Made by a program: the position numbers and the translations under genes | From: Campylobacterales bacterium | Lineage (GTDB): Bacteria > Campylobacterota > Campylobacteria > Campylobacterales > Sulfurimonadaceae | Assembly: GCA_026390165.1 (NCBI GenBank) | Contig: JAPLGM010000022.1 | Location: forward strand, 1-64,000 | DNA length: 64,000 nucleotides | Direction of reading: 5' to 3' | The notes under the pieces: model-generated | Told to the model about the DNA's origin: nothing | Database searches by the model: none | What the model saw: only the letters and a program-made list of their open reading frames with translations | Shown here: positions 1 through 64,000 of the stretch, in pieces | Position numbering within the stretch: the first letter of the stretch is position 1 | Layout of the letters: the number at the start of each line of letters is the position of its first letter

Positions 1-47
1 GGAGACGATTTCCCACCGCTAAATCGCGTCGGAATTTTTAGCGTTTC

Positions 48-139
48 TTCCGAATACTCACCGTTGAGCCTTCCGAATCATTTCCGTCGCACCTTCCGAA
101 TGTTCACCGACGCGCTTTCCGGATGTTTCCGACGTCAGC
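48..139. repeat. Four 23-bp GC-rich tandem repeats, possible insertion-element end
   Basis: Four imperfect copies start at 48, 71, 94 and 117, an exact 23-bp period, each opening with TTCCGAAT (TTCCGGAT in the fourth) and mostly followed by a TCACCG-like core. The stretch is clearly richer in G+C than the AT-rich sequence that follows. Multiple short terminal repeats of this kind are typical of IS21-family ends, but no transposase lies inside the window, so the assignment is an inference. The repeats stop abruptly where the first gene begins. Confidence 0.4.
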
Positions 140-141
140 AG

Positions 142-1011
142 ATGCTTCAAGTTTCAGGGCAATTTAATGAAATGTTGTCGCAAATGAAACAAGATTTTAA
201 TAGTAGTGATTATGATTTTAACCAGTCTAAGGTAGATCTTGAGCCTATGATTCTTAAAGCAAAGGGTGAACTGACATCAGCTGAAATTGAAAGAATAAAA
301 AAAGTCCAAGAAGAAGCAAAAGAAGTAGATGAAACGTATAGAAGGGAGCAAGAGGAGCTTGTAATAAAATATAATTTACCGTATGCTTTAGAAAATAGAG
401 CTTCAAAGTATGTGATCTATTCGCAATCAATGAAAGGAGGTAGCGGAAAAAGTAGCGGATCAACGCCTGCGCCAGTAGTTAAAAAACATCAATCAAATAT
501 TTCTGATTGGCATTTGGAACCAGGAGATATTATGTGGACGGACGGTGCCGGAGGTATAGGACATATGGCAATTTTTACCACTTACAACAATTGTGCAGTC
601 AAAAATATTTGGCACGAAGATTTATCAATTGTTGAAGCAAATACGGGTGGTGTCAAAGAAATAACATCTGAGTTTGAGTTGATTAAATGGCAAAATTTAT
701 ACGATACCGTTCGTTCGTATTATTATAGCAATGGGACAAACTATGATATGGCAACGAGTTCTATGAGTGATGCCAGGAGACGAACGATTGTAAAATTTGC
801 ACGGGCTAAAATAGGGCAACCTTACAATTGGAATTTTTTCAATAAAAAGGCAGATGATAAAACGTACTGCTCGCAATTAGTCTACAGCGTATATAGAGAC
901 AGCTGGATGGAACCGATTGATCTCGATAGCAATGGTGGGTTTATTGTGTGGCCAAGTGATATTATTAACCATAAAAATATCGTTATGCGAGATCAAACGA
1001 GGAAAATATGA
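142..1011 (+). CDS. NlpC/P60 (YiiX-like) cysteine hydrolase, probably 5'-truncated
   Basis: The C-terminal half looks like a YiiX/YebB-type permuted NlpC/P60 (papain-like) hydrolase. It has a GHMAIF segment carrying the probable catalytic His, then ARAKIGQPYNW, and a TYCSQLVY segment carrying the probable nucleophilic Cys. Such enzymes cleave peptide or amide bonds, often in cell-wall or lipid substrates. The N-terminal part (roughly residues 1-110 from this start) is charged and probably helical or coiled coil. The frame is open upstream to a TTG at 64, but those codons lie in the GC-rich repeats. I chose the ATG at 142, where composition changes; no convincing ribosome-binding site precedes it, so the original 5' end has probably been lost to an insertion. 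The stop overlaps the next start by 4 bp. No signal peptide is visible in what remains. Confidence 0.6.
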   Translation: MLQVSGQFNEMLSQMKQDFNSSDYDFNQSKVDLEPMILKAKGELTSAEIERIKKVQEEAKEVDETYRREQEELVIKYNLPYALENRASKYVIYSQSMKGGSGKSSGSTPAPVVKKHQSNISDWHLEPGDIMWTDGAGGIGHMAIFTTYNNCAVKNIWHEDLSIVEANTGGVKEITSEFELIKWQNLYDTVRSYYYSNGTNYDMATSSMSDARRRTIVKFARAKIGQPYNWNFFNKKADDKTYCSQLVYSVYRDSWMEPIDLDSNGGFIVWPSDIINHKNIVMRDQTRKI

Positions 1012-2222
1012 TGGACTACAAAGTATGGATTGTTACAATTTCTCTTTTATTAATGACAAGTGGGTGCAGCACTAAAGAGGGACGAGCGGAGGTCAAAGAG
1101 TGCGCTAACAGCTTTGTGGTTTCAGATACGGAAAATATCTTTCTTTTTGAATACGATACCGACACGTCTAGCATTATCAAGCGTATGGAGTACAAACCAA
1201 AGGATGTATTTAGTCAGGCAACATACAGCTGCGAACTTCAAAAAATAATTATTGCGTATTCTTATAGAGGGATTAGTCGCGGCACTGGAGGTCTTGAGGT
1301 TGTGGATATGAACAAAAAAAGTTACCATAAAAATATTAAAGACTGTCCAGGAGGAAGTTTTATTCCCTATAAAAATGGTTTATTGGTCGATACCAGTATT
1401 TTTCATGCCGAGTTCCCGATAAAAGAGCTTGGGGATATTCCCGATATACGGGAGTCTGACGGAAAAGAAATTTTTATTTATACGCACTATATCACATTAA
1501 AGGACATTGATAACGGTACTTTTTCTCCCACCAAGTCCTATCGGATTCGACCCCGTTTGGGGGAAGGTACCCATGTTTATGGCAACCATTTGTATGGTTC
1601 TCGTGATGGACATCTCTATAAGGTCGATTTGGAAACGGGCAAACGGGAACTCTACAGTGATTTTACAACTACCTTCAATTTATTTTTAGAGAGCGAGGAA
1701 GAGAGTTTTTATGTTCCGAAGTTAAAGGAAAAACCTATCGTATGCGAACATGGAGAACACGGTGACTTTAATGAAAGCCAAATGCCAAAAGAGTGGCAAA
1801 AGTCTGCAAAAATATGGAATAGCATGGAAGATAACGCTCTGTACCGATTTCACAAGGATAGCAAAAACGGTCAGTGGAAACACGACAAATATACGGATCT
1901 GCCGGATGGGATTCGATTCAGGATGGTAGTGGGCGATGATATATTCTTTTTTACCAATAATAAAAAAGTGTTAAAAATCAACCCTGTTACGGGCGCTAAA
2001 GCACAATATCCGTTTGAATTTAGCAATACCTTTTCAAGCATTAATTATATAGAAAATCATTTTGTAGTGTTGGTACCAAAGAAAAACGGGACGAGCGTAT
2101 ATATAATAAAAAAAGATTTTTCCAAAATGTTGGCTCCATTTCATATAGACTATTTTGCGACGCATGTTGGCGGAATATCGACTCATCTTAACTATCATGA
2201 GCATGCGGCACTTAGAGAATGA
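1008..2222 (+). CDS. Predicted lipoprotein, possible beta-propeller
   Basis: A 404-residue protein with a hydrophobic N-terminus ending in MTSGC, a plausible lipobox, so it is probably a lipidated exported protein. The body has repeated short segments such as GNHLYGSRDGHLYKVDLETG and FTNNKKVLKINPVTG, which resemble blades of WD/PQQ-type beta-propellers. I recognise no family with confidence. It starts inside the stop of the hydrolase gene and its stop overlaps the next gene, so the three genes form one translationally coupled accessory operon. Confidence 0.55.
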   Translation: MMDYKVWIVTISLLLMTSGCSTKEGRAEVKECANSFVVSDTENIFLFEYDTDTSSIIKRMEYKPKDVFSQATYSCELQKIIIAYSYRGISRGTGGLEVVDMNKKSYHKNIKDCPGGSFIPYKNGLLVDTSIFHAEFPIKELGDIPDIRESDGKEIFIYTHYITLKDIDNGTFSPTKSYRIRPRLGEGTHVYGNHLYGSRDGHLYKVDLETGKRELYSDFTTTFNLFLESEEESFYVPKLKEKPIVCEHGEHGDFNESQMPKEWQKSAKIWNSMEDNALYRFHKDSKNGQWKHDKYTDLPDGIRFRMVVGDDIFFFTNNKKVLKINPVTGAKAQYPFEFSNTFSSINYIENHFVVLVPKKNGTSVYIIKKDFSKMLAPFHIDYFATHVGGISTHLNYHEHAALRE

Positions 2223-2614
2223 GACGTATTCTACTAATAACTCTCTTGATGTTTTGTAGTGCTGATGCTACTGAAGTGCTGTATTGGTTTGATGAAGATC
2301 GAAAAACATATGTGAAGAGAGAGTATTTTGATGCAAAATTAGATGCTTATGTGTACGCATCATCGCATACATCTTCTAAAAAAATGGTATTAACACAAGG
2401 AATTGTCATTTGTTTTTTGGATACGCCGAGCGAATTTGTTCTAAAAGAAATAGAAAGTGCTTATTCTCTTGTACAGATCAAAAAAATAGATATTGGAACT
2501 TCCTATTATCTTTTTAAAGTAAAAGATAAGGAAAAATCATTATCGATTGCAAATGAAATAAAAAAGGATAAAAGAATTCGATATGCTTATCCTGATTGGC
2601 AAATAATTTTCTAA
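2219..2614 (+). CDS. Exported orphan S8-protease prodomain-like protein
   Basis: A 131-residue protein with a Sec signal peptide (about residues 1-17). The C-terminal part, with ALTERNATING strand-helix character and the ending IANEIKKDKRIRYAYPDWQ, strongly resembles the N-terminal prodomain of subtilisin-family (S8, fervidolysin-like) proteases, where the last residues pass through the active site. No protease domain follows in this protein. It may be an inhibitor or chaperone for a separately encoded S8 protease, or half of a split pair with the truncated lipoprotein gene immediately downstream (TAATG overlap). Start and operon position are well supported; function is inferred. Confidence 0.55.
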   Translation: MRRILLITLLMFCSADATEVLYWFDEDRKTYVKREYFDAKLDAYVYASSHTSSKKMVLTQGIVICFLDTPSEFVLKEIESAYSLVQIKKIDIGTSYYLFKVKDKEKSLSIANEIKKDKRIRYAYPDWQIIF

Positions 2615-2880
2615 TGAAAGAGTTTTGGCTATGTTTTTTATTGGCATTAATCTTATACGGTTGTAAAAGTGAAGATACACAAAATGACTACGTGGAAGAT
2701 CCTCTTCGTATTTTAGCTTATTGTTTTTTAAAAAACTCCGCCGCTTCCTCTTCATCATCGCTTAGGGTGGCAAATTCATTATCATTGGCTATTTTATCCT
2801 TGATGATGTTAGCGCAATACTCAAATCCCAGCTTTTGCGCCACTTCTAACTCAAAGACAAATCCCAAACCGCTAAACTGA
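2614..2880 (+). pseudogene. 5' fragment of a lipoprotein gene, broken by the opposing gene
   Basis: The ATG overlaps the preceding stop (TAATG). The first 17 residues form a clean lipoprotein signal ending LILYGC, followed by a charged linker with EDPL. From about 2718 onward the frame runs antisense through the real gene on the minus strand, and the translated Ser-rich stretch is an artefact of that overlap. I conclude that only about 35 genuine codons remain and the rest was lost at a junction near 2715. S8-protease lipoproteins often have a DPL segment at this point, so the lost part may have been the protease partner of the upstream prodomain, but this is speculative. Confidence 0.4.
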
Positions 2881-3356
2881 TACGGCTCCTCTTGTTCAAT
2901 ACACAATAAAATCCCCTCACACTCTTTTTCAAATGTATCGACAAGTTCACGGTAGAGGATATGAAACTCTGTCGCATGCCACCCAATCGTTTCGAGTGTT
3001 TTATCCGAAAATTCTGCAATTCCATCCCCTGACGTATCATCATAGAGGGCGCGAAGACGGTTGAATCCGATAATGTTTTGCCATGCACCTGAGGCTTTGA
3101 TAAGGATTCGATCATCATCTTCAACAATACGGTACTCTTTCCCTAAAATTTCGGTGATAGGGCGAGAAAGATTAGTGGATAGAGGGGAAATAGGAGGAAT
3201 TGACCCCTCATAAATGGAAATGAGATCATTAGGAAATGGTTCGTACACCACGGCACCGTTGTAACAGATAGCAAATTTCTTATGGGAATTGAGAGCGTGG
3301 AGTAAATCAGAGCGCTCTACGATGATTATTTCTTTAAATAAATTAAACTTTTTCAT
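2718..3356 (-). CDS. Conserved hypothetical protein (212 aa)
   Basis: A soluble acidic protein with no signal peptide or membrane segment and no motif I can assign. The C-terminus is very acidic (SDDEEEAAEFF). It has its own leader and faces ilvC divergently across about 165 bp. Codon usage resembles the housekeeping genes to the right more than the accessory patch to the left, so it probably marks the edge of the core chromosome. Function unknown. Confidence 0.6.
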   Translation of the reverse strand: MKKFNLFKEIIIVERSDLLHALNSHKKFAICYNGAVVYEPFPNDLISIYEGSIPPISPLSTNLSRPITEILGKEYRIVEDDDRILIKASGAWQNIIGFNRLRALYDDTSGDGIAEFSDKTLETIGWHATEFHILYRELVDTFEKECEGILLCIEQEEPYQFSGLGFVFELEVAQKLGFEYCANIIKDKIANDNEFATLSDDEEEAAEFFKKQ

Positions 3357-3471
3357 AAAAAATCCTCATTTTTTTGATGAATTGTATCGAATGGTTTATC
3401 GAAAAGGCTAAAGAGAAAATTTAAGCGATGAGACTAAGGGGATACTTATTTTACTTTTTAGGTAAATGGGG

Positions 3472-3477
3472 TATAAT
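3472..3477 (+). promoter_or_regulatory. Predicted -10 box (TATAAT) for ilvC
   Basis: A perfect TATAAT lies 45 bp before the ilvC ATG, preceded by a T-rich stretch (TTATTTTACTTTTTAGG) as is usual for sigma-70 promoters in this phylum, which lean on the -10 box rather than the -35. The ilvC ribosome-binding site is AAGGA just before the ATG. Confidence 0.6.
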
Positions 3478-3491
3478 CCGCAAAATTTTAA

Positions 3492-4544
<1,053 letters not shown>

Positions 4545-4556
4545 TTTACTTTTTAC

Positions 4557-4576
4557 AAGCACCTTTTCGGGTGCTT
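4557..4576 (+). terminator. Hairpin after ilvC
   Basis: AAGCACC and GGTGCTT form a perfect 7-bp stem with a TTTTCG loop, 13 bp after the ilvC stop. The tail is only weakly T-rich, so termination may be partial. Confidence 0.55.
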
Positions 4577-4598
4577 ATTCCACTATAAGTTCTTTCCA

Positions 4599-5630
4599 AT
4601 GCACAAACGTCCTTTTTCTTTTCGATTTCTTTTTTCCCTTAAACATTTAGCCCTTTTTTTGTCTTTTTTTACCCTTATGGTAACCGTTGGACTCATTGGC
4701 TACACGATTGGTCTGAATCAAACGCAAACAAAATTTGAGGATGAACATCAAGAAAATATTTTGTTGAGAGAAAAAATCAAAAAAAGCGCTACTATTGATA
4801 GGCAAGCTAATTTAGTTCAAGAGGGTGAGGTTAAAAAACACGAAGATGAAATCCGTCATTTAAAAGAGAAGCTCAAAAAAATATGTGTTGAAAAAAAAGT
4901 GGTAGAAGCCAATCACGAATATGCCCCTAAAGATAAGAATGCAATGCCGCCTAAGGGACAGGTAAGAGCTATACCATTAAGTAAACCCTCCACTGCGAAA
5001 CTAGTGATTATTATGGATGATATCTCCTATGCACGAGATGTTAAAGCGGTCCATTCTTTGGGATTGCCCCTCGTACTGTCGTTTTTACCACCGAGTCCAT
5101 GTCACCCTGAGTCGGCGAAATTAGCGGCTAAAGAGAGCAGTTATATGGTCCATTTTCCAATGCAAGCTGTCGCATTTAATGATGAAGAACCCGATACTTT
5201 GCATGTAGGTGACAGTGAGGAGAAAATTGCCAGTCGGATTGTACAGCTAAAACGTCTTTATCCAAAAGTGCGCTATATGAACAATCATACGGGATCGAAA
5301 TTTACTTCAGATAAAGAGTCGATGGAAAAATTGATGCCACTTCTTAAAAAAGATGGGATTATTTTTGTGGACAGTCGCACGATTGGAACGACAAAAATTC
5401 CACAAGTTTCCAAAGAACTTGGGTTACGCTATTTGGGGCGCGATGTTTTTTTGGATGACCGCGATGGAGTGGCGAATATCAAAAAACAAATACGTGAGGC
5501 AGTTGCAGTGGCAAAACGTCATGGAAGCGCCATTGCTATAGGTCATCCCCGTCCGGATACCCTTGAAGCACTACGACAATCCAAGGGACTTTTAGGGGAA
5601 ATTCAGTTGGTTGGTATTGATAAAATATGA
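4599..5630 (+). CDS. Divergent polysaccharide deacetylase family protein
   Basis: A 343-residue membrane-anchored protein: short cytoplasmic head, one membrane helix (about residues 15-38), a coiled-coil linker (about 45-110), then a divergent polysaccharide deacetylase (YibQ/DUF610-like) domain from about 130 to the end. Family hallmarks seen are KLVIIMDDISYA, LSFLPPSPCHP, YMVHFPMQA, MNNHTGSKFT and AIAIGHPRP. The domain should face the periplasm and act on cell-envelope glycans, though the substrate of this family is not established. The stop overlaps the pcm start by 4 bp (ATGA), so the two are translationally coupled. Confidence 0.8.
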   Translation: MHKRPFSFRFLFSLKHLALFLSFFTLMVTVGLIGYTIGLNQTQTKFEDEHQENILLREKIKKSATIDRQANLVQEGEVKKHEDEIRHLKEKLKKICVEKKVVEANHEYAPKDKNAMPPKGQVRAIPLSKPSTAKLVIIMDDISYARDVKAVHSLGLPLVLSFLPPSPCHPESAKLAAKESSYMVHFPMQAVAFNDEEPDTLHVGDSEEKIASRIVQLKRLYPKVRYMNNHTGSKFTSDKESMEKLMPLLKKDGIIFVDSRTIGTTKIPQVSKELGLRYLGRDVFLDDRDGVANIKKQIREAVAVAKRHGSAIAIGHPRPDTLEALRQSKGLLGEIQLVGIDKI

Positions 5631-6253
5631 AAACGAATCAACAGCTTATCGATCATTTGATCCAAGCAGGGGTACTTTCTTCTCCTCTCGTAATTGATGC
5701 ATTTCGAGTGTGTGACCGTCGCCTATTTGTCCCTGAACGCTTATCTGCGGAAGCGTATGAGAATTATCCTCTTTCCATTGGAGCAGGGCAGACTATTTCA
5801 CAGCCCTATACCGTTGCACTTATGTTAGAGCTTCTCCATCCTCTTAAGGGGCAGAAGATACTTGATATTGGATCAGGCTCAGGATGGACAACTGCTCTGC
5901 TCGCATCAATTGTCGGACAAGAGGGGTTTGTTGAGGGACTTGAGAGAATCCCCTCTTTGGTTGAATACGGTCGGATGAGTTTAAAAAAAATGGGTATCAC
6001 TAACGCATCCATTGCCATGGCGGATCATTCAATGGTTGGAAAACCGGGATCTCTTTATGACCGTATCCTTGTCTCTGCAAGTGCCACCCATTTGCCAAAA
6101 GCCCTATTGGAACAGCTTAACTCAGAGGGGATTCTTGTTATCCCCATTGGAGAGAGTATTTGGCGTATCCAAAAAAATAAAAAGGGAGAATACGAAAGAT
6201 CAGAACTTCATGGATTTCGCTTCGTCCCCCTCATTACTCCACAAATCCCTTAA
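5627..6253 (+). CDS. pcm: Protein-L-isoaspartate O-methyltransferase
   Basis: 208 residues, the usual length for PCMT. It transfers a methyl group from S-adenosylmethionine to isoaspartyl residues in aged proteins, starting their repair. The SAM-binding motif DIGSGSGW is at residues 80-87, and the upstream GAGQTISQPYTVA substrate-loop signature is intact at about 52-64. It is coupled to the deacetylase gene by an ATGA overlap and converges on hsp20 with only 14 bp between stops. Confidence 0.93.
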   Translation: MKTNQQLIDHLIQAGVLSSPLVIDAFRVCDRRLFVPERLSAEAYENYPLSIGAGQTISQPYTVALMLELLHPLKGQKILDIGSGSGWTTALLASIVGQEGFVEGLERIPSLVEYGRMSLKKMGITNASIAMADHSMVGKPGSLYDRILVSASATHLPKALLEQLNSEGILVIPIGESIWRIQKNKKGEYERSELHGFRFVPLITPQIP

Positions 6254-6267
6254 CACGTAATAACCAC

Positions 6268-6696
6268 TTATTTCACTTCGATTTGTTTCGCTGTATCCGA
6301 TGTGAGTGCTTTTTTCGGCAAAGTAATTTCCAAAACACCATCTTTGTTCTCCGCATGGATATTTTCGGCATCAATGTTTTCAGGCACCATGAAACTACGG
6401 GTAAAGCTGCCGAAACTGCTCTCCATTTTATAGTAGTCCTCTTTTTTAATTTCCTCTTTTGTCTTTCGTGTCCCTTTAAGGGTTAAGACATTATTCTCAA
6501 CTTTAACGGTGATGTCCTCTTTTTTTACACCAGGGAGATCGACATCAATATGATAGGCGTACTCCCCCTCTCGGGTATTGATGGAGGGGGTGAAATCCGC
6601 AAGGACATTTTTCGTGAAACTAGATGAGACAAGATCATCAATACGATCCTCAAGTGTTCGTAACTCTTTGAATGGGTCAAAACGGGTAAGTAACAT
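6268..6696 (-). CDS. Small heat-shock protein (Hsp20 family)
   Basis: 142 residues with a short N-terminal arm (FDPFKEL) and a full alpha-crystallin domain (about 37-130) containing the family signatures VDLPGVKKEDI and GVLEITLPK. It is an ATP-independent holdase chaperone that binds unfolding proteins in the cytoplasm. The gene stands alone, reading toward pcm. A 17-bp palindrome sits 46-62 bp upstream of the start and is a candidate heat-shock operator. Confidence 0.92.
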   Translation of the reverse strand: MLLTRFDPFKELRTLEDRIDDLVSSSFTKNVLADFTPSINTREGEYAYHIDVDLPGVKKEDITVKVENNVLTLKGTRKTKEEIKKEDYYKMESSFGSFTRSFMVPENIDAENIHAENKDGVLEITLPKKALTSDTAKQIEVK

Positions 6697-6741
6697 GGAA
6701 TATCCTTCTTAATAAAAAATTTGCAGAAATCACATCCATTC

Positions 6742-6758
6742 ATCATTTTTAAAATGAT
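6742..6758. promoter_or_regulatory. Palindrome upstream of hsp20, candidate operator
   Basis: ATCATTTT and AAAATGAT form a perfect 8-bp inverted repeat around one central base, upstream of the hsp20 start at 6696. The rest of the 293-bp gap between hsp20 and ppk2 is AT-rich and holds no gene that I can see, only this site and the ppk2 promoter. Which protein binds it is unknown; it does not look like a CIRCE element. Confidence 0.4.
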
Positions 6759-6936
6759 TAGTATGAATAAATATTTCTACACAGAAGGATGTTATCTTAC
6801 AGTTCTTTAATAAATAACAAATAATAAATATAAATATTTTAGGTGTTGTCATAAGAATAATATTATTGAAAGACGGTGCAAAAATAGAGTAATACCCTTA
6901 AAAAATGAGTATTATAGAGAAGTGATTCATTTATAT

Positions 6937-6945
6937 TGGTATAAT
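6937..6945 (+). promoter_or_regulatory. Extended -10 promoter for ppk2-sulP
   Basis: TGGTATAAT is a perfect extended -10 element, 45 bp before the ppk2 start, with an expected transcription start near 6952. A strong ribosome-binding site (AAGGGGGAG) lies immediately before the ATG pair at 6990 and 6993. Confidence 0.6.
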
Positions 6946-6989
6946 AGAAAAATAGTTCACAAATGTTATAACATATAAACAAGGGGGAG

Positions 6990-7922
6990 ATGATGGGCGC
7001 AAAAAATTCTATGGTAAAAGATGAAGTTGTTGAAGTTACGAATATTGAAGAGATTGCTCATGATGATCGTCGTAAAACGGCTGAAGAGAATGCACTGGAG
7101 CGACGAAAAAATGCTGAAAAAGAGGAACGTGTTCCTGTTTGGGTTAAAAAATCGGTATTGGAGTATGAAAAAGAGTTAAAAGAGCTTCAAATTGAATTGT
7201 TAAAACTTCAAAATTATGTCAAAGATGAGGGGTTGAAAATTTTAATGATTTTTGAAGGGCGTGATGCTGCGGGTAAGGGGGGGACGATTAAGAGGATTAC
7301 TGAGCATCTTAATCCGCGAGGTGCACGTATTGTAGCCCTTGATAAGCCCTCGGATATTGAAAAAACACAATGGTATTTTCAACGCTACGCCAATCACCTT
7401 CCCAGTGCCGGTGAAATGGTCTTTTTTGATCGTAGTTGGTATAATCGTGCCGGCGTTGAACCTGTAATGGGCTTTTGTACGGAACAACAACATCAGGAGT
7501 TTTTGGATCACGTGGGTGAATTTGAAAAAATGTTGGTTCGATCTGGGATCGTCCTTTTTAAATTTTATTTTTCAGTCTCCAAAAAAATACAAGCTGAACG
7601 GTTTAAAGGGCGTAAAACTGATCCTCTCAAACAGTTTAAACTCTCTCCTGTCGATGCTTCTTCTCAAGATTTATGGGAAAAATATACCGAAGCAAAGCTC
7701 TCTATGCTCAAAGCCTCTCATACGGGGACGGCTCCGTGGATTATTATCCGCTCTGATATTAAGAAAAAAGCCCGTATCAACTGCATTAAGCATGTTTTAT
7801 CCACTATTCAGTATCCTACTAAAAATAAGCTTGATCTTAAAACATCGAAAAAAATTCTAATTTGGGGTGATGAGGAGATTATGTTAATGGAAACAAAATC
7901 AGATAGTCACGCTCGTGCTTAA
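6990..7922 (+). CDS. ppk2: Polyphosphate kinase 2
   Basis: 310 residues. PPK2 enzymes transfer phosphate between polyphosphate and nucleotides, usually making GTP or ATP from polyphosphate. A charged N-terminal extension (about 1-50) precedes the kinase core. The Walker A motif GRDAAGKGG is at 90-98, and the Walker B/lid signature FFDRSWYNRAGVEPVMG at about 145-161; the single PPK2 domain fits class I. The ribosome-binding site abuts the ATG at 6990, so the second ATG at 6993 may be the true start. The stop lies inside the following transporter gene (8-bp overlap), implying translational coupling between polyphosphate metabolism and anion transport. Confidence 0.93.
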   Translation: MMGAKNSMVKDEVVEVTNIEEIAHDDRRKTAEENALERRKNAEKEERVPVWVKKSVLEYEKELKELQIELLKLQNYVKDEGLKILMIFEGRDAAGKGGTIKRITEHLNPRGARIVALDKPSDIEKTQWYFQRYANHLPSAGEMVFFDRSWYNRAGVEPVMGFCTEQQHQEFLDHVGEFEKMLVRSGIVLFKFYFSVSKKIQAERFKGRKTDPLKQFKLSPVDASSQDLWEKYTEAKLSMLKASHTGTAPWIIIRSDIKKKARINCIKHVLSTIQYPTKNKLDLKTSKKILIWGDEEIMLMETKSDSHARA

Positions 7923-10110
7923 ATCTCAGAATATTCTTGCCGATTTTTGGGGTGGAACAGCTGCTATGTTAGTGGCACTCCCCTCTGCTATCGCCTTTGG
8001 GGTAACGATTTACGCTACTATTGGAGGGAATTATGGTGCGTATGGAGCGCTTGCCGGTATCTTAGGGGTTGCGGCAATTGGGATAGTTGCCTCTCTTTTG
8101 GGGGGGACAAGTCGTCTTATTTCAGCTCCAAGTGCACCAGCGGTAGCAGTTCTCTCTGCCTTTTCACTCATGTGTGTCGCTCAAGATTTTGGAGCTGATC
8201 TGATCTTTGTAATGTTAATGATTGTCGCATTACTGGCAGGTATTTTTCAGCTTCTTTTTGGTCTTGTCGGATTTGGAAAATTGATCAAATATATGCCTTT
8301 TCCTGTCGTAAGTGGGTATCTCAGTGGAGTAGGACTTTACATTTTTGCTTCCCAAACGCCGAAATTTTTAGGACTTCCACAAGGGGCACTTTTTTGGGAT
8401 TCGCTTCACGCATACAGCTCTTGGCAGTGGGAGAGTATCGTTGTAGGACTTGTCACAATAGTGGTTATGATGTATGCCGATAAATTTTTTCGTGTCATAC
8501 CCGCTGTTGTCGTCGCTTTGATAGCGGGGATGGGTGTATACGGGATATTGGGAATTATCGACTCCTCCTTGTTTGTTCCCAATAATCCGTTGGTGATCGG
8601 TGATGTTGGCGGATCTGGGGGGATTGATTTCATTCAAATGTTTTTAGGACGTTTTGATATACTTAAAAATTTTACCCTTGATGATATGAAACTTCTTTTT
8701 TTTCCAGCATTGACGTTAGCCGCACTTCTCTCGATTGATACCCTTAAAACCTGCGTGATACTTGATTCAATGACCCACTCTTTTCACGATTCAAATAAAG
8801 AATTGATTGCGCAAGGTTCCGCAAATATCGTTTCATCATTGATTGGTGGGACGGCTGGATCGGGGACGATGGGACCCACGATGGTTAATATCTCCAGCGG
8901 TGCACAAACCTCTCTATCTGGTGTTATCGAAGGGGTTATGGCAATACTTGCTTTTGTGGTGTTGGGAGCATTTATCGGATGGATTCCTGTGGCAGCATTG
9001 GCGGGTATTTTAATGGTGATTGGGTTGCGGATGATTGATCGACACAGCTTACAATTAGTCAAAACCTCCAAAACGGCACTCGATTTTCTTATTATTGTTA
9101 TTGTTGCTATAACGGCACTCACTGTGAGCCTCATCGCTGCGGCAGGGGTTGGTTTGTTATTGGCGATTGTCCTTTATATCGCGCAACAAATCGGGGCATC
9201 CGTTGTATACCGCCAGTTCGATGGTACGGAAGCCAAAAGTAAAATTATCCGTTCCAATGATGAGGAGAGATTATTAACAGAAAAAAGTGGTGAATATTCT
9301 CTCTATGAGTTACATGGAAGCCTATTCTTTGGAACAGCCAATCAGCTCTATACGATGCTTCAAGAGGATTTACAATACAAAAAATACATCATATTGGATA
9401 TGAAGCGGGTTCAAACGGTTGACTTAACCGCAGCCCATATCCTTCTTCAAATCAAAGATATTCTTCATGATCGGAATGGGTATTTGATTCTCTCCCGATT
9501 ACCCCACAAGCTCCCAAGTGGGGATGATATGGAAAATTATTTCAATCATGTTGGGCTTCTCAAGCACCTTAGCCCCATCAAGGTATTCGATGATATTGAT
9601 GATGCTATTGAGTGGGTAGAGAGGAAGATTTTGTATGAAAATGCCCTTGAAGAGCAACATGAAAAACTACTTGAACTGGATGATTTTGATCTGTTTAAGG
9701 GGCGTAAATCCGATACATTAGCGGAGATAGAGACCCTTTTGGTGGCTAAATCATTTAAAAAAGGGGAGGTTATTTATTCCCAAGGAGATTCAACCGGGGA
9801 AATATTTTTGATTCGACGAGGTTCAGTACGCCTTATGCTCCCTTTTAGTGCGCAAAAAAATGTTCATTTAAGTACACTGACCCAAGGAAGTTTTTTCGGG
9901 GAATTTTCATTTTTAGAGGGGAGTCCTCACTATACCAATAGTATTGCAGCAAGTGATACAGATCTCTATATGATTTCACGCGAAGCTTTTGATCGTTTTT
10001 CAGAACATCACAAAAAAGCTTCCTTGCACTTTATGCAAAGTCTCGCTACTGTCCTTGCCCAAAGGCTAAAAGTAACACGGACAGAACTGGCAGAAGAGTA
10101 TGATGTATGA
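7915..10110 (+). CDS. SulP/SLC26 anion transporter with STAS and cyclic-nucleotide-binding-like domains
   Basis: 731 residues in three parts: a SulP membrane domain with about 12-14 helices (residues 1-430), a STAS domain (about 440-570, containing YIILDMKRVQTVDLTAAH), and a C-terminal cyclic-nucleotide-binding fold (about 590-715, with GSFFGEFSFLEG). It probably imports sulfate, bicarbonate or another oxyanion; the substrate cannot be read from sequence. The GTG start at 7915 overlaps the ppk2 stop. In the nucleotide-binding cassette the Glu (FGEF) is present, but the Arg that normally contacts the cyclic phosphate is replaced (SPHYTNSIA), so the domain may bind something else or be only structural. 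Confidence 0.88.
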   Translation: MLKSQNILADFWGGTAAMLVALPSAIAFGVTIYATIGGNYGAYGALAGILGVAAIGIVASLLGGTSRLISAPSAPAVAVLSAFSLMCVAQDFGADLIFVMLMIVALLAGIFQLLFGLVGFGKLIKYMPFPVVSGYLSGVGLYIFASQTPKFLGLPQGALFWDSLHAYSSWQWESIVVGLVTIVVMMYADKFFRVIPAVVVALIAGMGVYGILGIIDSSLFVPNNPLVIGDVGGSGGIDFIQMFLGRFDILKNFTLDDMKLLFFPALTLAALLSIDTLKTCVILDSMTHSFHDSNKELIAQGSANIVSSLIGGTAGSGTMGPTMVNISSGAQTSLSGVIEGVMAILAFVVLGAFIGWIPVAALAGILMVIGLRMIDRHSLQLVKTSKTALDFLIIVIVAITALTVSLIAAAGVGLLLAIVLYIAQQIGASVVYRQFDGTEAKSKIIRSNDEERLLTEKSGEYSLYELHGSLFFGTANQLYTMLQEDLQYKKYIILDMKRVQTVDLTAAHILLQIKDILHDRNGYLILSRLPHKLPSGDDMENYFNHVGLLKHLSPIKVFDDIDDAIEWVERKILYENALEEQHEKLLELDDFDLFKGRKSDTLAEIETLLVAKSFKKGEVIYSQGDSTGEIFLIRRGSVRLMLPFSAQKNVHLSTLTQGSFFGEFSFLEGSPHYTNSIAASDTDLYMISREAFDRFSEHHKKASLHFMQSLATVLAQRLKVTRTELAEEYDV

Positions 10111-10175
10111 CAAATTGCCATATTTTACCCCTTTTTTTTCTATAGCGATAAGATGGTAAAAAAAGAGGAGAGACG

Positions 10176-10952
10176 ATGGCAAACTCCATCCCTTTTTCTA
10201 TTAGTGAACTTCAATCGGTCAAAAAGTATCCTGAAACACTTTATTATAAAGGGTCGTTAGATCTCCTCTTACGTCCCAAAATCTCCATTGTCGGAACTCG
10301 TAGACCTAATCCCTATACGCGTGCATTGACCCTCGAACTCTCCAAAAAGCTCGCAAACGCTGGGATGGTAATCGTAAGCGGTGCCGCTGCAGGGGTAGAT
10401 GCCCTTGCCCATGAGGGTGCAGGCTTTACCAATACGATTGCGGTTCTCCCCTGCGGTATAAATATCCGTTATCCTTCCCGTAATGGGGCACTGATTGAAG
10501 CTATTGAGAATCATGGACTAACCCTTTCCCAATTTGAACCCGATTTTACGGCACGTGAGTGGAGTTTTGTCGTCCGTAATGAAATTGTAGTGGCATTGGG
10601 GGAGTCTCTTATTGTGACCGAAGCGGATATTGGGAGTGGGAGTATGCGCTCCGTGGCGTATGCATTGGAGATGGGGAAGCAAATTTATGTGTTACCCCAT
10701 CGGATTCGGGAGAGTGAGGGGACGCATCGTCTTTTGGCACAAGGCAAAGCGATTGCGATTGAAGAGATTGATTCGTTTGTGGCGCATATTACAAAATCGG
10801 CACTCAATACACTAAACGATACTCCATTTTTAGCCTTTTGTCGAACGATGCCTACGTATGAAGAGGTGATAGGACGGTTTGCTTCTGAAATTTTTGAGGC
10901 AGAACTGGGAGGGGTGATTGAAGTTGTGAACGGGAGGGTGATTGTGGTGTAA
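10176..10952 (+). CDS. dprA: DNA processing protein DprA
   Basis: 258 residues, the short form common in Campylobacterota. DprA loads RecA onto incoming single-stranded DNA during natural transformation. The Rossmann-like core carries KISIVGTRRPNPYTRA, VIVSGAAAGVDALAHEGA and IGSGSMRSVAYALEMGK. A small C-terminal winged-helix-like segment follows (about 205-258). The N-terminal SAM domain of longer homologues is absent. It starts from an ATG with a GAGGAG ribosome-binding site and converges on sorB. Confidence 0.93.
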   Translation: MANSIPFSISELQSVKKYPETLYYKGSLDLLLRPKISIVGTRRPNPYTRALTLELSKKLANAGMVIVSGAAAGVDALAHEGAGFTNTIAVLPCGINIRYPSRNGALIEAIENHGLTLSQFEPDFTAREWSFVVRNEIVVALGESLIVTEADIGSGSMRSVAYALEMGKQIYVLPHRIRESEGTHRLLAQGKAIAIEEIDSFVAHITKSALNTLNDTPFLAFCRTMPTYEEVIGRFASEIFEAELGGVIEVVNGRVIVV

Positions 10953-10975
10953 TCAGGACAGCTTAATGCCCTGAT
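10952..10975. terminator. Hairpin between convergent dprA and sorB
   Basis: ATCAGG and CCTGAT can pair across a 12-base loop, exactly at the junction of the two convergent genes and overlapping the sorB stop. There is no clear T tract, so it is a weak bidirectional terminator candidate. Confidence 0.35.
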
Positions 10976-11283
10976 GTACTCTCATACCCATAGTGTTTAA
11001 CGAGATAGTTAATAATCGTTTGTTGATCCTCTTTGGGGATCGGAGCTTTGAACTCATTGACCATTTTTGAAACCGTTCCTGTCCAGTAGGGGCGGCTTTT
11101 TTGCCCTTGGTTGAGGATATAGCCAAAGGAGTGGCAGATGAGGCAGTATTGTTGTGCCACTTCATCATGATCCCCTTTTGCTATCGGATAATCGACATAA
11201 GGCATTTCAATCGGTTTTGAAACTTGTGCAAATACGGCAGAAGTACCCAATAATAGCGTTGCAATTAATAATTTTATTTTCAT
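10963..11283 (-). CDS. sorB: Monoheme cytochrome c, electron acceptor of sulfite dehydrogenase
   Basis: 106 residues with a Sec signal (about 1-19) and one heme-binding site CLICH (C47, C50, H51), so it is a small periplasmic c-type cytochrome. It lies 9 bp downstream of the SUOX-type molybdoenzyme, the arrangement of SorAB, in which SorB takes electrons from sulfite oxidation and passes them to the respiratory chain. The single heme argues for SorB rather than the diheme SoxD. Confidence 0.82.
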   Translation of the reverse strand: MKIKLLIATLLLGTSAVFAQVSKPIEMPYVDYPIAKGDHDEVAQQYCLICHSFGYILNQGQKSRPYWTGTVSKMVNEFKAPIPKEDQQTIINYLVKHYGYESTSGH

Positions 11284-11292
11284 GAATCCCCC

Positions 11293-12516
11293 TTACACAA
11301 TTTTCACATTAACAGCATCAACGCCGTTATATTGGTATCCGCCTGCGTTCCAGCCAATCTCATCGGGCATGGGTTGAATATTACCGATACGGTTAATGGC
11401 ACGAACCATAATCACGTATTCCCCTTTGGCTTTTGGCTCCCAGCTATAGTTCCATTGACGATAGGCATATTTGCCATTGTCTTTTTGAAGGGTAGTTGTA
11501 CTCCAGCTTTTACCGCTATCGAGTGAGATCATCACCTCTTTGATCCCTTTTCCTTGGTCAAAAGCGACTCCTGTAACATTAATACGAGACCCTTTTTTGA
11601 TAACAGTATTTGGGGTAGGGTAGCCGATAACAGATTTTACTTTCATAATGGTGATGGGTTTACGTTTGTATTCGAAATCACCTCCCGATACAACACATTC
11701 ACAGTCATTATCAGGGACGGTGTAGGCAACATCCATAAAGAAGCTTTTACGATACTCGTCCATAACGGTAATTTCAGAGAGCATTTTAACCCAACTGTCG
11801 GAGAAGTGTCCTGGAATAATCAGTTTGAGAGGAAATCCATTGAGATAGGGGATATCTTCGCCGTTCATAGAATACGCCACAATTATGTCACCGCTAAGGG
11901 CTTCGTCAATCTCCATTTCACGGAAAAAATGGGGTGTCTCATCGACTGCTGGCTTTTCGAGCCCATTAAGACCGACAAATTTGGCAGAACCTTTGACCCC
12001 CGCCATGTTGAGAATATCTTTAAGGCGAGCCCCTTTCCATACGGCACACCCCATCGCACCATGACCCCATTGAACCCCATGGGTAGCTTGACCAGAACGG
12101 GCGTAAAATTTACGGCTATTCCCGCCACATTGGAGTACACTGGTGATCTCTACAGGTTCAAATTTGGATTTCAAATCATCAACACTAAGGGCGAGAGGTT
12201 TCTCAATAGACCCTTTAATCTCAAGACGAAACGTTTCGAGATCAATATACGTTGGAATGTCGGGCATATGCCATCGGACAAAAAATTGATCATTTGGGGT
12301 GATCGCTTGGGAGAAAATATCACGAGAGGATTCGAGAAGAGGGGGGCGATCCGAGATTGTTTTCATTGGTTTTTTTTCTGGGAATGCGATAACGGGGGGG
12401 ACAAACTCTCCCGTTGCGTCCGTTATAATTTTTTTGGAAGTTTCTTTACCCAAAAGAGTCGATGCACCGAGAATAAGCCCAGCACCTAAAAAATTTCGTC
12501 GATTAATTTTATCCAT
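11293..12516 (-). CDS. sorA: Sulfite dehydrogenase, molybdopterin subunit (SUOX family)
   Basis: 407 residues. A Tat signal (RRNFLG, residues 6-11) exports the folded, cofactor-loaded enzyme. The sulfite-oxidase-type molybdopterin domain (about 60-290) has the molybdenum-ligating Cys130 in SVLQCGGNSR, followed by the Ig-like dimerisation domain (about 290-407, with GKGIKEVMISLDSG). It oxidises sulfite to sulfate in the periplasm. With the single-heme cytochrome immediately downstream it is best called SorA; SoxC is the alternative, but no soxAXYZB genes are seen here. An extended -10 box lies just upstream on the minus strand. Confidence 0.88.
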   Translation of the reverse strand: MDKINRRNFLGAGLILGASTLLGKETSKKIITDATGEFVPPVIAFPEKKPMKTISDRPPLLESSRDIFSQAITPNDQFFVRWHMPDIPTYIDLETFRLEIKGSIEKPLALSVDDLKSKFEPVEITSVLQCGGNSRKFYARSGQATHGVQWGHGAMGCAVWKGARLKDILNMAGVKGSAKFVGLNGLEKPAVDETPHFFREMEIDEALSGDIIVAYSMNGEDIPYLNGFPLKLIIPGHFSDSWVKMLSEITVMDEYRKSFFMDVAYTVPDNDCECVVSGGDFEYKRKPITIMKVKSVIGYPTPNTVIKKGSRINVTGVAFDQGKGIKEVMISLDSGKSWSTTTLQKDNGKYAYRQWNYSWEPKAKGEYVIMVRAINRIGNIQPMPDEIGWNAGGYQYNGVDAVNVKIV

Positions 12517-12539
12517 AAGAATACCTTGTACAAGAATAC
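12517..12539. repeat. Direct repeat pair in the sorA leader
   Basis: Two copies of AAGAATAC (12517-12524 and 12532-12539) lie 15 bp apart between the sorA start and its predicted promoter, flanking the ribosome-binding site. The spacing of about one and a half helical turns and the location would suit an operator, but no known regulator motif is recognised. Confidence 0.3.
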
Positions 12540-12543
12540 TTAT

Positions 12544-12552
12544 ATTTTACCA
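12544..12552 (-). promoter_or_regulatory. Extended -10 promoter for sorAB
   Basis: On the minus strand TGGTAAAAT is an extended -10 element 28-36 bp upstream of the sorA ATG, in an AT-rich gap between sorA and queA. Confidence 0.5.
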
Positions 12553-12566
12553 TAATTTGAGCGAAT

Positions 12567-13592
12567 TTAAATAATAAGCATTGCGTCACCATAGGAAAAA
12601 AAGCGGTAGTGCTCATCTATGGCACTTTGATAGATACGGTGTGTCTCTTCAAGCCCAACAAACGAGGCGACGAGCATTAAGAGGGTGGATTGAGGCAAAT
12701 GAAAGTTAGTAAGGAGATGATTGACCCGTTTGGGCGGATTATTGGGATGTAAAAATAGGTTGGCTTCCCCGTGAAGCTCTTTTGTTCGGGCATGGTATTC
12801 AATCGTTCGCGTTGAGGTTGTCCCAATACACAGGAGGGGCAGATCGCCTTGGATAAGGGTAAGCGCTTCCTTGGAAATATTGAAATACTCTGAGTGCATC
12901 GGATGATCGGTGATAATCTCTGCTTCGACGGGTTTAAATGTCCCTGAACCGACATGAAGGGTGACGAACGCATTGGGGTGTGAGACGCAAACACGTTCAA
13001 AAAGCTCATCAGTAAAATGAAGGGATGCGGTAGGTGCGGCAACCGCTCCCTCGTGATGGGCAAAAACACTCTGATACTCTCGTTCATCTTCAGAATTGTC
13101 TTCCCGTCCGAGATAGGGGGGGAGGGGAATATGTCCAATGTGCTCTAAAATTGGGAGTAACTCTTCAAAGCGGATGAGTGAACCATTCGAGTAAAAATTC
13201 ACTTCACGCGAACCGTCATTGTTGAGTGCTGTAATAGTTGCTGTAAGATTTTTATCAAAAATGAGTTTGAATCCCACTTTGACACGCCCTTTAATGTAGA
13301 CGTTGAGGGTATGGGCATCCAAGGGACGATTGATGAGGAGTTCGATTGCACCGCTACTCTCCTTTTTCCCATACAATCGTGCTTTTATTACTTTGGTATC
13401 GTTAAAGATAAGGGCACATTTTTCAGGTAAAAATTGCTCCAGTTGATCAAACCGTGCGTGTGTAATGGATTGGTTTCTTCGATCATAAACAAGGAGACGT
13501 GCATGATCCCTTGGATGAATAGGATGGGTTGCTATAAGCTCATGAGGAAGGGTGTACTCATAGTTTGAGGTGAGAAGAGGATCTTTAGTCAA
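12567..13592 (-). CDS. queA: S-adenosylmethionine:tRNA ribosyltransferase-isomerase
   Basis: QueA adds the cyclopentene precursor of queuosine to preQ1 in tRNA, using SAM as ribosyl donor. The family opening YEYTLPHELIATHPIHPRDH and the segments ARLYGKKESSG, HVGSGTFKPVE and LLTNFHLPQSTLLMLV are all present. The frame is open upstream to an ATG at 13649, but that would bury more than 60 bp in tatC. I chose the TTG at 13592-13590, whose codon overlaps the tatC stop region and is preceded by GAAGAAGAG; an ATG at 13607 is the alternative. Confidence 0.93.
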   Translation of the reverse strand: MTKDPLLTSNYEYTLPHELIATHPIHPRDHARLLVYDRRNQSITHARFDQLEQFLPEKCALIFNDTKVIKARLYGKKESSGAIELLINRPLDAHTLNVYIKGRVKVGFKLIFDKNLTATITALNNDGSREVNFYSNGSLIRFEELLPILEHIGHIPLPPYLGREDNSEDEREYQSVFAHHEGAVAAPTASLHFTDELFERVCVSHPNAFVTLHVGSGTFKPVEAEIITDHPMHSEYFNISKEALTLIQGDLPLLCIGTTSTRTIEYHARTKELHGEANLFLHPNNPPKRVNHLLTNFHLPQSTLLMLVASFVGLEETHRIYQSAIDEHYRFFSYGDAMLII

Positions 13593-14364
13593 TCGTCTCT
13601 TCTTCATCTTCGATATATACCTCTTCTTTTGGGGCAGGGTTAACGGCACGGACGATCAAAATAGAAACTCCATACAGGAGTATCAACGGAGCCGCCATTA
13701 ACATTTGACTAATGACATCAGGAGGGGTTAAAAGTGCAGCGATAATAAAGATCAATACAATGGCATAACGGAAAAAACTGGTCATCATTTTGTCATCGAC
13801 AAGTCCTAGTAGAGCAAGGAAATAACAAACAACAGGAAGTTCAAATGCAAGTCCAAAACCAAATAAAATTTTGGTAAAAAACTCAACGTATTCTCCGATA
13901 TTATACATTGGGACAAAAGAAGCACTTCCGAATTCGATGAAAAAGGTAAACCCAAGAGGTGTTACCAAATAGTAGGCAAATGCTGACCCGAATAAGAACA
14001 TCCCTGTCCCCCCAACAACAATGGGGATCATCATTTTTTTCTCGTTAGCATAAAGCCCAGGGGCAATAAAAAGCCATATTTGAGATAATAGGACAGGAAG
14101 TGCGGCAAGAAATCCTGCAAAAAATGAAACTTTCATAGCAACAAAAAAAGCTTCCGATAATTCTCGAGTGACAATCATCCCTTGTGCGGCTTTATGGGAA
14201 ATTTTAGCAGTAGCGACCAAAGCATCAACGAGGGGTTTAGTAATCCATGCAAGTATTGCGTCATGAAAATTCCACATGACCATAGACATAATAATTATAG
14301 CCGCAACACTGATACCTAAGCGTTTACGTAGTTCCACTAAGTGGGGACGTATATCATCAAACAT
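13585..14364 (-). CDS. tatC: Twin-arginine translocase subunit TatC
   Basis: 259 residues with six predicted membrane helices. TatC is the receptor for twin-arginine signal peptides such as those on SorA and the PsrA-like enzyme in this window. The N-terminal HLVELRKRL signature is intact, along with FIEFG and FGLAFELPV. It starts within the tatB stop (1-bp overlap) and overlaps queA at its 3' end, so tatB-tatC-queA is one coupled operon. Confidence 0.96.
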   Translation of the reverse strand: MFDDIRPHLVELRKRLGISVAAIIIMSMVMWNFHDAILAWITKPLVDALVATAKISHKAAQGMIVTRELSEAFFVAMKVSFFAGFLAALPVLLSQIWLFIAPGLYANEKKMMIPIVVGGTGMFLFGSAFAYYLVTPLGFTFFIEFGSASFVPMYNIGEYVEFFTKILFGFGLAFELPVVCYFLALLGLVDDKMMTSFFRYAIVLIFIIAALLTPPDVISQMLMAAPLILLYGVSILIVRAVNPAPKEEVYIEDEEETID

Positions 14365-14759
14365 TAAACATTCTCTTCAGGTGGATTTATTGGTTTTGAT
14401 TTGGGGATAAAGGTGACCACTTCAGGTTCTTTTGGAGCCATTGGCGCGGCAATAGGTGTCTCAAGATTGAGATCTTTCTTAACTCCTGCTATCTCAGAGC
14501 CCATTTCTGTTAAGTCAGTAATTCGTTCTAATTCGCTACTGGCATTCATCAAATCATTTTTATAATTTAGTGCCTCTTGTTTCATCTCGGAAAATTTCAT
14601 CTCCTCTTCGATGGTAGCGCGGGCACTGCTGACCGTCCCTTTAACGCTACGAAAAAATTTGGCAATATTGACCATTGTTTCAGGAAGTTTATCCGGTCCT
14701 AAGAAGAGGATTGCCACAATTGCAATAAGTAAAATTTCGCCGATGCCCATACCAAACAT
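14364..14759 (-). CDS. tatB: Sec-independent translocase protein TatB
   Basis: 131 residues: a single N-terminal membrane helix ending in the FLGPDKLPE hinge, an amphipathic helix (about 25-50), then a variable charged and Pro-rich tail. It forms the receptor complex with TatC. The FLGPDKLP hinge, with Glu early in the membrane helix (GIGEIL), and its place before tatC distinguish it from TatA. Confidence 0.92.
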   Translation of the reverse strand: MFGMGIGEILLIAIVAILFLGPDKLPETMVNIAKFFRSVKGTVSSARATIEEEMKFSEMKQEALNYKNDLMNASSELERITDLTEMGSEIAGVKKDLNLETPIAAPMAPKEPEVVTFIPKSKPINPPEENV

Positions 14760-14805
14760 GATTATTCACTTCGTTTTAAGATGGTGTAATTCTAGCGAAA
14801 CTTTT

Positions 14806-15867
14806 TTAATATCCCTCAACACGAAGTGCGATTTCATCGGCTAATAAAAAATTAGGGTTAAAATAGTGATCATTATGATACGTTAGGATACCCTCACGTG
14901 TCAGTAAATCAGCCTCTTTTTTTTGTTTTAAGGTGAGATTTTTTTCGTCTACCCCTATGCAACTGCGAAATCCTAAAAAAAGTTTTTCGCTTAAAAGTGC
15001 CTCAGGGGTTAGAATCTCTTCGGTGATTTCTAAGGGATGTTCGATGTAGTGTTCAATATTGGTTGAGGGGTAGAAGCGTGTATCGTTTAAAAATCCAACG
15101 GCACCTGCACCCAAACCAATATAGTTTTTCCCCTCCCAATAGCCAAGGTTATGGTTTGATCGTGTTTTTCCAAAGTTGGAAATTTCGTACTGCTTAAACC
15201 CACGAGATCCTATTTGCTCAAACAGCCACTGGGTTATTTTCAACTCTTCACGAGCAATTTCAGGGGTTTTTTCAAATGCGGTCTCCTCTTCGATGGTGAG
15301 GGAATAGAGGCTAATGTGATCGATAGGGAGAGAAAACGCGTGTTCTATGTCATTAGACAATAGCTCTTTTGTATCTCCTGCGACACCATAAATGAGATCA
15401 AGAGAGAGGTTCTCAAAGCCTATCTTTTTAGCATTTTTAATTGCTTCGAGTGCGTGCGCCGTGTTGTGAGCACGACCTAATATTTTGAGCTTTTCATCAT
15501 TGAAACTTTGTACCCCAAAACTGATCCGATTGACCCCTATCGCAAACATCCCCTCTAGCCATTCGTAGGTTGCGCTGTTGGGATTGGCTTCGGAGGTGAT
15601 TTCAACAGTTGGGGCTAGAAAAGGGGCAATGGTCTCAAAAATTTTGGTATAGAGGGTCGGATCAACAGTGGAGGGGGTTCCACCACCGATAAAGACGGTT
15701 TCGATGAGATTCATTTCACTGACACCGAAACGTTCCAGCTCATAAGAAAGCTGCATGGACAAGGCGTGCATATACTTTTCACGCTGAGAAAACTTGTCAA
15801 CGTATGAGTTAAAGGCACAATAAGAGCATTTGCTATCGCAAAAAGGGATATGTATGTATAAAAGCAT
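14806..15867 (-). CDS. hemW: Radical SAM protein HemW
   Basis: 353 residues. The 4Fe-4S radical-SAM motif is CDSKCSYCAFN (C10, C14, C17). A Phe rather than a fourth Cys after the motif is the mark of HemW, the heme chaperone, rather than HemN, the oxygen-independent coproporphyrinogen oxidase. Other family segments are FIGGGTPSTV, ISFGVQSF and NLGYWEGKNYIGLGAGA. Annotation as a coproporphyrinogen oxidase would be a common error. Stands between tatB and the diguanylate cyclase on the same strand. Confidence 0.88.
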   Translation of the reverse strand: MLLYIHIPFCDSKCSYCAFNSYVDKFSQREKYMHALSMQLSYELERFGVSEMNLIETVFIGGGTPSTVDPTLYTKIFETIAPFLAPTVEITSEANPNSATYEWLEGMFAIGVNRISFGVQSFNDEKLKILGRAHNTAHALEAIKNAKKIGFENLSLDLIYGVAGDTKELLSNDIEHAFSLPIDHISLYSLTIEEETAFEKTPEIAREELKITQWLFEQIGSRGFKQYEISNFGKTRSNHNLGYWEGKNYIGLGAGAVGFLNDTRFYPSTNIEHYIEHPLEITEEILTPEALLSEKLFLGFRSCIGVDEKNLTLKQKKEADLLTREGILTYHNDHYFNPNFLLADEIALRVEGY

Positions 15868-15890
15868 CCGTCATTATACGTAATTTCTCT

Positions 15891-17702
15891 TTATTGAACG
15901 ACTTGGTTGCGTCCTTTTGACTTGGCTTCATACAATAGATCATCTACACGCTTTAATAACTCTTCGGAGGATTCGTTTTCCCCTAATGTAGCTACCCCGA
16001 ATGAACAGGTGAGTTTCCCTATCGTCTCAAACGGTTCATTTTCAATCGCCAATCTTAGTGTTTCAGCAACTTGAACTGTCTCTTCAATGTACGTATCAGG
16101 GAGTAAGAGGATAAACTCTTCTCCTCCCCAACGGGCAATAATATCACTTTTACGAATTTTTTCCTTTACTAAAGAGGCAACTTGTTTTAATACCGTATCT
16201 CCCGTTAAATGACCATGATGGTCATTGACCCGTTTAAAATGGTCAATATCAAAAAAGATAATCCCCAGTGGTTTATGCTCACGACGTGCCACATTGATGG
16301 CATGCTCATAGATCATGGAAAAATGGAGACGGTTTGCGATACCCGTTAGCTGATCGGTTATGGAAAGTGCCTGCATTAATGAAATATCGGTAAAAATAAC
16401 GACGTATCGAAATTGCTCTTGAAAATGCAAAACGGAAAGTTTGACGTCAAATACCGTTGTTATGCCATCAATGGTAATTTTTACTTTGTGATGGATATTG
16501 GGATGATGACTGACGTATTGGGTCCAACGCAGATCATTGTTCGTTGGCATGAGGAAATCTTCTGTATCCCCCGCTTCGAAATATTCACACACGCATTTGT
16601 GAACACGTTGGAACGCTTTAATACTCTCATAATGAAAATAATGTAAAAAAGTTTGATTGGCGGCAATTAGCTTATCTCCATCGGTGACGATAACGGGCGA
16701 GGGGATCGCATCGAGAATACTTTGACTGTATAATTCTTGAAAATTCATTGCGTTGGCAATCGTGTTGTAAGTACGGTTAATCATTAATCCGAGTGTAATC
16801 ATCAGCGTCAAGGTAATAAAGAGTGTTGCCAAAATCATACTTACGGCATGCGTCCAAAAATCAGGAACTTCACGGATAAACATGACCGCCCCGATCGGTT
16901 GATTGAGATAATTCAGGATCGGTATCCCACTGATGGCATACGATTGATTGCCATATTTAACCGTTCCGTTATCAAGAATTTTATGTTTATTTTTATACTC
17001 ATTCATTAATGGCAAAAATTTTGGAGGAATATTGATAGCGATATAGTCACCCATGGGAAAATATCGATCAATGTGTCTAAATGCTCCTAATATATTCTGT
17101 CGGAGGAGAAAAAAAGAGTTATATGCGGTGTATCGATGAATTTTTTCGGTTAAGTAGGGGGGGGATATCCCAAATTCAACGGCACCCAAATAGTCACCAT
17201 GATCGATAATCGGGACAAGAATTCGAAATGCAAGCCCTTGCAGCCCCTCTTCAAACCCTGAGATACTTGTATGATGCTTGTGAATATGGGCGACCATCGA
17301 GCGTTTTAGGGCAATTATATCGCCGTACTCATTGGGTTGGTGCATTCGCAGTAATGAGGTTCCATTAGCTTGATGAAACTGCATAATAATTAATGAAGGA
17401 TTTTCATTTTTCATCACTTCCCATCGGGGAAGAATCAATCGATAAAGAGTATTATGATCACCCGCTCGAATGGCATTGATAACGTCAGGAGAGCGGATAT
17501 TGGAATTGGCTCTGGCAGTGTAAAAGTGGATTGTATCGTCAATAATCTGTGCGTAATTAAGACTGACACTTTTATATACTTCCGCCATACGAGTATTATC
17601 TTCATGTTTTTCATGAATAATATTATAAGCTGTTACCGTTGTCGCGACACCCAAGATGACAAGAAAGAGGGTGAATAATATTTTAGCTTTTAAATATTTC
17701 AT
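15891..17702 (-). CDS. Membrane diguanylate cyclase with periplasmic sensor and PAS domain
   Basis: 603 residues: membrane helix at about 8-28, a large periplasmic sensor region (about 30-285, probably Cache-like), a second helix (about 287-312), a PAS domain (about 330-440), and a GGDEF domain (about 450-600) with the active-site form RWGGEEFILLLP, so it should make cyclic-di-GMP. The region FFDIDHFKRVNDHHGH is intact. An RxxD inhibitory site before GGEEF is not evident. It is monocistronic and diverges from rppH. The signal is unknown. Confidence 0.88.
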   Translation of the reverse strand: MKYLKAKILFTLFLVILGVATTVTAYNIIHEKHEDNTRMAEVYKSVSLNYAQIIDDTIHFYTARANSNIRSPDVINAIRAGDHNTLYRLILPRWEVMKNENPSLIIMQFHQANGTSLLRMHQPNEYGDIIALKRSMVAHIHKHHTSISGFEEGLQGLAFRILVPIIDHGDYLGAVEFGISPPYLTEKIHRYTAYNSFFLLRQNILGAFRHIDRYFPMGDYIAINIPPKFLPLMNEYKNKHKILDNGTVKYGNQSYAISGIPILNYLNQPIGAVMFIREVPDFWTHAVSMILATLFITLTLMITLGLMINRTYNTIANAMNFQELYSQSILDAIPSPVIVTDGDKLIAANQTFLHYFHYESIKAFQRVHKCVCEYFEAGDTEDFLMPTNNDLRWTQYVSHHPNIHHKVKITIDGITTVFDVKLSVLHFQEQFRYVVIFTDISLMQALSITDQLTGIANRLHFSMIYEHAINVARREHKPLGIIFFDIDHFKRVNDHHGHLTGDTVLKQVASLVKEKIRKSDIIARWGGEEFILLLPDTYIEETVQVAETLRLAIENEPFETIGKLTCSFGVATLGENESSEELLKRVDDLLYEAKSKGRNQVVQ

Positions 17703-17872
17703 TTTTTCTCACAAGTAATTTATATAATTAAAGCTGAACTGTACTGTTATTTCGTTTAACGCTTCGAGCGGAAAAACAAACTATCTCGCCACTCTTACCC
17801 AAAAATTTGTCTCTCAAAAGAAAATAAAGATAGATAGTGATTACGATTATGAAATTTTAATCGCAAATACTT

Positions 17873-17878
17873 TACAAT
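17873..17878 (+). promoter_or_regulatory. Predicted -10 box upstream of rppH
   Basis: TACAAT lies 21 bp before the rppH ATG and would drive the rppH-lysC-hobA-holB-folP run. The 196-bp gap to the divergent cyclase shows no gene and no other clear element. Confidence 0.45.
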
Positions 17879-17898
17879 ACTGCTAAAAAAGATACTAA

Positions 17899-18369
17899 AT
17901 GAATCCACAGAAGTTTTATCGTCCCAATGTTGCGGCGGTCATCGTTTCCCATGAGTACCCTGATAAAAAAGAAATTTTTATTGCGGAACGCAATGATATG
18001 AACGATGTTTGGCAGTTCCCCCAAGGGGGGATCGATGAAGGGGAATCGAGTGAAGAGGCACTTTTTCGTGAACTCAAAGAGGAGATAGGGACAAAAAAAA
18101 TCGAAATCATTGCGGAGTATCCCGATTGGATCGCCTATGATTTTCCCTCTCACGTTGCGGCACGAATGACACCGTTTGCGGGGCAAAAACAGCGTTATTA
18201 TCTCGTTCGGCTCAAAAAAGGGGCTGTAATTAATTTGGATACGAAACATCCTGAATTTAAACAATACCGTTTTGTCGGGATAGATGAATTGTTGGGTCAG
18301 ATTGCTCATTTTAAAAAACCGATTTATGAACAGGTAATTGCATATTTTAAAGCGGAAGGATATTTGTAA
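17899..18369 (+). CDS. rppH: RNA pyrophosphohydrolase
   Basis: 156 residues, Nudix fold. It removes pyrophosphate from the 5' end of mRNAs and so starts RNA decay; it may also cut dinucleoside polyphosphates. The Nudix box runs from G43 (PQGGIDEGE) through R57-E58 to the metal-binding EEIG at 61-64. The WQFPQGGI segment is typical of RppH/NudH. The stop overlaps the lysC ATG (TAATG). Confidence 0.92.
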
Positions 18370-19580
18370 TGGTAATTGTACAAAAGTTCGGAGGGACAAG
18401 TGTGGGGGATTTGGATCGTATCCAAAATGTTGCCAACCGTGTCTCCAAAACACTTAAAGAGGGGCATCAAATCGTCGTCGTTGTTTCGGCAATGAGTGGT
18501 GAAACGAATAAATTGATTGCGTATGCAGAACATTATACGACCACTCCTGAGCGTAGTGAGTTGGATATGCTTTTAAGTTCGGGTGAGCGGGTTACGGCAG
18601 CGTTGCTTTCGATTGCCCTTAATGCGATGGGGCATCCGTCGATTTCGATGAGCGGTCGTCGTGCGGGCATCGTGACGGACAGCGTTCATACGAAAGCACG
18701 AATTGAGAGTATTGACCCGAGTGTTATGAGAGCGGAACTTGCCAAGGGAAAAGTGGTGGTGGTTGCAGGATTTCAGGGGGTTAGTGAAGAGGGTCAGGTA
18801 ACGACTCTTGGTCGTGGGGGATCGGATCTCTCTGCTGTTGCCCTTGCAGGTGCACTCGAAGCGGATCTATGCGAAATTTATACCGATGTTGATGGTATCT
18901 ATACGACCGATCCCCGTATCGAGCCAAAAGCGCGTAAGATGGATAAAATCAGTTATGACGAAATGTTGGAACTGGCTTCATTGGGGGCAAAAGTCCTCCA
19001 AAATCGTTCTGTCGAATTGGCAAAAAAACTCAATGTTAACCTCGTTACCCGCTCTAGCTTCAGTGACGCGGAGGGGACACTTATTACAAAGGAAGAGAAT
19101 ATTATGGAACAACCACTTGTGAGCGGCATCGCCCTCGATAAAAACCAAGCACGAGTATCCCTTAGTGGTGTGATTGATCGTCCGGGAATTGCGTCGGATC
19201 TTTTCACCCGTTTGGCGGACAACAGTGTTAATATTGATATGATTATTCAAACATTGGGGCATGATGGAAAAACGAATCTTGATTTTACCGTACCAAAAAC
19301 AGAACTTATTGATGCGCAAACTATCGTTGAACAGTTTGTGACTGAGGGTGAAATCAGTGAAGCGAGTTACGATGAGAATATTTGTAAAGTCTCTATCGTC
19401 GGTGTCGGGATGAAATCGCATACGGGTGTTGCCGCCAAAGCGTTTCAAACGATGGCACGCGAAAATATCAATATTATGATGATCTCAACATCAGAAATTA
19501 AAGTCTCGATGGTGATTGATGAAAAATATGCGGAGCTTGCCGTACGATCGCTTCATAGTGCTTACGAATTGGATAAATAG
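18369..19580 (+). CDS. lysC: Aspartate kinase
   Basis: 403 residues, the standard length for the bacterial alpha subunit. It phosphorylates aspartate as the entry to lysine, threonine, methionine and diaminopimelate synthesis. The kinase motif KFGGTSVGD is at residues 5-13, TLGRGGSDLSA at about 140-150, and two ACT domains (about 265-403) give feedback control by lysine or threonine. An internal start for a beta subunit is possible but was not established. Followed without a gap by hobA. Confidence 0.96.
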   Translation: MVIVQKFGGTSVGDLDRIQNVANRVSKTLKEGHQIVVVVSAMSGETNKLIAYAEHYTTTPERSELDMLLSSGERVTAALLSIALNAMGHPSISMSGRRAGIVTDSVHTKARIESIDPSVMRAELAKGKVVVVAGFQGVSEEGQVTTLGRGGSDLSAVALAGALEADLCEIYTDVDGIYTTDPRIEPKARKMDKISYDEMLELASLGAKVLQNRSVELAKKLNVNLVTRSSFSDAEGTLITKEENIMEQPLVSGIALDKNQARVSLSGVIDRPGIASDLFTRLADNSVNIDMIIQTLGHDGKTNLDFTVPKTELIDAQTIVEQFVTEGEISEASYDENICKVSIVGVGMKSHTGVAAKAFQTMARENINIMMISTSEIKVSMVIDEKYAELAVRSLHSAYELDK

Positions 19581-20132
19581 GTGCGAAAATTCGATCAATG
19601 GACGCTAGACGCCATTCGCGCTGAGGGTACTTCCATGAGTTGGTTTGAAGAGCAACGATACGAGTGGATACCGCAGATTATCAATGCCATGGATCAAATT
19701 ATGCAAGGACATACGATAGTCTTAGTGACCGATCAAGAGCGACAATGGTTTTCTCATTACATCATTGACGCGATTAATAAACGGACAAAAGAGCGTCCTA
19801 TGATCCCCATTGTGAAGTTAACTTCGTTGTACTCTAATCTTAATCAGTCGATGGATACCGATGCGATGGATATGCTCAGTGATATGCTGGAACTCTCTTT
19901 TAAAGGGGAATACTTCTTTTGGTATATCGGCAAGGGGGGAGATGAACGACGTGCTGATTTTGTGAAGCGAAGTAACAATGCATTAATGTGGATGATGGAT
20001 GAAAATTATCCCAATGCCCTCTCGCTACGCTCCTACGAATCGCATATTGATATTAAATTATTGCAACTCTATCGTTTGTTTGATCGTACTTTAGCTTCCG
20101 TCTTGTTCGGGGAGATTGATGTTCACGCGTGA
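19581..20132 (+). CDS. hobA: DnaA initiator-associating factor HobA
   Basis: 183 residues. HobA is the Campylobacterota counterpart of DiaA; it binds DnaA domain I and promotes orderly assembly of the initiator at oriC. The sequence aligns by eye with H. pylori HobA along its length, for instance FWYIGKGG, ALMWMMDE and the ending IDIKLLQLYRLFDRTLASVLF. Gene order lysC-hobA-holB-folP matches H. pylori (HP1229-HP1232). It begins at a GTG directly after the lysC stop. This is one of the clearest phylum markers in the window. Confidence 0.9.
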   Translation: MRKFDQWTLDAIRAEGTSMSWFEEQRYEWIPQIINAMDQIMQGHTIVLVTDQERQWFSHYIIDAINKRTKERPMIPIVKLTSLYSNLNQSMDTDAMDMLSDMLELSFKGEYFFWYIGKGGDERRADFVKRSNNALMWMMDENYPNALSLRSYESHIDIKLLQLYRLFDRTLASVLFGEIDVHA

Positions 20133-20742
20133 GCGAGGGGGAATACTCATTACGGAGCATTTTGAAGAGAGATCGTTAGAAATTGCACACGAGCTATTGC
20201 CTTTACGCAGTGTCCGTTTCGTCTGCGATGATTTTAAAATCGAGGATGCCAAAGAGGTTATTGCCGAAGCGTACAAAAGCGAAGAGGCAACAAAAACGTT
20301 AATCCTAGGGGCAAAAAGTTTTACGATCCCTGCCCAAAATGCTCTCCTTAAAATTCTCGAAGAGCCTCCCCGAAATATTGTCTTTGTCTTGATGGCTCCC
20401 ACTAAAAGTACTTTTTTGCCAACGGTTCGATCCCGTTTAAGTTTGAGTGTGGAGCGTGCTCATAAAGAGCGACTATCTTTGAGTATTCGTCTTGCCTCTT
20501 TGGAACTCAATGAGCTCTTTTCATTCGTTAAAGAGCATGACCGTCTCAAAAAGCATGAAGCGAAAGAGCTTATTGAGGCACTGATGTACCACGCGAGCTG
20601 TGTTGAAAAGTTGCCTTTGACAGCACCACAGTTAGAGGGGTTTGAGAAAGCATTTCGCCTCATTGAACTTAACACCCGAATGCAAAGTGTTCTTGTTATG
20701 GTATTGATGAATTTTCTAAAAGAGGTTAATCGTGGTCGTTGA
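20119..20742 (+). CDS. holB: DNA polymerase III delta' subunit
   Basis: 207 residues, the short form of this phylum. It is part of the clamp loader that puts the sliding clamp onto DNA. It has the family segment QNALLKILEEPP followed by PTVRSRL carrying the arginine finger. A Walker A motif is absent, as expected for a non-ATPase clamp-loader subunit. The ATG at 20119 lies inside hobA (14-bp overlap); the 3' end overlaps the folP GTG by 11 bp. Confidence 0.88.
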   Translation: MFTRERGGILITEHFEERSLEIAHELLPLRSVRFVCDDFKIEDAKEVIAEAYKSEEATKTLILGAKSFTIPAQNALLKILEEPPRNIVFVLMAPTKSTFLPTVRSRLSLSVERAHKERLSLSIRLASLELNELFSFVKEHDRLKKHEAKELIEALMYHASCVEKLPLTAPQLEGFEKAFRLIELNTRMQSVLVMVLMNFLKEVNRGR

Positions 20743-21871
20743 ACATCTCTCCTCGACGATAGCTCTCAGAAATTTCCTGAAAGAGTTGGGGGTTGATGGA
20801 GGGGGTCTTTCTATTTTGGAGGCGAAAGGGAAGCTCCATCTGATCCGTATCCAAGATTTACACGTTGGTGCCGCCAATATCCTTAAACAAGATGCCCTCA
20901 GTATCGGTGCTGATTTAGCGGTACCCAAGGGGACGGTGATTGCCTCTGAACCGCGAGTTAACGCCCTTTTAATTGTAAATGAACGACAACTGCGTGAGTT
21001 GGTTCAAAAAGAGAAAGCGCAACCATTTGGACTGAAACAACTCTCCTTTGAACTGGAACGTTTTTGCGCGGTTAATTTGCCTCAAAAAATCGAGGTGATG
21101 GGGATTATCAACGCCAATGAGGATAGCTTTTACGTCCATAGCCGTTTTCAAGAGAACGAAGCGATACTAAAAATCAGTGAGATGATCGAAGAGGGGGTGG
21201 ATATTATTGATATAGGGGGCGTCTCAAGCCGTCCGGGGAGTCTTGGTGTGAGTGAGACAGAAGAGTTGAACCGTGTTCGCCCTATTATTGATACGCTGTA
21301 CCGTGAAAAAATTTATGAAAAAGTGCGCTTAAGCTTGGACAGTTATGCCCCTAGCGTAGTGGCGTATGCGTTGGAGAGAGGTTTTCATATCATCAATGAC
21401 ATAACAGGGCTGGCGAATGATGAGGTAGCACGGTTATGTGGGGAGTATAACGCAACGGCGGTCATTATGCACGCGCAAGGAAGCCCTGAGACAATGCAGT
21501 TTAACCCCTCTTATTCTTCAGTACTTCAGGAAGTGGAACTCTTTTTTAAAGAACGTTTGGAAAAAGCGGAGAAATTCGGTATTGCGAATGTGATTTTGGA
21601 TTGCGGTATCGGTTTTGGAAAGCGTTTGGAAGATAATTTAGCCCTTATAACCCATCAAAAACACTTTTTAGCATTTGGCAAGCCTTTGTTGGTGGGTGCA
21701 AGTCGTAAATCAATGATCGATGCCGTATCACCCTCACGGAGTGAAGATCGCTTGGGGGGGACGCTAGCGATTCATCTCAAAGCAATCGAAGAAGGTGCCC
21801 GTATCGTTCGGGTACATGATGTCAAAGAACATGTGCAGGCTATCGCATTGTGGAAAGCGTTGAAAGGTTAG
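20732..21871 (+). CDS. folP: Dihydropteroate synthase
   Basis: 379 residues, longer than the usual 270-280 because of an N-terminal extension of about 115 residues that is typical of the Helicobacter/Campylobacter enzymes. The TIM-barrel core has MGIINANEDSF, DIGGVSSRPGS and VGASRKSMI. It joins p-aminobenzoate to the pterin pyrophosphate in folate synthesis. In the usual signature the segment is NVTPDSF; here Thr-Pro is replaced by Ala-Asn-Glu. GTG start overlapping holB. Confidence 0.92.
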   Translation: MVVEHLSSTIALRNFLKELGVDGGGLSILEAKGKLHLIRIQDLHVGAANILKQDALSIGADLAVPKGTVIASEPRVNALLIVNERQLRELVQKEKAQPFGLKQLSFELERFCAVNLPQKIEVMGIINANEDSFYVHSRFQENEAILKISEMIEEGVDIIDIGGVSSRPGSLGVSETEELNRVRPIIDTLYREKIYEKVRLSLDSYAPSVVAYALERGFHIINDITGLANDEVARLCGEYNATAVIMHAQGSPETMQFNPSYSSVLQEVELFFKERLEKAEKFGIANVILDCGIGFGKRLEDNLALITHQKHFLAFGKPLLVGASRKSMIDAVSPSRSEDRLGGTLAIHLKAIEEGARIVRVHDVKEHVQAIALWKALKG

Positions 21872-21872
21872 T

Positions 21873-23081
21873 ATGAGCAGTACAGTGATTGTCATTATTA
21901 CGTTATCGTTATTAGTCATGTTTTCCCCATTTTTATCGCGGGTGAGTAGACTTCCCGTGGTGGTTGTTGAAATATTATTGGGAAGTCTGGCTGCTTATTT
22001 TGGTTTTTTGGTTGAGACGGAGCTCTTTAAGATTATTGCTAAAGTGGGATTTCTTTACTTGATGTTTTTGGCAGGGATGGAGGTCAATCTCAAAGAGTTT
22101 GGATTTGCAAAATCTTCCCTATTGCGTCGTACGATTATTTATTTCGTCATGTTGTACGGTGGAGCCTTAACTCTCTTTTTGTATTTTGATTTAAGTGCCG
22201 TTTATTTGGTTACTTTCCCCATCTTTTCGTTGGGAATGTTAATGGCATTGGTCAAAGAGTATGGTAAAAATCAGCCATGGCTTGCTTTGGCTTTGAACAT
22301 TGGGATTATTGGTGAATTAACGAGTATTATGGCACTGACTATCCTTAGTGGCGGGTTGGAATATGGTTATAACCGTGAATTTGTCTTTACCTTGGGGGGA
22401 TTATTTGCTTTTATGATTGGATTCATCCTCTTTTTTAAGGGAATTCGGATCCTTTTTTGGTGGTATCCTGGGTTGAAAACCTTGATTATGCCCCATGAAG
22501 ACGGCAAAGATCAAGATGTTCGTTTCTCGATGGCGTTAATGTTTTTGATGATTGCCGTAATGCTTTATCTTAAAATAGATGTGGTTTTAGGGGCATTTTT
22601 GGCAGGGGTCTTTATTGCAACCTATTTTAAACACAAAACGGAACTTCCTGAAAAACTCTCTTCCTTTGGATTTGGATTTTTAGTCCCTATCTTTTTTATC
22701 CATGTTGGTTCTACTTTAGCATTGGAAGCATTTACCGAAACTAAAATCTTGATGGCAGCCTTCTTTATTGCCAGTGCTATTATTGGTATTCGCCTTATTA
22801 GTTCTTTTGTGGCATACAGTGGTTATTTAGGATGGAAAAATACTATCCTTTTTTCACTAAGTGATTCAATGCCCTTGACGTTTACGGTAGCAATCGCGAC
22901 ATTGGGATACGAAGCGGCAGCAATTAGTCATGACGAGTACTATTCTTTCATTGTGGCAAGTATGGGGAGCGGTATTTTTTTGATGATTTTAATCAAGATT
23001 TTGTATAACTTTTTTTACCCTACAGGTGAAAAGGCAACTCTTTTCAGCGAAAAGAAGATACAATCAATTTCTAATCAATAA
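21873..23081 (+). CDS. Cation:proton antiporter, CPA2/Kef family
   Basis: 402 residues with about 12 membrane helices and no C-terminal TrkA-N domain. Segments such as LPVVVVEILLGSLAAYFGF, FLYLMFLAGMEVN and VLGAFLAGVFIA are typical of the Na+/H+ exchanger (KefB-like) domain. It exchanges protons for Na+ or K+ across the inner membrane. It begins one base after the folP stop, so it is probably in the same transcript, and leads into motAB after 31 bp. Confidence 0.88.
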   Translation: MSSTVIVIITLSLLVMFSPFLSRVSRLPVVVVEILLGSLAAYFGFLVETELFKIIAKVGFLYLMFLAGMEVNLKEFGFAKSSLLRRTIIYFVMLYGGALTLFLYFDLSAVYLVTFPIFSLGMLMALVKEYGKNQPWLALALNIGIIGELTSIMALTILSGGLEYGYNREFVFTLGGLFAFMIGFILFFKGIRILFWWYPGLKTLIMPHEDGKDQDVRFSMALMFLMIAVMLYLKIDVVLGAFLAGVFIATYFKHKTELPEKLSSFGFGFLVPIFFIHVGSTLALEAFTETKILMAAFFIASAIIGIRLISSFVAYSGYLGWKNTILFSLSDSMPLTFTVAIATLGYEAAAISHDEYYSFIVASMGSGIFLMILIKILYNFFYPTGEKATLFSEKKIQSISNQ

Positions 23082-23112
23082 CCTAAATATTATAAATAAG
23101 TAAGGATTTTAT

Positions 23113-23883
23113 GTGGATTTAACAACGATTTTAGGGATATTGGGGGCGATAACCACTATTTCCATTGGGGATTTGATGGAGGGGGGAAACCCTATTCACA
23201 TTGTCCACGTTACCTCACTTATTATTATTATGCCAACGACACTTTTAGCCTCTATGGTAAGTACCGATGCCGAGCATGTTAAAGGGGCATTGAAAAACGT
23301 TGGGATGAATTTCAAAAAATCACCCGTCAATTTGGAAGAGCGGATCAAAGAGATTGTTGATTTAGCTTTGATGGCACGGCGTGACGGGTTACTTTCCTTA
23401 GAGAAAAAAGTTGCTGAAATTGATAATGCCTTTTTGAGACAAGGGTTGAGTATGGCAGTGGATGGGAATGAGATTGATACGATCGCGGAAACGCTTGAAG
23501 CGGTGATCGAAGAGACAGAACATTATTGGCACGGATGCGCCCACTACTGGATTTTAGCAGGGGAAACTTCTCCCGTTTTGGGACTTGTTGGGGCGGTTTT
23601 GGGACTTATTTTGGCACTACAAAAATTGGACAGCCCTGTTGAAATGGCGGAAGGGATTGCAGGGGCGTTTACGGCAACCGTTACAGGAATTTTCAGTGCG
23701 TACGTTTTGATCGGACCTATGGGGGCTAAAATGAAAGCCAAGGCACATCATATTGTTAAAGAGCAAAAGGTGATGCTGGAGGGGATTATAGGGATTGTTC
23801 ATGGAGATAACCCACGTACCCTTGAGGCAAAACTGCTTAATTTCCTCTCCCCTGCTGAAGAAAAACACAGCCAATTTACGTAA
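23113..23883 (+). CDS. motA: Flagellar motor stator protein MotA
   Basis: 256 residues, four membrane helices with the MotA signatures MPTTLLASMVST, GLVGAVLGLILAL and GIFSAYVLIGPMGAKM. It forms the proton-conducting stator with MotB. The start is the GTG at 23113, supported by homology and by TAAGGAT upstream. An ATG two bases earlier (23111) is out of frame and stops after three codons, an arrangement that could modulate initiation. The gene lies 12 bp before motB. Confidence 0.95.
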   Translation: MDLTTILGILGAITTISIGDLMEGGNPIHIVHVTSLIIIMPTTLLASMVSTDAEHVKGALKNVGMNFKKSPVNLEERIKEIVDLALMARRDGLLSLEKKVAEIDNAFLRQGLSMAVDGNEIDTIAETLEAVIEETEHYWHGCAHYWILAGETSPVLGLVGAVLGLILALQKLDSPVEMAEGIAGAFTATVTGIFSAYVLIGPMGAKMKAKAHHIVKEQKVMLEGIIGIVHGDNPRTLEAKLLNFLSPAEEKHSQFT

Positions 23884-23895
23884 GTGGGCGATTAG

Positions 23896-24738
23896 ATGGC
23901 GAGAAAGAAAAAATGTAAAAAGTGCGAGGAGTGTGCGGCAGGTGAAAAATGGGCAGTTCCTACAGCGGACTTCTTTAGTCTTCTCTTGGCACTTTTTATT
24001 GCTTTGTATGCTATCGCATCGGTCAATAACGAGAAAGTGGCAGCACTAAAAGAGGAATTTGTAAAAATTTATGATTATGCACCTGCGCCAGAAGAGATCA
24101 GCCCTGTTGCCCCTATGAACCCTGAATCTACAGATGATGAAGCCAAGAAGAGTAGCGGAAAAGCGCCGACTAGTACAGGTGGTGCTACATTAGAATCTGC
24201 TCCAACATCTACGGCTCAGATTGAATCCAGCAGTAGTACGGAAGATGAGGAGATGCAAAACATCTCGGTGGGAGAGGGGGCTCTTGATGAGAGCATGGAT
24301 GGTGCACTCTTTAAGCTTCCTGCTACGATCCCTTTTCGTGGTTCGAATGCTACGATTGATGATGAAGAGATGCATCTTTTTATAAAACGGGTAGCGGATA
24401 TTATTAAAACACTTCCCCCTACAGTGGATATTTCGGTGCGTGGCTATACGGATAATCAAGATCTCCCTAGAGGATCAGCGTATAGAGATAATTTGGATCT
24501 TTCAAGTGCCCGCGCAGCGACGGTGGTAAGAGCACTTATGCACAATGGGGTAAGTGCCGAGCGGCTCTCAAGTGCTGGTTTCGGTGCAGCAAAACCATTA
24601 GCATCTAACACGAGCGAAGCTAATCGTGCAAAAAACAGACGGGTTGAATTTTATATGTTTATTGCAAATAACAAAAAGCTTGATAAGGTAGCTCAGAAAA
24701 GTATATTGGATTCAATGGCGAAACTCCCGAAAGAGTAG
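23896..24738 (+). CDS. motB: Flagellar motor stator protein MotB
   Basis: 280 residues. The N-terminus has a Cys-rich CKKCEEC element followed by AGEKWAVPTADFFSLLLALF, the form seen throughout Campylobacterota; D25 is the proton-carrying Asp at the mouth of the single membrane helix. A low-complexity Ser/Thr/Glu linker (about 60-130) precedes an OmpA-like peptidoglycan-binding domain (about 145-260; VRGYTDNQDLPRGSAYRDN, LSSARAATVVRAL, RRVEFYM). It anchors the stator to the cell wall. Confidence 0.95.
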   Translation: MARKKKCKKCEECAAGEKWAVPTADFFSLLLALFIALYAIASVNNEKVAALKEEFVKIYDYAPAPEEISPVAPMNPESTDDEAKKSSGKAPTSTGGATLESAPTSTAQIESSSSTEDEEMQNISVGEGALDESMDGALFKLPATIPFRGSNATIDDEEMHLFIKRVADIIKTLPPTVDISVRGYTDNQDLPRGSAYRDNLDLSSARAATVVRALMHNGVSAERLSSAGFGAAKPLASNTSEANRAKNRRVEFYMFIANNKKLDKVAQKSILDSMAKLPKE

Positions 24739-24754
24739 TTTTCGCTTACGGGAG
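24724..24754. terminator. Bidirectional hairpin between motB and the cyclophilin gene
   Basis: CTCCCG and CGGGAG pair around an inner CGAAA/TTTCG helix, straddling both convergent stop codons. T tracts are short, so efficiency is uncertain. Confidence 0.4.
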
Positions 24755-25276
24755 AAGTGTTGCTTTAATAATTTTTTGCGTTTGAAGTGGCTTGTCCCCA
24801 TTTTGTTGACCGTTCGTTTGAACCGTATTAAGCTTGTTCAGGGTATCTGAGCCTTTGACCACTTTACCGAAAATTGTGTGGTATCCATTGAGCCATGGAG
24901 TAGGTGCTGTTGTAATAAAGAACTGGCTTCCATTGGTGCGAGGCCCTGCATTCGCCATCGCTAAAATACCGGCTTGGTTAAAAACAACCCCTGATTTAAA
25001 TTCATCTTTAAAGGGTTTCTTCCAGATCGATTCTCCTCCTGCACCTGTTCCCGTTGGATCACCCCCCTGAACCATGAAGTTTTTGATGATACGATGAAAG
25101 GTGAGTCCATTGTAGTACCCATTTTTGACATGAGTCGTAAAGTTTTCAACGGCTAGAGGGGCAATATCTTCATAGAGTTCAAGCTCCATGTCCCCTTGTG
25201 TTGTTTGAAGAGAGACGTGAGGGTGAGCGGCATAAGCAAAGCTGCCGCAGAGTAATAGGGCTAAAAGTGGTCGCAT
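24746..25276 (-). CDS. Exported peptidyl-prolyl cis-trans isomerase, cyclophilin type
   Basis: 176 residues with a Sec signal (about 1-16), then a complete cyclophilin domain: FHRIIKNFMVQGGDPTGTG (with the catalytic-type Arg), GILAMANAG, NGSQFFIT and FGKVVKG. It speeds proline isomerisation of proteins folding in the periplasm. Its ATG overlaps the last base of the msrB stop, so the two are coupled; the pairing suggests a shared role in envelope protein quality. Confidence 0.9.
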   Translation of the reverse strand: MRPLLALLLCGSFAYAAHPHVSLQTTQGDMELELYEDIAPLAVENFTTHVKNGYYNGLTFHRIIKNFMVQGGDPTGTGAGGESIWKKPFKDEFKSGVVFNQAGILAMANAGPRTNGSQFFITTAPTPWLNGYHTIFGKVVKGSDTLNKLNTVQTNGQQNGDKPLQTQKIIKATLLP

Positions 25277-25680
25277 TAAGATTCCTTTTTTTGTGGTTTA
25301 AAATTGAGACAGACAGAGTTGATGCAATAGCGTAATCCTGTTGTCTTGGGTCCATCAGGGAAAACATGTCCTAGGTGAGCATCACACGTAGCACACAGTA
25401 CTTCAACGCGAACCATTCCATGACTGTTGTCACGATTTTCAATGAGGGCTTCAGGGGTGATAGGTTGATCGTAGCTTGGCCACCCTGATCCTGAGTCGTA
25501 TTTGTTGCGAGAATCAAAAAGGGGTGTGTCACAACAAATACAGGTGTAGATGCCCTCACCCTTGAAAGAGGCGTATTCACCACTAAAGGCTCTCTCTGTA
25601 CCATGCTTACGCGCTACATTATAAGCCTCTGGCGATAGTTGATTTTGCCACTCTTCATCGGTTTTAATGATTTTTTTCAT
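25276..25680 (-). CDS. msrB: Peptide-methionine (R)-S-oxide reductase
   Basis: 134 residues. It reduces methionine-R-sulfoxide in oxidised proteins. Two zinc CxxC pairs (CICC and CATC) and the catalytic motif [11 protein letters not shown] near the C-terminus are present; [10 protein letters not shown] is the substrate-loop signature. No signal peptide, so it is cytoplasmic. Overlaps the neighbouring genes by one base on each side. Confidence 0.94.
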
Positions 25681-27140
25681 TACTTTTCCCCTATTTGTGG
25701 ATGAATTACATCGGAAATTATAGTAACGCTCTCTGACGCACGGCTTAACGCGAGGGAGTAGAGGGGATTATCGGGATTCAGATTTAGTAGATAGGTGTGG
25801 TGAACCTCAAGCGAATTGATAAATTGTGGGGTAGAGAGGGTAATGGAATTAAAATTTTTGTATTGCAAACTAAAGGAGGCATTGAGGAGTTGAGATTCAA
25901 AATTGAGTTGCTCATTAATCGCTGCTTGGTAGGTAGGGATTAAAAACGCATCGGTGAAGAGGATGAGAATAGAGCTTTCAGGGGAGTGTTCTCGAAGCTC
26001 TTTTAATTCGGAAAGAAGGGTCGTTAGCGTCTCCTGTTTCTGTGAACATTGAATGTTCTTTTTGTGTGGGGAACGGTAGCAATTTTGTAAAGTAACGGTA
26101 TTTTTTTTACCAAGCGGGTCAGTGCTACTCACCAAAAAGGTTCGATCCCCTTTATGGGCGAATAGTGTAGTCAAAACATTCTTTTTAAAGAGGTGGGCAT
26201 CATCACATACGATAATAGAGGAGTTTTGAAATAAGGGAGTCATTTCGATTGGTTCCGTGAGAAGCGTAAGGGGGGAAAAGTTCAAAGAGGGGAGATTGAG
26301 GGTGATGGCCGAAAATTCCATAATCGCAATGAGTTCTTTACGCAGTATCTCAGAATGCAATAGCGTTGGGGTGATAACCATAATGGTACGGTGAGGCTCT
26401 TCTAAGAGCATCTGGATCACTTTACGGATCAATGCAGTACTCTTTCCACTTCCATATTGACCCGTTAACGTAATGATTGAAGAGTTAAGAGGGGTATTTA
26501 AAAAGATCTCCTGCTCGGGAGAGATAAAAGTACCAAATGGTTCAGAGTGTGTCGGTAAGAGTAATGTATGTGCGTTTAGTGAACCGAGCGTTTTTAATTT
26601 CGAATACGGGGTCTCGTGATAAGTTCCGACCGCATGTAATTTAGTTCGGATAGCTTTTGGATCTTCATCCTTAAAAATAAGTCTATTTTTGGGTAACAGT
26701 TGTTGAAAGGAGGTGTCTAGGTGATCAAACTCCTTTTCAGTAAGATTTTCCATCCAAAAGAAACGTTCAATAGGGGTGAAGTTAAAAGATAAAACATCCT
26801 CAAGTTTGCGTTGAATCAATCTCTCTGTGGATTCAAGTCGCGTTGTAGAGGCTTTTTTGTTGCATCTGCTTGAACGTTCAATGTGGGCTTTTTGGAGTTC
26901 TTGGGCTCTCCAAAGAATCTTTTCCCCTAAATAGAGTCCGTAGTGAGGTAAAAAAACAAGGATATCTAAAAGCAAAGCTGTATCACGATGGAAGAGGGTG
27001 AAATCGTTTAGTAGTTCACCATTTGCACTGAGGACTGCTTTTTCCAATTTTTTAGGATAATTTTTGGGGATAATTTCAGATTTTTCATTTTTTTTCTGGA
27101 ATTCAAATGAAGAGAGACGCGATAGGTAGGAAAAAAACAC
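25680..27140 (-). CDS. Superfamily I helicase-like ATPase
   Basis: 486 residues. A Walker A motif [13 protein letters not shown] lies near residue 230, a Walker B-like VCDDAHLF near 315, and the C-terminal [15 protein letters not shown] resembles motif VI of UvrD/PcrA-type helicases. The N-terminal 200 residues are helical and unlike known nucleases. It is shorter than UvrD and several motifs are eroded, so helicase activity is uncertain; nucleic-acid-dependent ATPase is the safest description. One-base overlap with msrB. Confidence 0.6.
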
Positions 27141-27215
27141 ACGACCCCTTCTATGCCAAATGATTAAGTTTAAAATTATAGCTTAATTAGAGGCTAAATG
27201 AAGGGAAGAGTATGC

Positions 27216-27238
27216 AAAAACCTGAGAAAAATCCTCAG
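27216..27238 (-). terminator. Terminator after hup
   Basis: On the minus strand CTGAG-GATTTTT-CTCAG is followed by GGTTTTTG, a short hairpin with a T tract 14 bp past the hup stop. Confidence 0.5.
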
Positions 27239-27251
27239 ATTAAAAGTGTAA

Positions 27252-27536
27252 TTATTCTACGCCAGCAACGCTGTCTTTAAGACCTTTGCCTGGTTTGAAT
27301 TTTGGAACCATTTTGTCTTCTGTAGTATAAGTTTTATTGGTACCAGGTACAGTACCGCTTTTACCTTTTTGCAATGCTGCAGCAAAATTACCAAAACCTA
27401 CTAATGAAACCTCTTTACGAGCAACAAGAGCTGCTGTAACTGCTTCTGTAAACGCCTTAATCGCTGTTTCAGCCTCTATTTTAGTTTTGTAACTACCACT
27501 TTTTTGTACCAATTCAACGAATTGTGCTTTGTTCAT
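27252..27536 (-). CDS. hup: DNA-binding protein HU
   Basis: 94 residues, one HU/IHF domain. It bends and compacts DNA and may help CRISPR integration and origin opening. Seen are MNKAQFVELVQKSG, VSLVGFGNF and the DNA-clasping arm with TNKTYTTEDKMVPKFKPGK. In the arm the usual RNPxTGE is changed to PGTNKTYTTED, a variation seen in this phylum. Single gene with its own leader and a terminator. Confidence 0.93.
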   Translation of the reverse strand: MNKAQFVELVQKSGSYKTKIEAETAIKAFTEAVTAALVARKEVSLVGFGNFAAALQKGKSGTVPGTNKTYTTEDKMVPKFKPGKGLKDSVAGVE

Positions 27537-27665
27537 ATATGCCCCTTGGGTAAAGATCTGTTAAACTCGCCAATACTTTAATATCTCTTAGCTTAATTTT
27601 TTCTTGTTTTGCCTATTTTTAGGGGATTATTGGTTGATAAACCCCCTTTCTCCCTTTTTTATCCC

Positions 27666-28325
27666 CTATAAAAGGTCGGTATAGTCGTATTTAGAGAGAT
27701 CAACATAGAACTCTCCCTCTTTTTGGATGATACGAATATCGCTACCATACCCTTGCGAAAAGCGATTTCGGATGATTCTACGACCTTCGCTCCCTATTCC
27801 GATAAATTTAAGGTAACGTTTAAGCTCAATAATACCACTGGAGGCAAGAGGAGTTAGATTTTGAGGCGCTGTCGCAACTACATCGTGTACCGTGTTGTTG
27901 TGTGAGAGCATGAGTTTGGTGCTTAAAACTTCTAAAATGCTTTTGAGTTGCTCATCTTTAGCCGTGTAAATTTCTTCGATACGGTTGCAATCCGCGATAA
28001 GCATTTGCTCTTTATCGTGAATTAGAGAATCAATTTTCGCTTCGAGCTCTTTTATCTTGAGTTTGAGATGGTGGTTCTCTTTTTGATAGAGCGAAATCAC
28101 CATTCCTATATTTGTTTTTATGGGGGAAGGAGAGGGTGTTGTGGCGGAACTATTTTTTTCCAAATGGGCGGGTTTTGAATTTTCATCCATCGAGCCACTG
28201 GGGACAATAATATAGGGAATCCCCCCTTCAATACTATAATTAAGTTTTTTAGTCCGAATTTTATTATGGATCATCTCTTTGGACATTTTAAACGTTTTTG
28301 CGTAATCCTCAATACTAAAACGCAT
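27666..28325 (-). CDS. Conserved Campylobacterota protein with HTH-like N-terminus and coiled coil (possibly DUF3972)
   Basis: 219 residues from the ATG at 28325, which has a strong AAAAGGAG ribosome-binding site; a longer frame to 28346 lacks one. The N-terminal 45 residues (MRFSIEDYAKTFKMSKEMI) look like a DNA-binding helix-turn-helix, followed by a Ser/Pro linker, a coiled coil (about 80-125), and a C-terminal conserved domain with GIGSEGRRIIRNRFSQGYG. I think it is a DUF3972-type protein, but cannot confirm. The start lies inside the upstream cyclase-like gene, so they are co-expressed. Confidence 0.65.
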   Translation of the reverse strand: MRFSIEDYAKTFKMSKEMIHNKIRTKKLNYSIEGGIPYIIVPSGSMDENSKPAHLEKNSSATTPSPSPIKTNIGMVISLYQKENHHLKLKIKELEAKIDSLIHDKEQMLIADCNRIEEIYTAKDEQLKSILEVLSTKLMLSHNNTVHDVVATAPQNLTPLASSGIIELKRYLKFIGIGSEGRRIIRNRFSQGYGSDIRIIQKEGEFYVDLSKYDYTDLL

Positions 28326-28980
28326 AATTTCTCCTTTTGGATTCAAGTAACCACTCTGCTTTTGGGGGAGGGATAATCCCCCCTTGACGCATCCAGATAA
28401 GGTATCCGTGGTGTTCTATATTATGTTTATCGGCAAACGTATGGCGTGAACTGTATTTGAATTCACGTTCTTGTAACAGTTGAGCAAAATCGGGATGATT
28501 TTTTAAAAAGTCTTGCAAGGATGTGAAGGCAGTATCAGAGACAAAAACTGTGCTGACCACAAGATTTTTGATTTCAGCATAGCGGGCACACTCGTTGAGT
28601 CCATCTCCTACAAAATTGTCATGCCCTAAAATATCCTCAAATTTATAAATCATCCCCGTATGCACCGCAACCCGTATCCCTTGAAAATAGGGGTATTCCC
28701 GAGCAATATAATCGGAAAAATGGATAAAAGAGAGCCCTAAAATCGATCCAAACCCTTTTAGGTTTGGGTGTAAAATACAATAAAAACCATCTCCGGTAGG
28801 GATAATTCCTTGGAGCATTTTTTCTAAAGGGATCCCTGAGTTTTTGAGCATCTTATGGATCATCTTTTTGTAGCTCTGAGAAAGATAGCTGATTAGTTCG
28901 AGTTGTTGAGGCATACTAAGACGTGAAAAATCAATAATATCAACCAATACGATGTCGGCTTCAATGGGTTTTGTCTGCAT
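28315..28980 (-). CDS. Class III nucleotide cyclase-like protein
   Basis: 221 residues from the ATG at 28980. A single adenylate/guanylate cyclase homology domain: LVDIIDFSRLS supplies the first metal-binding Asp, PTGDGFYCIL the second, and VGDGLNECARYAE contains the N-xxx-R pair that stabilises the transition state. No membrane helix or sensor domain is present. It could make cAMP or cGMP, and the SulP cyclic-nucleotide-like domain in this window would be a possible but unsupported target. Activity is not certain because the substrate-specifying residues cannot be read by eye. Confidence 0.65.
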   Translation of the reverse strand: MQTKPIEADIVLVDIIDFSRLSMPQQLELISYLSQSYKKMIHKMLKNSGIPLEKMLQGIIPTGDGFYCILHPNLKGFGSILGLSFIHFSDYIAREYPYFQGIRVAVHTGMIYKFEDILGHDNFVGDGLNECARYAEIKNLVVSTVFVSDTAFTSLQDFLKNHPDFAQLLQEREFKYSSRHTFADKHNIEHHGYLIWMRQGGIIPPPKAEWLLESKRRNYAF

Positions 28981-29073
28981 AATTCTCACACCGTTTTTCA
29001 AATGAATATATCGCTCATTCTATACTATAGCACCTCTAAATTCGCTGAGATTGATTCGCTAGAAATAAAAATA

Positions 29074-29082
29074 TGCTACCAT
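29074..29082 (+). promoter_or_regulatory. Extended -10 promoter for pyk
   Basis: TGCTACCAT fits the TGnTAnnnT form of promoters in this phylum and lies 38-46 bp before the pyk ATG, which has an AAAGGGGGG ribosome-binding site. Confidence 0.45.
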
Positions 29083-29119
29083 CGTGAAAAAGTTACAGAG
29101 TTAAAGGGGGGATAAAAAT

Positions 29120-30571
29120 ATGATAAAGCGAACAAAAATATTGGCAACGGTAGGTCCATCATCAGAAAGTGTAGAGATCCTTAGTGCAATGATCCGTGCA
29201 GGTGTTAACGTTTTTCGTCTAAACTTTTCACACGGTACACACGATTATCATCTGGGTGTTCTCAATAATATCCGTAGGGCAATGGAGGTGACAGGTCAAA
29301 TTGTGGGGATTTTACAAGATATTAGTGGACCTAAGATACGAATAGGAATGTTAAAAGAGGAGTTTGCTCTTCAGATAGGGGATCGTATTGATTTTTACAA
29401 AGAAGAGATAGAAGGTGCGCAAATAGATACACACCATTATGCGACTTCTCTTAACCGAAGTGAAATTTTAGAAAAACTGAGCATAGGGGATACGATTACT
29501 CTTCATGATGGGGCTATTCGGGCAAGAATTGTGGAGTGTGAAGCGAAATATCTGCAAGCGATTATTGAAAATAATGGAAATTTAAGTTCAAAACAAGGGG
29601 TTAATTTCCCCAATACTCCTCTTGGTATTGAAGTTTTGACTCCAAAAGACAAAAAAGATATGGAGTGGGGTGTTGCCAATGCGGTCGATTTTATGGCGAT
29701 CTCTTTCGTCCAAAGTGCTGCGGATATGATCCAAGCGCGTGAGATTATCATTGCTCATGGTGGGCGTGTGGAGTTGATTGCCAAGATCGAAAAGTTTGAT
29801 GCTGTTGAAGATATTGACGCTATATTGGCACACTGCGATGGGATAATGGTAGCACGTGGGGATTTAGGTATCGAAGTTCCCTTCCATGAAGTACCAATGA
29901 TTCAAAAAATGTTGATACGTAAAGCGAATGAAGTCTCAAAGCCCGTTATTACTGCCACCCAAATGCTCCTTTCTATGACCGAAAATGAGACGGCGACACG
30001 CGCTGAGATCAGTGATGTGGCAAACGCCGTATTAGACGGTACCGATGCCGTTATGCTTTCCGAGGAGTCAGCTGTGGGACATAACCCTGTGTTGGTTGTG
30101 GAGACAATGGTAAAAACGATTCAGTCGATTGAAAAGATCTATCCGTTTGATAAATTCTCAGAATTTAAACACTATGACAAAATGGACATTGTGAATGAGT
30201 CAGCAGTACGGCTGGGGGACGCACTTCATGTTCAAGCTATTATTGCTATGACTACCTCAGGGCAATCGGTGAAAAAACTCTCTCGCTATCGCCCTGAAAT
30301 GACTATCTATGCTGCTACTCATAATGAACGCATTGCGCGAACTTTAACGCTAGTATGGGGGGTGGCTCCTACTTTTCTAACGACAACGAGAAACGTTGAT
30401 GAAGCACTCGAAGAGATTATTGAACAAGGTTTAACAAATGCTATTATCGATAAAAGTCATACCTATATTTTTACAGCAGGTGATCCTGTCGGAATTCATG
30501 GTGCGACGAATTTAATCCGTATTTTAGGGGAAAATGAACTTAAATTTTTTGGAAAAAATCAAAAAGTTTAA
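29120..30571 (+). CDS. pyk: Pyruvate kinase
   Basis: 483 residues. It converts phosphoenolpyruvate and ADP to pyruvate and ATP. Domain order is normal: barrel start TKILATVGPSSES, NFSHGTHDYH, the B-domain, LIAKIEKFDAVEDID with the catalytic Lys, GIMVARGDLGIEVP, and TATQMLLSM; a C-terminal allosteric domain follows (about 350-483). The family-typical MLESM is MLLSM here. Its presence shows glycolytic capacity or anaplerotic control in an otherwise probably chemolithotrophic organism. Confidence 0.96.
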   Translation: MIKRTKILATVGPSSESVEILSAMIRAGVNVFRLNFSHGTHDYHLGVLNNIRRAMEVTGQIVGILQDISGPKIRIGMLKEEFALQIGDRIDFYKEEIEGAQIDTHHYATSLNRSEILEKLSIGDTITLHDGAIRARIVECEAKYLQAIIENNGNLSSKQGVNFPNTPLGIEVLTPKDKKDMEWGVANAVDFMAISFVQSAADMIQAREIIIAHGGRVELIAKIEKFDAVEDIDAILAHCDGIMVARGDLGIEVPFHEVPMIQKMLIRKANEVSKPVITATQMLLSMTENETATRAEISDVANAVLDGTDAVMLSEESAVGHNPVLVVETMVKTIQSIEKIYPFDKFSEFKHYDKMDIVNESAVRLGDALHVQAIIAMTTSGQSVKKLSRYRPEMTIYAATHNERIARTLTLVWGVAPTFLTTTRNVDEALEEIIEQGLTNAIIDKSHTYIFTAGDPVGIHGATNLIRILGENELKFFGKNQKV

Positions 30572-30665
30572 ATTTTGGACTACTTTTTGCTTTACTCTTC
30601 GTATTGAGGGGGGAGCAAAAGTGTTGTTTCGTCGCGACCCCTCCCTCAAAAAGCTCTCTTTACGC

Positions 30666-30671
30666 TACAAT
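30666..30671 (+). promoter_or_regulatory. -10-like box abutting the cmoA start
   Basis: TACAAT ends only 6 bp before the cmoA ATG at 30678. If used, transcription would start at or within a base or two of the ATG, giving a leaderless mRNA. No ribosome-binding site precedes that ATG. Confidence 0.35.
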
Positions 30672-30677
30672 TTCGTT

Positions 30678-31394
30678 ATGAAAACCGATACCCTTTTTAC
30701 AAAACCTATTTCTAAACAGTTTGAATTTGATGCCGATGTGGCTGCCGTCTTTGATGATATGCTGGGGCGCTCTGTCCCCTTTTATAAAGAGTCTCAGCAA
30801 TTGACGAAGCGTTTTGCTCTTAATGCCCTTGAAGATGGGGGGCGGGTGATTGATTTGGGCTGTTCAACCGCATCGCTTCTTCTTGAAATTGAGCGTGGGA
30901 TTAAATCAACACAGCCCGTAGAGTTGGTTGGAATTGATAACTCACCCGCCATGATTGAGCATGCGCATAAGAAAATCGAAGCGTATCGATCGAATATTGC
31001 ATTGGTCGAGGGGGATATTTTGGAGTACCCTTTCGGAAAAACCCGTGTGATTATTTGTAATTATACGTTACAGTTTATCCGCCCCATGATACGAGAGACA
31101 CTGATACGGAAGATTTATGACTCCCTAGAGGAAGGGGGAATTTTTATTTTCAGTGAGAAAGTTTTGAGCGAAAACAGTAAGCTTAACAAACAGCTCATCG
31201 ATTGCTATTACGATTACAAAAAAGAGCAGGGGTACAGCGAATACGAAATCGTCCAAAAACGGGAAGCATTAGAGAATGTCCTCATCCCCTATACGATTGC
31301 CGAAAACAGTGATATGACGAAGAAGAATGGTTTTGAAAGCTGTGACGTACTCTTTCAATGGGCAAATTTCGCGACGTTTATTGCGTGTAAATAA
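30678..31394 (+). CDS. cmoA: Carboxy-S-adenosyl-L-methionine synthase
   Basis: 238 residues from the ATG at 30678. CmoA makes carboxy-SAM from SAM and prephenate for the uridine-5-oxyacetic acid modification at tRNA wobble position 34. The class I methyltransferase motif IDLGCSTASLLLEIE and the segments IVALVEGDI-like (ALVEGDILEYP), NYTLQFI and FIFSEKVLSE are present; the opening FEFDADVAAVFDDMLGRSVPFY is diagnostic. The open frame extends to 30534, but those codons overlap pyk and do not match the family. CmoB is not in the window. Confidence 0.9.
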   Translation: MKTDTLFTKPISKQFEFDADVAAVFDDMLGRSVPFYKESQQLTKRFALNALEDGGRVIDLGCSTASLLLEIERGIKSTQPVELVGIDNSPAMIEHAHKKIEAYRSNIALVEGDILEYPFGKTRVIICNYTLQFIRPMIRETLIRKIYDSLEEGGIFIFSEKVLSENSKLNKQLIDCYYDYKKEQGYSEYEIVQKREALENVLIPYTIAENSDMTKKNGFESCDVLFQWANFATFIACK

Positions 31395-31400
31395 ATCTCT

Positions 31401-31616
31401 TCACCACACCCTAGGTTTAGCACCCGATGATGCAGGGGTTAATGCCCCTTTAAAATCCTTATAGTCCACAACGTTTTTATCACATACTTTGTGATAATAC
31501 CCTTGCAAATCATAATACTCTTCGCAATCATTGTAATAGCGCAGACTAATCCCCCGCTCATTCATACACCCTGTAAAAGCAATGAGGAGAATTAAATAAA
31601 TTATTTTTGGTATCAT
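31401..31616 (-). CDS. Small predicted lipoprotein
   Basis: 71 residues with a lipoprotein signal (LLIAFTGC) and a short mature part containing two further Cys and the conserved-looking YYDLQGYYHKVCDKNVVDY. Probably an outer-membrane lipoprotein of unknown role. It converges on cmoA, 6 bp apart. Confidence 0.65.
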   Translation of the reverse strand: MIPKIIYLILLIAFTGCMNERGISLRYYNDCEEYYDLQGYYHKVCDKNVVDYKDFKGALTPASSGAKPRVW

Positions 31617-31708
31617 TTTTAAATTCTATCCTATCTGGGTTTAAAGCTACTTTTTTGAATAGCTATTTTGCGATATAACAAAATTAATTTATTTTCGCCT
31701 CTATTTAT

Positions 31709-31716
31709 GGTAAGCT
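31709..31716 (+). promoter_or_regulatory. Candidate promoter of the cas operon
   Basis: TATGG-TAAGCT fits the extended TGnTAnnnT pattern about 29 bp before the cas6 ATG, with GAGAGGAA as the ribosome-binding site. The 128-bp gap upstream is AT-rich with no other clear motif. Confidence 0.35.
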
Positions 31717-31744
31717 CCTCGGATCAAAGAGAGGAATACTATAA

Positions 31745-35770
<4,026 letters not shown>

Positions 35771-35784
<14 letters not shown>

Positions 35785-38182
35785 TTTTGGAGTGGATGAG
35801 TCGTTTTTGGCACATACCTCTGTTCATTCCGCTAGTGAGACTCTTATTGCACATTCGGATTTGACATTCGCTTACTATCAAAGAATTGTTGCTTCAAAAA
35901 ACTTAGAACAGATGATTGATGAATTAATAAAAAAGCTTGATAGTGAACATTTTCTATTTATCAAAGAGCTGTTTGAGGGCAGCGTGTATCTTCATGATTT
36001 AGGAAAAACAAATCCTTACTTTCAAGCCAAAAAAATGGCTAATCCGCTGTTTGAGAAATACAAAAATGAAACACACAGCAGTGACCATTCGCTTTTATCG
36101 TCTGAAAAATTTATAGCGTACTATTTGTCGAAAATCAGCCAATTTACCGATAGAGTAACGAGGGAAAAATTAAAATTTATTTTGTATAGCTTTTCATATC
36201 ATCAAGCCAAACACCATGGAGCTTTAGGGATTTTCGAAGAGTATCGAAAAGATGAAACAAATCCAAAAAGTTATATGACGCACCTTGACAAGCTAAACAT
36301 TCCAAATTTTGAATTCTACATCCTCAATAAACTCCTTTTTTCACTTCTCGTTTCCAGTGATTACTATGCCACGACAGAATATATGGCGAAATTCCCAACA
36401 GATGATTTTGGCTTATTTTCAAATGATGATAAAAAGAGATTAAGAGAAAAATTCAACTCACATATCGCAACGTTTCAAAATCCTACAGGCATCAACAAAC
36501 TACGAAATGAAATGTTTGAAGAAGCAGAAATAAACCTGCTCCAAAATCTCGATAAAAACATCTTTTATCTCGAAGCCCCAACAGGAAGCGGTAAAACGAT
36601 TACCTCTATTAACCTTGCATTGCAGCTTTTAAGTGAAAAGCCGAAGCTCAATAAACTTTTTTATATCTTCCCTTTTAATACCTTGGTGGAGCAAACCAAA
36701 AATGTTTTTGATGAGATATTCGGTGATACGCTTAAAATCGAAATCATCAATTCAATCACACCCATCAACATAGATGAAAAAAGCCAAGAAGATAAAGAGA
36801 GCGAATATACAAAGTCGTATATCAATCGACTATTTTTCCACTCTCCAGCTATTATCACCACCCATGTGAGCTTGTTTAATATCCTCTTCGGAACGTCGAA
36901 AGAGGATAATTTCCCACTATGGCAACTCGCCAATAGCGTAATCATACTTGATGAGATACAAAGTTACAATAACCACCTTTGGTGGTATATGGTAGAGTTT
37001 TTTGATAAATATGCCCAAGCATTAAACATCAAAATTATCATAATGTCGGCAACTTTGCCTAAACTCGATTTTTTCTTGGAAAATAAAAGTAATTTTGTAG
37101 ATTTGATACGTCCAGAGAGAAGAAAAGATTTTTTTGAAGATATACTTTTTAAAGATAGGGTCGAAGTTAATTTTTCTTTACTTCCTGAAAAGAAAACAGA
37201 TGAAAAAATGACCCATGAAAGACTTTTTGAACTTTTAGGAAGTCAGCCAAAAGACAAAAAAATACTATTTGAATTTATTAAAAAACAAAGTGCAAGAGAG
37301 TTTTATACCCTCATCAAAGAACAGTTTGACAATGTATATGAACTAAGTGGAGATGATAACAAAGCGTACCGCCAATTTGTCATCAATAAAAGCAAAGAGG
37401 ATACCTCTATTATTATTGTCGCTACGCAGGTGATTGAAGCTGGGGTAGATATTGATATGGATTTGGGCTTTAAAGATATTTCGACTCTTGACAGCGAAGA
37501 ACAGTTCATGGGACGGATCAATCGAAGTTGCAAAAAACAAGGCTCAAAAGTTTATTTTTTTGATATGGATGATGTGGAAAAAATATACCGTGACGACAAT
37601 CGCTTGGGGTTTGATTTGAAAGAAGAAAAATATCGAGAAATTTTGAAAAATAAAGAGTTCGGCGAATATTACAAAGAGGTTTTAGAAAAAATACAGACCA
37701 AAGGTTTTCGTTACAACAACGGACTGCTAACAAACTATGATAACTTTGCAGAGTTGCTTAAAAAGCTCAACTATAAAGAAATCTCCAAGACAATGACGCT
37801 TATCAACTCCCAAAATTTTACCCTTTATTTTCCGTTTCAAATCGATATTTCCCAGTATAAAGGTGTTAAGGAGTTTGATAAAGCCAAATTGGAAGAGAAA
37901 TATTTGAGTGATGGCTTTTTAGATGGTCAAAAAGTGTGGGAAGCATTTCAAGATCTTAATACGATTGATGGCTATGCCAAAAAACAGATTGAAGCTTCCA
38001 AAATTAACGCGTTAATACAATTTTTTACTTTTAACATTTTAAAGTTTAACGAAAAGCAAAGACCTTATATTGGAGAAGAGATTGGCGGATACTATTTTAT
38101 TCAAAACCATGAAGACTTTATTCTTGATGGTAAATTTGACAGAGCAAAATATCTTGCAAAAAAAGAAGAGTTGTTTTTATGA
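35771..38182 (+). CDS. cas3: CRISPR effector nuclease-helicase Cas3
   Basis: 803 residues from the ATG at 35771. N-terminal HD nuclease: H75-D76 in YLHDLGKTNPYF and H144/H148/H149 in SYHQAKHHG. Helicase: Walker A APTGSGKT (269-276), Walker B-like DEIQ (394-397), SATLP, then IVATQVIEAGVDID and QFMGRINRSCK of the C-terminal lobe. It degrades the DNA strand displaced by Cascade. All catalytic motifs look intact, so interference should be possible. It is the last gene before an unusual toxin-antitoxin insertion. Confidence 0.95.
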
Positions 38183-38194
38183 ATATTTATCCGT

Positions 38195-38200
38195 TATAAT
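38195..38200 (+). promoter_or_regulatory. -10 box of the toxin-antitoxin pair
   Basis: A perfect TATAAT lies 12 bp after the cas3 stop and 66 bp before the antitoxin ATG. It would let the pair, and perhaps cas4-cas1-cas2, be transcribed separately from the effector genes. Confidence 0.55.
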
Positions 38201-38226
38201 AGTTACACTAATCTATAAGGTATGAA

Positions 38227-38248
38227 TTGTGACAAGGTACTGTCACAA
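38227..38248. promoter_or_regulatory. Palindromic operator of the toxin-antitoxin pair
   Basis: TTGTGACA and TGTCACAA form a perfect 8-bp inverted repeat around AGGTAC. It sits just after the expected transcription start and before the antitoxin ribosome-binding site (AAAGGAG), the usual place for an autoregulatory antitoxin operator. Confidence 0.55.
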
Positions 38249-38265
38249 ATTAAAGGAGATAATAA

Positions 38266-38511
38266 ATGATAGCACTCAATCTTAATATTCGTGAAGAAGT
38301 ATATGAAAAAATAATTTATTTTTTGCAATCTTTACCCAAAAAAGATGTTCAAATTGTTCAAAAAAGGGTGATTGATGAAATTGATCCTACCATTTTACCC
38401 AAAGAACATTTTGACTATATTAGTAAAAATGAACTAGATGAAATGAGTAGATTAGTTGAAGAAGCAAAACGTATTGGTTTTGACAAATTAAAGAGTTTTG
38501 ATGAGCTATGA
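38266..38511 (+). CDS. Antitoxin of a RelE/ParE-type module inside the cas operon
   Basis: 81 residues, acidic, with an N-terminal strand-helix-helix region (MIALNLNIREEVYEKIIYF) and a helical C-terminus (ELDEMSRLVEEAKRIGFDK) that would wrap the toxin. I do not recognise the DNA-binding fold. The 3' end overlaps the toxin gene by 11 bp and a palindrome lies upstream, both typical of toxin-antitoxin operons. Confidence 0.75.
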   Translation: MIALNLNIREEVYEKIIYFLQSLPKKDVQIVQKRVIDEIDPTILPKEHFDYISKNELDEMSRLVEEAKRIGFDKLKSFDEL

Positions 38512-38767
38512 GATTAAACCCTTAAAGCCCTTTGAAAAATTCTATGCGAAACGTAATGAGAAAGAAAAAGCAGTTATCAAAAGTAAATTTGAACTTCTTA
38601 AAAATGACCCTTATGATTCGAACAGTTTAGATATTAAAAAACTTAAGGGCTTTACCAATAGGTATCGACTTCGAGTTTGGGATTATCGTATTATCTATGA
38701 AATTTATGATGAGGTATTGATTATTATCGCCATAGATGGAGATAATAGAGGAGATGTGTATAAATGA
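38501..38767 (+). CDS. RelE/ParE-family toxin inside the cas operon
   Basis: 88 residues from the ATG at 38501. The C-terminal half RLRVWDYRIIYEIYDEVL followed by IDGDNRGDVYK is the RelE/ParE signature, with conserved Arg in the last strand. RelE enzymes cut mRNA in the ribosome and ParE enzymes block gyrase; which applies cannot be told. It ends 10 bp before cas4, so loss of the cas4-side DNA would also disturb the pair. Confidence 0.82.
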   Translation: MSYEIKPLKPFEKFYAKRNEKEKAVIKSKFELLKNDPYDSNSLDIKKLKGFTNRYRLRVWDYRIIYEIYDEVLIIIAIDGDNRGDVYK

Positions 38768-38777
38768 AATACTTAAA

Positions 38778-39278
38778 ATGACTCTCTTTGGCTTAACTGG
38801 AACCCTCATTAACTACTATTTTCATTGTCAAACCCAATGTTGGATGCACGCTAATCGTCTAAATATGGAAGATAACTCCGAAGATGTCCGTATCGGAAAA
38901 GTCCTCCATGAAATTAGCGAAGAAAAAAGCAAAAAAGTGGAGATTCAAATCGACAATGTGAAAATCGATAAGCTTACCCGTGAGTATTTGGTAGAGATGA
39001 AAAAATCGGATTCTGATCCTGTGGCGGTGAAGTGGCAAGTGTTGCTGTATCTCTATAAGCTCAAACAAAAAGGGATTGAGCGCAAAGGGAAGATTGAGTA
39101 TTTTGAAAAAAATCACGCTACAAAATCGGAAATTTTGGAATTAACACAGGAGAATGAAGCGGAACTTTTGAGTGTGTTAGACGCTATCGAAACATTGATT
39201 CTTCTTCCGATGCCACCACCGCCGAAGTTGGAAAATAAGTGTAAAAAATGTGCGTATTATGAGTATTGTTTTATCTAA
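38778..39278 (+). CDS. cas4: CRISPR adaptation nuclease Cas4
   Basis: 166 residues from the ATG at 38778. RecB-type nuclease fold: His in IGKVLHEIS, acidic residues around VKIDKL, EYLVEMKKSDS (the ExK motif) and WQVLLYLYKLK (the QxxxY motif). Cys residues near the N-terminus (HCQTQCW) and C-terminus (KCKKCAYYEYC) bind the iron-sulfur cluster. Cas4 trims prespacers and checks the PAM. The frame is open to 38736, but that overlaps the toxin. Confidence 0.9.
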   Translation: MTLFGLTGTLINYYFHCQTQCWMHANRLNMEDNSEDVRIGKVLHEISEEKSKKVEIQIDNVKIDKLTREYLVEMKKSDSDPVAVKWQVLLYLYKLKQKGIERKGKIEYFEKNHATKSEILELTQENEAELLSVLDAIETLILLPMPPPPKLENKCKKCAYYEYCFI

Positions 39279-39293
39279 AAGGTGAGAATCGTA

Positions 39294-39319
39294 AAAAAAG
39301 ATAACTGCTTATCTTTTTT
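39294..39319. terminator. Perfect hairpin between cas4 and cas1
   Basis: AAAAAAGATAA and TTATCTTTTTT form a perfect 11-bp stem with a CTGC loop; the A and T runs make it a possible terminator in both directions. It would reduce read-through from the effector genes into cas1-cas2 unless a promoter lies between it and cas1. Confidence 0.5.
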
Positions 39320-39365
39320 AGATTTGGAACTGTAATCATGTGCGTATGCACCGATGGAGGCAAAA

Positions 39366-40678
<1,313 letters not shown>

Positions 40679-40841
40679 TTTTCCAACCCATTTTTAGATA
40701 ATTTAGGTCAAAAGTGGCTAGAATATGGGCGTTGCCTTGGTTTCAAGCTCTTTGACAATTTATTGTTAATTTGATTGGAAAAAAGGGTAGAAAATGGCTA
40801 TTTTAGGGAATTGCTTTTTTAAGAAGTGCCATTTTCCCTTC
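40679..40841 (+). promoter_or_regulatory. CRISPR leader
   Basis: AT-rich leader between cas2 and the first repeat. It holds a TAGAAT -10-like box at 40719-40724 and a perfect 9-bp inverted repeat, GAAAATGGC at 40790-40798 and GCCATTTTC at 40828-40836, the second arm ending 5 bp from repeat 1. New spacers should enter at this end. Array orientation is supported by the repeat 3' end ATTTAAAC matching the type I-B handle form. Confidence 0.65.
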
Positions 40842-42713
40842 CTTGAACCGACACAGAGGTTGTATTTAAACACGGAAGCAAAACCGCGTTATGTACCTCA
40901 GAAGACTTGAACCGACACAGAGGTTGTATTTAAACAGCGATATCATCGCATCATAAATAAGCTGAAAATGGCTTGAACCGACACAGAGGTTGTATTTAAA
41001 CCCGACCTGCTGGTTACCTAAGATGTCATTCATGTCGCTTGAACCGACACAGAGGTTGTATTTAAACAGTGGAAAAATGTATCTTTATAATAATACAACG
41101 CTTACTTGAACCGACACAGAGGTTGTATTTAAACCGGCGAGAAATCATGTTTTCAAAATCGTTCAACGCTCTTGAACCGACACAGAGGTTGTATTTAAAC
41201 TGGTGATCCCAACGATGTTGAAACCAAACACGCTCTCTTGAACCGACACAGAGGTTGTATTTAAACGGGAGTATTCAGATTTTGGAAAACTGCTCAAAGA
41301 AACTTGAACCGACACAGAGGTTGTATTTAAACAGACGTGGCTAATGCTATTAATATTGAAGTAGCAACTTGAACCGACACAGAGGTTGTATTTAAACCAC
41401 ACAAAGAGCTACCTTTGATTTGGTAAGTATATCTTGAACCGACACAGAGGTTGTATTTAAACTTTTGAAGTTCAAAATGGCGAAAATCGCACGGTATACT
41501 TGAACCGACACAGAGGTTGTATTTAAACGTTTGTAGAACTCCACCACCGTTAGCTCCGTTTTTCTTGAACCGACACAGAGGTTGTATTTAAACGATATTT
41601 GTATAGCTCGTGACGGTGCGGAATGGGACTTGAACCGACACAGAGGTTGTATTTAAACAATGATGCCGCTTATTACGAAATGAAAACAACACAGCTTGAA
41701 CCGACACAGAGGTTGTATTTAAACTATTCAATCATCTCTTTTAAAAGTTCATGGCTAAACTTGAACCGACACAGAGGTTGTATTTAAACTTTATATCTCC
41801 TATTTTTTGAATTGAGCTGGTTGTCTTGAACCGACACAGAGGTTGTATTTAAACCACCGATAAATTCTACGACGAAAACCGCCCGATCATCTTGAACCGA
41901 CACAGAGGTTGTATTTAAACGGCTTTGCAGTTCCCTCGTATCTTATGTGATAGTTCTTGAACCGACACAGAGGTTGTATTTAAACATTCTAAAATCAATT
42001 ATTTGAAGATTCGCGGGGACACTTGAACCGACACAGAGGTTGTATTTAAACCAGGGAGCTCCACATTACTTTTTCTTCGTCTGTCTTTCTTGAACCGACA
42101 CAGAGGTTGTATTTAAACTTACAGATACTCCCTGCGCTTTTCCGTCAATAGTGGCTTGAACCGACACAGAGGTTGTATTTAAACCGGAGTTTTGTTGATG
42201 GAATATTTAGAGTGTAAGTATCTTGAACCGACACAGAGGTTGTATTTAAACCTTATTGGTACAAGTGCGACGGTTGGAGTTGGGACACTTGAACCGACAC
42301 AGAGGTTGTATTTAAACTCTCAATTCTCAACGATGTACACGTTTTGGAGCGATCTTGAACCGACACAGAGGTTGTATTTAAACACAGCCCCCTCCTCCTA
42401 AAATTTTGCACGATTTCTTGAACCGACACAGAGGTTGTATTTAAACGCCTTATCTTGGATGCTTTGCATGGTTATATTATTACTTGAACCGACACAGAGG
42501 TTGTATTTAAACCTTGGAGCTAAACTACCTAACGATTTTATTGAGCTTCTTGAACCGACACAGAGGTTGTATTTAAACCATGATTGTGAAAATAGAAAGT
42601 GCTATTTACAGTTCTCTTGAACCGACACAGAGGTTGTATTTAAACCAGATATGGCAAAATTCCACTCGATCCACTTCCACCATCTTGAACCGACACAGAG
42701 GTTGTATTTAAAC
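40842..42713 (+). CRISPR. Type I-B CRISPR array, 29 repeats and 28 spacers
   Basis: The 30-nt repeat begins CTTGAACCGACACAG and ends GTTGTATTTAAAC, and all 29 copies read as identical, including the last. Repeats start at 40842, 40906, 40972, 41038, 41105, 41171, 41237, 41303, 41368, 41433, 41499, 41564, 41629, 41695, 41760, 41825, 41891, 41956, 42022, 42089, 42155, 42222, 42288, 42354, 42417, 42483, 42549, 42616 and 42684. Spacers are 33-38 nt, mostly 35-36. An internal AACC/GGTT pairing gives a weak stem. Transcription is expected on the plus strand from the leader, giving crRNAs with the handle AUUUAAAC. Most spacers have an open frame on one strand, as expected for phage or plasmid coding DNA. 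Spacer 24 (42384-42416) is the exception of note: it matches the chromosome at 43459-43491. Confidence 0.98.
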
Positions 42714-42741
42714 TTCCCTATTTCACAGGCTTTGTTTAACT

Positions 42742-43389
42742 TTATCTAGGTTTAAAGCTTTCCTTAGTTTTACAATAGCTTTGCAAAAAACACTCCGTAT
42801 CGCATTTAGGATTTTTAGCGGTACAGATATAGCGCCCAAAGAGAACCATCCCTTGATGGAGTTGATGCAAGTTGGTCTTGAATTTTTTGACTAAGGTTGC
42901 CTCAGTAGTAGCTGGGGTGAGATCATCGCTGAGTCCCAGTCGATGACTCACCCGAAATACATGGGTATCTACCGCCATAAGGTTGGCTTGGGTGTATTCG
43001 ATGAGGACGACGTGCGCTGTTTTTTGTCCTACCCCTGCGAGCGTTATTAGCTCTTTTTCATCCAAAGGAATTTCGCCGCTATAGACATCAACGACCCGCT
43101 TCGCCATGGCAATGAGGTTGATGGCTTTGTTGTTGAAAAACGAGCAACTTTGGAGGAGCTGTTTTACGTCGTCAATATTGGCATTTGCCAAATGTTGTGG
43201 AGAGGGATAGGCTTCGAATAATGGAGGGGTAATAATATTAACCCGCTTATCAGTACATTGAGCGGAGAGGGCTACTGCGATGACGAGTTCGTAGGGATTT
43301 TTGTAGGTGAGCTCTGTCACGGCATCCTTGTATCGTTCTACAAGAGTTGCTTTAATGGCTTCAATCTCTTTTTTGGTCGCTTTTTTCAT
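42742..43389 (-). CDS. nth: Endonuclease III
   Basis: 215 residues. It is a DNA glycosylase/AP lyase removing oxidised pyrimidines. The helix-hairpin-helix ELITLAGVGQKTAHVVL carries the catalytic Lys, followed by the Asp in VDTHVFRVSHRLGL. The C-terminal iron-sulfur site reads C-x6-C-x3-C-x5-C (last Cys in LQSYC), one residue longer in the middle than the usual C-x6-C-x2-C-x5-C. It reads toward the distal end of the CRISPR array. Confidence 0.94.
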   Translation of the reverse strand: MKKATKKEIEAIKATLVERYKDAVTELTYKNPYELVIAVALSAQCTDKRVNIITPPLFEAYPSPQHLANANIDDVKQLLQSCSFFNNKAINLIAMAKRVVDVYSGEIPLDEKELITLAGVGQKTAHVVLIEYTQANLMAVDTHVFRVSHRLGLSDDLTPATTEATLVKKFKTNLHQLHQGMVLFGRYICTAKNPKCDTECFLQSYCKTKESFKPR

Positions 43390-43442
43390 TCAAACTCAAA
43401 TCATTTTTTTCGTATTGTACCATCAACTTTACTATATTTATG

Positions 43443-43451
43443 TGTTACAAT
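43443..43451 (+). promoter_or_regulatory. Extended -10 promoter of the hybrid histidine kinase gene
   Basis: TGTTACAAT fits the extended -10 pattern (TGnTAnnnT), predicting transcription start near 43458, one base before the region matched by CRISPR spacer 24. The gap to the divergent nth gene is only about 100 bp. Confidence 0.5.
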
Positions 43452-43458
43452 ATCCGAA

Positions 43459-43491
43459 AAATCGTGCAAAATTTTAGGAGAGAGGGGCTGT
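43459..43491 (-). other. Chromosomal match to CRISPR spacer 24
   Basis: The minus strand here matches spacer 24 (42384-42416) at 30 of 33 positions. Spacer positions 1-8 and 12-33 are identical; positions 9-11 differ. The 8 bases on the PAM side read ATTTCAAT on the protospacer strand, against the repeat handle ATTTAAAC (6 of 8 the same). The match covers the predicted 5' leader of the kinase gene, including AGGAGAGAGG that serves as ribosome-binding site; the spacer would specify AGGAGGAGGG there. Confidence 0.9.
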
Positions 43492-43492
43492 A

Positions 43493-45433
43493 TTGAAATT
43501 TAAAGAATGGATCGTAAATCTACTCAAAGGTCGCAGTGCTGCATACCGTGAAGAGGGGACAGTTGATAAAGATTTTTTTTACAAAGTTTTAGATACAGAT
43601 CCCTGTGCCCTTTTGTTTTTTACGAAAGAGTCGGGATGGATAGGGGCGAATAAAGCTTTTTTTAAATTAGTATCGATTAAAACAATCGAAGAGCTTCGAA
43701 CGAAACATGACTCCATTCGAGAACTCTTTAGTGATGAAGATGAAGAGGTTTTTACAGAGTACGATAAGAGCTGGCTGGATTATATTCGTACTCATTGCCC
43801 CAGTGGGTATGGATTGGGGATTATCGACACGAACGGAACGCGTCATTCGATAGTAGCAACCTCAACGTTGTTGCGTCAAGGTTCCAATGATTTATATCTA
43901 CTTCGATTGGAAGACAAGACAAATATCGTTACACTGCAAGATGAAGTAGTACAAATTGAGGCTCTTAAAACAAAATTCTTAGCAAACATTGGGCATGAAT
44001 TTCGAACACCTATGAACGGTATATTGGGGTTTGTTGATCTTTTATCCAAAACCTCTCTTAGTGATATACAGCTTGAGTATATTCACTCTATTCAAGGTTC
44101 AGCGCACCATTTAATGTCTAATATTGAAAACTTGCTGGATTTAGCGCAGATGCAAACGGGACGTCTTACGGTTAGCCGAATTGATTTTAATATTATTACT
44201 GAGATGGAGGAGCTGGCACGGGGATGTGTTTCGCTTGGGAATGACAAAGGAGTTGGAGTTCTTGTCTTTATTGATCCCAAACTCCCTCATCGCCTTGTAG
44301 GAGATATTCGGAAGATTAAGCAAACGATTACGAACTTGTACAATAATGCCTTAAAATTTACCCCACCTTCGGGGCGCATAACGATAGAGGTGAAGCTCCT
44401 TAAGCGTAATACAACGGGAAGCAGTAATATTGGATTTAGTGTTAAAGATACAGGTAAAGGGATCAGCAAAGGGCAACTTGGTCTTATTACTCGCCCTTTT
44501 GTCTCGGGAGATCATGCCGATAATCGATTGGGTGTTGGGTTGAGTCTTTCACATGGACTTATTAATTTAATGGGGGGTGAGCTTAAAATCACCAGTGAAG
44601 AGGGGCGTGGATCATCATTTAGTTTCGCATTGACACTGGAGGGTTCATCGGATCAAGCTATGAGTATGATTAATTTCCACACCGCGAAAGTGGTATTATT
44701 GGAGGATAAACGTCTCGATGATGCTAACCATTTGACCAATTACTTACGCAGTTTTGGGATGAGTGTTACGAAAATAAATATGATCGATGAGACACTTTTT
44801 AATGATGTGGATGTCGTTTATTTTATTGCTTCTCAAGATAAAGGGGATTGGATCCTTCAACTCGCGTCATTAAAGCGGCCATGTAAGAGTGTTCTTTTAG
44901 TTGAGCATAATGAAAAATTATTGGCAAGAGCGTTGCATGTCATTGATTACACCCTCCATAAGCCTTTGCTTCCGACACGTTTACAAATCCATTTGAGCGA
45001 GGTTTTAGCCCTTTCTAAAGAGACAAAAAGTGTACCGGTGCAATTGCAGCAGGGGACGCATGCCTTGGTGGTTGAAGACAATTTGATTAACCAACGGCTG
45101 ATTAAATTATTACTGAAAGAGTATGGTTTGAATGTTGTAACGGCGTCGAACGGGGATGAAGCGGTAGAGGCATGTCGAAATCAAAAATTTGATATTGTTT
45201 TTATGGATATTGATATGCCAATAAAAGATGGTATTTTAGCAACGCAAGAGATTAAAGCCCAAGAGGGGACTGCACGTCAGGGTCGAATGCCAATTATTGC
45301 ACTGACTGCTTTGGCGATGGAGGGGGATCGAGAGTATATTTTGGGAAAAGGGTTGGATGATTATCTCTCTAAACCTTTGACGCGAGAAAAGCTTGAAACC
45401 ATTCTTCATAAATATTTACACGTCTCAAAATAG
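43493..45433 (+). CDS. Soluble hybrid histidine kinase with receiver domain
   Basis: 646 residues, no membrane helix, so it senses a cytoplasmic signal. Domains: a PAS-like N-terminus (about 28-145), HisKA with H168 in FLANIGHEFRTPMNG, HATPase (about 265-385, VKDTGKGISKGQLG, GVGLSLSHGLI), a degenerate receiver-like segment (about 395-500), and a true receiver (about 518-640) with D572 in FMDIDMP and Lys in DYLSKPL. TTG start at 43493 with AGGAGAGAGG upstream. It is followed 8 bp later by a paralogous kinase. The whole predicted 5' leader is matched by CRISPR spacer 24. Confidence 0.9.
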   Translation: MKFKEWIVNLLKGRSAAYREEGTVDKDFFYKVLDTDPCALLFFTKESGWIGANKAFFKLVSIKTIEELRTKHDSIRELFSDEDEEVFTEYDKSWLDYIRTHCPSGYGLGIIDTNGTRHSIVATSTLLRQGSNDLYLLRLEDKTNIVTLQDEVVQIEALKTKFLANIGHEFRTPMNGILGFVDLLSKTSLSDIQLEYIHSIQGSAHHLMSNIENLLDLAQMQTGRLTVSRIDFNIITEMEELARGCVSLGNDKGVGVLVFIDPKLPHRLVGDIRKIKQTITNLYNNALKFTPPSGRITIEVKLLKRNTTGSSNIGFSVKDTGKGISKGQLGLITRPFVSGDHADNRLGVGLSLSHGLINLMGGELKITSEEGRGSSFSFALTLEGSSDQAMSMINFHTAKVVLLEDKRLDDANHLTNYLRSFGMSVTKINMIDETLFNDVDVVYFIASQDKGDWILQLASLKRPCKSVLLVEHNEKLLARALHVIDYTLHKPLLPTRLQIHLSEVLALSKETKSVPVQLQQGTHALVVEDNLINQRLIKLLLKEYGLNVVTASNGDEAVEACRNQKFDIVFMDIDMPIKDGILATQEIKAQEGTARQGRMPIIALTALAMEGDREYILGKGLDDYLSKPLTREKLETILHKYLHVSK

Positions 45434-45441
45434 GATTTACT

Positions 45442-46998
45442 ATGATGTTCACGAATACATTTCAGCAAAAATTCGTCTCCTCGTTGGGGATGCTAACATC
45501 GTGCGCCCATACGCACAGTGATCCCTTCATCTATACCTATCTCTCGGGTGAGCTCGTCGGGGCAAATTCATTTTTTTTGACACTTCTGGGGATTGGAGCG
45601 ATAGAAGAAGGAACTTTTATTAAAGAATGGCTCCATTTGCAGGGGGTTGATCTTGCCTTGCTATTATCACAATCGGGTGATTATAAAGGTAAAGTAGTCG
45701 TTAAGAATCAGGAATACCATGTCGCGGTACGCGCAGAGATACTTGTCGTAGAGGATGAATTTCTGGTTGCAATTGCCTTGCGAGATAGGTCGATTATTGA
45801 GAGGGCGCGTGCAGCTGAGCGTTATTTTGAGCAGTTTAAAAAGAAGCTTTTAACCAATATTTCGCATGAATTTAGAACACCCATGAATGCCGTTATTGGT
45901 TTCATTGATTTATTGCAATCGAGTCCGCTTACTTCGTGGCAAAAAGAGTATGCGGCGATTGCCAACTCCAGCGCCTCTGCTATGATGGCGAAAATAGAAA
46001 ATCTTTTAGAGCTTATGCAAGTAGAGAGTGGCGGGATTGAAGCGAAGTCAAACACTTTTAATCCTTTGGAAGTGTTTGAAAGTTTTTCGATACAGTTTGA
46101 TGAGATGCTACGCTCTAAAGAGATTCGATTGAGTGTTTTTATTGATCCTAATTTTCCCTTATCAATAGCAGGAGATCAAGATAAGATTTTAACGATTTTG
46201 CGTAATTTAATGCAAAATGCTATTAAATTTACCCCTTTATCGGGGGAAGTTTTTTTAGAGATTTCCATCGCGGGGGCGGAGAAAGGGGAAGTTGAGGTTG
46301 AATACGCCATTAGTGATACAGGAATCGGTATTGAAAATGAGCGGTTAAAAACATTGCTTCGACCGTTTTCTTCTGCATGGGACAATCAGCGACGTGGTCA
46401 AGATGGGATGGGCGTTGGACTGAGTTTAAGTTATAAATATATAACAATGATGCAATCGCATTTAATGTTGGCTTCGGAAGTAGGGAAGGGTTCCCGTTTT
46501 TCATTTCGTCTTAAACATCCTATAGTAGAAGAGGCTATTGCTTCTCACTCCGATAAATCCAGTATACACTCTAATCAAAGAGCGCAATTAGGTAAAGGTA
46601 AGATTCTAGTGGCAGAAGATAATTTGATCAATCTTCGCTTGCTTGAAACGATTTTGAAACAACATCATTTTGAAGTAGTAGCTGTTGACAATGGACAAAA
46701 GGCCGTGGATGCCTATTTAAAAGAGCCATTTGATTTGGTTCTTATGGACATTGATATGCCTGTCATGGATGGTTTGATGGCAAATCGATTGATCAAAGAG
46801 ATAGATAAACGGGACAATCGAGGGTTTACCCCTGTCATTGCCCTTACCGCACATGCCCTTCTTGGGGATCGTGAGCGGATTATCAAGGCCGGATTGGATG
46901 CCCATTTGGCAAAACCGATTGATAAAAAATTTCTTTTACAAACAATTGAACAGTATCTAAAACAATCGCACGAGAAAAGAAAAAGCATGGACGTTTAA
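45442..46998 (+). CDS. Second soluble hybrid histidine kinase, paralogue of the preceding gene
   Basis: 518 residues, no membrane helix. HisKA with H142 in LLTNISHEFRTPMNA, HATPase (about 240-360; AISDTGIGIENERL, GVGLSLSYKYI) and one C-terminal receiver (about 390-510) with LMDIDMPVMDG. The layout is the same as the upstream gene minus the degenerate receiver, so the pair arose by duplication. Both probably act in one relay, but neither a histidine phosphotransfer protein nor a DNA-binding partner lies nearby. Confidence 0.9.
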   Translation: MMFTNTFQQKFVSSLGMLTSCAHTHSDPFIYTYLSGELVGANSFFLTLLGIGAIEEGTFIKEWLHLQGVDLALLLSQSGDYKGKVVVKNQEYHVAVRAEILVVEDEFLVAIALRDRSIIERARAAERYFEQFKKKLLTNISHEFRTPMNAVIGFIDLLQSSPLTSWQKEYAAIANSSASAMMAKIENLLELMQVESGGIEAKSNTFNPLEVFESFSIQFDEMLRSKEIRLSVFIDPNFPLSIAGDQDKILTILRNLMQNAIKFTPLSGEVFLEISIAGAEKGEVEVEYAISDTGIGIENERLKTLLRPFSSAWDNQRRGQDGMGVGLSLSYKYITMMQSHLMLASEVGKGSRFSFRLKHPIVEEAIASHSDKSSIHSNQRAQLGKGKILVAEDNLINLRLLETILKQHHFEVVAVDNGQKAVDAYLKEPFDLVLMDIDMPVMDGLMANRLIKEIDKRDNRGFTPVIALTAHALLGDRERIIKAGLDAHLAKPIDKKFLLQTIEQYLKQSHEKRKSMDV

Positions 46999-47036
46999 TA
47001 TCGATTAATTTGTATACGATATTCTTGCAAATGTAT

Positions 47037-47042
47037 TATAAT
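47037..47042 (+). promoter_or_regulatory. -10 box for the PEB4-like gene
   Basis: TATAAT, 32 bp before the ATG, with TG four bases before it; AAGGATAAGA is the ribosome-binding site. Confidence 0.5.
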
Positions 47043-47073
47043 TCTGCCAATCGAAAACGAAACAAGGATAAGA

Positions 47074-47916
47074 ATGAGACGAGAGTTTACTATTTGGGCA
47101 TTAGGAGTTTTATTATGTGCTTCGGCACTTAATGCAGCGGTGTTAGCCACGGTGAATGGGAATACTATTACTTCAGATGAGGTTAATAGAGTTCTTCTTG
47201 AGGGAACACAGGGGCGTTTTGACTCACTTCCTGCTGATAAACAAAATGAATTGCGTCAACGTATTATCGAGGGGATGGTCGCACAGCAATTGGTATTTGA
47301 GGATGCGAAGAAAGCTGGAATTTTAGAATCCAAAGAGTTTAAATCAGAATACCAAACACTCTCTGAGCGGATGAGGGCGCAACTTGCTGCTAAAGTATGG
47401 GAACAACAACAATTCGAAGGGATTAAAGTAGATCCTAAAGAGGTAAAAGCCTATTTTGACGCGAACGCCGATGAATTTATTGACAAAGAAAAGATACATG
47501 CACGTCATATTTTGGTTAAAACGGAAGCGGAAGCCGATGCTGTTATTAAAAGCCTTAAAGGTCTTGGTGGAGATAAATTAAAAGGGGAATTTATCACTCA
47601 AGCAAAGTCAAAATCAATGGGACCTAGTGCTGCTAAGGGGGGGGATCTCGGTTATTTCCCACGCGGACAAATGGTTCCGTCATTTAACGATGCTGCTTTT
47701 TCTATGAAAGAGGGGACTATTTCAGTAGAGCCTGTCCAAAGTCAATTTGGGTATCACGTTATTTATCTTGAAGATAAAGTACCAGCGAAGAAAATGGGAT
47801 TTGATGAGGTGAAAAACTTTATTGAGCAACGTTTGAAAATGGATAAGTTTAAAGCGTATATGGAGAAAAAAATGTCTGGACTTAAAGCAAAAGCAAAAAT
47901 AACCTATTCTAAATAA
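47074..47916 (+). CDS. Periplasmic parvulin-type PPIase/chaperone, PEB4-like
   Basis: 280 residues: Sec signal (about 1-22), a SurA-like N-terminal chaperone region (ATVNGNTITSDEVNRVLL), then a PpiC/parvulin domain (about 140-240; KIHARHILVKTEAEAD, GGDLGYFPRGQMVPSFNDA, QSQFGYHVIYLED) and a C-terminal helix. It should escort outer-membrane proteins and adhesins. Being convergent with fba is the same neighbour pairing as C. jejuni peb4 (Cj0596) and fba (Cj0597). Confidence 0.9.
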   Translation: MRREFTIWALGVLLCASALNAAVLATVNGNTITSDEVNRVLLEGTQGRFDSLPADKQNELRQRIIEGMVAQQLVFEDAKKAGILESKEFKSEYQTLSERMRAQLAAKVWEQQQFEGIKVDPKEVKAYFDANADEFIDKEKIHARHILVKTEAEADAVIKSLKGLGGDKLKGEFITQAKSKSMGPSAAKGGDLGYFPRGQMVPSFNDAAFSMKEGTISVEPVQSQFGYHVIYLEDKVPAKKMGFDEVKNFIEQRLKMDKFKAYMEKKMSGLKAKAKITYSK

Positions 47917-47924
47917 ATACTTTT

Positions 47925-47997
47925 TTCGTCATACCGTACCTAATACGGTATCTACTTTTTTATGTATGGATTCCGTGTCGGTGCACGGAATGACGAA
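47925..47997. repeat. 73-bp palindromic element with two hairpins, terminator-like
   Basis: Outer arms TTCGTCAT (47925-47932) and ATGACGAA (47990-47997) enclose two hairpins: ATACCGTA/TACGGTAT (47931-47951) and ATTCCGTG/CACGGAAT (47970-47991). The second has the ATTCC...GGAAT form of dispersed palindromic repeats in many bacteria. It lies between convergent genes and, with T runs at 47921-47926 and 47956-47961, could terminate both. Confidence 0.6.
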
Positions 47998-48002
47998 ACT
48001 AT

Positions 48003-49085
48003 TTAATTTCTATCCATAGCATTCAAATCATTAAATGCGTGTTTGACACGTGCAATCAATGTTTCTTGACCACTTCGGAGCCATTTACGGGGATCATAGT
48101 ATTTTTTATTTGGTTTCTCTTCCCCATCTGGATTTCCGATTTGCCCTTGGAGATAATCTTTATTTTTTTCATAATAATTTTTTACCCCTTCCCATGTTGC
48201 CCATTGGGTATCGGTATCTATGTTCATTTTGATAACGCCATAGCTGATTGCTTCACGAATCTCTTCGAATGTAGAACCTGAACCGCCATGGAAAACAAAA
48301 TTGACCGGCTTGGACGAGGTTGTATTGAATTTTTCTTGGATGTATTTTTGAGAGTTATCGAGAATGATAGGGGTTAAGACAACATTTCCCGGTTTATAAA
48401 CGCCATGAACGTTCCCAAAGGATGCTGCAATGGTGAAGTTAGGACTGACTGCCAACAGTTTTTCATAGGCGTAAGCAACATCTTCGGGTTGAGTGTACAA
48501 CAATGAGTTGTCAATATTGCTATTATCCACACCGTCTTCTTCTCCCCCTGTAACGCCCAGTTCGATCTCTAGCGTCATTCCGATTTTAGACATACGCTCC
48601 AAATAACGAACACACGTAGCGACGTTTTCTTCGAGAGACTCTTCAGAGAGGTCAAGCATATGGGAACTAAAGAGGGGTTTACCGTGCTTTTTAAAATGTT
48701 CTTCCCCTGCATCAAGGAGGGCATCAATCCATGGAAGGAGTTTGCGTGCCGCATGATCGGTATGAAGAACAACGGGAATACCATACGCCTCTGCCATCAA
48801 ATGAACATGCATCGCTCCACTAATGGCACCAACAATGGCTGCTTTTTCATTTTCGTTACTGATCCCCTTGCCGGCATAATAGCTCGCTCCCCCATTGGAA
48901 AACTGTAGAATAACAGGGGAATTGACAATTTTTGCCGCTTCAAGAACCGCATTGACTGAGTCGGTATTAACGACATTGACTGCTGGGAGGGCAAACCCTT
49001 CCTCTTTAGCAATAGCAAAAAGAGTTTGTAGATCCTCGCCGAATACGACACCTGGTTTGATACGTTCTAAAATACGCATTGACAT
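48003..49085 (-). CDS. fba: Fructose-bisphosphate aldolase, class II
   Basis: 360 residues, the length of the E. coli-type (class IIA) enzyme. It interconverts fructose 1,6-bisphosphate and two triose phosphates. Zinc-binding and catalytic segments are VVLHTDHAARKLLPW, FGNVHGVYKPGNVVL and NFVFHGGSGST; GGEEDGVDN is also typical. The ATG at 49085 has a GAGGTG ribosome-binding site; a second ATG two codons later is possible. Confidence 0.96.
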   Translation of the reverse strand: MSMRILERIKPGVVFGEDLQTLFAIAKEEGFALPAVNVVNTDSVNAVLEAAKIVNSPVILQFSNGGASYYAGKGISNENEKAAIVGAISGAMHVHLMAEAYGIPVVLHTDHAARKLLPWIDALLDAGEEHFKKHGKPLFSSHMLDLSEESLEENVATCVRYLERMSKIGMTLEIELGVTGGEEDGVDNSNIDNSLLYTQPEDVAYAYEKLLAVSPNFTIAASFGNVHGVYKPGNVVLTPIILDNSQKYIQEKFNTTSSKPVNFVFHGGSGSTFEEIREAISYGVIKMNIDTDTQWATWEGVKNYYEKNKDYLQGQIGNPDGEEKPNKKYYDPRKWLRSGQETLIARVKHAFNDLNAMDRN

Positions 49086-49152
49086 GAAAACACCTCAAAG
49101 AATAAAAGTAAGTTTGATTATATCAGTCCTGACCCTAGTTGCTCTTTAGCTG

Positions 49153-49161
49153 TGCTAAAAT
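49153..49161 (+). promoter_or_regulatory. Extended -10 promoter of the M23 peptidase gene
   Basis: TGCTAAAAT, 38 bp before the TTG start at 49199, which has AAAGGAAAGG upstream. Confidence 0.5.
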
Positions 49162-49198
49162 AAGCCGATAATTACTATAAAGGAAAGGGTGGGTGTAA

Positions 49199-50569
49199 TT
49201 GATACGATTCATTGTTGTTTTTGGAGTGTTTATCCTATTTTTGCATGCTCAAAACACAGTACTTTATTATGCTCTGGCGGAACCATTGGGCAATAATGCT
49301 CGAAAGATTGGACAATTAAACAATGAGGCATTAAGTGCTTCGGATGCTGCAATAACGGGTGATTTTTGTAATGATGTGAAAAAAGCCCTTTCAAAAGGGG
49401 AGCGTTTAGCGACATCTTCGGTTATAAATGAGAATGCGTTGAGTCTGTATCTTCTGCAATTACGTAGTTTATCCCAGCGTCAAGAACAAATTTATCAACT
49501 CTATCGAAAGTCTCTTATGGATGCGATTGAAACCAACGACCAAAAACGATTTGAGCAGTTAGCCTCTATTGAGTTAGAGCCGTTGCATCAGCCACGAGTA
49601 CGTTCAGATGTTCTTGCTTTTTATCAAAAGAATTTTCCCGAACACTCAATTTTGAATTTGGAAAATTTATCTAAAGAGCAGGCATTAGAGGTGAAGAGCA
49701 TTCAGTTTGCTATGGATCAAGAGCAAGCGTATGAAGAGCATCTAAAGATTTTAAAACGCTCGCAAGTGCAACAGCTTAAAAAAACAACGGTTATCGGTTC
49801 GCGCAACAGTGTTCTGATGAGCGCGGAGACAACACCCAAGGGTGGAGTCGTTTTTGAAGCGGAAAATTTAAACCCCTATCGAGTGACATTGACGCTGGAC
49901 ATTGCTAGTATCTCCAATCTATCAAGTACGGCACGTCTTCCGTTGAGCATCGAGTTAGCAGGGTATAGCAAGAAGAGTGTTTTGGAATTGGTGCGTCTGG
50001 ATAGTACAAAGCCTGTGAATTATCAAGCAAGCTACGGATGGGTACGAGGTTCATCGGTCGTTCATCATAATGACGATTATCTTTACACGCTCCCTTTTGC
50101 CAAAGGGACGGGTGTGTATGTATCGCAAGGGTATAACGGCGGGCTCTCACACAAAGGGTTAACGGCGTACGCGATTGATTTTCCTCTTCCTATCGGAACC
50201 CCTGTTTACGCTGCACGAGAGGGGATTGTTGTTGGGTCTGAGGGTGCCAACTCTTTAGGGGGTGCCACTCCTGAATATCGTCGATACGCTAATTATGTCA
50301 TTATCGAACATGAGGATGGGACAATGGGAAATTATTATCATCTGCGACAAGGGGGTACAGCGGTGAAAATCGGTGAAAAGGTGAAAAAGGGGCAATTGAT
50401 CGCTTATTCGGGGAATACGGGATACACCAGTGGCTCTCACTTGCACTTTAGTGTTAGTACCGTAGATCCCATCTCGATGCGCCGCCCGATGAATTTACCC
50501 GTTAAAATTCAAACAGTTCAGGGAATTGTGACCAATCCGCGTCAAGGGGATCGTTATACGGTGCTGTAA
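49199..50569 (+). CDS. Exported M23 peptidase (LytM domain)
   Basis: 456 residues: Sec signal (about 1-18), a helical region (about 40-190), an Ig-like or beta region (about 200-300), and a C-terminal LytM/M23 domain (about 315-430). Zinc ligands appear in HKGLTAYAIDFPLP and in the HLHF motif of SGSHLHFSVS; NYYHLRQGG also fits. It probably cuts peptidoglycan cross-links, as cell-shape endopeptidases of this phylum do. The TTG start is set by the signal peptide and ribosome-binding site. Confidence 0.88.
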   Translation: MIRFIVVFGVFILFLHAQNTVLYYALAEPLGNNARKIGQLNNEALSASDAAITGDFCNDVKKALSKGERLATSSVINENALSLYLLQLRSLSQRQEQIYQLYRKSLMDAIETNDQKRFEQLASIELEPLHQPRVRSDVLAFYQKNFPEHSILNLENLSKEQALEVKSIQFAMDQEQAYEEHLKILKRSQVQQLKKTTVIGSRNSVLMSAETTPKGGVVFEAENLNPYRVTLTLDIASISNLSSTARLPLSIELAGYSKKSVLELVRLDSTKPVNYQASYGWVRGSSVVHHNDDYLYTLPFAKGTGVYVSQGYNGGLSHKGLTAYAIDFPLPIGTPVYAAREGIVVGSEGANSLGGATPEYRRYANYVIIEHEDGTMGNYYHLRQGGTAVKIGEKVKKGQLIAYSGNTGYTSGSHLHFSVSTVDPISMRRPMNLPVKIQTVQGIVTNPRQGDRYTVL

Positions 50570-50856
50570 AATACCCCCAGCCATAACGCGTCTTTTGATG
50601 TATTTAGTACCTGATGACGTGTGTGTTTGGGGAGAAATAAATTCTCTCCCGCCTGCAATGTTACTATGTGATCATTGACATGCAATTGGGCATTTCCACG
50701 AATTAATAGTACCCACTCATCCTCATCCTGATCGTACCATTCGCCAGCTTGCGTAAGGTGGGAACGGATCGCTTCTATCTTAAGAGACTGATTGTGAAAG
50801 AGTGTTTGAAAGTGCTCTGTATCAAGAGCAGGATTGGGTAATTCATAAAGATTCAA
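50554..50856 (-). CDS. Cupin-domain protein
   Basis: 100 residues forming one cupin barrel: WYDQDEDEWVLLIRGNAQL is motif 1 and ENLFLPKHTRHQVLN is motif 2, with His/Asp/Glu residues for metal binding. Substrate unknown. Its 3' end overlaps the convergent peptidase gene by 16 bp. Confidence 0.82.
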   Translation of the reverse strand: MNLYELPNPALDTEHFQTLFHNQSLKIEAIRSHLTQAGEWYDQDEDEWVLLIRGNAQLHVNDHIVTLQAGENLFLPKHTRHQVLNTSKDALWLGVFYSTV

Positions 50857-50920
50857 GCGTCACTCCTAAGCTATTGTATGATAGGATTGTAGTCATTTTA
50901 ATGTAAAGATTTGGTGTGGT

Positions 50921-51430
50921 ATGAAAAATATTGTGTTAATAGGATTTATGGGAGTGGGGAAAGGTTCCGTTGCCCGAGAGATGGTAAAGAAGTCGCGCTT
51001 GGTCTCCCTTGACACGGATGATATTATTGAGAGTATGGAAAATCGCGCTATTAAAGAGATTTTTGCTACCGATGGGGAAGCGTATTTTCGTAATTTAGAG
51101 CGCCGAGTCGGACGATGGTTGGCAAAAAATATTGAGGGGACGCTGATTTCGACGGGAGGAGGATTTTATAAGGTTCCCAATATCCGAAAGATCGGAACGA
51201 TTGTCCTTCTTAATGCCCCTTTTGATGTCATTTATAGCCGTATATTGGCACATCCTGATGCAGCAAAAAAATTGAAGAAACGCCCCTTGTTTCAGGACAT
51301 TGAGAAAGCACGTGCTTTGTACGATGAACGACTTCCTAACTACCTTAAAATTGCAGATGTTGTGATAGACGTAACGAATAAAGAGATAGATGTGATTGCA
51401 AAAGAGATTCTTAAAAAGGGTAAAAAATGA
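50921..51430 (+). CDS. aroK: Shikimate kinase
   Basis: 169 residues, standard length. It phosphorylates shikimate in aromatic amino-acid synthesis. Walker A is GFMGVGKGSVA, with Ser after the usual GK replaced by Gly-Ser; LDTDDIIE and RNLERRVGRWL carry shikimate-binding residues; STGGGFY is the third motif and RPLFQD the lid. Its stop overlaps the start of the thioredoxin gene. Confidence 0.93.
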   Translation: MKNIVLIGFMGVGKGSVAREMVKKSRLVSLDTDDIIESMENRAIKEIFATDGEAYFRNLERRVGRWLAKNIEGTLISTGGGFYKVPNIRKIGTIVLLNAPFDVIYSRILAHPDAAKKLKKRPLFQDIEKARALYDERLPNYLKIADVVIDVTNKEIDVIAKEILKKGKK

Positions 51431-51840
51431 TGAGATTATTCGCTGTATTAATTTTGATAGGAAGCGTCGCTTTTGGTGCAAATATTAAGTGGGAAAAAGA
51501 TTACGCAAGCGCATTGAAGCAATCAAAACAGTTAAATAAACCAATGATGTTTATTGTTTCCAGTCATCGATGCCATTTTTGTGTCCAGTTTGAAAACACA
51601 ACATTGAAAGATCCTAAGATTGTTCAAAAACTAAATAGTGATTATATCAATGCTATTGCTTATGTGGATGAAAACCCTATTTTTCCCCATGACTTATACG
51701 TTGGTGGAACTCCTGCTACATGGTTTATTAAAGGGGATGGTGAGCCATTGTTTGACCCAGTTATGGGGGCTGTTGATCCAATCAATTTTGCTAAAGCATT
51801 GGATGTTGTGAGCAGAGAGTATAAAAAAATCAAAAAATAG
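51427..51840 (+). CDS. Exported thioredoxin-fold protein
   Basis: 137 residues with a Sec signal (about 1-18) and a thioredoxin fold: CHFC active site (C49, C52) and the cis-Pro loop GGTPATWF. It is probably a periplasmic thiol reductase of the SoxW/DsbD-gamma-like group. Coupled to aroK by an ATGA overlap; upstream of hisD by 12 bp. Confidence 0.85.
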   Translation: MMRLFAVLILIGSVAFGANIKWEKDYASALKQSKQLNKPMMFIVSSHRCHFCVQFENTTLKDPKIVQKLNSDYINAIAYVDENPIFPHDLYVGGTPATWFIKGDGEPLFDPVMGAVDPINFAKALDVVSREYKKIKK

Positions 51841-51852
51841 AAAAGGATAACT

Positions 51853-53145
51853 ATGATTACCATTCAAACAAGTGATGAAAATTTTCAAACCGTTTTTGAC
51901 GAACTATTAAATCGTGGTAAGATGGATATGGAGCACGTAGGCGGAGTCGTTAAAACGATTATTGATGAAATTCGTTTGGAAAAAGATGAAGCGTTATTAC
52001 GTCATATTACCAAATTTGACCGTTGGTCTCCCCCAACGGGTGATGAGCTTAAAATCAAAGCGGATGATATGAAAAAAGCGTATGACGAACTTGATCCTAC
52101 GTTAAAATCGGCGCTTCATTTGGCATACGATCGTATTCGTGCTTATCACGAAAAGCAGCTTCCTCGCAGTTGGTTCGATACGGAAGCTAATGGGACAATT
52201 TTGGGGCAAAAAGTGACTCCTGTTGATCGGGCAGGGCTTTATATTCCTGGAGGAAAAGCGGCGTATCCCAGTTCATTGCTTATGAATGTTATCCCTGCTC
52301 AAGTAGCTGGAGTCGAAACAATTATTGTTTGTACCCCAACTCCTGATAATGAGCCTAATGCATTGCTTCTTGCCGCATGTCATTTATGTGGTGTAAGTGA
52401 AGTGTTCAAAGTGGGGGGGGCAAGTGCGATTGCGGCAATGGCATACGGAACACAGAGTATTCCCAAAGTGGATGTCATAACAGGTCCAGGGAATATTTTC
52501 GTTGCAACGGCAAAAAAAATGGTATTTGGTGAAGTGAATATTGATATGATCGCAGGGCCGAGTGAGATCGGTGTATTAGCAGATGATTCAGCCAATCCTG
52601 AACATATCGCGATTGATCTATTGTCTCAAGCAGAGCATGATGAGATGGCGAGTTCTATTCTTATCACCCCTTCTCAAAAGTTTGCGGATGCGTGTGCTTT
52701 AGAGATTGAAATATGGTTGAAAAAACTTCCTCGCGAAGCAATTGCCCGTAAATCGATTGAGGAACGTGCTGCTATTATTGTGACCAAAACGATGGAAGAA
52801 GCCGTGAAGCTAATGAATGAGATCGCCCCTGAACACCTAGAAGTGGCGACCAATAATCCGTTTGAACTTCTGGCTTCTATCAAGCACGCAGGGGCTATTT
52901 TCCTAGGGCATAACACCCCTGAAGCGATTGGAGATTATGTGGCAGGTCCAAACCATACTCTCCCAACAGGGGGAACAGCAAAATTTTATTCACCGCTAGG
53001 GGTGGAAAATTTTATGAAAAAATCCTCTATCATCTCTTTTTCACGCCAAGGGATTCAGGAAATTGGTGAAGCGTGTGCTCTTATCGCTCACACGGAGGGG
53101 CTAGATGCCCATGAAGCATCGGTTCGTTGCCGATTAGAATTTTAA
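51853..53145 (+). CDS. hisD: Histidinol dehydrogenase
   Basis: 430 residues. It oxidises histidinol to histidine with two NAD+. Zinc and catalytic segments: SQAEHDEMASS, IAPEHLEVAT and GDYVAGPNHTLPTGG; DVITGPGNIFVATAKK and MIAGPSEIGVLAD are the NAD-binding and family signatures. Single his gene here, followed by a strong terminator. Confidence 0.96.
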   Translation: MITIQTSDENFQTVFDELLNRGKMDMEHVGGVVKTIIDEIRLEKDEALLRHITKFDRWSPPTGDELKIKADDMKKAYDELDPTLKSALHLAYDRIRAYHEKQLPRSWFDTEANGTILGQKVTPVDRAGLYIPGGKAAYPSSLLMNVIPAQVAGVETIIVCTPTPDNEPNALLLAACHLCGVSEVFKVGGASAIAAMAYGTQSIPKVDVITGPGNIFVATAKKMVFGEVNIDMIAGPSEIGVLADDSANPEHIAIDLLSQAEHDEMASSILITPSQKFADACALEIEIWLKKLPREAIARKSIEERAAIIVTKTMEEAVKLMNEIAPEHLEVATNNPFELLASIKHAGAIFLGHNTPEAIGDYVAGPNHTLPTGGTAKFYSPLGVENFMKKSSIISFSRQGIQEIGEACALIAHTEGLDAHEASVRCRLEF

Positions 53146-53147
53146 AT

Positions 53148-53178
53148 ATTTCTCCTTCGTACGGGGAAATTTTTTTAT
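53148..53178 (+). terminator. Rho-independent terminator after hisD
   Basis: ATTTCTCC and GGGGAAAT pair (one G-T pair) around a 7-base loop and are followed by a run of T. It separates hisD from the molybdoenzyme operon. The remaining gap to 53386 is AT-rich; I found no clear FNR/Crp box in it. Confidence 0.75.
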
Positions 53179-53386
53179 AAACTTCTCTTATAGTATACAA
53201 ATTGTAATTTTTCTCACCGAATATCAAAAAGATATCAAATTTTTATCCTTAATTTAGATTGTATTAAAGCTAATTTTGCTATTATCAAATTAGCAGTAAT
53301 GCCGTCGTGGTGCCTAAAATATGGGATATTATAAGGATTATTTGTATCAATTATGGTACAGATTTCTGATAGAACAAGGAGAATAA

Positions 53387-54025
53387 ATGCAATTAGGGTT
53401 CTTGGTAGACCTTCGCCTTTGTATGGGGTGTAAGGGCTGTGAGATTGCGTGTAAGGTGGAAAATGAGGTTCCTCTTTCAACATGGCGTCTTCGTGTAAAA
53501 TATGTGGATGTGGGAAGTTTCCCAGAAACGAAACGAACGTTTACTCCACTTCGTTGTAATCACTGTGCGAATGCACCGTGTGAGCGTATTTGTCCAGTGA
53601 GTGCGTTGCACTATATCGAAAACGGTATTGTAAATATTGATAAAGAGCGTTGTATCGGGTGTGCGGGATGTGTTATGGCGTGTCCATATGGGGCGATTTA
53701 TATTGATCCTCAAACCCAAACAGCGGATAAATGTACCTATTGTGCCCACCGTGTAGCAAGTTCGATGATGCCATCGTGTGTTGTTGCGTGTCCTGTTGAG
53801 GCGAATATCTTCGGTGATTTGGATGATCCGATGTCCAACATTAGTAAATACATTCAAGAACATCAAGGAAACGTTCAAGTACGTAAACCTGAAAAAGGGA
53901 CCGATCCCCATCACTTTTATGTCGGTGGTGGTAACGTTACCCTTAATCCGTTGGCATCATTCCGTGGTGAAGGTCATAATCTCTTTAATAATCTCACTCA
54001 TCTTCCTATAGGAGGGCATCACTAA
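53387..54025 (+). CDS. psrB: Iron-sulfur subunit of a polysulfide-reductase-like molybdoenzyme
   Basis: 212 residues carrying 16 Cys in four ferredoxin-type sets: CMGCKGCEIAC, CNHCANAPCERIC, CIGCAGCVMAC and CTYCAHRV...CVVAC. This is the DmsB/PsrB/NrfC fold that conducts electrons between the catalytic and membrane subunits. No signal peptide; it should ride out with the Tat-exported catalytic subunit. The order B-C-A differs from the A-B-C order of Wolinella psr. AAGGAG precedes the ATG. Confidence 0.85.
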   Translation: MQLGFLVDLRLCMGCKGCEIACKVENEVPLSTWRLRVKYVDVGSFPETKRTFTPLRCNHCANAPCERICPVSALHYIENGIVNIDKERCIGCAGCVMACPYGAIYIDPQTQTADKCTYCAHRVASSMMPSCVVACPVEANIFGDLDDPMSNISKYIQEHQGNVQVRKPEKGTDPHHFYVGGGNVTLNPLASFRGEGHNLFNNLTHLPIGGHH

Positions 54026-54924
54026 TGGCACATGAAATTATTGCAGCAACGAATGCAATTGTAACACTCGACGTGGCTCTTCCCGGTATCGTGTGGGGCT
54101 GGATTATTACGATGAATATGTGGGCAAAAAGTATCGGTACAGGGATTATTTTTCTGGCGTTCTTTTTGTTGAAAAAATATCCAGAACAGACGGCGTTTAT
54201 CCGTTTGCCGGTTGTGGCGATTTCAATCGTCTTTATCCATATTTTCTTATTGTTTACAGTCGTTGATTTACACCAAATGTTCCGTTTTTGGCACATCTTT
54301 TTCTATCCTCATTTAACATCGGCAATTACGATTGGTGCATGGATGGCAACGGGGTTTGTTGGATTGCTTTTTGGAATGGCGTATGCGATTTATATCAAAA
54401 AAGATACGGCGATGTACGACAAACTTTTGGGATGGACAACATTGCTTGCCATTCCGGTTACATTGTATACCGCAGGTTTGATGGCAGAATCAACGGCACG
54501 TGAACTATGGCAAATGCCAACTGAGTCAGCGCAAATGATTTTAGCGGCCCTTTTAGCAGGATCAGCGACGATGATTTTGATGGGTGGTAACAAGTTTTCC
54601 GATCCTATCAAAAAAGATCTTGGGCTTGTTTTGGGATTCAGTGCTTTTGGTGCTTTCCTCCTTTATATGTCCGAGTATATTTTTGGCGCTATGAAAGCAG
54701 AAGAAGTTGCGGCAACGTTGGAGTTTGTTAAAGGTGGTGAATACACCATTATGTTTTGGGTAGGACAACTTTTAGCGTTTATTACACCAATGGTTTTGGT
54801 ATGTTTGAGTTTGAAAAAACAATCGTATTATTTATTGAAAATTGCGGCAGTATCAGCATTGATCGGTTTGTGGGTTAGCAAACACGTTTGGCTCGTTATT
54901 CCACAATTGTTAAACATGAGCTAA
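54025..54924 (+). CDS. psrC: NrfD/PsrC-family membrane subunit
   Basis: 299 residues with about 8 membrane helices, the NrfD/PsrC quinone-binding subunit. FRFWHIFFYPHLTSAITIGAW and MAESTARELWQMPTESAQM resemble the quinone-site and helix-loop segments of the family. It links the menaquinone pool to the iron-sulfur subunit. The ATG overlaps the last base of the upstream stop. Confidence 0.85.
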   Translation: MAHEIIAATNAIVTLDVALPGIVWGWIITMNMWAKSIGTGIIFLAFFLLKKYPEQTAFIRLPVVAISIVFIHIFLLFTVVDLHQMFRFWHIFFYPHLTSAITIGAWMATGFVGLLFGMAYAIYIKKDTAMYDKLLGWTTLLAIPVTLYTAGLMAESTARELWQMPTESAQMILAALLAGSATMILMGGNKFSDPIKKDLGLVLGFSAFGAFLLYMSEYIFGAMKAEEVAATLEFVKGGEYTIMFWVGQLLAFITPMVLVCLSLKKQSYYLLKIAAVSALIGLWVSKHVWLVIPQLLNMS

Positions 54925-54934
54925 GAGGTAGATT

Positions 54935-57900
54935 ATGATGTATTTAGAAAGTAGAAGAACATTTTTAAAAGGTGCCGCATTTACCGTTGCGGGTGCCGCA
55001 ATTGCCAAGGGTGTTTTTACAACCGATGCCATTGCTGAATCGGTCGAAAAAAGTAAATTTACCAATACTCCTGACACGTTGTCATTTTACCCTCCTCTTG
55101 ATCAATGGGGCAGTTTCCAAGAGCTTGATGGAACGGATTGGAAGCGTGGTGGTATTGGTCGTCACGGTGTGAAAAGTGAAGAAAATCCTGACGGAATTTT
55201 GGTACATGATTTTATGATTATTCCAACGGCATGTTCCAACTGTGAAGCGTCATGTGGTTTGACGGCATGGGTTGATAAAAAAACGTTGACCGTTCGTAAA
55301 TATATGGGAAATCCTCTTCATCCAGGGTCTCGTGGTCGTAACTGTGCCAAAGGGTATGCAGTTCAGTCACAAATGTATGATCCCGATCGTATACCATTCC
55401 CATTAAAACGTGCTCCAGGTTCTAAGCGTGGAGAGGGGAAATGGATTCGTACAACGTGGGATGAAGCGATGACGACCATTGGTAAGAAGATGGGAGATAC
55501 GATTCGCAAAGGGGATGAACTCTCTAAAAAATCAGTCATGTACCATGTCGGTCGTCCAAATGAGAATGGATTTGTACCAAAAGTGTGGGAATCATTAGGA
55601 TTGGATTCATACAACTCACATACGAATATTTGTTCGGCAAACGGACGTACACCAACAATTCAATTCTGTAATGATGACCGTACCAGTCCAGACTGGGGTA
55701 ATGCAAAACTTATTTTCCTCAACTCATCCCACGCAGCCGATGCGGGACACTATTTTGCCCAAGCAGCAGCGTTTATTGCTGATGCCCGCAAAAAGGGTGC
55801 GAAAATGGTTGTTATGGATCCGCGCCTATCGAACTCAGCAGGGGTTGCTGATCTTTGGTTGGCTCCATGGCCAGGAACGGAATCGGTCATTTATCTTTAT
55901 TTGGCAAGCCGTATTTTGAATGACAATTTGGTGAAAAAAGAGTTTGTAAAACGTTGGTTCAACTGGGATACGTTGATGAACGATACCGATTATCTCGATT
56001 TTATGGTTGAAAAAACGTTTATTTCAAAAGTTCCCCAAGGGCGTGATTTCGAGAGTTACCTGGAGTTGCTCAAAGAGATGTATGCACCATATACTCTTGA
56101 ATTCGCTGAAAAAGAGACTCATATACCTGCGTATAAGCTCGAAAAGCTTTATGAAATGTTTATTTGGGCAGAAGATGCCATTTCTACCTACGTTTGGCGT
56201 GCAGGGGCAGCAGGTAACCGTGGCGGTTGGATGATCGGGAAATCGGTATTCTTCTTAACGGGTTTACGCGGTGCTATCGGAAATGTTGGTGGAACAGGCT
56301 TCTATCATGCTCACGATATTTCAGTAGGGGGAAAAGGGGGAAGTGCTACCGTTGGTCAAGGTAAATCGGGTAAAGATGTACCAAAGGTCAAAGCATGGAA
56401 TGAGTTGACATGGCCTCCTGAATGGCCTCTTTCAACCTATGAAATGTCATTTTTATTGCCTCATCTTTTGTGTGATACACAGTGGCAGAAAAAATGGAAC
56501 GATCGTGGGTTACAAGTGCCAAGCAAGTTGGCAGTCTATGCACCACGTATGTACAACCCTGTATGGATTAATCCAGATGGTTTCCGTTGGATTGAAGTGC
56601 TTAAAGATGAGTCTAAAATGGAACTTACCTTTAATCTCTCTCCAGTATGGTCTGAGACGAACTGGTATATGGACTATGTTCTCCCGGTTGGACTTGCGGG
56701 TGAACGTCATGACCAGCACTCTGAAGCGACACTTCCTGCACGATGGACGACGTTCCGTCAACCAGTATTGCGTGTAGCACTCGAAAAATCGGGATGGAAA
56801 CCGAAAAATCCTAATCGTGCAACACTCGAAGCCCATGTTAAAGCGGGTCTTGGTGAAGTATGGGAAGAGAATGAGTTCTGGTTCCAATTGTGTACTGATT
56901 ACATCGATCCAGACGGAAGTCTCAACATCAAAAAAATGTGGGAAAGCAAACGTCATCCTGGTAAAGCAGTTACGATTGCTGAGTGGTATGATGCAGCGTT
57001 CGGGGACAATCTACCAAAACTTCGTGAGACGGTAGACAACGATGATCGTTATACAAAAGAAGAGTTCCCTGTCTATGCCTATATGCGCGATCATGGTGTA
57101 TGGCTTGAAGAGGATAAAATTTATAACGTCCAAGAGAGAGCACTCAAAATAGAAGACGGAAAAGTTGAATCGTACGAGCATAAATTTGATGCCGGTTCGA
57201 TGAGTGTTGATAGCTCAGGTATCATTACGGCGAATGACGATTCAGGTAAACCGAAAAAAATCGGGATTGAAATTGACGGCAAGAAGTTACAAGGGTTTAC
57301 GACTCCGACACGAAAACTTGATGTGTATACGCAATGGGTAGCAAAAGATTGGAAATGGCCGGAATACGCGATGCCAATTTATCCACGTAATGATAAAGAG
57401 AAAGTCGAAATGGTTCATATCCTCTCTCATATTAACCATTTTTATATGAAAGAGGAAAATTCATTCGCATTGAATACGATTTTCCGATTGCCGTATAATA
57501 TTCATACCCGTTCGGCGAACTCCAAACACCTTATGGAGATCAGCCAGAATCATGATCCGATTTGGATCAGTACGGGTGATGCAAAACGTTTGGGCTTTAA
57601 ACGTGGTGATGCGATTCGTGTAAAAATTGTTGATACCGTTTCAGGATTAGAGAGTGGTTATTTTGTTGCTATGGCGGTTCCGACGGAGGGTGTTCTTCCT
57701 GGAACTTTAGCGTGTTCTCATCACGGCGGACGTTGGAAATTGACTAACCATGTCACTATTCCAAACGGCGTAACGGACGGTAAAGTAGTTCCAGGGGTAG
57801 CACCTCGTGATTTGAGTAACAAAGAGTTTCTCAAAGAGTCACCGGCGAATATCGGTAAAGAGGGTGCTCAAACCAAAATTGACGATTACAGCGGTACAAC

Positions 57901-58330
57901 GGGAATTAATAGTTTCGGTGTACCAGTGGCTGAGATCCAAATGGATGGTAAAACAGCTAAACTTAAATACGTTGAGGGGATCAAAGGGTTTAAAGCGGAG
58001 CGTTTCGCTGAATATAACCGAGATTCTGAAAACGTATGGTGGGACGGGTTGAGCGGTTCATGGCAAAATGCTGTGGCAGCTCCCCATCCTGACCCCGTAT
58101 CAGGTATGCACTGTTGGCACCATAAAGTTCTTTTAGAACCAATTCAGCCGGGTGATAAAATTGGAGATATTTTTGTCAACTATGACAATAATATGAAAGT
58201 GTATCAAGCGTGGAGAGATAAACTTTCACGTGGTTTGGATTCAAATTCCAAGATTCGCCGTCCTCGTCACATCTTCCGTCCTTGGGTTAAGCTTGACCCT
58301 GCGTCATACGAAGTGAATATTAAAGCTTAA
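54935..58330 (+). CDS. psrA: Large molybdopterin oxidoreductase, PsrA/TtrA-like catalytic subunit
   Basis: 1131 residues, a DMSO-reductase-superfamily enzyme. Tat signal SRRTFLKGAAF (about 6-16); an iron-sulfur motif C100-x2-C103-x3-C107...C137; and C233 in NICSANG as the likely molybdenum ligand. The C-terminal cap includes LACSHHGGRW and GMHCWHHKVLLEP. It is much longer than classical PsrA (about 750) and nearer the size of tetrathionate reductases, with extra sequence around 690-880. Substrate (polysulfide, tetrathionate, thiosulfate, sulfite or another) cannot be decided; the sulfur setting makes a sulfur compound most likely. Forms one operon with the B and C subunits. Confidence 0.8.
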   Translation: MMYLESRRTFLKGAAFTVAGAAIAKGVFTTDAIAESVEKSKFTNTPDTLSFYPPLDQWGSFQELDGTDWKRGGIGRHGVKSEENPDGILVHDFMIIPTACSNCEASCGLTAWVDKKTLTVRKYMGNPLHPGSRGRNCAKGYAVQSQMYDPDRIPFPLKRAPGSKRGEGKWIRTTWDEAMTTIGKKMGDTIRKGDELSKKSVMYHVGRPNENGFVPKVWESLGLDSYNSHTNICSANGRTPTIQFCNDDRTSPDWGNAKLIFLNSSHAADAGHYFAQAAAFIADARKKGAKMVVMDPRLSNSAGVADLWLAPWPGTESVIYLYLASRILNDNLVKKEFVKRWFNWDTLMNDTDYLDFMVEKTFISKVPQGRDFESYLELLKEMYAPYTLEFAEKETHIPAYKLEKLYEMFIWAEDAISTYVWRAGAAGNRGGWMIGKSVFFLTGLRGAIGNVGGTGFYHAHDISVGGKGGSATVGQGKSGKDVPKVKAWNELTWPPEWPLSTYEMSFLLPHLLCDTQWQKKWNDRGLQVPSKLAVYAPRMYNPVWINPDGFRWIEVLKDESKMELTFNLSPVWSETNWYMDYVLPVGLAGERHDQHSEATLPARWTTFRQPVLRVALEKSGWKPKNPNRATLEAHVKAGLGEVWEENEFWFQLCTDYIDPDGSLNIKKMWESKRHPGKAVTIAEWYDAAFGDNLPKLRETVDNDDRYTKEEFPVYAYMRDHGVWLEEDKIYNVQERALKIEDGKVESYEHKFDAGSMSVDSSGIITANDDSGKPKKIGIEIDGKKLQGFTTPTRKLDVYTQWVAKDWKWPEYAMPIYPRNDKEKVEMVHILSHINHFYMKEENSFALNTIFRLPYNIHTRSANSKHLMEISQNHDPIWISTGDAKRLGFKRGDAIRVKIVDTVSGLESGYFVAMAVPTEGVLPGTLACSHHGGRWKLTNHVTIPNGVTDGKVVPGVAPRDLSNKEFLKESPANIGKEGAQTKIDDYSGTTGINSFGVPVAEIQMDGKTAKLKYVEGIKGFKAERFAEYNRDSENVWWDGLSGSWQNAVAAPHPDPVSGMHCWHHKVLLEPIQPGDKIGDIFVNYDNNMKVYQAWRDKLSRGLDSNSKIRRPRHIFRPWVKLDPASYEVNIKA

Positions 58331-58364
58331 AAAGCTTTCACTTTCTTCTCTAAAAAAAATTACT

Positions 58365-58384
58365 AAAGGGCTTTTTAGCCCTTT
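58365..58384 (+). terminator. Hairpin after the psrA-like gene
   Basis: AAAGGGCT and AGCCCTTT form a perfect 8-bp stem with a TTTT loop, preceded by an A-rich run. It should reduce transcription from the structural genes into the maturation module. Confidence 0.65.
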
Positions 58385-58388
58385 TGGT

Positions 58389-58394
58389 TACAAT
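58389..58394 (+). promoter_or_regulatory. -10 box for the molybdoenzyme maturation module
   Basis: TACAAT right after the hairpin, 32 bp before the torD ATG, so the chaperone module probably has its own promoter. Confidence 0.45.
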
Positions 58395-58425
58395 CCTGTA
58401 ATTCCTATTTAAAGGCCTAATCATT

Positions 58426-59046
58426 ATGGATGAGATCATTGCCCGAAGCAATAACTATGCACTACTTTCTCGAATACTCCTCCAAGAGTTGGACGCTGAA
58501 ATTTTAGAGACCCTTAAAAATGACCCGACCATTTTGGAATTTTTTCCCCATTGGAACGATTGGGAACAACGAACGATCCTCTCCAATGAGAAACTTTTGG
58601 AAGAATATTTTAACCCTGATTTTACCAATCTCTCTATTTTGCACTTAGTGCCGTACGAGACGTTTTATACCCGCAGCGATCAGATGATTGAGACAGGTGG
58701 AGCCAATCCTGTAACCGATATTTACAGTGCGTACAATTTCATCGTTGATTATGCAGTTGCTCGTGTTGTATCGTCCGATCATATCGGCATTGAGCTTGAA
58801 TTTATGCACCATTTATGTGAAGCCCAAAAAAAAGCATTGGAAGTGAAGGATGAGGAAGTCGCACAGGAACTTCAAAGAGTTCAACACCAATTCTTAAATA
58901 ATCACTTGCTAAAATGGGCTCCAATGTATCTGATTAATATGAAATACGAAGCACGTACGCCAATCTATTATGATGCAGCAGAGATGGCACTGGAATTTAT
59001 CTTGTCGGATAACGAAATGTTAAGCACGGTTGTTGCGTCGTCGTAA
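58426..59046 (+). CDS. TorD/DmsD-family molybdoenzyme chaperone
   Basis: 206 residues, all-helical. The signature segments EFMHHLCEAQKKALE and FLNNHLLKWAPMYLINM are typical of TorD/NarJ-like proteins, which bind the Tat signal and apo-enzyme until the cofactor is loaded. Its place after the molybdoenzyme points to PsrA as client. The stop overlaps the next ATG (TAATG). Confidence 0.85.
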   Translation: MDEIIARSNNYALLSRILLQELDAEILETLKNDPTILEFFPHWNDWEQRTILSNEKLLEEYFNPDFTNLSILHLVPYETFYTRSDQMIETGGANPVTDIYSAYNFIVDYAVARVVSSDHIGIELEFMHHLCEAQKKALEVKDEEVAQELQRVQHQFLNNHLLKWAPMYLINMKYEARTPIYYDAAEMALEFILSDNEMLSTVVASS

Positions 59047-60143
59047 TGGGACTTTTAAATTTCTCCCCTGCACGTTGCGTTCGCGCTTTGAGTGTCAATT
59101 CTATTTGCACGGCGTGTGTCGATGTGTGTCCTACTAGTGCGATAGTACTCTCAGGAAGGCTTCCCTCTATCAATCAAGTTCAATGCGTTGGATGTGGGGG
59201 ATGTGTGGCGGTGTGTCCGAGTGAGGCATTGGTACTTGATGATTTCAATTCTACCAATTTTTTCTTCTCTTTTATGTCCGAGGAGGAAAACCTTATTTCG
59301 TGTCAGAAAAATGTCCCCTGCTTGGCAGCACTTAGTAGTGAGCATTTAATTGCTTTGTCGGGGATGAAAAAAGGTCTCGTGCTTGACATCGGTCATTGTG
59401 CATCGTGCGACATTGGTGAGTCTATTTTACGAGAGGTTAAAGAGCGGGTTGAGAATGTTAATTATCTCCTCGAAGCGATTGGCTTGGATTCTCAGGTTGA
59501 TTTGGTCGATGTGAGTTTTAAAGTTGAGGGGACGATAGAGGACGAAAAAGAGCGACGGGATTTTTTCAAAACGTTTCATCTGAAAAAAATTGGAGCGTAT
59601 AAAACCAATTTTGAGCGCGAAATACAACTAAGTACCGATGAGTTTGTTTCACAGACACTAGACAGTAGTCATACGCAAGCGTTGCGAACGAAAAAAATTA
59701 CGGATCGTCGGAAACTCTTTTTTACGGCATTGAAACGTTTCGAAAAGCCCGATATTTTTCATGTGGTAGAGGCGAATAAGATAGCGTTTACCTCTCAAAA
59801 GCTCCTCGACGAATCGAAATGTACGGCGTGTGAAATGTGTTATCGTGTTTGTCCTACGGGAGCGCTTACCTCCGATATGCGCAACTCAAAAATTGATTTT
59901 GATCCATTTTTATGCGTCAAATGTCATCTGTGTCATGATGTGTGTGAGAGTGATGCAATCACCCTTTCCTCTTCGTACAATCTTAAAGAGTGGTATGAGC
60001 CGAAGGTTCAGAATTTGGCAACGTTTGCCGTCCGTCCTTGTGATGAGTGTGGTGGATTATTCAGTTCGGTAGCGGGTGAGCGTATTTGTCGTCGCTGCCG
60101 CCTTGAAGAAGAAGAAGCATTGGAATTATGGGGGCTACAATGA
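59046..60143 (+). CDS. Polyferredoxin-like 4Fe-4S protein of the maturation module
   Basis: 365 residues without a signal peptide. Two pairs of ferredoxin motifs, one N-terminal (CTACVDVCP, CVGCGGCVAVCP) and one C-terminal (CTACEMCYRVCP, CVKCHLCHDVC), enclose a middle part with extra Cys; the tail CDECGG...CRRC looks like a zinc ribbon. Proteins like this often sit beside TorD in formate-dehydrogenase or other molybdoenzyme clusters of this phylum, so a role in cofactor or iron-sulfur maturation is inferred. Confidence 0.75.
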   Translation: MGLLNFSPARCVRALSVNSICTACVDVCPTSAIVLSGRLPSINQVQCVGCGGCVAVCPSEALVLDDFNSTNFFFSFMSEEENLISCQKNVPCLAALSSEHLIALSGMKKGLVLDIGHCASCDIGESILREVKERVENVNYLLEAIGLDSQVDLVDVSFKVEGTIEDEKERRDFFKTFHLKKIGAYKTNFEREIQLSTDEFVSQTLDSSHTQALRTKKITDRRKLFFTALKRFEKPDIFHVVEANKIAFTSQKLLDESKCTACEMCYRVCPTGALTSDMRNSKIDFDPFLCVKCHLCHDVCESDAITLSSSYNLKEWYEPKVQNLATFAVRPCDECGGLFSSVAGERICRRCRLEEEEALELWGLQ

Positions 60144-60586
60144 TGAATAATGATAACAGTATTACAGTTGAGACGAAACTATTTGGTTTTATTGCTGAAG
60201 AAGCACACAGTAGCCGTTTTTCTGTCAGTGTCAATAAATTGTTCAAGACAAACGGTATCAATGCGATGGTTATTCCTATGAATATCCGTCCTGATGATTT
60301 GGGGTTCACAATTTCGCAAATGCGCAGCTCCAAGCTTAATGGGGCGGTTATTTCAACCGAATATCAAGAAGAAGTTTTTGATCTGCTGGATCGTCGTTCG
60401 AGTGAGGTAGAAGCCTCTGGTATTTGTGACTTTATTCGTATTGAAAACGGAATGCTTTTGGGTGAGCTGATAATGCCTGTTGCCTTAGAAAAATTTGCGG
60501 AAGTCTACAATGAGGATATTGCATTGCAATCACTGTGCCACTATTTTTATGAATTAACTACGGGAGAAAATAATGAAAAAAGATGA
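60140..60586 (+). CDS. Orphan shikimate-dehydrogenase N-terminal-like domain protein
   Basis: 148 residues from the ATG at 60140 (ATGA overlap with the upstream stop); a frame to 60128 is also open. The pattern KLFGFIAEEAHSSRFSVSVN, then NAMVIPMNIRPDDL and LNGAVISTEYQEEV, follows the substrate-binding domain of AroE almost position for position. The catalytic Lys and the following Asn/Asp of AroE are missing and there is no NADP domain, so it is not a dehydrogenase. Role in the molybdoenzyme module unknown. Confidence 0.6.
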   Translation: MMNNDNSITVETKLFGFIAEEAHSSRFSVSVNKLFKTNGINAMVIPMNIRPDDLGFTISQMRSSKLNGAVISTEYQEEVFDLLDRRSSEVEASGICDFIRIENGMLLGELIMPVALEKFAEVYNEDIALQSLCHYFYELTTGENNEKR

Positions 60587-61061
60587 TTTTAGCGATCTTA
60601 AAGCCGAATTTGATGCGTTTGTTCAAGCTAAATGTGAGGATGGTTCGTGTGAAACGACAACGGAAAATGAGCCTGAGGAACCTGTCCCAGGATTTGTGGA
60701 TGAACTCTCAGATAAACTGTTAGCACCCTACCATTGTGGTGCCTATTTATCCCGTTTGGATATTAAGCGTGTTGCTGAGGCAATTGACGAGTCGATCCCC
60801 ATCAAAGAACGCAAAAAGATGATCAAAGCGCTGTTCCGACATACGACAACAAAAGAGTATTTACGTAGTGCCTTTGATGAGTTTAACCGCCATTTCGGAG
60901 GAAGAATTTTGATTTACACGGAACTCTCCGAAGCATTTCCTGCCTCAAAACCAATTTTTGATGAAAATATTGCGAAAATACGAAAAACGCAAAAAATACT
61001 AGATCAAATAGTGAATGATTTCGAGGAGATAGAGCCGACGGATGAGCCGATGATGATTTAA
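60573..61061 (+). CDS. Unknown acidic protein, last gene of the maturation module
   Basis: 162 residues, soluble, acidic at both ends. A Cys pair near the N-terminus (KCEDGSC) and a helical middle (LDIKRVAEAIDESIPIKERK) are visible; I recognise no family. It overlaps the preceding gene by 14 bp and so is translationally coupled to it. Conserved position suggests an accessory role for the molybdoenzyme. Confidence 0.6.
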   Translation: MKKDDFSDLKAEFDAFVQAKCEDGSCETTTENEPEEPVPGFVDELSDKLLAPYHCGAYLSRLDIKRVAEAIDESIPIKERKKMIKALFRHTTTKEYLRSAFDEFNRHFGGRILIYTELSEAFPASKPIFDENIAKIRKTQKILDQIVNDFEEIEPTDEPMMI

Positions 61062-61069
61062 ATAATACT

Positions 61070-61115
61070 GTTCGCTCTGAGCCCAAGGAAACATTTCGAC
61101 AAGCTCAGGACGAAC
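61070..61115. repeat. Dispersed palindromic repeat (TTCGACAAGCTCAG type)
   Basis: Imperfect arms GTTCGCTCTGAGC (61070-61082) and GCTCAGGACGAAC (61103-61115) match at 11 of 13 positions when paired. The TTTCGACAAGCTCAG...CGAAC core is a sequence known to recur between genes in many unrelated bacteria. It lies between convergent genes and may act as a terminator or mRNA 3' stabiliser. Confidence 0.6.
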
Positions 61116-61120
61116 GGAGG

Positions 61121-61633
61121 TTACATCATTCCAGAGAGTTTCAAAAATCCTTGCCATACAATTGCCGTCGTAATCCCTGCCGCAAAGCCTGCGAGTATAT
61201 CATCCCCCATAACGCCCCATCCCCCTTTGGCTTCACGGTCTATTCGTCCGATAAGCGATGGCTTCTTGATATCATAAATACGAAAAAATATAAAGCTTAA
61301 CGCGATTTGAATGGCGATACCATTATTCCACTCTCCTAAATCACTCATCCCAAACATTATCCCCGGAGCAATAGCAAGCGCTATCCACATCCCGACAAGC
61401 TCATCGATGACAATACTCCCATTATCATGCGTTCCTGTCTCAATCTCGTATCTGTCAATGTGTTTGATGGCAAATAGGGTGATAAGGATGGAGAGCATAA
61501 ACAATGTTTGGGAGCCAAAAAACATCAAAAGGGCAACACCGAAGGGGAGGGAAACAAGCGTTCCGACCGTTCCAGGTGCTTTGGAGGCTAAACCGCTATA
61601 GCCTACGGTGAGAAAGAGCCATCGAAAGTTCAT
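61121..61633 (-). CDS. pgpA: Phosphatidylglycerophosphatase A
   Basis: 170 residues with several membrane helices. It removes phosphate from phosphatidylglycerol phosphate in membrane lipid synthesis. Family segments: SKAPGTVGTLVSLPFG, HDNGSIVIDELVGMWIAL with the acidic metal site, FFRIYDIKKPSLIGRID and GGWGVMGDDILAG. Next to the ATP-sulfurylase-like gene, as in C. jejuni (Cj1609-Cj1610). Confidence 0.92.
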   Translation of the reverse strand: MNFRWLFLTVGYSGLASKAPGTVGTLVSLPFGVALLMFFGSQTLFMLSILITLFAIKHIDRYEIETGTHDNGSIVIDELVGMWIALAIAPGIMFGMSDLGEWNNGIAIQIALSFIFFRIYDIKKPSLIGRIDREAKGGWGVMGDDILAGFAAGITTAIVWQGFLKLSGMM

Positions 61634-61642
61634 AATTGTCCT

Positions 61643-62833
61643 TTAAGTGAGAGAGGTTGTTTGGTATAAATTCATCAGTTCGGTATAAAAATCTTTTTCG
61701 CTGCGCTCTTCGAGGAGCCCGTTGATAGGCATAATATCGTAATAAAGTTTGGCAAGATTACGAAACCTGTTGGGATAGAGTGATGCTACGATGAGAGAAG
61801 AGATCTCTTTGCGCACTAGCACCGCTGGTGGAAGCAATCCTTGTTGCATCAGCTCTAAAATCGATTCGGCATGGTAACTGATATGGTGATGATGACCATG
61901 AGGGCAGGTTTGAACACTGACAAGGGTTTTGCAAAGATTACAATAAACGTATTCACTGGCGATACTGAGCTCTATATCTATCCCGATGAGATGATCTAGT
62001 GCCGATTGATTGGCATTATGGTCATAATACATCCCAATTCCTGCATGATTTTGTCCAATAACGAGGCGGTTACAGCCATAATTTTTGGCAACAATCGCAT
62101 CGAGTATCACCTCATTACTTCCCGCAAAGATATAGATATTTTCGAGAGGGACAATGACAACACGACTGTGTGGAAGGTAATTTTTAACAAAAAAGTCGAG
62201 TGCTTCGTACCGAAGTTCATAGCTTAAATTGGCATTATTATTGGGTTTGAGTAAAAAGATAACCACTAAATCTGTCTGCTCTAAGCTTTGGCGTATGAGT
62301 CGCTCATGGGCACGGTGAAGTGGATTGGCTGCCATAAAGATAGCTGTAGTATGTTTCGCTTCAATTTGCTCTTGTGCTTTTTTAATCGCATGACAGGTTG
62401 AATCAATAGAGTGGGTATCGATGGTGTATTTACCACAGATGGCATATTTTCCAAGCCGTTTGAGGGTGGCGCTGACTCCAGGATGGGAAAAGTCTTCGGT
62501 GCCATAAATTTGCCGAAGACGCTCATGTGGATCAATAGGAAACACTTCATCAATAGATATTTCACCCACAACATCGTGGTCGCAAATCAAATTAAGAAGA
62601 TCCCCTTTTTTGGCACTTAACAAGACTGTTTCATTGGTTTTTCCACTTGGTGAGAGGATAAAAGGAAAGGGGAATGAGGAGCCGTTAAAGAGTCCGCTTT
62701 CGAGCACTTCCTCACTCTCTTTTTTATTCATCAGTTCATGAACAGGAGAGAGAATCCCTGACTTTAATAATGCAAGAGCTGCATACGCTTCTTGATCGAT
62801 ATAGAGTGCTCTATTTTTTCTTGGTGATGCCAT
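61643..62833 (-). CDS. ATP-sulfurylase-like protein with altered active site
   Basis: 396 residues with the layout of ATP sulfurylase: a PUA-like N-terminal domain (about 1-160), a nucleotidyltransferase domain (about 175-330), and a C-terminal part with zinc-type Cys (YCNLC, TCPHGHHHH). The HxxH nucleotide site is kept (NPLHRAHE). However, the usual QTRNP is MAANP, the GRDHAG loop is GQNHAG, and ISGTKxR is ISYHAES, so residues that hold sulfate and ATP phosphates are gone. It may not make APS. It matches Cj1609 in context (pgpA, regulator, ispDF). A gene name sat is therefore not given. Confidence 0.75.
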   Translation of the reverse strand: MASPRKNRALYIDQEAYAALALLKSGILSPVHELMNKKESEEVLESGLFNGSSFPFPFILSPSGKTNETVLLSAKKGDLLNLICDHDVVGEISIDEVFPIDPHERLRQIYGTEDFSHPGVSATLKRLGKYAICGKYTIDTHSIDSTCHAIKKAQEQIEAKHTTAIFMAANPLHRAHERLIRQSLEQTDLVVIFLLKPNNNANLSYELRYEALDFFVKNYLPHSRVVIVPLENIYIFAGSNEVILDAIVAKNYGCNRLVIGQNHAGIGMYYDHNANQSALDHLIGIDIELSIASEYVYCNLCKTLVSVQTCPHGHHHHISYHAESILELMQQGLLPPAVLVRKEISSLIVASLYPNRFRNLAKLYYDIMPINGLLEERSEKDFYTELMNLYQTTSLT

Positions 62834-63698
62834 ACTTTTTTCTCTTTTCCCATAAACTTTTTCGTGAAATTCCTAACTTTTTGGAAAGTTCTGTGTCAGG
62901 AAAACGGTTTTGAAAGTTGGTCATAATGTATTTAACGTACTCTTCAATAGGGAGAATTTCTCCTTGATCAAAGAGATGCTTTTCATTTTCAACTTCTATA
63001 ATACGACAGGGGAGACTCTCTGTGTACTCGGTGCTAGAGATAATGCAAGGGTGTTTATCGATCAGCTCAAAAAACATTTTATGGTCACTTTTTTTCAAAT
63101 TCTGAAAATCAGTAATGTACAAAACGTTATTATTGGAGAGAGTAGAGAGTTCTTGCATCGCTTTGGATGAGGCAAGAGAGATAAATTGAAGGGGTCGTTT
63201 ATGATGCTGGGCATACCGAAATGCAAACGCATCCGCATATTTTTGGTAGCCACTGCAAATCATCAAGGGAAGTTCAATTTTTTCAAAATCTTCATCAATT
63301 TTTATACCACTAAACGTATGTGCCAAGTATCGTTCATACGTTTGGTTTTGACGACGAATCCGTGCATGATTTTGAAAATGTTGAATTTTCCGAACAAGTT
63401 CTTCAATCATAAAAGGTTTAAGAATATAATCTTTTGCCCCTGCTGCGAGTGGTTTAGAAACAGTATCGTTGCTCACATACGAAACCATTAAAATCACGAC
63501 AGCATTTTTGTAGGCCTCGATGACGGGATAAATATCCTGTCCATTAATATTCGTCGAGAGAAGAACTACATCATAATCTATCCCCTTTAACCCTTCTTTC
63601 GTGGAGCTGCTAATGTCGCAATGGTGACTTAAGTCACTTAGTTTAGCGGCAATGCTTTGTGCGAGATAGATCTCGTTTTCGATAATTAATACGTTCAT
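62811..63698 (-). CDS. Atypical orphan response regulator, HP1021/Cj1608 (CemR) family
   Basis: 295 residues: receiver-like domain (1-115), a middle region like a shrunken NtrC AAA domain (about 125-250), and a C-terminal Fis-type helix-turn-helix (KLGISRKSLWEKRKKYG). In the receiver the phosphorylation Asp is replaced by Ser48 (VVLLSTNI), as in H. pylori HP1021, so it is not controlled by phosphorylation. HP1021 and Cj1608 regulate redox and energy genes and bind oriC. Gene order ispDF-regulator-Sat-like-pgpA equals C. jejuni Cj1607-Cj1610. It overlaps both neighbours. Confidence 0.88.
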   Translation of the reverse strand: MNVLIIENEIYLAQSIAAKLSDLSHHCDISSSTKEGLKGIDYDVVLLSTNINGQDIYPVIEAYKNAVVILMVSYVSNDTVSKPLAAGAKDYILKPFMIEELVRKIQHFQNHARIRRQNQTYERYLAHTFSGIKIDEDFEKIELPLMICSGYQKYADAFAFRYAQHHKRPLQFISLASSKAMQELSTLSNNNVLYITDFQNLKKSDHKMFFELIDKHPCIISSTEYTESLPCRIIEVENEKHLFDQGEILPIEEYVKYIMTNFQNRFPDTELSKKLGISRKSLWEKRKKYGITKKK

Positions 63699-64000
63699 CT
63701 ATGTTTCCAATCAAAATAGTGTACAGAAGCGGTTGCGATAACACCGACTCCCTCTTTTCGCCCGATAAATCCGAGGTGCTCAGTTGTGGTCGCTTTGATG
63801 TTTACCCGTGCAGGGCTTAGATCCATAATCTGTGCCAGAATTCGGCGCATTCCCTCTTTGTAGGGGGAAATCTTTGGGACTTGGGCAATGATAGTAATAT
63901 CGGCGTGAGAAATAATAAAGCCAAACTGATGAAGCTTTTCTACACATTTGGTTAAGAGAATCTTAGAATCGATATTTTTGTAGATCACGTCATTATCCGG
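63695..64000 (-). CDS. ispDF: IspDF bifunctional enzyme, C-terminal part (partial)
   Basis: The last 101 codons, continuing beyond the right edge of the window. The residues are the C-terminal part of 2-C-methyl-D-erythritol 2,4-cyclodiphosphate synthase (IspF): PDND, then DADITIIAQVPKISPY-like HADITIIAQVPKISPYKE, NIKATTTEHLGFIGRKEGV and the A-T-A-S-V end. In this phylum IspF is normally fused to IspD, and the gene order supports ispDF; the IspD half cannot be seen. The stop overlaps the regulator ATG by 4 bp. Confidence 0.85.
   Translation of the reverse strand, partial: PDNDVIYKNIDSKILLTKCVEKLHQFGFIISHADITIIAQVPKISPYKEGMRRILAQIMDLSPARVNIKATTTEHLGFIGRKEGVGVIATASVHYFDWKHR

Follow-up and report, generated by a model that had tools for sequence, protein, structure and literature searches.

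Next to its type I-B cas genes, a sulfur-oxidising bacterium of the genus Sulfuricurvum (Campylobacterales) carries a CRISPR array with one spacer that nearly matches the bacterium's own chromosome, just ahead of a histidine kinase gene. This raises the question of whether the crRNA acts on the kinase gene or whether the match records something that happened to the cell in the past. The window, by which we mean the whole 64-kb stretch of DNA that was analysed, contains the following elements.

31745 to 40678, + strand: type I-B cas genes in the order cas6, cas8b, cas7, cas5, cas3, (toxin-antitoxin pair), cas4, cas1, cas2, all full length
40842 to 42713, + strand: CRISPR array of 29 identical 30-nt repeats and 28 spacers
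42384 to 42416, + strand: spacer 24, 33 nt, with the + strand as crRNA sense
43459 to 43491, - strand: chromosomal (near-)protospacer of spacer 24, 30/33; its + strand corresponds to the predicted kinase mRNA 5' leader, Shine-Dalgarno sequence included
43493 to 45433, + strand: gene for a hybrid histidine kinase (HisKA, HATPase_c and receiver domains), TTG start

The match is as the original prediction described it. Alignment of the reverse complement of spacer 24 with positions 43459-43491 gave identity at 30 of 33 positions, with a perfect seed (positions 1-8) and mismatches confined to spacer positions 9-11; if gaps are allowed, an extra A and a missing G can also account for these three differences. 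The runner-up site for this spacer within the window reached 20/33. For all 28 spacers, a match this good is expected by chance about 1e-6 times per 2.64-Mb genome and 2e-8 times per window, in agreement with the view that it lies beyond chance, and spacer 24 is thus a self-targeting spacer. It is the only such spacer in the array, since none of the other 27 matches its own genome, and it is also the shortest, at 33 nt compared with 34-38 nt for the others. The target is found on the trailer side, ~0.75 kb past the end of the array and ~1 kb from spacer 24 itself. The probability that a random genomic source would fall within 1.1 kb of the array is 0.0008.

The target had been taken for the leader of a host gene and not for part of a prophage or mobile element. 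This proved correct, since it belongs to a core locus that is syntenic across Sulfuricurvum. The following element lies immediately ahead of it.

43446 to 43451, + strand: predicted -10 box TACAAT within TGTGTTACAAT, identified by alignment and conserved before the kinase gene across the genus

The TGTGTTACAAT box (43441-43451) is located ~40-50 nt ahead of the kinase start throughout the genus and is likely to be a promoter. Judging from the position of the -10 box, the kinase transcript is predicted to start near 43458, and the target would therefore equal the complete kinase 5' leader including the Shine-Dalgarno sequence. Spacer 24 exactly covers this predicted leader as far as the kinase start codon.

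The cas genes, which had looked intact, are so by profile matches that span nearly the full length of their products. The genome has one copy of Cas1 and no match to the type III RAMP effector (PF03787), and type III co-use of the array for RNA targeting was ruled out on that account. Between cas3 and cas4 there is a small two-gene unit (38266-38767), the second gene of which encodes a ParE-like toxin (PF05016); a toxin homolog that is 47% identical is found in the cas region of a congener, G013. In the related I-B arrays of G013, G083 and G210 the repeats end in ATTGAAAC on the same strand, which is the known canonical 5' handle motif (PMC8482600), and the repeats of the present array end in ATTTAAAC. 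Since this is the 5'-handle strand and cas2 is on the leader side of the array, the crRNA reads left to right (+). This means that spacer positions 1-8 form the PAM-proximal seed and that the PAM slot is 5'-AAT.

43492 to 43499, - strand: PAM slot and flank, reading 5'-ATTTCAAT along the strand of the protospacer, with AAT instead of YCA as PAM

The other 27 spacers yielded no protospacer, and the PAM of this array had to be deduced from a relative. Nothing came from 50,697 phages and 72,556 plasmids searched with the array, or from IMG/VR searched with patterns of four of the other spacers. For the related arrays of G083 and G210 there were no phage matches that could yield a PAM, and further viral contigs collected via transposase or terminase were mostly the same few Mu-like phages, with no new protospacers. 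The expectation was consequently borrowed from G013, whose Cas8b is only 57% identical and whose system, of the same I-B family, has 281 spacers between 282 identical repeats in one array (G013:C33; L078 560-19100). Three independent protospacers are known for G013, located in Mu-like phages, in a prophage and in an element that bears a methylase, and their flanks, CCA, TCA (with TGA as a variant among phages) and TCA, give YCA. The Sulfuricurvum Mu-like phages and prophages matched by G013 spacers with CCA/TCA flanks are L101, L102 and L099, and the TGA found at one targeted site in several phages perhaps represents PAM escape. Campylobacter I-B PAMs are TCA/TCN (PMC8482600), and in the I-B system of Clostridioides difficile, with a YCN PAM, AAT gave no interference (PMC8406132). 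By analogy with these systems, AAT in place of the YCA of three congener protospacers is strongly suggestive of a target that has no functional PAM, as the original prediction had suspected.

The sequence around the slot has a further property. The flank at 43492-43499 equals the repeat handle ATTTAAAC at 6/8 bases (p ~0.009); the flank of the sister species, whose PAM slot is AAC, does so at 7/8 (p ~0.001). Such pairing, extended into the repeat, figures among the listed reasons why self-spacers stay harmless (Stern et al. 2010, as relayed in PMC6509639). With this PAM slot, cleavage by the spacer 24 crRNA would not be expected, and the mismatches beside the seed together with the repeat-like flank would be expected to weaken targeting or binding further. 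A TCA is located 2 nt beyond the PAM slot, and it is possible that the cut slipped 2 nt from this TCA, leaving a spacer 2-3 bases shorter than usual. We offer this as a suggestion, since chance alone places a YCA no more than two bases from the slot in ~13% of cases. A variant of the idea, in which a 35-nt spacer was taken after TCA and AC was then lost, is attractive in that it fits the AAC of the sister species, but is complicated by the A at 43492 here and in several other genomes.

If the crRNA is unlikely to cut, where did the spacer come from? In the sister species G008 (Sulfuricurvum S02.Bin029), the leader AAATCGTGCAAAATTTGAGGAAGAGGGGGCTGT matches spacer 24 at 31/33, and its two mismatches are at other sites than those of the present genome. 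Across the five variable leader sites the spacer has the state of this genome at two and that of the sister at three, which identifies it as a lineage allele of the kinase leader locus. Spacer 24 was thus copied from the chromosomal kinase-leader locus, and its allele looks to be older than the present leader or parallel and related to it, as judged from these sites. None of the genomes searched has a leader that matches at 33/33, as the exact source would. Copying in the reverse direction, from spacer to leader, was rejected since this leader is an ancestral feature of the genus. The claim that spacer 24 is directed at the kinase holds for the match but is not supported for active targeting or regulation, against which stand the AAT slot, the mismatches after the seed and the frozen older or related allele, the last being what an accidental copy would be expected to show.

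The array is not an ancestral neighbour of this locus. The order MTase-nth-kinase, with no CRISPR between, is found in 20 of the 22 relatives compared. In the present genome the island separates MTase from nth, and a direct repeat brackets it.

31632 to 31648, + strand: left copy of the 17-bp direct repeat (16/17), left over from the 3' end of the ancestral nth
42743 to 42759, + strand: right copy, which is the present nth 3' end

A bracketing repeat of 16/17 was reached in 0/300 shuffles, and it looks like the footprint of island insertion, though no integrase was seen. Among 41 Sulfuricurvum genomes the Cas8b family occurs, besides this genome, only in G013, where no CRISPR was found near nth. 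The array is present in this genome only and spacer 24 is shared by no other of the 41. The relatives that lack the island, the bracketing repeat and the CRISPR-free nth of G013 together show that the I-B island arrived late, secondarily, beside nth and the kinase gene, and that the spacer was copied from a neighbour. The clear exception to the ancestral gene order among the 22 relatives is G008, which has a different gene set beside nth, with nth adjoining pyrD. In detail, pyrD-M16-dapA is found there beside nth where other Sulfuricurvum have MTase (G008:C129; L082 12212-13995). This rearrangement and the CRISPR-Cas island of the present genome lie on the same side of nth.

We propose, with a probability of about 0.72, that spacer 24 is a tolerated, inert, self-derived spacer that was acquired locally after the island had inserted; it is most likely a rare but known kind of accident. 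The I-B island would have inserted next to nth and the kinase gene, after which Cas4-Cas1-Cas2 would have copied 33 nt of the nearby chromosome, the kinase leader of that time, into the array. The spacer would have been tolerated because its target was not a working one, with AAT (AAC in the sister species) in place of YCA and a flank that resembles the repeat handle, like the array's own self/non-self signal. The leader would later have been altered at positions 9-11 in this lineage, whether by drift or by escape, although this order of events is our inference. After that change, and with the wrong PAM slot, today's crRNA is most likely inert. Spacer uptake next to active CRISPR loci has been documented in E. 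coli, P. furiosus and H. volcanii (PMC10011333, PMC7521656, PMC8406132). Several points count against this proposal: the PAM was deduced from a relative whose Cas8b is only 57% identical, no genome yielded the 33/33 source allele, a spacer spanning the leader to the start codon is also what a regulatory function would predict, and the published E. coli hotspot is upstream of the array while the present target is on the trailer side.

The alternative that survives best, although we consider it the less likely origin by some distance, is that the spacer was taken from DNA of a related strain or species that had entered the cell, so that it resembles self through orthology only. Spacer 24 is intermediate between the alleles of this genome and its sister and identical to neither, as would be expected of such a source, and partner-derived spacers are known in type I-B systems, among them the Haloferax inter-species mating spacers as cited in PMC7521656, which likewise nearly match a chromosomal ortholog. 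Compared with the Haloferax case as cited, there is no evidence of DNA transfer for spacer 24, and the position of its target 1 kb from the array (0.0008) points to a local origin, unless the donor had the same island. We infer that the cell's own DNA, rather than that of a relative, was the probable source.

Improbable, in our assessment, is that the crRNA has turned regulator, either with Cascade on the leader DNA without Cas3 cleavage or with the crRNA on the Shine-Dalgarno sequence of the kinase mRNA, blocking translation. A fully domesticated antisense regulator, still in the array, lying over the kinase leader and Shine-Dalgarno sequence and repressing without DNA cutting, would be slightly more improbable still. 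The target does comprise the whole predicted 5' leader, seed positions 1-8 pair perfectly, and the predicted crRNA:mRNA duplex (-51.5 kcal/mol) far exceeds those of the other 27 spacers (-9 to -24), but any full-length match would give such an energy; what speaks positively for a regulatory crRNA does not go beyond geometry. Type I effectors would be expected to require a PAM in order to repress at the DNA level, and the slot here is wrong for DNA binding as deduced from relatives. Furthermore, the genome has no type III RAMP proteins and hence no RNA-targeting complex, the pairing is confined to one genome, with no relative having both island and spacer, and CRISPR-free relatives also have the kinase with the same promoter box. 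Shortened I-B crRNAs are able to repress a target gene (PMC10989794), and the guides of CreA and other type I-B regulatory systems (CreTA; PMC9458426, PMC10989794) resemble spacer 24 in being type I guides with a part-match to the leader or promoter of a chromosomal gene. Spacer 24 differs in that its match is nearly full-length and its target is not a toxin. CreA-like guides combine a functional PAM with a partial seed match at the promoter, have ectopic or degenerate repeats, and are conserved together with their targets. Here, the slot is AAT (its status judged from relatives), spacer 24 is inside a canonical array between identical repeats, and guide and target are not conserved together among the 41 genus genomes.

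Most spacers derive from mobile elements, so that a phage or plasmid carrying the kinase leader might be the true source and the chromosomal match secondary; this is very unlikely, since the genus has this leader as an ancestral, syntenic feature and the 33/33 phage or plasmid match that the original prediction had named as a refutation did not appear in the phages and plasmids searched with the array or in IMG/VR, where a degenerate pattern of spacer 24 gave no match. Just as unlikely is an origin without Cas1-Cas2, in which replication would have switched templates between ATTTAAAC at the repeat end and the similar, inverted flank ATTTCAA(C/T) and so copied the leader into the array: the repeat-like flanks of both species, the inverted orientation, the close distance and the odd 33-nt length suit it, but there is no extended homology at the other spacer end, and 33-nt spacers, though rare, are present in other arrays of the I-B family.

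As a probably inert, self-derived spacer, spacer 24 has close parallels. It shares with the PAM-less self-targeting spacers of the category ascribed to Stern et al. 2010 a near-complete match to its own chromosome, a PAM that is probably unsuitable, intact cas genes, tolerance by the cell and a flank that resembles the upstream repeat. It differs from that category, as outlined, in the nearness of its target to the array end (~0.75 kb) and in preserving an older or related allele rather than the present chromosome sequence. The chromosome-derived spacers of C. difficile (PMC8406132) are also type I-B, with a YCN PAM and a non-functional AAT, and those that survived are without functional PAMs. 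They arose in an induced short-term experiment, whereas spacer 24 is a single old entry close to the trailer end of an array found in nature. With the array-adjacent self-acquisition hotspots of E. coli I-E, P. furiosus and H. volcanii it has in common a source that adjoins the CRISPR locus, though in this case the source is on the trailer side and the event is single.

Self-derived spacers are the footprint of CRISPR self/non-self errors, and this one is unusually readable: its source locus is known and next to the array, relatives polarise the arrival of the island, the source allele frozen in the array is an older or related one, and a candidate PAM stands two bases out of register. It represents natural array-adjacent self-acquisition outside model organisms, and provides a ready test of any effect that a PAM-less, seed-matched guide has on the adjacent gene.

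A second tolerated self-spacer of the same I-B family was found in another genus. In G210 (L128 1501-1537; G210:C1:184704-184740), two identical spacers match the genome's own acyl-CoA ligase-like gene at 37/37, with an ATA flank and a target inside the gene body, far from the array. Self-spacers that lack a YCA flank are therefore a recurrent feature of this family, with no particular tie to gene leaders.
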